DNA from: a virus
IMG/VR virus record: IMGVR_UViG_3300037882_001255
Span: 1 to 20,005 of that record
Length of the DNA: 20,005 nt
Direction: 5' to 3' (one strand)
Shown: positions 1-20,005 of the stretch, one piece after another
Numbering within the stretch: the first letter of the stretch is position 1
Layout of the letters: each line of letters starts with the position of its first letter
The notes under the pieces: model-generated
Database searches by the model: none
Told to the model about the DNA's origin: nothing
What the model saw: only the letters and a program-made list of their open reading frames with translations
Program-made: the position numbers and the translations under genes

Positions 1-1067
1 ATCGTGCCCTTGAGAATATAATCCATGCTGGTCCAGATATTCTTGCAAAAGGTCAAGGCGGAGACCTTGAAAGACAAGTCAAAGATGCCATGCTGATTTC
101 CCTTGTCACCGACTTGGGATCAGACTTCTTTGAAGGGGTCAGGGATCGAATTATAGCAAGACGAGATAGATCAAACTATGTCAGCACTGGATGGAAAACC
201 CTTGATAGAAAGCTCGGGGGAGGCTTCACAAGAGGGTCACTAAATGTCTTCGCAGGAGGGAGCGGAAGCGGAAAAAGTCTGTTTTTGCAGAATCTGGCAC
301 TCAACTGGGTCGCAGATGGCCTCAATGTAATTTACATCTCGCTCGAACTGAGTGAATCACTGGTAAATGAGCGCCTCGAATCTATGTTAACGCAAATAGC
401 GACCCGAGATTTGATCCGAAACGCTGACACAGCCGCTCTCAAGATTGCAAAGTTCAATCGTATTGCCCGTGGTGATCTTCGTGTGAAGAAATTTCCAGAA
501 GCAGGTACAACCGCAAATACAATTAGGGCATATTTGAAAGAATACCAGATCAAAACAGGAAAGCGCCCTGATGCACTCGTGATTGATTATCTCGATCTTA
601 TGCACCCGAATAATGCAAAAATAGATGTGTCTAACCTCTTCACTAAAGACAAATATGTAAGTGAAGAAATGAGAGCAATTGGCGGCGAATGGGATATTCC
701 CGTTGCCACCGCATCACAGTTGAACAGACAATCCATTGATGCACAAGAGTTTGATCATTCACACATCGCGGGGGGTTTGAGTAAAATTAATACCGCAGAC
801 AACGTTTTTGGTATTTTTACCTCAATGACCATGCGCCAAAATGGCATGTATGAAATACAATTGTTAAAAACACGATCTGCCGCAGCAGTTGGGCAGAAAT
901 TGAAGTTAGCTTATGATGTGGACTGTATGCGTCTTGCTGATATAGAAGACGAAGATGACGAAAAAGATATTGCAACTTCATCTTCGTCTTCTATAACTAT
1001 TCCTCAACCTACCTCACAGATCGATTCTTTATTGTCTCAACTAAAACTTGGAAATAAAAGTGAATGA
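1..1067 (+). CDS. 41: Replicative DNA helicase, T4 gp41 / DnaB-like (5' end cut)
   Basis: This is the hexameric 5'-3' helicase that unwinds the phage replication fork and works with the primase. The frame is open from base 3, so the N-terminal part of the gene lies outside the window; the ATG at 90 is internal. The visible part (about 354 residues) is the RecA-like domain. It has Walker A GGSGSGKS (about bases 255-281), the block IYISLELSE after it, Walker B ALVIDYLDL (about 573-600) and the ATASQLNRQS sensor region (about 706-735). These are typical of the DnaB/gp41 C-terminal domain. A Ser-rich acidic tail (EDEDDEKD then SSSSS) ends the protein. The stop TGA (1065-1067) lies just inside the next gene, a homing-endonuclease-like ORF. 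Family assignment is secure; the gp41 label rests on the phage context. Confidence 0.93.
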   Translation, partial: RALENIIHAGPDILAKGQGGDLERQVKDAMLISLVTDLGSDFFEGVRDRIIARRDRSNYVSTGWKTLDRKLGGGFTRGSLNVFAGGSGSGKSLFLQNLALNWVADGLNVIYISLELSESLVNERLESMLTQIATRDLIRNADTAALKIAKFNRIARGDLRVKKFPEAGTTANTIRAYLKEYQIKTGKRPDALVIDYLDLMHPNNAKIDVSNLFTKDKYVSEEMRAIGGEWDIPVATASQLNRQSIDAQEFDHSHIAGGLSKINTADNVFGIFTSMTMRQNGMYEIQLLKTRSAAAVGQKLKLAYDVDCMRLADIEDEDDEKDIATSSSSSITIPQPTSQIDSLLSQLKLGNKSE

Positions 1068-3021
1068 TATCCCTGATTGGGCCGCACTGGAATTAAAGGC
1101 GTTATATGCTGAGCATGATCGGATATGGAAGACTGCACGTCCATTGGCAAAATCTATTTACACAAGAATGGGGTGGAAGCCTACGCCCCAGCAAGTGTAT
1201 AATGTATTAAACGATATCAAGCCAGAAGATATTATCACGGAGTGTGGTAAAGAGAAGCGATTCGATAGTTTTTGGGGTGGCTATCGTTTTTGTGGCAGGA
1301 CATGCGAATGTTCTCGTAAACAGGCGGCTATTAAGGGCGCGCTGACTAATACTGAACGATATGGAGTTTCATCAGCCCTCGCCCGCCCTGACATTAGAGA
1401 TAAGCGAGATCAGACTATGCTGGATCGATATGGGGTTAAGCATTCGGGTTCCAGTCCAGAATTACTTGCTAAGGCGCAGTCCACCATGTTGGAACGATAT
1501 GGTGTAGACAATTCTGGGAAGATGGCTCAAAATATTGAGCGCATGCAATCTGAAAATAACCCTAATAAATCGGAAGTCAATAAAGCAAAAACTCGTGCAA
1601 CATTGAAAGAGCGATATGGTGTTGAGAGTGTGTTCCATTCTCCTGAAGTAATGGCAAAAACTCGCAATACTATGTTGGAACGATATGGCGTCGAGAAGGC
1701 AGCACAAAATCCTGAACTTTTTGCTAAGATCAAGGCTACTAATCTCGAACGATATGGTGTGGAGTTTTTGCAGCAATCTGAAGAGATGCGCGACCGTAGT
1801 CGTGCTACTATGCAGGAACGTTATGGCGTTGATAATAGTTCTCAGGTTCCTGAGGTTATTGAGAAGCGAAAGCAGACGAATCTGGATCGATATGGGGTCG
1901 AAAGCTGTTTACGGATACCAGAGGTCGCTGCCAATATCAAAAGAAAGGCTAACAAAACAAACCTTAAGCGGTATGGCAATTCTCATATATCACATAGGCA
2001 CCTAACACCAGAAGCAGTGGAGATATTGACTAACAAAGAAATATTCACAGAATATATTGAGCATAAAGCCATTGCTACCGTTGCTAATGAATTAGGTGTT
2101 AATACAACCACAATTTACAAATATTGTGGGGAATATGGCATAGCAAACCATCGTTCCAGTTACGAACGCGAAATATTGTCGCATATACAATATGTTGATG
2201 ATATTGTAACTAATTATAGAAGACTGCAAATGCTCAATAATCATGGAAAAAAAATAACTTTTGAATTGGATTTTTATATTCCTTCACGAAACCTTGCTAT
2301 TGAGTTCAATGGTATATATTGGCACTCGGATATTTTTAAAGATCGATATTACCATCAGCGCAAATACCTTGCCTGTAAGGAACAAGGTATTCGTCTCTTG
2401 ATGATCAACGAAGACGAGTGGTTAAGAAACTCTGACGTTATCAAATCTAAGATATCTAATGTTTTGGGTAATTCCGAGAGGGGAACTCCTGCGAGGAAGT
2501 TGTCTCTACAATCTATATCACCAACGGGTGCAAATACTTTTATAGCCAGACATCATATTCAAGGAGCTACTGGATCAATCATTAATGCAGTAGCGGCATA
2601 TGACGGTGATGAATTGGTTGGTGTAATGGCTTTTAATAAGCAGCGTGGAACTGGTGATATAGAGTTGATTAGATTTTGTTCAAGTGGAAAGACTCACGCA
2701 GGGATGTTCAGCCGAATGTTCAAGTGGGCCATAAGGGAATGGAATTATGACAAGGTATTGAGCTTTGCTGATCTTCGTTATAGTGAGGGTGCAGTTTATG
2801 AGACTAATGGTTTCGAGTTGGTTAATGAGATACCGCCTGATTATCGTTATGTATTGGGTAACGAAACGTTTCACAAATCGGCCTTTACTAAGAAGAATAT
2901 TGAGAAAAAATTTAGTCTTGATATGTCCGTATTGACTGAGCGTCAGGCAATGGAAGAATTGGGAATTCCTCGCATCTATGATTGTGGGAAGTTAAAGTAT
3001 TGCTGGAATAAGACTAAATAG
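1060..3021 (+). CDS. Homing-endonuclease-like protein with ERYGV repeats and a Vsr/PD-(D/E)XK-like nuclease domain
   Basis: About 653 residues. The N-terminal part has a Cys cluster (CGKEKR...FCGRTCECS, about 1240-1315) that could bind zinc. Then come about nine copies of a 23-residue unit built on T-x-x-E/D-RYGV (about 1340-1975), and a small helix-turn-helix-like stretch (ANELGVNTTTIYKYC). The central block ELDFYIPSRNLAIEFNG-IYWHS, followed by KYLACKEQGIRLLMINEDEW (about 2260-2425), has the D...E-x-N and later E/D pattern of Vsr-like or DUF559-type nucleases. The C-terminal region (about 2490-2900) has a GNAT-like feel (VAAYDGDELVGVMAF) and its role is unknown. The start is taken as GTG 1060, overlapping the helicase stop; TTG 1048 is also possible. 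Free-standing homing endonucleases often sit beside the gene they target, here the helicase. Nuclease class is inferred from motifs only. Confidence 0.72.
   Translation: MNDIPDWAALELKALYAEHDRIWKTARPLAKSIYTRMGWKPTPQQVYNVLNDIKPEDIITECGKEKRFDSFWGGYRFCGRTCECSRKQAAIKGALTNTERYGVSSALARPDIRDKRDQTMLDRYGVKHSGSSPELLAKAQSTMLERYGVDNSGKMAQNIERMQSENNPNKSEVNKAKTRATLKERYGVESVFHSPEVMAKTRNTMLERYGVEKAAQNPELFAKIKATNLERYGVEFLQQSEEMRDRSRATMQERYGVDNSSQVPEVIEKRKQTNLDRYGVESCLRIPEVAANIKRKANKTNLKRYGNSHISHRHLTPEAVEILTNKEIFTEYIEHKAIATVANELGVNTTTIYKYCGEYGIANHRSSYEREILSHIQYVDDIVTNYRRLQMLNNHGKKITFELDFYIPSRNLAIEFNGIYWHSDIFKDRYYHQRKYLACKEQGIRLLMINEDEWLRNSDVIKSKISNVLGNSERGTPARKLSLQSISPTGANTFIARHHIQGATGSIINAVAAYDGDELVGVMAFNKQRGTGDIELIRFCSSGKTHAGMFSRMFKWAIREWNYDKVLSFADLRYSEGAVYETNGFELVNEIPPDYRYVLGNETFHKSAFTKKNIEKKFSLDMSVLTERQAMEELGIPRIYDCGKLKYCWNKTK
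3013..3020 (+). promoter_or_regulatory. Late-promoter-like octamer ACTAAATA, 5 nt before ATG
   Basis: ACTAAATA lies at 3013-3020, then five bases, then ATG 3026. The same octamer-N5-ATG layout occurs at 5463, 8829 and 14214. T4 late promoters carry TATAAATA at about -13 to -6, so +1 would fall on the A of the ATG. The octamer overlaps the end of the upstream coding region (TAG 3019-3021), so chance cannot be excluded for this single copy. Confidence 0.4.
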
Positions 3022-3025
3022 TTTG

Positions 3026-3271
3026 ATGCGAAGTTACATGGAAATTATGGAAAGTTATATGGAAAATGAGGTCAGATTACTCGTTGAAGATATCATTGAC
3101 GAGCCTGATCATGATATAGTTCATGAATTACAGGAAATAGTGTTCAAGCTGCGTTCGTATAGTGAACCAACGGGTGGTGATTATTCTATGGGGTTTGAGA
3201 GTGGGTTAGAAATGGCCTCTGCTATTATTGAAAATTTGTTAGTAAAAATTGGTGAAAAGCGTGGATCGTAA
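3026..3271 (+). CDS. Unknown small acidic protein (81 aa)
   Basis: Unrecognised. The protein is acidic and probably mostly helical (EVRLLVEDIIDEPDHDIVHE), with no membrane segment or known motif. The ATG at 3026 follows an ACTAAATA octamer by exactly five bases and has no Shine-Dalgarno site. A downstream ATG at 3059 (MENEVRLL) has a weak GGAAAG upstream and is an alternative start. The 5' end is oddly repetitive (MRSYMEIMESYMENE), as if a short SYMEIME unit had been duplicated. The 3' end overlaps the next gene. It follows the endonuclease by only 4 nt and opens the rightward block that ends with the neck protein. Confidence 0.6.
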   Translation: MRSYMEIMESYMENEVRLLVEDIIDEPDHDIVHELQEIVFKLRSYSEPTGGDYSMGFESGLEMASAIIENLLVKIGEKRGS

Positions 3272-3509
3272 GTTTTCCAGTATCTTGGATGAATTGGTTC
3301 ATTCCCCCATTCGTGACAAAGAGATGTTTATTGAGCAACGTGCTGATCAGGTAGTCGCCTCGGTTACTAATTTGCTAAAATTGATTAATGAGAGTTATGA
3401 CGAAGAAATAGCTGCTGATTTGAGTAAGCGGTTATTCAATTCCATCAGAACTAATGATTCGGAAAAATTCCGCAGAGGCATAAAGAGTATTCGTAAAGGA
3501 GACAAATGA
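3261..3509 (+). CDS. Unknown small helical protein (82 aa)
   Basis: Unrecognised. The protein is charged and probably all-helical (FSSILDELVHSP, DQVVASVTNLLKLINESY), with a basic C-terminus (RRGIKSIRKGDK). The start is uncertain: GTG 3261 is chosen because it overlaps the previous stop only slightly, but GTG 3252 and TTG 3249 are in frame. The stop TGA overlaps the next ATG as ATGA (3506-3509), which suggests translational coupling. Being flanked by tightly packed genes on both sides supports a real gene. Confidence 0.6.
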   Translation: MDRKFSSILDELVHSPIRDKEMFIEQRADQVVASVTNLLKLINESYDEEIAADLSKRLFNSIRTNDSEKFRRGIKSIRKGDK

Positions 3510-4720
3510 GTTTTTCTGAAAAATTAGATGAAGATTTGCGATCTGCTTTTCAAAAGCTCGGTGCGATGTCTCGTGCTAAAAATGCTCGTAACCGTGAGAA
3601 TACTCGGCATATGCTATGGGCGATGTTGGGAGATGCCAAATCGGCTGGCCAGCTTGATCTTAACCATATGGAGGAGCATCTCTATAGATTGTTTGCCACC
3701 TATATGGGGCGTATGTCATACGGAAGAACTGCGAAAGCATTCCTTGATTTTGTACAAGTGCTGAAGGGTGAGGAATCCGTTCCTGTTGATGTTTTGATAA
3801 ATGCCCTCAAGGGTGTTCCGAACGTAAAGAAACCGTCTCCCAATTCTCAATTGATCAAGACCATTATGGGTAAATTGATTGGTGAAAAATATGCTCCTGA
3901 AAAGATTACCAAGGCGGTTGATAAAATAGATGATCTCGCTCAAGGCAATGATGATGATAAGAACTTAATATTCGAGTATATGCGGTTATGGTCACAGCAG
4001 AATGCCGATTTATTGAATAAAACCGAGTATGCGAAGTTGATACCATATTTGGATCGAGAATTGGCCACTTCGGAATTGAAGAGAATGATGCTCGAATTGG
4101 CGAAGAATATTCTGCGCTCCAAGACCGTTCAGGAATTGACAGGTCGGGAATCTACCAGCACGGGTAAACAAGGTTCTGAGCCAGTTTCGGATAAGACGCC
4201 CCCTGTGGAAAAACAATCTTCGGATAAAAAAGGTCAGCGCATATCTCGTGGAACATATATGCATAATTTGGAAGAACTGATGTTCTATGATGATATCCAT
4301 AACAGATATCGTAGTTCATCCGTTGCGGAATCTGAAAAACCATGGGCTAATTATTGGAATAAAATTGCACCAGACGAGATAATGTCTAAGTTCTCAGATA
4401 GTGATCGTATAAATCTTATTTCAGCTAATATAATGTCATTGATGTTAGTTTGGAATTATCCTCAAATGACTGAAACACAATTCGTGGGGACAGTTTTGAG
4501 TATTGAAGCATTAGTAATACATCTTAATAAAATGAAACGAGATAATCTACAAACCCTCCGTTTGCGCATTATTCAAGGAGAAACTCCTGAAGAAATTGCT
4601 AAAGAATTCGGTAAATTATATAATACCAAAAATGAATCAGCCCGCTGGCTGTGTGCGTTATTGGCATTCGAAAATAGATTATGGTACGCAAAGAATAAGA
4701 AGCCTGATGAAAATACTTAA
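3506..4720 (+). CDS. Unknown phage protein (404 aa)
   Basis: Unrecognised large protein. The start ATG overlaps the upstream stop (ATGA), with AAAGGAGACAA just before it as a good ribosome binding site. The N-terminal half (to about residue 215) looks helical and charged. A low-complexity polar linker follows (about residues 215-245: TSTGKQGSEPVSDKTPPVEKQ), then a second helical domain with ILVWN-type hydrophobic segments but no clear transmembrane helix. The two-domain layout with a flexible linker would suit a structural or assembly protein, but nothing shows the function. The next gene starts inside its 3' end at 4707. Confidence 0.8.
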   Translation: MSFSEKLDEDLRSAFQKLGAMSRAKNARNRENTRHMLWAMLGDAKSAGQLDLNHMEEHLYRLFATYMGRMSYGRTAKAFLDFVQVLKGEESVPVDVLINALKGVPNVKKPSPNSQLIKTIMGKLIGEKYAPEKITKAVDKIDDLAQGNDDDKNLIFEYMRLWSQQNADLLNKTEYAKLIPYLDRELATSELKRMMLELAKNILRSKTVQELTGRESTSTGKQGSEPVSDKTPPVEKQSSDKKGQRISRGTYMHNLEELMFYDDIHNRYRSSSVAESEKPWANYWNKIAPDEIMSKFSDSDRINLISANIMSLMLVWNYPQMTETQFVGTVLSIEALVIHLNKMKRDNLQTLRLRIIQGETPEEIAKEFGKLYNTKNESARWLCALLAFENRLWYAKNKKPDENT

Positions 4721-5453
4721 CAGTCTCACCGAAAGTCGCCTCATATCTTCCCGAACAGCATTTCGGCGCTATACTGCTACGCAGATAGTAGAAATGGCCT
4801 ATATGCACATATTGGCTTTTCGTATATTGAGTTGCGAGAATGAACTTAAAGGTGAGATGATACCATATGCGAAGAAAACAAAGCTATGGTATGGTTTTGA
4901 CAAATGGCATACTAATGAAAATGATCTCTACTATTGCGTCCATGTATTGCTTAATTATGAAGATGAAGAACTCAATCTATCTGACCCAACTATTCATAGT
5001 TTAAGCAAGGTTGAATTTTCAGAAACTAAGTTCCTTGATATTTTGAAAGCCTACACTCTTGATAATGGCGTAGCGGATATTTATTTCCGCCGCTATCTGC
5101 TTCATATTGATAATGATATGAAAGTTGTGGGATCATCGTTGCGATCAATAAGGCGACTGGTAATGAACTGGCCTGATATTGGGAAGAAAGAAAAACGGTT
5201 GGCTATTACTCGTTTAATCCAGTTTATGAATGCTCGTTGCAACATGAGTGATTTGCTCATGATCTTGAAAAGATTTGCTCGTGATAATGATTTGGAAATG
5301 AAAGAAACCGAAAGTAAAGACAACTCACCCACTTTCAAACATCTATTGAAATTACATAAGTTAAGTGAGGAAGATGGTGGGATCGCAACAACTTCTGCCG
5401 ATATCGCACCAGTTGTGAAGCCACTTGGGAAAGTTAGAAAACGATCAAATTAA
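4707..5453 (+). CDS. Unknown phage protein (248 aa)
   Basis: Unrecognised. The frame is open from further upstream, but ATG 4707 (MKILNSLTESRL) is chosen. It overlaps the end of the preceding gene by 14 nt, which is normal in this block, whereas a start near 4596 would overlap by more than 120 nt. The sequence is mostly helical, with many aromatic residues in the middle (LWYGFDKWHTNENDLYYC) and a basic C-terminal tail (LGKVRKRSN). There is no signal peptide. It is probably co-transcribed and coupled with the 404-residue protein before it. Function unknown. Confidence 0.75.
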   Translation: MKILNSLTESRLISSRTAFRRYTATQIVEMAYMHILAFRILSCENELKGEMIPYAKKTKLWYGFDKWHTNENDLYYCVHVLLNYEDEELNLSDPTIHSLSKVEFSETKFLDILKAYTLDNGVADIYFRRYLLHIDNDMKVVGSSLRSIRRLVMNWPDIGKKEKRLAITRLIQFMNARCNMSDLLMILKRFARDNDLEMKETESKDNSPTFKHLLKLHKLSEEDGGIATTSADIAPVVKPLGKVRKRSN

Positions 5454-5462
5454 TGTTTCTCG

Positions 5463-5470
5463 CATAAATA
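5463..5470 (+). promoter_or_regulatory. Late-promoter-like octamer CATAAATA
   Basis: CATAAATA differs from the T4 late consensus TATAAATA only at the first base and lies in the short gap after the stop at 5453. Five bases separate it from ATG 5476. It could drive the small ORF at 5476 as a leaderless message and also the block from 5612 onward. Confidence 0.5.
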
Positions 5471-5475
5471 GGAAC

Positions 5476-5619
5476 ATGAAGAAAATCAATATCATGGATA
5501 AACCGTTTCGTTCATGGGAACGAAAAGGATCAGTAGTTGAAGAGACGACTGATACGTGTTATAATTCACGTCCCCAGTTTGAAAACAAGCTGGTAATAAG
5601 GGAGAAAACCAATGGCTAA
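5476..5619 (+). CDS. Possible small protein (47 aa)
   Basis: A short ORF starting MKKINIMDKPFRSWERK. It follows the CATAAATA octamer by five bases, and the AGGAAC immediately before the ATG is too close to act as a normal ribosome binding site. It overlaps the start of the next gene by 8 nt. Its second half covers a strong sigma70-type promoter (5537-5565) and a hairpin. This could be a real leaderless microprotein or simply leader sequence in front of the 5612 gene. No family is recognised. Confidence 0.4.
   Translation: MKKINIMDKPFRSWERKGSVVEETTDTCYNSRPQFENKLVIREKTNG
5537..5565 (+). promoter_or_regulatory. Sigma70-type promoter, extended -10
   Basis: -35 TTGAAG (5537-5542), 17-bp spacer, -10 TATAAT (5560-5565) preceded by TG one base away (extended -10). 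Transcription should start near 5572, just ahead of a hairpin and the ribosome binding site of the 5612 gene. The perfect -10 makes this one of the best promoter matches in the window. Confidence 0.75.
5575..5594 (+). promoter_or_regulatory. Hairpin in the 5' leader of the 174-aa gene
   Basis: CCAGTTTG and CAAGCTGG pair over 8 bp (one G-U) around an AAAA loop, just after the predicted transcription start and before the GGGAG site of ATG 5612. No U tract follows, so it is not an obvious terminator. A role in mRNA stability is possible. Confidence 0.5.
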
Positions 5620-6136
5620 GCAGAAGACTCGCAATCCATATGCGGGTATGCTCTCCCGCCCCGAATATCAACCTCGTGTTGTTATATCGGAAAAGGAGAA
5701 AAAGAAGACTCAAGACGGGTGGAACCGCAAGGCGAAACACAAAAAGGTGTTTCAACTCGGTGACACCGTTGAGTTTGACGGCAAAGAAGCTATTGTTAAA
5801 AATCCCAATGGTCCAGATGATATGATCGGTATAGCGGTGGATGGTGCCTATACGTTGGTTCAGGCAGATACCCTTTCGATGTTGGAAGAAACTATTCAAA
5901 AAATGCGAAACTTGACCGAAATGTTATATGTTGAAAACACAGCGGGTATGCGGATTCCTATTTCTAAAGAAGAAGAAGAAGTGTTGAACAAAGTTGCGGG
6001 TGGCGTTGATAAATCGTCTCTTGATGAACGTGAGCAAGAAGTTGCACGCTTGATGGTGACGAGAGGGATATTGAAACGTGAGAAGCGAAATGGTAAGATC
6101 GTCCTTAGTCAAGATAAAGAAAAATTACGGAGATGA
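5612..6136 (+). CDS. Unknown basic protein with an SH3-like segment (174 aa)
   Basis: Unrecognised. The good ribosome binding site AAGGGAG lies 9 nt before the ATG. The N-terminal 40 residues are very basic and polar (MAKQKTRNPYAGML, SEKEKKKTQDGWNRKAKHKK). A beta-rich piece follows (VFQLGDTVEFDGKEAIVKNP, then IGIAVDGAYTLV) whose alternation resembles a small SH3/KOW-type barrel. The C-terminal half is helical and charged and ends KDKEKLRR-like. Basic ends and a small barrel would suit nucleic-acid contact, but this is inference. It is followed 4 nt later by the next gene in the same unit, driven by the promoter at 5537. Confidence 0.75.
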   Translation: MAKQKTRNPYAGMLSRPEYQPRVVISEKEKKKTQDGWNRKAKHKKVFQLGDTVEFDGKEAIVKNPNGPDDMIGIAVDGAYTLVQADTLSMLEETIQKMRNLTEMLYVENTAGMRIPISKEEEEVLNKVAGGVDKSSLDEREQEVARLMVTRGILKREKRNGKIVLSQDKEKLRR

Positions 6137-6140
6137 TTGA

Positions 6141-6716
6141 ATGATTGATCGTAAGCAAATCGAGAGTATGGCGTCGATAATGGCAGCGCTTAATAATGCC
6201 ACTGGTGATGAACCAATTGATGTATCTTCACGGAAAGTCCCTACATCTGATAAATCTATGGCCTCTATTATGGAAGCATTTCGGTCAGCGGTAGATAATG
6301 TTGTAATGACAAATACCCCAGAGGTAAAACTCGCACTTGAAACCGAAAAGACTTCTGATGGAGTATCTATTGGAGCTTGGAAAATAACCGTTAGGGAAAA
6401 TGCAGGATCGGGTAACTATTACGATATTCGTCACAAAGATTCCGAACACGTAATTGCTGCTGATCTTAGGCTTTATGAAGCCGCTCATGCAATTGTAAAA
6501 TTACTCGATAGTGGAGAGACATTTACCTCTCCTATCATTAAGAGTGTCCTTGATTTTGAAAATGATTATTCCAGAGCGCTAAGTGACGCTTTGATCTTTT
6601 CTCAAAAATCAAAACTCACCGAAGGCGCGCAGCACGATATTGCTCAAGCGAGATTATCAGAATCAAAAAGACGAGCTACAGTTGCGAAGATGTCAATTGC
6701 GAAATTGGTAAAGTAA
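6141..6716 (+). CDS. Unknown phage protein (191 aa)
   Basis: Unrecognised. A notable feature is an internal repeat at the N-terminus: MASIMAALNNA (about residues 10-20) and MASIMEAFRSA (about residues 40-50). These are two amphipathic helices separated by a polar Pro/Asp linker, which looks like a duplicated binding helix. The middle is beta-rich (VSIGAWKITVRENAGSGNYYDIRH), and the C-terminal third is helical and basic (SESKRRATVAKMSIAKLVK). It lies between the 174-residue protein and the acidic protein of the same block, so a virion or assembly role is plausible but unproven. Confidence 0.75.
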   Translation: MIDRKQIESMASIMAALNNATGDEPIDVSSRKVPTSDKSMASIMEAFRSAVDNVVMTNTPEVKLALETEKTSDGVSIGAWKITVRENAGSGNYYDIRHKDSEHVIAADLRLYEAAHAIVKLLDSGETFTSPIIKSVLDFENDYSRALSDALIFSQKSKLTEGAQHDIAQARLSESKRRATVAKMSIAKLVK

Positions 6717-6724
6717 CAAATTAA

Positions 6725-6732
6725 GCTAAATA
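6725..6732 (+). promoter_or_regulatory. Late-promoter-like octamer GCTAAATA
   Basis: GCTAAATA lies in the 40-bp gap between the stop at 6716 and ATG 6757. If +1 lies about six bases downstream, as in T4 late promoters, the message would start near 6738 and include the AAAAGGAAA ribosome binding site of the 6757 gene. Confidence 0.45.
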
Positions 6733-6756
6733 GCATGAACCAAAAGGAAACTATTA

Positions 6757-6999
6757 ATGCGTTCGTGCGAAAGACTTAACGATATTTTAAAGAAACGATA
6801 TGATATTGATCTCCTCAAGGGGAGGATTGATCACGATCATATCTCTATGGTCTTTGAACATTATAGTAGCCGATTACATGGCCATTCTCTCAACGAATCT
6901 CCGCAATATAGTAAGGCATTTTTGATTGCCGAAACTGCCCGCGCAATCTTGCGAGAAATAGCACCAAAGAGAACTAAAAAGAAAAAGGGAGTATCATGA
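6757..6999 (+). CDS. Unknown small protein (80 aa)
   Basis: Unrecognised. The ATG has the ribosome binding site AAGGAAA about 8 nt upstream, and the TGA overlaps the next ATG (ATGA 6996-6999). The sequence is helical with a His-rich middle (RIDHDHISMVFEHY) and a strongly basic tail (PKRTKKKKGVS). A basic tail encoded directly before a highly acidic neighbour, with coupled translation, may mean that the two products interact. That is inference only. Confidence 0.7.
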   Translation: MRSCERLNDILKKRYDIDLLKGRIDHDHISMVFEHYSSRLHGHSLNESPQYSKAFLIAETARAILREIAPKRTKKKKGVS

Positions 7000-7655
7000 A
7001 AAAAACAATTGCTTTCCTCATTGAGAGCGAACTGGAACAAGCGGAAGTAATTCTTGCCGCACGTTCTATATCCGATGCGTTACAGAAGATGACGGAGAAT
7101 GCTGCTAAGATGGAAGCAGAAGACCTTATGCCACTGGTTGATCCAATCCGTGAACATTTTGGACCTGAAGCATCTTCGCAGTTTAGTGATGCGGTAACTG
7201 AAAAATTGCGCCATCTGGTCGAAGTATTGAGCGAAACTAAAAATGCAGTATCGGATGAAATTGCACGCCTTCAGGGAGAGGATGTTGCTCCTACCAATGA
7301 TCTCTCCACTATGGATTCGGAAATGGATTCAGAGGGTGATGAAAGCTCTGAAGAGGCTGAACCCGCAGAAGATGATACTTTCGACTTCGATGATATGGAC
7401 TTTGAAGATGAAGCCGAAGATACAGGTAACTCTGAAAAGCCAAAGTTTAGCGATGAGGAATTACCAGTTCAGAATGCTGCTGGTAGAGTTCGTAAAGAAT
7501 CGGTAGAACTTTCGGGAGATCGTGCAATTATGCGTGAATATGCAGGATTGATTCGAGAAGGGCAGGAAGCTAAAACTGCTGCGAAGATCATTACTGAAAC
7601 ATACGGGATTGATTTTTCAACCTTGTTGCAGATCGTGGAATCGGCTAAACGCTAA
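6996..7655 (+). CDS. Acidic protein, possible scaffold/core or head-assembly protein (219 aa)
   Basis: The N-terminal 95 residues form a helical, coiled-coil-prone region (IESELEQAEVILAARSISDAL). A strongly acidic stretch follows (about residues 105-155: EGDESSEEAEPAEDD, FDFDDMDFEDEAED), then a helical C-terminus ending IVESAKR. Long helices plus an acidic tract, next to a neck protein, resemble prohead core or scaffold proteins of T4-like phages. No specific motif proves this. The ribosome binding site AAAAAGGGAG lies before the ATG, which overlaps the previous stop. The next gene starts at the last base of its stop codon. Confidence 0.7.
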   Translation: MKKTIAFLIESELEQAEVILAARSISDALQKMTENAAKMEAEDLMPLVDPIREHFGPEASSQFSDAVTEKLRHLVEVLSETKNAVSDEIARLQGEDVAPTNDLSTMDSEMDSEGDESSEEAEPAEDDTFDFDDMDFEDEAEDTGNSEKPKFSDEELPVQNAAGRVRKESVELSGDRAIMREYAGLIREGQEAKTAAKIITETYGIDFSTLLQIVESAKR

Positions 7656-8008
7656 TGTTACTGTTCGAATTTCTTGATTCAGAAGATGGTATGATGGATT
7701 CTCTCCGTCAAATCGTTATGGACTATCTCACTCCCTTGGTAGCCCGCCGAGTTGATACTATTTCTATTCAGGAAATCGAACACGCATTGCGTGATTATAA
7801 AAGTGGCTTGGTCATTGATCGCGGATTAATCATGGATTTGTTGAATCCTGATAATATCAAGTTGGTTAAAAAGATTCAAGGTGATACAATTTATTTAAAT
7901 ATCATCGCGGCTATGAATACGGCCTCAACGGCTGAAGATAAAGAACGTGATGCGGATAAAATATCTGACAAGGCCACTAAACAAGCTCGTAAGGAGATTG
8001 AGAAATGA
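7655..8008 (+). CDS. Unknown phage protein (117 aa)
   Basis: Unrecognised. The start overlaps the previous TAA by one base and the TGA overlaps the next ATG (ATGA), so it is tightly coupled between the acidic protein and the neck protein. The N-terminal half reads as a small mixed fold (DYLTPLVARRVDTISIQEIEHAL, then a short winged-helix-like IDRGLIMDLLNPDNIKLVKK). The C-terminal 30 residues are a charged helix (EDKERDADKISDKATKQ). Conserved placement beside gp13 suggests a head or neck assembly role, by context only. Confidence 0.7.
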   Translation: MLLFEFLDSEDGMMDSLRQIVMDYLTPLVARRVDTISIQEIEHALRDYKSGLVIDRGLIMDLLNPDNIKLVKKIQGDTIYLNIIAAMNTASTAEDKERDADKISDKATKQARKEIEK

Positions 8009-8775
8009 CCAATCCTCGTGCCAATCGTGATGAAATGATTGAACAGATACAGCTTCGCCTTGGTGCAGGAATGGTGGATGTTGAACTTGATCCTCAACAT
8101 TACGAAGCTGCTGTTAATATTTCTATGCGCTTTTACAGACAACGTTCAACCAATGCTCAGATAGAAGCATTTATCTTTATGGAAGTTCAGAGAGAAGTTT
8201 CTACCTATACTCTCCCTAAAGAAATTCAAGAAGTTCGAGACGTTCTTCGTAACTCTACCAATGGCCAAGCGGGAACTTATTTTGAACCATTTAGTGCCAA
8301 CTTTGTCAACAATATCTATATGCTTCAGAATCCCGGCGGATCGGGACTTGGTGGTAGTGGCACAGGAGCGCTCGCAAGCTACGATTTTGCCGCTTCTTTG
8401 CAGAAATTAACAGGTAGGATGTTCGGTCGTGAGGTAAAGTTCACTTGGGATTCCTCTACGAAAAAAATCACGTTCCAGCGCAAATTTAACGCAAATGAGG
8501 AAATAGGTCTTCATGTCTATATGGCACGAGATGAAGAATCATTGTTGGAAGACTATTACGCCCGCCCTTGGATCGAGGATATGGCTACCGCACAGTGCAA
8601 AATGATGCTTGGTCAAGGTAGAGGTAAATTCCAAAGCTATGCTGGTCCACAAGGTGGTATCACTCTCAATGGTGCAGAACTGAAACAGGAAGCACAGGCA
8701 GAGATGGATAAACTAATGGAAGACCTCAAGAATGGCATAGATGGTTCGATGGGTTTCGGGCTTGTTATCGGGTAG
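8005..8775 (+). CDS. 13: Neck protein, T4 gp13-like (head completion)
   Basis: gp13 and gp14 form the neck that closes the filled head and accepts the tail in T4-like phages. This 256-residue protein follows the gp13 plan of marine and other T4-like phages. It starts with RDEMIEQIQLRLGAGMVDVELDPQ (an N-terminal helix, then the V-x-V-ELD-x-x-Q segment), then Y-x-x-A-V-x-ISM-FYRQRS. A YTLPKEIQEVRDVLR block comes next. The end is GQGRGKFQSYAGPQGGITLNG followed by QEAQAEMDKLMEDL, which matches the usual 'KF.G...PGGITLNG...EA..E...LE.E' ending. A Gly-rich loop (GGSGLGGSGTGAL) in the middle is variable in the family. T4 gp13 is somewhat longer (about 309 aa). The start overlaps the previous stop and has GGAG upstream. 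Confidence 0.85.
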   Translation: MTNPRANRDEMIEQIQLRLGAGMVDVELDPQHYEAAVNISMRFYRQRSTNAQIEAFIFMEVQREVSTYTLPKEIQEVRDVLRNSTNGQAGTYFEPFSANFVNNIYMLQNPGGSGLGGSGTGALASYDFAASLQKLTGRMFGREVKFTWDSSTKKITFQRKFNANEEIGLHVYMARDEESLLEDYYARPWIEDMATAQCKMMLGQGRGKFQSYAGPQGGITLNGAELKQEAQAEMDKLMEDLKNGIDGSMGFGLVIG

Positions 8776-8828
8776 TACGGTTTTATTCAAGTCGTTCCTT
8801 TATAAAAGCGCTTCGGAACCTTCATTCT

Positions 8829-8836
8829 GATAAATA
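8829..8836 (+). promoter_or_regulatory. Late-promoter-like octamer GATAAATA, 5 nt before ATG
   Basis: GATAAATA sits in the 66-bp gap after the neck gene and is followed by five bases and ATG 8842. There is no good -35 box and no Shine-Dalgarno site before the ATG. With the T4 late geometry the message would start at the A of the start codon. Confidence 0.55.
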
Positions 8837-8841
8837 CTTTC

Positions 8842-9096
8842 ATGAATATTAAAAAAGAAATTATCGATCAAACCCTCCACGTATTGTGGTGCTGGCTTGT
8901 TATTTGTCCACTGTTCCTTATTGGTGGTATGTGGGGTTTTGCTTTAACTGGTTTCATGATATGTCTGGTTAGGGAAATTTCCCAAAGAGGAGTTCCTGTC
9001 ACTATGGCGAAGATTAAAGATGTCTTCTTAACTGAAAAACTGGACATGATTTTTTGGACACTGGGCGGAATTTTGTTCTGGTTATTGTTTATTTGA
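8842..9096 (+). CDS. Small two-helix membrane protein (84 aa)
   Basis: Two hydrophobic segments are clear: about residues 11-38 (LHVLWCWLVICPLFLIGGMW and onward) and about residues 68-84 (MIFWTLGGILFWLLFI). A polar, charged loop (REISQRGVPVTMAKIKDVF) lies between them. The short basic/acidic N-terminus (MNIKKEIIDQ) suggests a hairpin topology. Size and topology would fit a holin or another small phage membrane protein, but no family is recognised. It has no Shine-Dalgarno site, and its ATG lies five bases after a GATAAATA octamer, so it may be read from a leaderless late message. It ends convergently with the leftward block, overlapping by 8 nt. Confidence 0.65.
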   Translation: MNIKKEIIDQTLHVLWCWLVICPLFLIGGMWGFALTGFMICLVREISQRGVPVTMAKIKDVFLTEKLDMIFWTLGGILFWLLFI

Positions 9097-9382
9097 GATT
9101 GTCAATTACATCAAACGCTAATTCAATAAGTTGAGCATCATCGTGATTGCAGCATACGATTATATTAGTCGTATAGGGCATTGGTCTTTGTTCAAACCAT
9201 CCAACCTCATATAATAAAATATCATAATCTTCTATTCCCATATGGGCAAGTTTTACAATCAGGATATCCCGATTATCGTATATATGAAATGCCCTATCGT
9301 GTTGCAGATAGTCAATAGAAGATTGCAAGTCACGATAAGCATGCCCTAATAGCCAACCAGCCCCACCTCTATAGTGTATCAT
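9089..9382 (-). CDS. Unknown small protein (97 aa), 'DA-x-x-F/L-x-L' family
   Basis: Last gene of the leftward block. ATG 9382 overlaps the upstream stop as ATGA. The C-terminus (TTNIIVCCNHDDAQLIELAFD) resembles that of the 76-residue protein at 16730-16960 (TTNIIFLSEEDALMFRLKYD). This suggests a scattered paralogous family of tiny alpha/beta proteins in this phage. The N-terminal part (MIHYRGGAGWLLGHAYRDL) is polar and has no known motif. No function is known. It converges on the membrane-protein gene with an 8-nt overlap. Confidence 0.6.
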   Translation of the reverse strand: MIHYRGGAGWLLGHAYRDLQSSIDYLQHDRAFHIYDNRDILIVKLAHMGIEDYDILLYEVGWFEQRPMPYTTNIIVCCNHDDAQLIELAFDVIDNLK

Positions 9383-9804
9383 ATTTTTTCAATATCATGT
9401 TCAAGACCATATAGAACCATTGTAGTGGCTGTTCGGCATGCAACAGTTGCACGACGATCAAAGATGGCTGAAATTATTATATAATCGTTTTCGGGATCAT
9501 CATCTGCATTTTCGTCTAAGAAATATTCCACATCGTCTTTGTCCGATACTTTGAAGAAATATCTATAACCCAAAAGCTCTAAATAAGCCATGAGTTCATC
9601 AAAAGTGAATGATGCAAACCTATTGCTACTGATGATATCGGGACAATAACCGACCTTGCGGCGAAAATGTTGTTTTGCAAATGGTGAAAAATTGAATTTG
9701 CATACACCAGCTTGAATTGTTGATATTTCCGCAAATTGAAAATCTACCAAACGTTCCCATACGGGCTTTCCAAATTGATCATTTCTATTGCTGGTCAGCC
9801 GCAT
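9379..9804 (-). CDS. Unknown protein (141 aa)
   Basis: Unrecognised. It contains an acidic segment (DKDDVEYFLDENADDDPENDY) and a C-terminal beta-alpha piece (YIIISAIFDRRATVACRTATTMVLYGL). That piece has the same general plan as the small accessory proteins elsewhere in the window, a strand followed by a helix. ATG 9804 overlaps the previous gene's stop by 10 nt, and its own stop overlaps the next ATG. It belongs to the leftward unit started at the promoter 11429-11457. Confidence 0.6.
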   Translation of the reverse strand: MRLTSNRNDQFGKPVWERLVDFQFAEISTIQAGVCKFNFSPFAKQHFRRKVGYCPDIISSNRFASFTFDELMAYLELLGYRYFFKVSDKDDVEYFLDENADDDPENDYIIISAIFDRRATVACRTATTMVLYGLEHDIEKI

Positions 9805-10379
9805 ACTCGTATACCTGTTGTCTTTGGGATTATATTCGAAACAGTAAAGGGGATATCAATCCAACCAATATGTTCTGCGAAGATGATTGAACTATTGATT
9901 TCAAGCTCAGGATCATAGTCATCGTAGGAATCCGAACTCCAATTGCAAGAAATTCTGGAAAGACAATTTTGCCCATAACTCAAACCCATACACAACATGG
10001 TATGTTCCAATTGTGCCGCCTGATCAACATATCCATCCATATCAGGGAATATAAGTTTCCACGGACCATCGCTTGATATTACGTCATTAAATGCTGGTAT
10101 TTCATCAACGTAGACAGATTTACGCATCGTAGTTTTGGTGACTTTTGGCTCCGTTATATTGATAATAGTTTCTCCCCAGCTTTGATCCTTGGTAAACATC
10201 CACCAGACATAAGACGGAATACCATCAACGTTGGAATATACGCTTTCGTTCCTAAAAATTACTTTTTCGAGTAAATGAGGTAATGTATAGCTATTCATTT
10301 TTCCATTATGGGAATATTTTTGAAAATCACGAATACACATAAGAGCAACTTCGCCCATGGAACCTTTGCCCGAGATCAT
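9795..10379 (-). CDS. Unknown protein (194 aa)
   Basis: Unrecognised. ATG 10379 is preceded by TATAGGATAG, which contains a usable AGGA. The sequence is mixed alpha/beta with many aromatic residues (YVWWMFTKDQSWGE), an acidic middle (SSDSYDDYDPELEIN) and a few Cys residues. The C-terminal segment SSIIFAEHIGWIDIPF is hydrophobic but too polar for a clear membrane helix. It lies 4 nt downstream of the phosphoesterase gene and so is probably co-transcribed with it. No partner or reaction can be deduced. Confidence 0.6.
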   Translation of the reverse strand: MISGKGSMGEVALMCIRDFQKYSHNGKMNSYTLPHLLEKVIFRNESVYSNVDGIPSYVWWMFTKDQSWGETIINITEPKVTKTTMRKSVYVDEIPAFNDVISSDGPWKLIFPDMDGYVDQAAQLEHTMLCMGLSYGQNCLSRISCNWSSDSYDDYDPELEINSSIIFAEHIGWIDIPFTVSNIIPKTTGIRVCG

Positions 10380-10383
10380 AAAA

Positions 10384-11163
10384 CTATCCTATAATATCGA
10401 ATGTGGTGACGAACCAATTTGGATTCTCTTTGCGCTGGCCCCGAGGATTGGCATGGAGAACAACATCATTGCGAATTTTTTCCATACGATCATGGGTATG
10501 TCCGAAGACCCAAAGTGTAATGCGATCTGCCAAATCACTTTCAATTATTTTTTCCATATAGGAATTAAAGAAATAGTTATTTTCAGCAGCCCATTCGGGA
10601 CCAGATCGTATGCAATCTCGATGGGGGACAGTGTGCGTCACTACTACGCAAGCGGTATAGGGATCAACCTCTGACAATTCTTTGATGATCAAATCGGCAT
10701 CTTCTTTAGCTCTATACCAAGGATCGAGTTGATTTGGTTCGGAGAAAATATATTTACCATCAGACCACGATGTGAAGAAATTTCGTCTCATCCTTCCCGG
10801 ATCACCTGAATAGTCAACTGAATACCACCCATTTACCCCAATGAACTTTATTCCATTATGGGTAAAGCTTGGATTATGATGTCCGAGAAATTGGACATTA
10901 GACGGGAGCTTGGGTAGAATATCTCGTATATTATCTTCAATGGTAGTTGTTTCCGTTTTCTTATACCAATGATCGTGGTTGCCATCCACCATGATGACGT
11001 GAGGGTACACCTCACTGGCTTCGCGAATCAATTCCAATCCAGTATCGAAGTCGTTCGCTGTATCGCCTGCAATGATCAATACTTCGGCTTCAGGCCAATC
11101 AATGGGCCAAGGATTCATAAAATGGTAATTTATATGAAGATCACTCGCGATTGCAATTCTCAT
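10384..11163 (-). CDS. Calcineurin-like metallophosphoesterase (259 aa)
   Basis: A two-metal phosphoesterase of the calcineurin-like superfamily. All the metal-binding blocks are visible in order: SDLHIN (D-x-H, residues about 6-11), IIAGDTAND (GD), VDGNHDHW (GNHD), VVVTHTVPH (H) and VFGHTHDR (GH-x-H). The substrate cannot be read from the sequence; relatives act on nucleotides, nucleic acids or phosphoproteins. The start is taken as ATG 11163 (MRIAIASDLH), because it overlaps the upstream stop as ATGA and places the first motif at the usual distance; the frame is open back to 11175. Second gene of the leftward unit from the promoter at 11429-11457. Confidence 0.9.
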   Translation of the reverse strand: MRIAIASDLHINYHFMNPWPIDWPEAEVLIIAGDTANDFDTGLELIREASEVYPHVIMVDGNHDHWYKKTETTTIEDNIRDILPKLPSNVQFLGHHNPSFTHNGIKFIGVNGWYSVDYSGDPGRMRRNFFTSWSDGKYIFSEPNQLDPWYRAKEDADLIIKELSEVDPYTACVVVTHTVPHRDCIRSGPEWAAENNYFFNSYMEKIIESDLADRITLWVFGHTHDRMEKIRNDVVLHANPRGQRKENPNWFVTTFDIIG

Positions 11164-11408
11164 TGCGCCCGCCAATCCATTGCGGTAAAGCGCTTCATGT
11201 CTAAGAATTTAAACGTATCGTTGACACGGAGCAAAACCATCCCATCAGTAACCATGATTTCTTCCACAATGAGATCGACATCAAAAGGTAGCCCAAGAGA
11301 TGAATTGGGATTGCACTGATAATCGTTGTGTTTCAAACGAACCTTGTCATCGGGTAAGAGACGAATCCTCGCACCAACTTGAACAGACCGTAGGGGTTTA
11401 TTTTTCAC
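11160..11408 (-). CDS. Unknown small beta-rich protein (82 aa), GTG start
   Basis: Unrecognised. It starts with GTG at 11408; AAGGAGAAC lies about 9 nt upstream as a strong ribosome binding site. The sequence suggests a small beta barrel (VQVGARIRLLPDDKVRLKH, LIVEEIMVTDGMVLLRV), similar in feel to SH3-like or KOW-like modules. It is the first gene after a good leftward promoter, and its stop overlaps the phosphoesterase start. Function unknown. Confidence 0.65.
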   Translation of the reverse strand: MKNKPLRSVQVGARIRLLPDDKVRLKHNDYQCNPNSSLGLPFDVDLIVEEIMVTDGMVLLRVNDTFKFLDMKRFTAMDWRAQ

Positions 11409-11428
11409 ACAGGTTCTCCTTCGTGGTT

Positions 11429-11457
11429 ACGATACTAAAAGAACCCCATTATGTCAA
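11429..11457 (-). promoter_or_regulatory. Sigma70-type promoter for the leftward phosphoesterase unit
   Basis: On the minus strand: -35 TTGACA (11457-11452), 17-bp spacer, -10 TATCGT (11434-11429). The predicted start, near 11422, leaves a short leader that contains AAGGAGAAC and GTG 11408. The -35 box overlaps the last bases of the NADAR gene, so this is an internal promoter that separates the two leftward units. Confidence 0.65.
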
Positions 11458-11927
11458 ATGTATTCATTTCTGATGATTTCCCATAATCCTCCAAGCAGAT
11501 TCAATCCATACAGAACATTTTTCTGCACATGAACCGCTCCCCATATCTGATCCTTGAATGATTTTTCCACAATAGGTTGGCCAAGGGTGTTGATAAGAAT
11601 ATTCTTCAAATACTCCTGATGTTGTTCATATTTCAGACGTAGACACATATCCATTATATCAAGTTTAGCATCATCCCAATCTGATCTTGTTTCATCAAGA
11701 TAACGATACGCCACTCTCTTGGATTCAAAAGGATTTTTGATTGACAATACATGTCTATTAGCCTTGCTGCCTTGTTCAAATCTAAAAGATTGGTAAAGTG
11801 CCTCGGAAGAATAAACCAATCTATCATCCCATATTATGGGAAACCCAGAGTGCATATTTGAAAGTTCTCCAAATTTTTCCGAAGTTTTGAAAATTACGGC
11901 ACAGGATTGTTCATGATAAAAATTCAT
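11454..11927 (-). CDS. NADAR-domain protein (YbiA-like, DUF1768), probable ADP-ribose/N-glycoside hydrolase
   Basis: NADAR proteins act on N-glycosidic bonds of ADP-ribose or riboflavin-pathway intermediates. Some remove ADP-ribose from guanine in DNA and counter DarT1-type toxins. Family signs here: FGELSNMHSGFPIIW followed by SSEALYQSFRF (the N-terminal signature), IKNPFESKRVA, DIMDMCLRLKYEQH, and the C-terminal WGAVHV...NLLGGLWEIIR. About 157 residues, the normal size. The frame is open to GTG 11942, but that codon lies inside the promoter. ATG 11927 sits at the predicted +1, so the message is probably leaderless. A phage counter-defence role is attractive but unproven. Confidence 0.8.
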   Translation of the reverse strand: MNFYHEQSCAVIFKTSEKFGELSNMHSGFPIIWDDRLVYSSEALYQSFRFEQGSKANRHVLSIKNPFESKRVAYRYLDETRSDWDDAKLDIMDMCLRLKYEQHQEYLKNILINTLGQPIVEKSFKDQIWGAVHVQKNVLYGLNLLGGLWEIIRNEYI

Positions 11928-11932
11928 AAGAA

Positions 11933-11961
11933 AATATATCACAATGGGGATTGACTGTAAA
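11933..11961 (-). promoter_or_regulatory. Sigma70-type promoter for the NADAR gene
   Basis: On the minus strand: -35 TTTACA (11961-11956), 17-bp spacer, -10 TATATT (11938-11933). Each hexamer matches the consensus at 5 of 6 bases. The expected +1 falls at or next to the A of ATG 11927, which would give a leaderless mRNA. Confidence 0.65.
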
Positions 11962-11979
11962 TTTTTATGGCCGTATAGG
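11951..11979 (+). promoter_or_regulatory. Sigma70-type promoter for the HAD-phosphoribosyltransferase unit
   Basis: -35 TTGACT (11951-11956), 17-bp spacer, -10 TATAGG (11974-11979). The leader contains TTAGGAGAAG before ATG 12002. The -35 box shares a base with the -35 box of the divergent NADAR promoter, so the two probably cannot be occupied at once. Confidence 0.65.
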
Positions 11980-12001
11980 GATTATTGAATTAGGAGAAGT
12001 T

Positions 12002-12652
12002 ATGCATTTGAGTTTTGATTTTTGGAATACGCTCGCCTCTGCGAATCCGCTGTATACCCAAGCACGTACAAAATTCCTATCACGTATTTCAGGCCTCCCA
12101 CCCGAAATTGTCAAACAAGTTTACACCAGTGTCAAGACCCGCCTTGATAACGAAGCTTCCGAGCAGGGTAAGAGCACTCCATGTAGGGACAATTACACCA
12201 CCCTTGTTAATGAACTGGTGGCCCAAGGTGGAAGAGGACTGAGTGGGGATAGTGTTGTCACCGTGATGGTATCAATGGAACAGATGTTTCGTGATCTCCC
12301 GCCCCTTATTCCCGAATCTATGGCATTTTTGCTTAACCGAGCACACCGCCTCGGATATACGCTATCTGTGGCATCCAATACCAATTTCATCAGGGGGGAT
12401 ATTCTTTCCGAAAGTCTCCGTGATATTCCATTCGACTTCATGTTGTTTAGTGATGAGATTGAAGTATCAAAGCCGCATAATGATTTCGCCCGCAGTATTC
12501 AGGGTATGGTCAACCATCTCTATCGGGGCGCAGGGCGTTCCAGCCTAACACACGTGGGTGATAACGAAATTTGCGATGGGACCATGCGGGGAATTCCATT
12601 CCAATATGTAAAAAATCCACAAGATACCGTTCAGTTTTTGGAGAAACTATGA
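12002..12652 (+). CDS. HAD-superfamily hydrolase (216 aa)
   Basis: A Mg-dependent phosphohydrolase-type protein. HAD motifs are visible: I, SFDFWNTL at the N-terminus (catalytic Asp in the D-x-W-x-T form); II, VASNTN (Ser/Asn); III, the Lys of VSKPHNDF; IV, THVGDNEICD (acidic pair). A helical cap lies between motifs I and II (about residues 15-110). The start is ATG 12002, with AGGAG 8 nt upstream; an in-frame TTG at 11951 lies inside the promoter. The stop overlaps the next start as ATGA, so it is coupled to the phosphoribosyltransferase. A HAD hydrolase beside a phosphoribosyltransferase also occurs in tellurite-resistance (Ter)-associated biosynthetic operons. The substrate is unknown. Confidence 0.85.
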   Translation: MHLSFDFWNTLASANPLYTQARTKFLSRISGLPPEIVKQVYTSVKTRLDNEASEQGKSTPCRDNYTTLVNELVAQGGRGLSGDSVVTVMVSMEQMFRDLPPLIPESMAFLLNRAHRLGYTLSVASNTNFIRGDILSESLRDIPFDFMLFSDEIEVSKPHNDFARSIQGMVNHLYRGAGRSSLTHVGDNEICDGTMRGIPFQYVKNPQDTVQFLEKL

Positions 12653-13467
12653 TTTACGCATTACACGAATTCACCACGCAGGATTGGGATAATGGCGAAA
12701 TGCCATTCGATCCCAAAGAATATTCCTTATTGAAGTTCGGCCATGATGCCACGGCTAAGCAGTTCGGATATGACCTTGCTAATGGTTTCTTCGAACATCA
12801 TGTTGACCAACTACTGTCGCGCCCCACGGTCGTGATTCCTTCTCCATTTAATTATGTGGAAAATGCTGCAACCGTGATGACGCGATATTTTATCAATAGA
12901 TTGAATCACCTGTTGGTCAATGCCAATGGTGAGCATGTGGATTATTCTATTATCCATCGCAAAGTCAGTTATACGAACGATTATGGGTTCATGACGGCAG
13001 ATCAACGCGTGGAACTTCTCAAAAATGATCAGTTCTATATCAATGAAGGCTTCTACCGTGACAAGAATATAATCTTCATTGATGACATTCGTATTACTGG
13101 AACTCACGAGAAGCGCCTTAGGGGTATCCTCTCTGAAATTGATCTCGGATCAGCGCATCCTATGTATCTCTATTATGCGCAACTTGTTGGTGAGTGCAGG
13201 CCTGAAATTGAAGCTGCCTTGAATTTTTCAACAATCAAATCGGTGGACGACTTTGTTGAGTTAGCATCCCAGCCAGATCACAATATTATTGTGCGTCCGA
13301 TCAAATATCTTCTCAATATGAAACCTTGTGATTTTGGTAAATTCCTTGAGAAGATGGATATCAAGACTATTCAAAAGGTATACAACGGCTCTCTGGGTGA
13401 GGGTTATTACCGTATTCCTGATTATCAGATCAATTTCCAGATGCTTCGGGAATGGATCAATGACTGA
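12649..13467 (+). CDS. Phosphoribosyltransferase-like protein (272 aa)
   Basis: A type I phosphoribosyltransferase fold is indicated by the PRPP-binding motif NIIFIDDIRITGTHEKR (about bases 13066-13114; the acidic pair DD and TGTHE match the usual VDD-x-x-x-TG-x-T). The preceding hydrophobic strand TVVIPSPFNYVENAA (about 12828-12872) is where the substrate/PRPP entry loop of this fold lies. The C-terminal 100 residues are a helical extension of unknown role. ATG 12649 is chosen because it overlaps the HAD stop (ATGA); the frame is open back to 12571. The pair with the HAD hydrolase suggests a two-step transfer and dephosphorylation on a ribosyl phosphate, by analogy with Ter-associated modules. 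Which base is used cannot be said. Confidence 0.75.
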   Translation: MIYALHEFTTQDWDNGEMPFDPKEYSLLKFGHDATAKQFGYDLANGFFEHHVDQLLSRPTVVIPSPFNYVENAATVMTRYFINRLNHLLVNANGEHVDYSIIHRKVSYTNDYGFMTADQRVELLKNDQFYINEGFYRDKNIIFIDDIRITGTHEKRLRGILSEIDLGSAHPMYLYYAQLVGECRPEIEAALNFSTIKSVDDFVELASQPDHNIIVRPIKYLLNMKPCDFGKFLEKMDIKTIQKVYNGSLGEGYYRIPDYQINFQMLREWIND

Positions 13468-13768
13468 TCTTATTATGGAGAATATGAAAAACGCATATGT
13501 CTTAGACAACTATGCAGTTTTTCAGGATTTGAGTAGTAGGTTGGGAGGATTGCACGCAGGATCATCAGAGGAAGATATTCAATCTATCTTTTACGATATT
13601 GGAAAAACTCAGTTTGAAAATATGCGTGATTGGTTTCAAATATGTTACTTTGTCTTTCTTGGGAAGTGGGAAGGCCCACGATTAGGTAAGATATTCAAGC
13701 TAATGGGAATTGAGAAGTTCAACGATGAACTCATGTATAGAATCGCATTAGTTGGGAAGATGGTATGA
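13460..13768 (+). CDS. Unknown protein (102 aa)
   Basis: Unrecognised. ATG 13460 (MTDLIMENMKNAY) overlaps the phosphoribosyltransferase end by 8 nt; a second ATG at 13475 has TTATGGAG near it and is an alternative start. The stop overlaps the next ATG (ATGA 13765-13768). The sequence is helical with many aromatic residues (MRDWFQICYFVFLGKWEGP) and no clear membrane segment. It is probably co-expressed with the HAD-phosphoribosyltransferase pair. Confidence 0.65.
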   Translation: MTDLIMENMKNAYVLDNYAVFQDLSSRLGGLHAGSSEEDIQSIFYDIGKTQFENMRDWFQICYFVFLGKWEGPRLGKIFKLMGIEKFNDELMYRIALVGKMV

Positions 13769-14181
13769 TCAAACATGCTATCGATCCAGATGGAACCCAA
13801 TCATGGTATCAAGAGGGCAACCTTCATCGCCTTGATGGCCCTGCATACATAGGATCAGACGGAAGCCAATCATGGTATCTTGAGGGCAGGCTTCATCGCC
13901 TTGATGGCCCTGCATACATAGGATCAGATGGCACCCAACATTGGTATCAAGAGGGCAAGTTCCATCGCTTTGATGGCCCTGCATGGATTCGCCCAGATGG
14001 AACAATGGAAATATACGTATGGGGAGAAATTCCTCGTATTTGGAACAACCACATAGTGACAAGTGATCAACTTGATTTGGAATTCCCATCTGCCCAACAT
14101 CTGCCCGAATATACGAATTGCTGTGTTTGGTGGGTTGAAGATTTGACAGAACGACAACTCGCTATCCTGAAATATAGTTGA
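13765..14181 (+). CDS. MORN-like repeat protein (138 aa)
   Basis: The protein begins with three tandem 23-residue repeats of the form DGTQSWYQEG-x-LHRLDGPA-(Y/W)-I-G-S plus a degenerate fourth (residues about 8-90). These are W-Y-x-x-G-x-x-HR-x-DGPA units of the MORN-repeat-variant kind seen in phages, giant viruses and some bacteria, thought to form a beta sheet used for binding. The C-terminal 50 residues are not repeated (DQLDLEFPSAQHLP, CCVWWVEDLTERQLAIL). It is last in the HAD unit, and the strong promoter of the next unit starts 10 nt after its stop. Function unknown. Confidence 0.75.
   Translation: MIKHAIDPDGTQSWYQEGNLHRLDGPAYIGSDGSQSWYLEGRLHRLDGPAYIGSDGTQHWYQEGKFHRFDGPAWIRPDGTMEIYVWGEIPRIWNNHIVTSDQLDLEFPSAQHLPEYTNCCVWWVEDLTERQLAILKYS
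13778..13985 (+). repeat. Three tandem 69-bp repeats inside the MORN-like gene
   Basis: A 69-bp unit encoding 23 residues is repeated three times. Copies 1 and 2 share long identical stretches, for example the run around 13826-13860 and again at 13895-13929. This points to recent tandem duplication and possible copy-number variation. Confidence 0.8.
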
Positions 14182-14190
14182 AAAAAAATG

Positions 14191-14221
14191 TTGACAAAGT
14201 TTTGACCAACGAGTATAAATA
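14191..14221 (+). promoter_or_regulatory. Strong promoter: consensus sigma70 elements fused to a T4-late octamer
   Basis: -35 TTGACA (14191-14196, perfect), 17-bp spacer, -10 TATAAA (14214-14219). The -10 is also the start of TATAAATA (14214-14221), the exact T4 late consensus. The promoter could thus serve both host-type and late phage polymerase. Predicted +1 is about 14226-14227, at the A of ATG 14227. Confidence 0.8.
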
Positions 14222-14226
14222 AGTCT

Positions 14227-14280
14227 ATGAACACGAACACAACCTCAATTACAACCATTTGGTCGTCCACCTTCGGGTGA
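14227..14280 (+). CDS. Putative 17-residue leader peptide MNTNTTSITTIWSSTFG
   Basis: The ORF starts at the predicted +1 of the strong promoter (leaderless) and ends at TGA 14278. Of 17 codons, 6 are Thr, 3 Ser, 2 Ile and 1 Trp. Those are exactly the four amino acids of the nine uninterrupted tRNA genes downstream. The Thr codons used (ACG, ACA, ACC) match the anticodons of the three tRNA-Thr genes (CGT, TGT, GGT). TCG and TCA match the two tRNA-Ser genes, ATT matches tRNA-Ile(GAT) and TGG matches tRNA-Trp. The composition resembles the E. coli thr operon leader. Its coding region overlaps the first arm of the following RNA structure. Translation is not shown, and there is no Shine-Dalgarno site, so the call is tentative. 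Confidence 0.5.
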   Translation: MNTNTTSITTIWSSTFG

Positions 14281-14376
14281 AAGACGGGTTGTGTTCTTGC
14301 ACCCGTCACTGAGACGGGTAAGTTCCAGTTTAGCTTACAATTTATCCCGTCTCAAAAACCCTCTCAGGGGTTCTTT
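14235..14376 (+). ncRNA. Attenuator-like structured leader with mutually exclusive hairpins
   Basis: Segment 1 GAACACAACC (14235-14244, inside the leader ORF) pairs with GGTTGTGTTC (14287-14296). GACGGGT occurs at 14283-14289 and 14313-14319. Its complement occurs as ACCCGTC (14301-14307) and CCCGTCTC (14346-14353). Two exclusive folds follow. Fold A has 14235/14287 plus the 7-bp hairpin 14301-14319. Fold B has 14283/14301 plus the stem 14311-14318/14346-14353. A UUCG-capped hairpin CACC-TTCG-GGTG (14268-14279) covers the leader stop codon. A terminator-like hairpin follows. This is the layout of an amino-acid attenuator; the function is inferred. Confidence 0.6.
14357..14376 (+). terminator. 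Terminator-like hairpin ending the leader
   Basis: AACCCT and GGGGTT pair over 6 bp (one G-U) around CTCA, preceded by AAA and followed by CTTT. This resembles short phage intrinsic terminators. The U run is interrupted by C, so it may be a conditional or partial terminator. Confidence 0.55.
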
Positions 14377-14530
14377 GACATGGGATCGTGCGCTGGGACG
14401 CACTCCCTCTGGCAAGTAAATTACAGAGTTGCGTGTAACACATGCTACTCTGCTTGTATCTATGTTGCGTGTATGGTAAAATTAAACCATGCACGCAACG
14501 GAGATCAAGAAAATATCAACAAGGTGGAGA
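14377..14530 (+). other. Non-coding stretch with two hairpins and a weak promoter
   Basis: Holds a small hairpin GTGCG-CTGGGA-CGCAC (14389-14404). It also has a strong imperfect stem whose left arm starts near 14463 (TTGCGTG...ATGGT) and whose right arm is ACCAT...CACGCAA (14486-14499), 12 bp plus one G-U. A weak promoter-like pair (TTGTAT, 17 bp, TAAAAT near 14476) lies inside it. The in-frame ATG 14489 is buried in the stem, so the following gene is thought to start at GTG 14531. Confidence 0.45.
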
Positions 14531-14701
14531 GTGCGCCTCAGCATTACTGCTTTGGATTTCCATGATTGGAAAGAAATTCATCAATGGATTGGTGAAAATC
14601 TTCAAGCCCAGCGAGGTAAGGATTATTATATCTGCTCAACGGGATTTGTTGATTTTGCTATAGAAGAAGATGCAATATTATTTTTTATGAGGTACGTATG
14701 A
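14531..14701 (+). CDS. Tiny accessory protein of the 'EEDA-x-x-F-x-x-RY' family (56 aa)
   Basis: GTG 14531 is chosen, with AAGGTGGAGA directly upstream; the frame is open to ATG 14489, which sits in a stable hairpin. The protein begins MRLSITALDFHDW (GTG read as Met) and ends VDFAIEEDAILFFMRYV. That ending is shared in pattern with the small proteins at 15624-15857, 16522-16746 and 16730-16960, suggesting paralogues with an alpha/beta fold. The stop overlaps the release-factor start (ATGA 14698-14701), so the two are probably translationally coupled. Function unknown. Confidence 0.6.
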   Translation: MRLSITALDFHDWKEIHQWIGENLQAQRGKDYYICSTGFVDFAIEEDAILFFMRYV

Positions 14702-15342
14702 AGATTGAAATTAGGCCCGGTCAGGGCGGCGAAGACTCCAAGTTGTTTATGAATGATTTGGCTAACGTGTATGAGAAATATTTGACTCAAAAAGGTTGAC
14801 TGCACCAAACGGTTCGGTCAGATTCCATCATAGTTATTGAAACTGACCGTATTGATGCATTCGTTAATGAGGTTGGTTGTCATAGAATACAAAGAGTTCC
14901 ACCCACTGAAAAAAGAGGAAGAGTTCATACATCCACTGTTAAGGTGTCTGTTATCAATGAAACGAAGGTTCGTAAATTACAGATACGAGATAGTGATTTT
15001 GAGGTAAGATTCCATAGAGGCACGGGTAAAGGTGGCCAACGTAAAAATAAAGTCGCAACTTGTTGTGTAGTTAAACATATCCCAAGTGGGATGACGCAAA
15101 AAGCTGATGGGCGCTCTCGGATAGATAATGAAGAGGAAGCAAAGAGAAACCTTATTGAACGCCTTGAACTTGAGTTCAATTCCGCCCATAGTATGGTTAT
15201 TAATGAGGTTCGTTGCAATCAGCTTCAAGAAGATAGGAATAGACTATATCGGTTTCAAAATGATGAAGTAATAGATTATAGATCAGGAAAAACCATGTCC
15301 TTGAAGCATTTTATGCGTGGACAATTGGAAAAATTGTGGTAA
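14698..15342 (+). CDS. prfA: RF1-type peptide chain release factor with an in-frame UGA at codon 34
   Basis: Release factors hydrolyse peptidyl-tRNA at stop codons. Translating 14698-15342 in one frame gives a 214-residue protein if TGA 14797-14799 is read as an amino acid. Before it: MKIEIRPGQGGEDSKLFMND (matches RF1 'EVRAGTGGDEAALFAGD') and YEKYLTQKG. After it: GCHRIQRVPPTEKRGRVHTS, with P-x-T (PPT) as in RF1, which reads UAA/UAG, not the SPF of RF2. GTGKGGQRKNKV (about 15023-15058) carries the catalytic GGQ. The end DRNRLYRFQNDEVIDYRSG matches the RF1 C-terminus. The UGA falls where E. coli RF1 has Trp (ARRWRVE). Its context is UGA-C, a leaky one. The protein lacks RF1 domain 1, so it is short. 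Readthrough, a recent nonsense mutation, or a sequencing error could each explain the TGA; a frameshift cannot. Confidence 0.82.
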
Positions 15343-15352
15343 AGAGTTAAAT

Positions 15353-15428
15353 GCGCGCGTAGCACAATTGGTTAGTGCATGCGATTGATAATCGTAAGAC
15401 CAAGGTTCGAATCCTTGCGCGCGCACCA
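15353..15428 (+). tRNA. tRNA-Ile(GAT), copy 1
   Basis: Complete cloverleaf with encoded CCA: acceptor GCGCGCG/CGCGCGC, D-stem GCAC/GTGC, anticodon stem TGCGA/TCGTA with loop TTGATAA, T-stem CAAGG/CCTTG, loop TTCGAAT. Anticodon GAT reads ATC/ATT. It lies 10 nt after the release-factor stop. Confidence 0.95.
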
Positions 15429-15439
15429 TTGGAATAATT

Positions 15440-15527
15440 GGAATTGTGGGTGAGTGGTTTATACCAGCATCTTCGAAAGTTGCCGAACCTAAGGGTTCCG
15501 TGGGTTCAAATCCCACCAATTCCGCCA
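15440..15527 (+). tRNA. tRNA-Ser(CGA)
   Basis: Class II tRNA with a long variable arm (about 15486-15500, GAACC/GGTTC pairing). Acceptor GGAATTG/CAATTCC, D-stem GGT/ACC, anticodon stem GCATC/GTTGC (one T-T mismatch) with loop TTCGAAA, T-stem TGGG/CCCA, encoded GCCA end. Reads TCG. Confidence 0.93.
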
Positions 15528-15536
15528 AACATATAC

Positions 15537-15610
15537 ATAGGCGTGGTGAAATGGTATCATTTCGGTCTCCAAAACCGCAGTTCCGAGTTCAAATCTCGGC
15601 GTCTATGCCA
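15537..15610 (+). tRNA. tRNA-Trp(CCA), copy 1, with a U11-A24 pair
   Basis: Acceptor ATAGGCG/CGTCTAT, discriminator G, encoded CCA, anticodon loop CTCCAAA, T-stem CCGAG/CTCGG. The D-stem GTGA/TCAT gives U11-A24. In E. coli tRNA-Trp the G24A change (the Hirsh suppressor) creates the same U11-A24 pair and lets a CCA anticodon read UGA. The top anticodon-stem pair (27-43) is a T-C mismatch. It lies about 200 nt downstream of a release factor interrupted by UGA. Confidence 0.93.
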
Positions 15611-15623
15611 TAGAAAGTAAGTT

Positions 15624-15857
15624 ATGCAAGCCGTCCCTATTACTGATCCACATTTTCTGGATGATATAAACTGGTGGTGCATCTGCTTTAACCAAGCTTT
15701 TTGCCAAGAAGACCATAATGAAGTGGGGGAATGGATTGCAAATAATGGAGTGGATGGATACTCACATGACAGGGGAGACAATTTAGGACCATCAGGCGAA
15801 GTTCTTTTTCGAAGCGTTGATGACGCAGTATTGTTCATGCTTTGGCTTGGGTATTAA
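15624..15857 (+). CDS. Tiny accessory protein of the 'DDA-x-x-F-x-L' family (77 aa)
   Basis: Lies between tRNA-Trp copy 1 and a strong hairpin, in the rightward direction. Starts MQAVPITDPHFLDDINWWC and ends EVLFRSVDDAVLFMLWLGY. The C-terminal pattern strand-x-x-(D/E)DA-x-x-F-x-L resembles the other small proteins of this island (14531-14701, 16730-16960). The ribosome binding site is poor (AAAGTAAG). No known family or function. Coding is supported by the shared C-terminal pattern and by the terminator directly after the stop. Confidence 0.6.
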   Translation: MQAVPITDPHFLDDINWWCICFNQAFCQEDHNEVGEWIANNGVDGYSHDRGDNLGPSGEVLFRSVDDAVLFMLWLGY

Positions 15858-15861
15858 AAAC

Positions 15862-15884
15862 GGGGTGAGGTTTCGCCTCACCCC
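15862..15884. terminator. Bidirectional-type terminator hairpin
   Basis: GGGGTGAGG (15862-15870) and CCTCACCCC (15876-15884) form a perfect 9-bp stem around TTTCG. Read leftward, it is followed by GTTTTTAATA, a proper U run. Read rightward, only TT follows before GACA. It should stop leftward transcripts coming from 16960-16316 and partly stop rightward ones. Confidence 0.75.
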
Positions 15885-16155
15885 TTGACACTGGGCTGCT
15901 CAGACAAGCCACGTCACTATTGCACAGAGGGTAGTTCGTCCGTCGTCAAAGATAACTTCTTACACGGCTTCGCTCCAACCCGATTTACGCAGTGTGTGCC
16001 TGACACCATTCGTTCAAGAGACCATGCATACCTTGACAACACTTATGTATCCTCGCCATGAGCTAAATGGATTTACTGTCCATAAGCTTTAACACCAAGA
16101 GTAATGTCCTCTTGTGTCAAATATATACGAAAGACAAAATCAATACAATATTTTT
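15885..16155. other. Gene-free stretch of about 270 bp before tRNA-Trp copy 2
   Basis: No convincing ORF on either strand. It holds a 5-bp hairpin ATGGA/TCCAT (16067-16083) and a 9-bp bulged hairpin ACAC(c)AAGAG / CTCTT-GTGT (16092-16117). A weak promoter-like pair TTGTGT-17-CAAAAT (16112-16140) may start the downstream tRNAs. TTGACA occurs at 15885 and 16034 without a matching -10. No further tRNA could be folded. A small RNA or a decayed gene is possible. Confidence 0.4.
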
Positions 16156-16232
16156 AGGGAAGTAGCTTAATTGGTAGAGCCTTTGACTCCAAATCAAAGA
16201 GGTGCCCGTTCAAATCGTGGTCTTCCCTGCCA
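16156..16232 (+). tRNA. tRNA-Trp(CCA), copy 2, with a bulged T-stem
   Basis: Acceptor AGGGAAG/CTTCCCT, D-stem GCTT/GAGC (C11-G24), perfect anticodon stem TTTGA/TCAAA with loop CTCCAAA, encoded GCCA. The T-arm GCCCG-TTCAAAT-CG(T)GGT pairs only if one T is bulged out. It differs from copy 1 over most of its length, so it is not a recent duplicate. Confidence 0.88.
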
Positions 16233-16237
16233 AATTT

Positions 16238-16315
16238 CCGCGCGTAGCTCAGTTGGTAGAGCGGCAGACCGATAATCTGTGACTTGCGAAGGTTCGAACC
16301 CTTCCGTGCGGACCA
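16238..16315 (+). tRNA. tRNA-Ile(GAT), copy 2, with C33
   Basis: Acceptor CCGCGCG/CGTGCGG, D-stem GCTC/GAGC, anticodon stem GCAGA/TCTGT with loop CCGATAA, T-stem GAAGG/CCTTC, encoded ACCA. Position 33, almost always U, is C, and the variable loop has 7 nt. Unlike copy 1 in sequence. May be weakly active or a specialised variant. Confidence 0.88.
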
Positions 16316-16525
16316 TTATGGTGTTCCAAGAGCAGGAGAAAGAGTAATGCTCCAAATATGAGCATTTAGGGAATATGGATCATCAAATTCATACTCGGCT
16401 TTAATTAGCTCTTCGGCTTCATTCTCGCTCTCGGCCCAAACAATCGCAGTTCTTTTTTCCTCATATGACTTATTCATATAGGGTGAAAAATGAATGGTGA
16501 AATTGGCGAGATACAACGTTTTCAT
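16316..16525 (-). CDS. Unknown small protein (69 aa)
   Basis: Last of three leftward genes set between rightward tRNAs. ATG 16525 (MKTLYLANFTIHFSP) overlaps the upstream stop (ATGA), and its stop codon abuts the CCA end of tRNA-Ile copy 2. The middle (TAIVWAESENEAEELIKAEYEF) has the strand-acidic-helix plan of the other tiny proteins here and resembles small phage proteins with an 'A-x-x-E-x-E-A-x-x-x-I-x-x' motif. Function unknown. Confidence 0.6.
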   Translation of the reverse strand: MKTLYLANFTIHFSPYMNKSYEEKRTAIVWAESENEAEELIKAEYEFDDPYSLNAHIWSITLSPALGTP

Positions 16526-16746
16526 ATATTTTCCCAATAACGAAGTTTAAAAATCGTTATATCGTCATAGTTACGGAACGTCAACTGATAATATTGAGAA
16601 TCCATTTTTAAATCTGGAATATAGCCAAATGTATCTCTGGACCATGAAATAAATTCATCATCATATCGGACAACGTATTCCAGCGCCCTTGGTCTCTTGA
16701 CCAACAGGATGGTTTTTGTAATTTTCAAGTCAACTATATATGTCAT
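16522..16746 (-). CDS. Tiny accessory protein (74 aa)
   Basis: Begins MTYIVDLKITKTILLVKRP and ends QLTFRNYDDITIFKLRYWENI. The C-terminus has the same plan as its upstream neighbour (FLSEEDALMFRLKYDIYS), suggesting paralogues. It overlaps both neighbours by a few bases (16730-16746 and ATGA at 16522-16525). No function is known. Confidence 0.6.
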   Translation of the reverse strand: MTYIVDLKITKTILLVKRPRALEYVVRYDDEFISWSRDTFGYIPDLKMDSQYYQLTFRNYDDITIFKLRYWENI

Positions 16747-16960
16747 ATTTTAACCTGAACATCAAAGCGTCTTCTTCCGATAAGAATATTATATTTGTGG
16801 TTAAACGTGTATGATGACGATTTTCAGATGTAAATGTGAGACGTGGTTCATACCCATAATATTCCGTACACCAGATTTTAACAATTTCGCGTAAACGATA
16901 ACCTCTTAACAATTTGTTTACTGATATGCGATCATCAGGACCAATTTTAATAATACACAT
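16730..16960 (-). CDS. Tiny accessory protein (76 aa)
   Basis: First of the three leftward genes. ATG 16960 has AAGGA 8 nt upstream, although that site lies in the complement of the start of tRNA-Ser(TGA). Its C-terminus TTNIIFLSEEDALMFRLKYD matches that of the 97-residue protein at 9089-9382 in pattern (TTNIIVCCNHDDAQLIELAFD). A Tyr/Trp-rich middle (VKIWCTEYYGYEP) is shared in style with 16522-16746. Likely one of a dispersed phage family; function unknown. Confidence 0.6.
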   Translation of the reverse strand: MCIIKIGPDDRISVNKLLRGYRLREIVKIWCTEYYGYEPRLTFTSENRHHTRLTTNIIFLSEEDALMFRLKYDIYS

Positions 16961-16974
16961 ACGACAAATCCTTA

Positions 16975-17068
16975 GGAGGATGTATCAGACAGGCGCGCCG
17001 CCCTCGTTTTGAAAACGAGTGATGTCCACGAGAGTGGCATGGGGTTCGAGACCACCCATCCTCCTCCA
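16975..17068 (+). tRNA. tRNA-Ser(TGA), unusual architecture
   Basis: Anticodon stem CTCGT/ACGAG with loop TTTGAAA, long variable arm ATG(t)CCAC-GAGA-GTGGCAT, encoded CCA. Oddities: the acceptor can pair over 8 bp (GGAGGATG/CATCCTCC), the T-stem GGGG/CC(A)CC needs a bulged A, and no standard D-stem is visible. The discriminator is T instead of the usual G. Reads TCA. Confidence 0.8.
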
Positions 17069-17105
17069 TATATTCGCAAGTGTTGGTATATACCGAAAAA
17101 GCAAT

Positions 17106-17134
17106 TTGATTATTATAAACCGTTATGGTAGAAT
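17106..17134 (+). promoter_or_regulatory. Sigma70-type promoter for the Acb2-like gene
   Basis: -35 TTGATT (17106-17111), 17-bp spacer, -10 TAGAAT (17129-17134). Expected start near 17141, leaving a short leader with AAGGAG before ATG 17160. Confidence 0.65.
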
Positions 17135-17159
17135 TTGGTTCAGACATAAGGAGTATTAG

Positions 17160-17375
17160 ATGTCAGAATTACCAAGCGTTGTCAAGAGAATGATTGCAGA
17201 ATTGGAAGAAATTGAGCCACGCCTTGACCGCGCCACAGCGTTCCTTCAATCGGAAACTTTTAAGCATCTTCCCCCTGAAGAACAATTGCTATTTCATGAT
17301 CAGGTAACCCATATGCGAGGATATAGAGATTCGTTGACAACGCGATTAGAAATGATAAAGAAGAGAATTGGATAA
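17160..17375 (+). CDS. acb2: Acb2-like cyclic-nucleotide sponge (71 aa), anti-CBASS candidate
   Basis: Acb2-family proteins (also annotated as crAss001_48-related or DUF7681) assemble into hexamers that bind cyclic di- and trinucleotide signals and block CBASS defence. The sequence fits the family pattern: a first helix ELEEIEPRLDRATAFLQS, then TFKHLPPEEQLLFHDQ, then VTHMRGYRDSLTTRLEMI. That is L-x-x-R-(x3)-A-x-x-FL-x-S, then F-x-x-LP-x-x-E-Q-x-LL, then Q-x-x-x-M-x-x-Y-x-x-x-L-x-x-R. Length is typical. It has its own promoter (17106-17134) and the ribosome binding site AAGGAG, as expected for an early-expressed anti-defence gene. Assignment is by pattern from memory, not by search. Confidence 0.72.
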   Translation: MSELPSVVKRMIAELEEIEPRLDRATAFLQSETFKHLPPEEQLLFHDQVTHMRGYRDSLTTRLEMIKKRIG

Positions 17376-17390
17376 ACAACAAAACTAAAC

Positions 17391-17465
17391 GCTTCCTAAG
17401 CATTTAAGGTGATGCACTGGTTTCGTAACCCAGAGAAATTGGTTCAAGTCCATTAGGAAGCACCA
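17391..17465 (+). tRNA. tRNA-Thr(CGT)
   Basis: Acceptor GCTTCCT/AGGAAGC, D-stem GCAT/ATGC, anticodon stem CTGGT/CCCAG (one mismatch) with loop TTCGTAA, T-stem ATTGG/CCATT (one T-T), encoded ACCA. Reads ACG. First of three tRNA-Thr genes leading to the ThrRS gene. Confidence 0.92.
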
Positions 17466-17482
17466 TTGCTGTTAATCGTATA

Positions 17483-17511
17483 TTGACAGCAATACCCATA
17501 CTCTATATATT
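17483..17511 (+). promoter_or_regulatory. Sigma70-type promoter for tRNA-Thr(TGT), tRNA-Thr(GGT) and thrS
   Basis: -35 TTGACA (17483-17488, perfect), 17-bp spacer, -10 TATATT (17506-17511). Predicted +1 about 17518, three bases before the tRNA 5' end. The -35 box is part of a hairpin TTGCTGT/ACAGCAA (17466-17492) that could also act as a weak stop for the upstream tRNA-Thr(CGT). Confidence 0.7.
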
Positions 17512-17520
17512 ACATATATT

Positions 17521-17596
17521 GCCCCGTAAGCATTGCTGGCGATGCGCCGGATTTGTAACCCGGAGACAGGCGGTTCGATTCCGTCACGGGGCACCA
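17521..17596 (+). tRNA. tRNA-Thr(TGT)
   Basis: Acceptor GCCCCGT/ACGGGGC, D-stem GCAT/ATGC, anticodon stem CCGGA/CCCGG (one A-C) with loop TTTGTAA, T-stem GGCGG/CCGTC, encoded ACCA. Reads ACA. Confidence 0.94.
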
Positions 17597-17625
17597 TTAT
17601 TTGTAAGAAACGCTATTCAATTTTG

Positions 17626-17700
17626 GGTCTTGTAGTTCAAGTGGTATAACACCGCTTTGGTAAAGCGGAGTCCCGAGTTCAATCCTCGGCAGGACCACCA
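17626..17700 (+). tRNA. tRNA-Thr(GGT)
   Basis: Acceptor GGTCTTG/CAGGACC, perfect anticodon stem CCGCT/AGCGG with loop TTGGTAA, T-stem CCGAG/CTCGG, encoded ACCA. Reads ACC/ACT. The three tRNA-Thr genes together cover all four Thr codons, and the synthetase gene follows 32 nt later. Confidence 0.94.
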
Positions 17701-17732
17701 CATTAAAATAAATTAACCTATAGGAGGAAGCA

Positions 17733-18886
17733 ATGTCACTACGTTTAACAATGATCATCGGGTAATAGGCCCACAATTAGATTTATTTCATATAGACGAA
17801 AATGCCGCTGGAAGTGTATTCTGGCACAACAATGGATATATTCTTTACCGTATCGTAGAAGAATATATACGTTCTGAACTTAGACAGAACGATTATGAGG
17901 AAGTCCGTTCTCCTCAACTATTCCGATCAGATTTATGGGAACAATCAGGTCACATGGATCACTATGCGGACAATATGTATCAGGTAGACGAGTTTCTACT
18001 CAAACCGATGAATTGTCCCGCCCACGCTTTAATTTTCAAGAAAAAGGTAAATTCTTACCGTGATCTTCCGAGAAGAATTTCCGAATTTGGATGCTGCCAT
18101 AGAAATGAACCATCGGGTTCTCTTCATGGTCTTATGCGCGTTCGTCAGTTTGTTCAAGACGATGCCCATATCTTTTGCGAAGAACATCAAATTGAAAGTG
18201 AAGTTAGATCGTTTTGTCAAATGCTCAAACGTGGGTATAGCCGTTTCGGATTTGATGATGTCAAAGTAGCATTATCTCTACGACCCCGAGATAGAGCAGG
18301 AGATGATCTCTTATGGGATAAGAGTGAGAAAGCATTGGAAAAATGCCTCATTGATTCTAATATCCCTTACGATATACAAGAAGGTGAAGGAGCATTCTAT
18401 GGCCCCAAGTTAGAATTTTCTCTTAAAGATTCTCAAGATCGTTGGTGGCAATGCGGGACGCTACAGCTTGATTTTGTGTTACCATCAAGACTTGGTGTTA
18501 GCTACATGGATCGAAATGGATCAAAAGCTCATCCCGTTATGATCCATAGAGCCATACTGGGTTCGCTGGAAAGGTTTATCGCAATTCTCTTAGAACATTA
18601 TGGCAAAGATTTACCTGATTGGTTATGTCCAGTTGAAATTGCTCTCCTACCAGTAAACGAGAATTTTATTGAATTCTGTCAAGAGATAAAAAGATCATCC
18701 AGTAGACGAATAGAAATCTACCCTGATGAATCTATTTCCAAACGTGTTAGAAATGGCAGCAAGCGTGGGATACCATATGTGATCGTGGTAGGAGAAAAGG
18801 AACAAGCAAGCGGTCAGATGAACGTCAGAAAGAAAGGTTCTGAATACATTTTGATAGATGGTATAGATGGCATTGATGATTTGTGA
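17733..18886 (+). CDS. thrS: Threonyl-tRNA synthetase core, start out of frame with the body (-1 shift needed)
   Basis: ThrRS charges tRNA-Thr. The body frame reads DHRVIGPQLDLFHID (E. coli 'DHRKIGKQLDLYHM') from 17753 to 18886, giving the class II catalytic core and the anticodon-binding domain. Visible: KPMNCPAH, motif 2 FGCCHRNEPSGSLHGLMRVR, DDAHIFC, VMIHRAILGSLERF (motif 3). The three zinc ligands (Cys of MNCP, His of DDAH, His of MIH) are kept. The TGS and editing domains are absent, so mischarged Ser-tRNA-Thr would not be cleared by this protein. The only well-placed start, ATG 17733 after AGGAGG, reads MSLRLTMIIG then TAA; the body lies in the -1 frame, with no ATG before 17954, which would remove motif 1. 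A -1 slip at T-TTA (17744-17747) would join them. Alternatives are a non-ATG start (ACG 17741), a sequence error, or a decayed gene. Confidence 0.85.
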
Positions 18887-18892
18887 TAATGC

Positions 18893-18919
18893 TTGACAAG
18901 TGTTATCTGATCATATAAT
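18893..18919 (+). promoter_or_regulatory. Promoter with perfect -35 and -10, 15-bp spacer
   Basis: TTGACA (18893-18898) and TATAAT (18914-18919) both match the consensus fully, but the 15-bp spacer is shorter than the usual 17. Expected start near 18926, before TTGGAGA and ATG 18943. Confidence 0.65.
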
Positions 18920-18942
18920 CACATCATTCATTGGAGAATTAT

Positions 18943-19362
18943 ATGAAATTAATCACCACACCCCGTCCAGAAGATGATTTAGCCGAGTTCGGTGAACTGT
19001 TGAAGTTCACTGCCTTGGTCTACGTGGATGACAGCGAAGGCGAGCCATCCATGTTTGAAGGTTACAACATGGATGGTGATGTGGCTTTCTTTGACGATTT
19101 GTCTCTTGCGGAAGAAGCATTTGATCAATATATCGTCCACCTCAAAGAGGCCGAAGATGATTTTATTGATAACGGTGATGAGGAGGGTATGGTTGCTCTC
19201 TTCAATACACCAAAAGGGTATTTGGTCCTCGCCACCTCTACTCTTATGGGTTTCTCCGATATTGAAATGTTATCAACTGCAACACATTTCTGTCCGGGCA
19301 TGCCACACGTGACTTGGAATAGAATTATAATTGATATGTTTGATGAGGATATGGAAGAATGA
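18943..19362 (+). CDS. Unknown acidic protein (139 aa)
   Basis: Unrecognised. ATG 18943 (MKLITTPRPEDDL) has GGAGA 7 nt upstream; the frame is open to a TTG at 18931 inside that site. The protein is strongly acidic throughout (KEAEDDFIDNGDEEG, DMFDEDMEE at the end), with a few beta-like segments (ALVYVDDSEGE, YLVLATSTLMG). The stop overlaps the next start (ATGA 19359-19362). It has its own promoter directly after thrS. Acidic small phage proteins are often DNA mimics or inhibitors of host proteins, but nothing specific supports that here. Confidence 0.7.
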   Translation: MKLITTPRPEDDLAEFGELLKFTALVYVDDSEGEPSMFEGYNMDGDVAFFDDLSLAEEAFDQYIVHLKEAEDDFIDNGDEEGMVALFNTPKGYLVLATSTLMGFSDIEMLSTATHFCPGMPHVTWNRIIIDMFDEDMEE

Positions 19363-19679
19363 GTATTATCGCTGCGATTGCCTATGTGGCACAAGCCGTA
19401 AATCCTATTGGTCTTAGTCAATATATTGTTGGGGGATGGGTGGTAGGGCCGTCGTGTCAAACTGATACTGGTGAAGTATTTACTCGCACTGGTAAGTATC
19501 TCACTTTGGAAGAGACTGGTCGATGGCGTTCTAATGGTAGCGAGATCATTATCTATACCAATGGCCCAACATACCGATACCGAATTCGACCCATTAATAA
19601 GGATCGAGCGCTGTTTCGTGACCAAGATGGTAATGAATGGTTCGCCCGCCGATGTATTCTCCACAACAACACAGAATGA
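19359..19679 (+). CDS. Unknown small protein (106 aa)
   Basis: Unrecognised. It starts MSIIAAIAYVAQAVNPIGLS, a mildly hydrophobic stretch that is not a convincing signal peptide, and continues as a beta-rich domain (SEIIIYTNGPTYRYRIRPIN, ALFRDQDGNEWFARR). It is coupled to the acidic gene through ATGA. The stop is TGA 19677-19679, followed at once by the promoter for the interrupted tRNA. Function unknown. Confidence 0.65.
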   Translation: MSIIAAIAYVAQAVNPIGLSQYIVGGWVVGPSCQTDTGEVFTRTGKYLTLEETGRWRSNGSEIIIYTNGPTYRYRIRPINKDRALFRDQDGNEWFARRCILHNNTE

Positions 19680-19689
19680 CATATTTGTG

Positions 19690-19718
19690 TTGACATGCTG
19701 GGATGAATAGTGTACTTT
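19690..19718 (+). promoter_or_regulatory. Promoter-like element before the interrupted tRNA
   Basis: -35 TTGACA (perfect), 17-bp spacer, -10 TACTTT (3 of 6). An orphan AGGAG site (about 19725-19729) follows with no start codon at a useful distance, as if a small gene once stood here. Confidence 0.5.
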
Positions 19719-19763
19719 TATCAATAGGAGACACAAAGCAGTTAATATTTTTAAAGTTTATGT

Positions 19764-19920
19764 GCGCCTGTAGCTCAATGGTAGAGCCGTCCGCTCATTC
19801 CCTACGATTGTAGGAAATACAAATGATGATTAGTCATCATTTGTTTATTTTTACACGTGATTTGGTTCACGTATAAAAATAACGGATAGGTTGGGGGTTC
19901 GAATCCCTCCGGGCGCACCA
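19764..19920 (+). tRNA. tRNA (CAT; Met or Ile2) interrupted by an 82-nt structured insert in the anticodon loop
   Basis: All arms are canonical: acceptor GCGCCTG/CGGGCGC, D-stem GCTC/GAGC, anticodon stem GTCCG (19789-19793)/CGGAT (19883-19887), T-stem GGGGG/CCCTC, encoded ACCA. The loop region holds 89 nt in place of 7. Removing 82 nt (for example 19799-19880) restores CTCATAA, the usual loop of CAT tRNAs. The exact ends are ambiguous by an AT shared at both junctions. Whether the isoacceptor is elongator Met or lysidine-modified Ile2 cannot be decided. The stem lacks the three G-C pairs of an initiator. Confidence 0.85.
19799..19880 (+). other. 82-nt intron-like insert made of three hairpins
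   Basis: Hairpin 1: CCTAC-GATT-GTAGG (19801-19814). Hairpin 2: a perfect 11-bp stem with loop TTAG (19819-19844). Hairpin 3: 15 pairs plus one C-A mismatch, loop TTTGGT (19846-19881, extending by T845-A882). Hairpin 3 ends next to the 3' strand of the anticodon stem. It is too short for a group I intron and lacks the terminal G. No bulge-helix-bulge is evident. Confidence 0.7.
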
Positions 19921-19942
19921 CAATACAATGGGATTTTGAATA

Positions 19943-20005
19943 ATGATTAGGAAATTTCTTTCACTCTTTAATCGTAAGATTGTGTATACTTTTCAAGGTA
20001 AAGAG
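19943..20005 (+). CDS. Start of an unknown gene (cut by the right edge)
   Basis: ATG 19943 opens MIRKFLSLFNRKIVYTFQ and remains open to the end of the window (21 codons). Only a weak GGGA about 9 nt upstream could serve as ribosome binding site. The N-terminus is basic and hydrophobic, but too little is visible to assign anything. Confidence 0.45.
   Translation, partial: MIRKFLSLFNRKIVYTFQGKE

Follow-up and report, generated by a model that had tools for sequence, protein, structure and literature searches.

The autoregulation of RF2 by frameshifting is the textbook case, in which a release-factor gene (bacterial prfB) is broken early by an in-frame stop codon and needs recoding, here a +1 frameshift. 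An early in-frame UGA after which the same frame continues has been imagined for RF2 but was found in no sequenced RF2 gene, and a UAG counterpart in RF1 was not known (Atkins et al., 2016; PMC5009743). Furthermore, a large survey from 2025 detected no programmed frameshifts in prfA (PMC12421855), and a giant amoeba virus release factor is cited in PMC5009743 as being expressed via readthrough and frameshifting. The window analyzed here (the whole stretch of DNA, a complete virus record of 20,005 bases) contained a plus-strand gene (14698..15342) that was predicted to encode an RF1-like release factor when translation continues past an in-frame UGA at codon 34 (14797..14799), a position occupied by tryptophan in RF1. 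Similar to prfB, this gene is broken early by a stop codon that would need recoding, and some of its bacterial relatives contained CTT-TGA or CTT-TAG sites of the prfB type. On the other hand, the phage factor is of the RF1 type (PxT), and its frame is unchanged after the UGA, which corresponds to readthrough rather than frameshifting. The giant amoeba virus factor, as far as the citation describes it, is likewise a viral class-I factor that needs stop-codon readthrough, but it belongs to a eukaryotic virus and is presumably of the eukaryotic type, whereas the phage factor is of the bacterial RF1 type. A readthrough gate in an RF1-type gene is therefore seemingly new, although our literature search covered open-access papers and an earlier description may exist elsewhere.

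The predicted product harbored the Pfam RF-1 domain, the RF1 PxT motif (VPPTE), and the GGQ motif, all of which are shared with full-length bacterial RF1 (prfA), whereas the gene began in domain 2 and lacked the N-terminal domain. It matched the RF1 (prfA) model with an E-value of 1e-38, yet reached at most 145 bits against cut-offs of 400 and more. PrfH resembles it in the RF-1 domain, GGQ, and a length of ~200 aa; however, assignment to PrfH was rejected at 31 bits against a cut-off of 166. The factor was thus far below the cut-offs of both families, from which the in-frame UGA also distinguishes it. When eight such release-factor genes were aligned and searched against IMG/VR, 328 viral relatives were obtained, of which the best 80 (L248-L327) were examined. 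All of these best 80 contained an in-frame UGA near the codon-34 site, located at the identical codon in 76, at the adjacent codon in one, and ~9 codons downstream, accompanied by a UAG, in three. The codon just before the UGA site encoded glycine in 76/80, the PxT-type and GGQ motifs were intact in 80/80, and no further stop occurred downstream of the site in 13,362 codons of the same 80 genes. The search patterns excluded the UGA site, so that versions carrying TGG would have turned up. UGA terminated 39 of the 137 long open frames in the contigs of the homologues and was the commonest stop in the window (19/30 listed genes), indicating that it is a normal stop codon in these phages. Phage-wide recoding of UGA as Trp was rejected on the same grounds.

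Ordinary cellular RF1 genes from GTDB contigs mostly contained TGG in the column of the UGA, and Mycoplasma RF1, in which UGA encodes Trp, served as a control with TGA in that column. The in-frame UGA of the phage gene is probably read through as tryptophan because ordinary RF1 has this residue there. Short RF1-like homologues with an in-frame UGA near the site were also identified in Thalassospira, Gemmobacter, Jiella, Variovorax, and several MAGs. Six other bacterial RF1-like homologues shifted frame near the site, five of them by +1 at CTT-TGA or CTT-TAG (L354, L375, L382, L385, and L415). A quick tree, based on a short search and on sequences that were mostly metagenomic, united the ordinary RF1 genes in a single well-supported group that was distinct from the recoded forms, and the recoding label required two changes on this tree compared with 21 in shuffles. 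The release factor of the window formed a long branch.

Synthesis of the full-length factor would require readthrough of the UGA at the conserved site, and the supply of the factor should then rise whenever host RF2 terminates at UGA slowly in comparison with near-cognate Trp decoding. Such a gate would tie the supply of the factor to the state of termination. The PxT motif predicts reading of UAA and UAG, in which case the gate would sense host RF2 and not the factor itself. It is likely that these genes represent a class of release factor that has not been described before, is of the RF1 type, lacks the N-terminal domain, is widespread in large phages, and is gated by programmed UGA readthrough at one fixed codon (bacterial relatives carry either a UGA or a CTT-TGA/CTT-TAG frameshift close to this codon), so that a phage would make its own termination factor according to the termination state of its host. 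This predicted gate matters more than the RNA that precedes it in the window, given that plain in-frame readthrough would apply to every one of the best 80 viral homologues and the frameshift version to bacterial relatives, and it raises the question of why large phages bring their own conditional termination factor.

The release-factor gene was preceded by a sigma70-like promoter on the plus strand (TTGACA-N17-TATAAA, 14191..14221) that matched 11 of 12 consensus positions, with the -35 element at 14191-14196, a spacer of 17 nt, the -10 element at 14214-14219, and a predicted +1 at ~14226-14227. This agrees with the sequence-only reading, which had placed the start of transcription at the ATG at 14227. 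The -10 element doubles as TATAAATA, a T4-like late motif that was present as a single copy in the window (chance expectation, ~1.6). Downstream of the leader followed, in order, a 70-aa ORF (14489..14701, plus strand) with a weak start and a UGA stop that shares an ATGA with the start codon of the release-factor gene, then the RF1-like factor, and directly after it tRNA-Ile(GAU), tRNA-Ser(CGA), and tRNA-Trp(CCA) (15353..15610, plus strand). The release factor would accordingly be the first recognizable gene of an operon that continues with these three tRNAs, and transcripts from the promoter at 14191 would begin with a highly structured 5' leader (14227 to ~14505).

Folding of 14225-14385 gave a z-score of -4.57, and the 150-nt windows that begin at 14401, 14451, and 14351 gave -8.2, -7.3, and -6.8, respectively, the first of which was the lowest of the whole window; the region 14225-14520 overall reached -9.07. 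The folded leader is therefore a series of hairpins that extends from 14227 to ~14505. A structured RNA had been proposed for 14227-14376, and this part does fold well, but the leader does not end at 14376 and its strongest structure lies farther downstream. Inverted repeats and folding both identified a hairpin at 14424..14452 and a long hairpin at 14458..14505 (plus strand, arms of 20 nt, 85% complementary) that buries the ATG at 14489. The region 14428-14505 also contained a second pair of duplicated arms (GTTGCGTGTA, two copies) that allows alternative hairpins, one of which buries the same ATG. A match of the leader to mir-2574 in Rfam was dismissed as a chance match to a hairpin.

Within the upstream part of the leader, five segments on the plus strand compete for partners. 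Segment 1 (GAACACAACC, 14235..14244) pairs with 14287-14296 in segment 2 (GACGGGT plus GGTTGTGTTC, 14283..14296), which can alternatively pair with segment 3 (ACCCGTC, 14301..14307); segment 3 can also pair with segment 4 (TGAGACGGGT, 14310..14319), and segment 4 with segment 5 (CCCGTCTCA, 14346..14354). Four mutually exclusive helices were found (14235-44:14287-96, 14283-89:14301-07, 14301-07:14313-19, and 14310-18:14346-54), which bears out the exclusive GACGGGT/ACCCGTC folds that had been noticed from the letters. When 14227-14386 was folded with a ribosome mask at each position, helices 1:2 and 3:4 formed in the absence of a ribosome or with a ribosome beyond codon 10, and a ribosome on codons 1-10 led to formation of 2:3 and mostly of 4:5 too. 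None of 200 shuffles matched this rearrangement. In the full RNA folded to 14505, the rearrangement was unexceptional (8/60 shuffles reached the same size), and beyond 14390 the ribosome-dependent change was small. The hairpin at 14357..14372 (plus strand), described as terminator-like in the sequence-only reading, formed with a probability of 0.85-0.96 in every ribosome state except one (0.47 at codon 9) and hence independently of the switch; its tail (CTTTGACA) is a poor U-tract, its d'Aubenton-type terminator score was -54, and a terminator scan did not call it.

At the 5' end of the leader lies a 17-codon ORF, MNTNTTSITTIWSSTFG (14227..14280, plus strand, UGA stop), whose ATG is at about +1. 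As had been claimed, 12 of its 17 codons encode Thr, Ser, Ile, or Trp. This bias had a probability of 7e-5 (at least 12 of 16 codons, mononucleotide shuffles of the ORF's own bases) or 3e-6 (against the amino-acid use of the phage itself), at least six Thr codons had a probability of 3e-3 in shuffles of the same composition, and dinucleotide shuffling of the 20-kb window (60 replicates) produced no comparable ORF. However, the ORF was picked in the sequence-only reading with the tRNA genes already in view, and the real surprise of the bias is thus smaller, though not nil. Nine uninterrupted tRNA genes for the same four amino acids were indeed present, eight from the tRNA scan (Ile, Ser(CGA), Trp, Trp, Ile, and three Thr) and a Ser(UGA) at 16975-17064 that was caught by neither ARAGORN nor the Rfam gathering threshold and whose anticodon was read by eye. 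The claim that the codons of the ORF are those read by these tRNAs held for 11 codons and not for 12, since TCC is read by neither the CGA nor the UGA anticodon. The Ser(UGA)-like tRNA has a long variable arm and matched the tRNA-Sec model weakly (28.7 bits; gathering threshold, 47).

In attenuators of the thr, trp, and pheST type, a short ORF enriched in regulatory codons precedes mutually exclusive helices, and the phage leader resembles them in both respects, in its codon enrichment as well as in exclusive folds set by ribosome position. A leader-peptide attenuator, in which stalling at Thr, Ser, Ile, or Trp codons would free segment 2, allow 2:3 and 4:5 to form, and change transcription of the operon, is consistent with the codon bias, with the ATG at +1 of a promoter matching 11 of 12 positions, and with a switch larger than in any of the 200 shuffles. 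No Shine-Dalgarno sequence was detected before the ATG at 14227 (-2.5 kcal/mol, whereas many genes reach roughly -5 to -10), so that any translation of the ORF must be leaderless. Leaderless attenuator peptides are known, such as trpL of S. meliloti, which begins directly at the 5' end of its transcript (PMC7298713), and the phage ORF resembles it in having its ATG at the transcript start. An extension of the ORF by UGA readthrough (112 aa) had no PHROGs match. The phage leader differs from these attenuators in that it lacks an intrinsic terminator limited to one of the two states, in that its downstream genes do not fit the dominant codon Thr, and in that no conservation was detected. A switch without an output does not qualify the leader as an attenuator. 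The leader had also been proposed to control entry into the whole tRNA and translation island. This proposal was not clearly supported; tRNAs for Ile, Ser, and Trp do follow the leader, but the Thr functions form a separate unit: tRNA-Thr(UGU), tRNA-Thr(GGU), and a threonyl-tRNA synthetase core (17521..18886, plus strand) follow an independent promoter (TTGACA-N17-TATATT, 17483..17511, plus strand, 11/12 match), and three small minus-strand ORFs (16316..16960) stand between the leader operon and the Ser(UGA)/Thr/ThrRS unit. With its dominant codon served by a separately promoted unit, the leader is not obviously guarding Thr functions. Overall, the codon bias, the promoter/ATG geometry, and the refolding were supported, and an output, translation, the operon logic, and conservation were not, which makes an attenuator unlikely. 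An attenuator here would mean that the phage senses tRNA charging, which the present data do not support.

The very low folding energy of the entire RNA, the promoter at the 5' end, and the tRNA genes nearby would also suit a stand-alone, stable structured phage RNA of ~280 nt, in a setting like that of the T4 stable RNAs or of ROOL and GOLLD, for which the ORF would be irrelevant. However, ROOL and GOLLD are much larger, the leader matched no T-box, ROOL, or GOLLD covariance model at gathering or relaxed thresholds and had no Rfam match, a good 3' terminator was lacking, and no homolog was found. A separate stable RNA thus appears rather doubtful, and less likely than a structured 5' leader. 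The duplication of the arms AGACGGGT and GTTGCGTGTA could instead reflect a cluster of inverted repeats with a role in DNA (in replication or recombination, or as the remnant of a mobile element), in which RNA folding would be incidental. This explanation is highly improbable, considering that the repeats are located exactly between the promoter and the operon and that the longest hairpin had no copy in 2.9 million viral contigs. We favor, with a probability of roughly 0.5, a structured 5' leader with an incidental ORF, in an operon whose clearer translational control would be the in-frame UGA of the release-factor gene. An A/C-rich strand that pairs with GGUUGUGUUC tends to read Thr and Asn in one frame, and the 17-codon ORF is therefore more probably a by-product of this pairing strand than a functional leader peptide. 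The structured leader may act as a processing, stability, or start-site-masking element, as its last hairpin buries the sole ATG of the 70-aa ORF. Nevertheless, the refolding upon ribosome masking and the bias of the ORF exceed the needs of a passive leader. That the leader adds a second, decoding-sensitive layer to the release-factor gate is, in our estimate, very unlikely.

Searches for relatives of the leader by blastn against phages at an E-value of 10 returned only weak short matches, mostly in staphylococcal phages, and short-word blastn and nhmmer against the collected related loci returned nothing credible; the exact pattern of the longest hairpin was likewise absent from the viral contigs. 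No ORF comparable in Thr, Ser, Ile, and Trp content was found in the 80 regions upstream of release-factor genes of other phages, among which only L283 was somewhat rich in these residues, and Thr-rich small ORFs before ThrRS genes of other phages were scattered frames only. The motif TATAAATA-N5-ATG was observed ahead of the UGA-containing release factor in L288, L291, L296, and L297 (2747-2977), where the motif and a strongly folded RNA are flanked by a sigma70-like gene (read by eye) on one side and the release factor on the other. In L288, the RNA behind the motif had a z-score of -4.2 and a perfect stem of 15 bp. The ORF behind the motif in these four contigs (MNKTALKPK...) showed no bias toward the four amino acids. 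Homology of these leaders to that of the window is not claimed, as the alignment past the promoter was unconvincing and the motif was not clearly enriched genome-wide.

Other features of the window were observed in passing. The ThrRS core (17733-18886) had no in-frame start, and a Shine-Dalgarno sequence with an ATG at 17733 was one frame off the conserved NNDHRVIGPQ start, whereas most phage ThrRS relatives contained an in-frame start a few codons upstream; this mismatch may reflect an indel, an assembly error, or recoding. The best ThrRS relative was 53% identical. A tenth tRNA (19764-19917, CAU by its loop) had an anticodon loop split by an insert of ~80 nt that is made of hairpins and is below the usual size of group I introns. 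The region 13765-14181 encoded a protein of repeated WYQEG..HRLDGPAYI-type units without a Pfam or PHROGs match. The nearest contig found, which is 7.7 kb long and stops short of the leader region, contained a neck protein with 62% identity. The window also encoded a DnaB-type helicase (90-1067), and its neck-protein homolog (8005-8775) had relatives in jumbo phages such as PA5oct, Phosso, and Atu_ph07 (~40-43% identity).

Follow-up and report, generated by a model that had tools for sequence, protein, structure and literature searches.

A split tRNA gene in a fragment of a large myovirus

The stretch of DNA analysed here (20,005 nucleotides, hereafter the window) is a 20-kb virus fragment. 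At positions 19764-19920 of the plus strand it carries a tRNA(CAT) gene with a full cloverleaf and an encoded CCA end, whose anticodon loop is split by an 82-nt insert. The parts of the gene are:

19764-19793 (+): tRNA 5′ half with acceptor 5′ strand, D arm and 5′ strand of the anticodon stem (GTCCG, 19789-19793), from the RF00005 alignment and the fold
19794-19798 (+): 5′ part of the anticodon loop, C32 T33 C34 A35 T36 (CTCAT), from the sequence; CTCATTC is identical in loci L064 and L086
19799-19880 (+): 82-nt insert for a junction at 36^37, from ARAGORN with introns and the junction table
19798-19879 (+) or 19797-19878 (+): the same insert for a junction at 35^36 or 34^35, respectively, from the junction table
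19801-19814 (+): hairpin 1, CCTAC-GATT-GTAGG, 5 bp, from the fold
19819-19844 (+): hairpin 2, 11 bp with the loop TTAG, from the fold; also a weak terminator-like site
19845-19882 (+): hairpin 3, 15 bp (9+6) around one C.A mismatch, from the fold
19883-19920 (+): tRNA 3′ half with anticodon-stem strand CGGAT, variable loop, T arm, acceptor strand, A73 and encoded CCA, from the Rfam alignment and the sequence

Positions 19764-19917 scored 51.4 bits against RF00005 (Rfam gathering threshold 29), with the loop aligned as a long insertion. Besides a cloverleaf above the Rfam cut-off, the gene has T33, a purine at position 37 and CCA. ARAGORN missed it when introns were disallowed and called a tRNA-Met(cat) with an 82-nt intron when they were allowed. 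The whole gene folds at -60.9 kcal/mol (z -6.4, equalled by none of 200 shuffles), and the insert folded alone reaches z -5.9 (none of 500 shuffles). In the predicted structure, the anticodon stem of a cloverleaf bears three adjacent hairpins, and A37-A38 of the tRNA loop are paired within the 3′ strand of hairpin 3. An Rfam scan of the gene gave the insert no significant match to any family besides tRNA, and a second copy of the insert was absent from the window and from the other fetched loci compared.

Sequence, Rfam, ARAGORN with introns and the fold thus agree with an earlier sequence-only reading, which had described a canonical CAT tRNA with an 82-nt insert of three hairpins at these coordinates. 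As that reading proposed, removal of the insert restores the loop CTCATAA; the junction is not unique, since 34^35, 35^36 and 36^37 are equally good. The hairpin stems had been called perfect, which does not apply to hairpin 3 with its C.A mismatch and its 3′ strand taking in A37-A38.

A DnaB-type helicase in the window shares 57% identity with that of the Agrobacterium jumbo phage Atu_ph07 and 54% with those of Phosso and PA5oct, and a neck protein shares 40-43% with its counterparts in the same three phages. We place the window among the large T4-related myoviruses of the RaK2/Atu_ph07 kind, as a fragment of one such genome. AUA accounts for 94 of the 350 isoleucine codons in the window (27%), so that an AUA-reading tRNA-Ile2 would be useful.

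Standard tools detected eight other tRNAs in the window, which also encodes a threonyl-tRNA synthetase (17733-18886) preceded by three tRNA-Thr genes. The catalytic domain of this phage enzyme is open from 17735, and the Shine-Dalgarno/ATG start at 17733 is out of frame with it, indicating a frameshift, an odd start or a sequencing error. A likely tRNA-Ser(TGA) with a long variable arm (16975-17068) was missed by both ARAGORN and Rfam. The release-factor gene at 14698-15342 (PCRF and RF-1 domains) contains an in-frame TGA at a likely Trp position (KGW) of RF1/RF2. TGA is the usual stop in the window (14 of 22 ORFs); read-through, autoregulation and assembly error are candidate readings of the internal codon. 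Searches for relatives with the neighbouring ORF (18931-19362) and the synthetase as probes yielded zero loci.

The three-hairpin design recurs in a second phage lineage

The sequence-only reading had suggested searching other phage tRNAs for a like insert. Scanning 2.9 million viral contigs with a D-arm + CTCATY pattern gave 31 matches, many of which look like group I introns (confirmed by Rfam for L059). Three Acidobacteria MAGs sharing the D arm and CTCATTC were likewise judged to carry group I introns by length and sequence. The search did reveal the three-hairpin design, in another sequence, in two near-identical IMG/VR contigs (L064 and L086), where the same loop of a similar tRNA(CAT) is split by 117-121 nt. 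This insert is bordered by CTCATTC and ATAACGG and consists of a short hairpin, a 17-bp hairpin and a hairpin of about 20-22 bp, in this order (z -10.3 for the L064 insert fold). The stem sequences of the window and of L064/L086 are unrelated and the insert lengths differ (82 versus 117-121 nt); common to both are the three-hairpin architecture, the loop bases and the CAT anticodon. One reservation concerns L064: when its gene is folded as a whole, the minimum-energy structure has another pairing in place of the anticodon stem, although the five pairs of that stem are available.

The insert-free tRNAs of the window and L064 reach a mutual score of 46. Since the best other tRNA among those compared scores 45 against the window (PA5oct Arg) and 36 against L064, what we claim is a similarity of type, short of established orthology. 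No covariation is gained from the pair L064/L086, given their identity of 97-99.7%, and we saw the three-hairpin form in these two lineages only. An uninterrupted orthologue that would fix the junction was sought and not found; synteny around L064, followed via its ATPase gene, led to relatives without the split tRNA. An exact pattern of both window tRNA halves around a 50-80-nt gap gave zero matches. A whole-gene similarity search in 50,697 phage records returned ordinary tRNA halves and one Ackermannviridae tRNA-like element, which is not the same thing as the split tRNA. Because the same design occurs with unrelated hairpin sequences in another phage lineage, the window insert probably represents a new variety of removable small introns in tRNAs, a type reported from phages in just a few cases, all unexplained.

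Some neighbouring RNAs and genes were recorded as well. A permuted tmRNA adjoins the split tRNA of L064/L086 (L064 6211-6425, minus strand) and also matches the alphaproteobacterial tmRNA model. L064 further encodes an RNA-binding protein (phrog_850, perhaps Ro60-like; 2825-4279, minus strand), and a partial tRNA-like match next to this gene (4448-4508, minus strand) is perhaps a Y RNA. In L001, an element of 189 nt at 1353-1541 (GTTCCCG...CAGGGAACACCA) is tRNA-like, unannotated as RNA and conserved in Ackermannviridae-type phages of Dickeya, Salmonella, Klebsiella and Enterobacter.

Other short inserts split phage tRNAs

A scan of about 3.4 Mb of phage DNA revealed further short structured inserts in tRNA anticodon loops. 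A strict split-cloverleaf search for inserts of 10-200 nt yielded 33 matches across 4.5 Mb of real strands, versus none in 22.4 Mb of Markov-shuffled sequence; the scanned loci had been preselected by tRNA patterns, so the 33 matches are not a frequency. The sixth loop base is also biased by the D-arm/YTNNNT and CTCATY patterns in L064, L086, L104, L129 and L160, while it is free of this bias in the window, L163 (3631), L286 and the Atu_ph07 cases.

Reading the sequences by eye, without clustering, we distinguish three groups of inserts. Plain hairpins occur in the window, L064, L086, L104, L129, L160, L163 (at 3631) and L286 (at 14068). L238, L140 and L143 hold nested tRNAs or minihelices with ACCA at the end, and tRNA-like elements follow a TACRG motif in L127, L186, L222, L293, L208 and the Lak-A1 phage (L047).

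The tRNA at L238 25-177 holds an apparently complete second tRNA in its anticodon loop; this ends in ACCA, so that the insert may coincide precisely with a processed tRNA (exons CTT + ATAA). The inserts of L140 (3032-3157, minus strand) and L143 (241-364, minus strand) are shaped like acceptor-stem minihelices with a final ACCA. Those of L222, L127, L186, L293 and L208 start near TACGG/TACAG and continue with a hairpin and a tRNA-like T-arm domain; several copies of this type lie within one 393-kb phage record (G018). Two tRNA-like sequences (L109 6991-7115; L107 8882-9007, minus strand) have a conserved domain in place of the anticodon loop, with small hairpins closed by CTCC/GGAG, with a similar stretch downstream. 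We dropped several low-scoring splits, among them L074, L135 and L294, which look like combined arms of ordinary tRNAs, and L215 and L152, which are long perfect hairpins without CCA. An empty allele was sought near L163 and in Atu_ph07, and none was found.

In the window and in L064 the anticodon is CAT whether the cut lies at 34^35, 35^36 or 36^37. Elsewhere the junction is required at 34^35 (two Leu(UAA) genes), 35^36 (Asn and Lys of Atu_ph07) or 36^37 (Lak Thr). Junctions thus vary between split tRNAs and seemingly have no single position, unlike in archaea and eukaryotes.

Split tRNAs fill missing isoacceptor slots

Three unannotated split tRNAs were found in Atu_ph07, all readable at 35^36 and appearing as over-long Rfam tRNA matches:

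L272 4103-4224 (-): split Asn(GUU), 46-nt insert with a T-arm-like minihelix inside
L045 10106-10214 (-): split Thr(UGU), 33-nt insert
L241 3060-3184 (-): split Lys(UUU), 48-nt insert

Threonine is read here from G1-C72, C2-G71 and the loop; with other junctions the gene would be Ser, Ile or Met. According to its genome paper, Atu_ph07 has tRNAs for every amino acid but asparagine and threonine (PMC6102473). Intact copies were likewise not found in the same record for the split Gly(UCC), Glu(UUC), Asn(GUU) and Arg(UCU) of G018, the split Pro(UGG) and Arg(UCU) of G017, or the split Leu(UAA) of G020 and of G024. Hence all 11 nameable split isoacceptors of these five phages lack a detected intact copy in their own record, in a post hoc comparison that includes some incomplete records and excludes the unassignable splits (L104, L129, L160, L140, L238, L278 and the second in L163). 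One of these, L129, would be redundant if read as CAT, as G020 has three intact CAT tRNAs. Since phage tRNA sets are rarely redundant, slot filling is what is expected of working genes, without being proof of function.

Is the insert removed?

We lean towards reading the window gene as a real phage tRNA whose CAU anticodon belongs to a tRNA-Ile2 that reads AUA or to an elongator tRNA-Met, with a small, structured and removable intron within positions 34-37. For the choice between these two identities, which also involves TilS modification of C34 to lysidine, we considered the pairs C4-G69 and C5-G68 and A73, seen in both the window and L064. This reading is based on sequence comparison and we hold it somewhat more probable than its negation. 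Of the options in the sequence-only reading, a tRNA intron unlike the group I, group II and bulge-helix-bulge types is the best supported, by the design in a second lineage and by slot filling.

Unlikely, though the strongest of the alternatives, is an unspliced structured RNA on a tRNA scaffold. In this case a three-hairpin RNA, displayed in the place of the anticodon loop and released and protected through RNase P and the CCA end, would act as a regulator or as a decoy for tRNA-targeting defence nucleases. Its architecture is very stable and conserved, the pairing of A37-A38 inside hairpin 3 fits, and artificial tRNA scaffolds whose anticodon arm carries an RNA insert are stable in bacteria. 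Phage tRNAs have also been proposed to evade tRNA-targeting defences via changes in the anticodon loop (PMC10264068). However, the loop bases CTCAT and TAA are exact in both lineages, although a scaffold needs neither, and missing isoacceptor slots are filled by other split tRNAs.

The sequence-only reading had also considered that an inserted element disables the tRNA. A hairpin element that arrived recently or is decaying would, as a one-off event, require no other copy, and the few bases of ambiguity at the borders would fit a short target duplication. But both tRNA halves are intact, as are every stem and the CCA, further copies of the insert are absent from the window and the loci compared, and the same design recurs with different sequence in the second lineage. 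We therefore regard a killed tRNA as improbable.

Still less credible is a ribozyme, self-splicing or self-cleaving, of a size below that of all known introns. Group I introns of tRNA-Leu(UAA) also lie at 34^35, and one phage tRNA from the same scan (L059) does carry a group I intron. Against this, an insert of 82 nt is too small for a group I core, group I, group II and ribozyme families gave no match even at an E-value limit of 5, and stem sequences unrelated between the two lineages leave no conserved catalytic core visible. A conditional terminator that regulates synthesis of the tRNA (hairpin 2 followed by a T-rich run; terminator-like site 19819-19844, tail TTATTTTTAC) is the least plausible reading by our estimate, given just three G-C pairs, a chance expectation of 0.6 such sites in this stretch and no T run after hairpin 2 of L064.

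A possible protein route of splicing

For the removable intron, a protein route is the likeliest, as we see no conserved core, no group I or group II match and no bulge-helix-bulge. Provided that the split gene is transcribed, the tRNA body would fold and the three hairpins of the insert would stick out of its anticodon loop. Nucleases would cut at the borders between loop and insert, the two tRNA halves would remain base-paired, forming a nicked tRNA, and a phage RNA ligase of the T4 type (Rnl1 or Rnl2) would join them into a decoding tRNA. The sequence-only reading had named RNase III cleavage plus ligation as a conceivable route; of its components, RNA ligases do occur in several of these phages. 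Host RNases leaving 3′-OH and 5′-P would produce ends that such a ligase could join directly; other cleavage ends would need T4 Pnkp-like healing.

The Rnl1 family PF09511 was found in Atu_ph07, Phosso and the L160 phage, and PF09414 in Atu_ph07, Phosso, Lak-A1, G018, G021, G023 and G026. RtcB was found in none of 15 records, and the 51.6-kb L064 contig has no ligase of these three families. RNA ligases are common in jumbo phages and several fragments are without them, so their presence is permissive and weak evidence only.

More generally, and more tentatively, phages may have a tRNA splicing of their own, in which varied structured inserts (plain hairpins, nested tRNAs or minihelices ending in ACCA, tRNA-like elements behind TACRG) are excised from anticodon loops by RNases, after which T4-type RNA ligases seal the halves; on present sequence data we give this rather less than an even chance. 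Among tRNA introns of bacteria, hardly any but self-splicing group I introns are known. If true, the general proposal would mean that tRNAs are spliced by proteins in bacteria with no tRNA-splicing endonuclease of known type, and would give a routine job to phage RNA ligases besides repair. Removal of the window insert would likewise imply that some phages splice tRNAs with proteins and that published phage tRNA counts (for example of Atu_ph07) omit interrupted genes. As Atu_ph07 and its Agrobacterium C58 host are in culture, the long-standing question of the normal role of phage RNA ligases is directly testable.

Comparison with known systems

Like the window insert, group I introns (RF00028) lie in the anticodon loop, also in CAT tRNAs. 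They measure about 190-260 nt and have a core, whereas the window insert has 82 nt and matches neither RF00028 nor, with the whole gene as query, the Rfam group II families up to E = 5, which supports the earlier view that it resembles neither class.

Archaeal and eukaryotic tRNA introns are small, lie in the anticodon loop and are removed by proteins, as we propose for the window. They usually sit at 37^38; the window junction, in contrast, lies within 34-37. A bulge-helix-bulge (3-nt bulge, 4-bp helix, 3-nt bulge) is absent by eye from the minimum-energy fold of the window gene, and the sequence-only reading had not seen a clear one either.

The anticodon-loop tRNA repair by T4 Pnkp/Rnl1 would provide the sealing step, and the Rnl1 family occurs in Atu_ph07 and Phosso, as described above. 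This system is known for the repair of nicks, not for the removal of inserts.

Closest are the introns of Lak megaphage tRNAs, short unclassified anticodon-loop inserts for which Devoto et al. (2019) predicted splicing (PMC6784885). Together with the further short inserts found here, they make the earlier statement that phage tRNAs normally lack such small introns too strong. Among the open-access main texts searched, we found no report of three-hairpin inserts or of split tRNAs in Atu_ph07. Lak introns share with the window insert the short length, the position in the anticodon loop, the lack of a known RNA family and the occurrence in large phages, and Lak-A1, like Atu_ph07 and Phosso, encodes an RNA ligase gene. 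The Lak Thr(TGT) intron (114 nt) contains a tRNA-like element and begins TTACAATC, whereas the window insert begins (A)TTCCC and has three plain hairpins with no T-arm-like TTCRA loop. The Lak introns are thus the closest precedent, itself still unexplained, and the window holds a three-hairpin variant of this barely described kind, most likely a removable intron.
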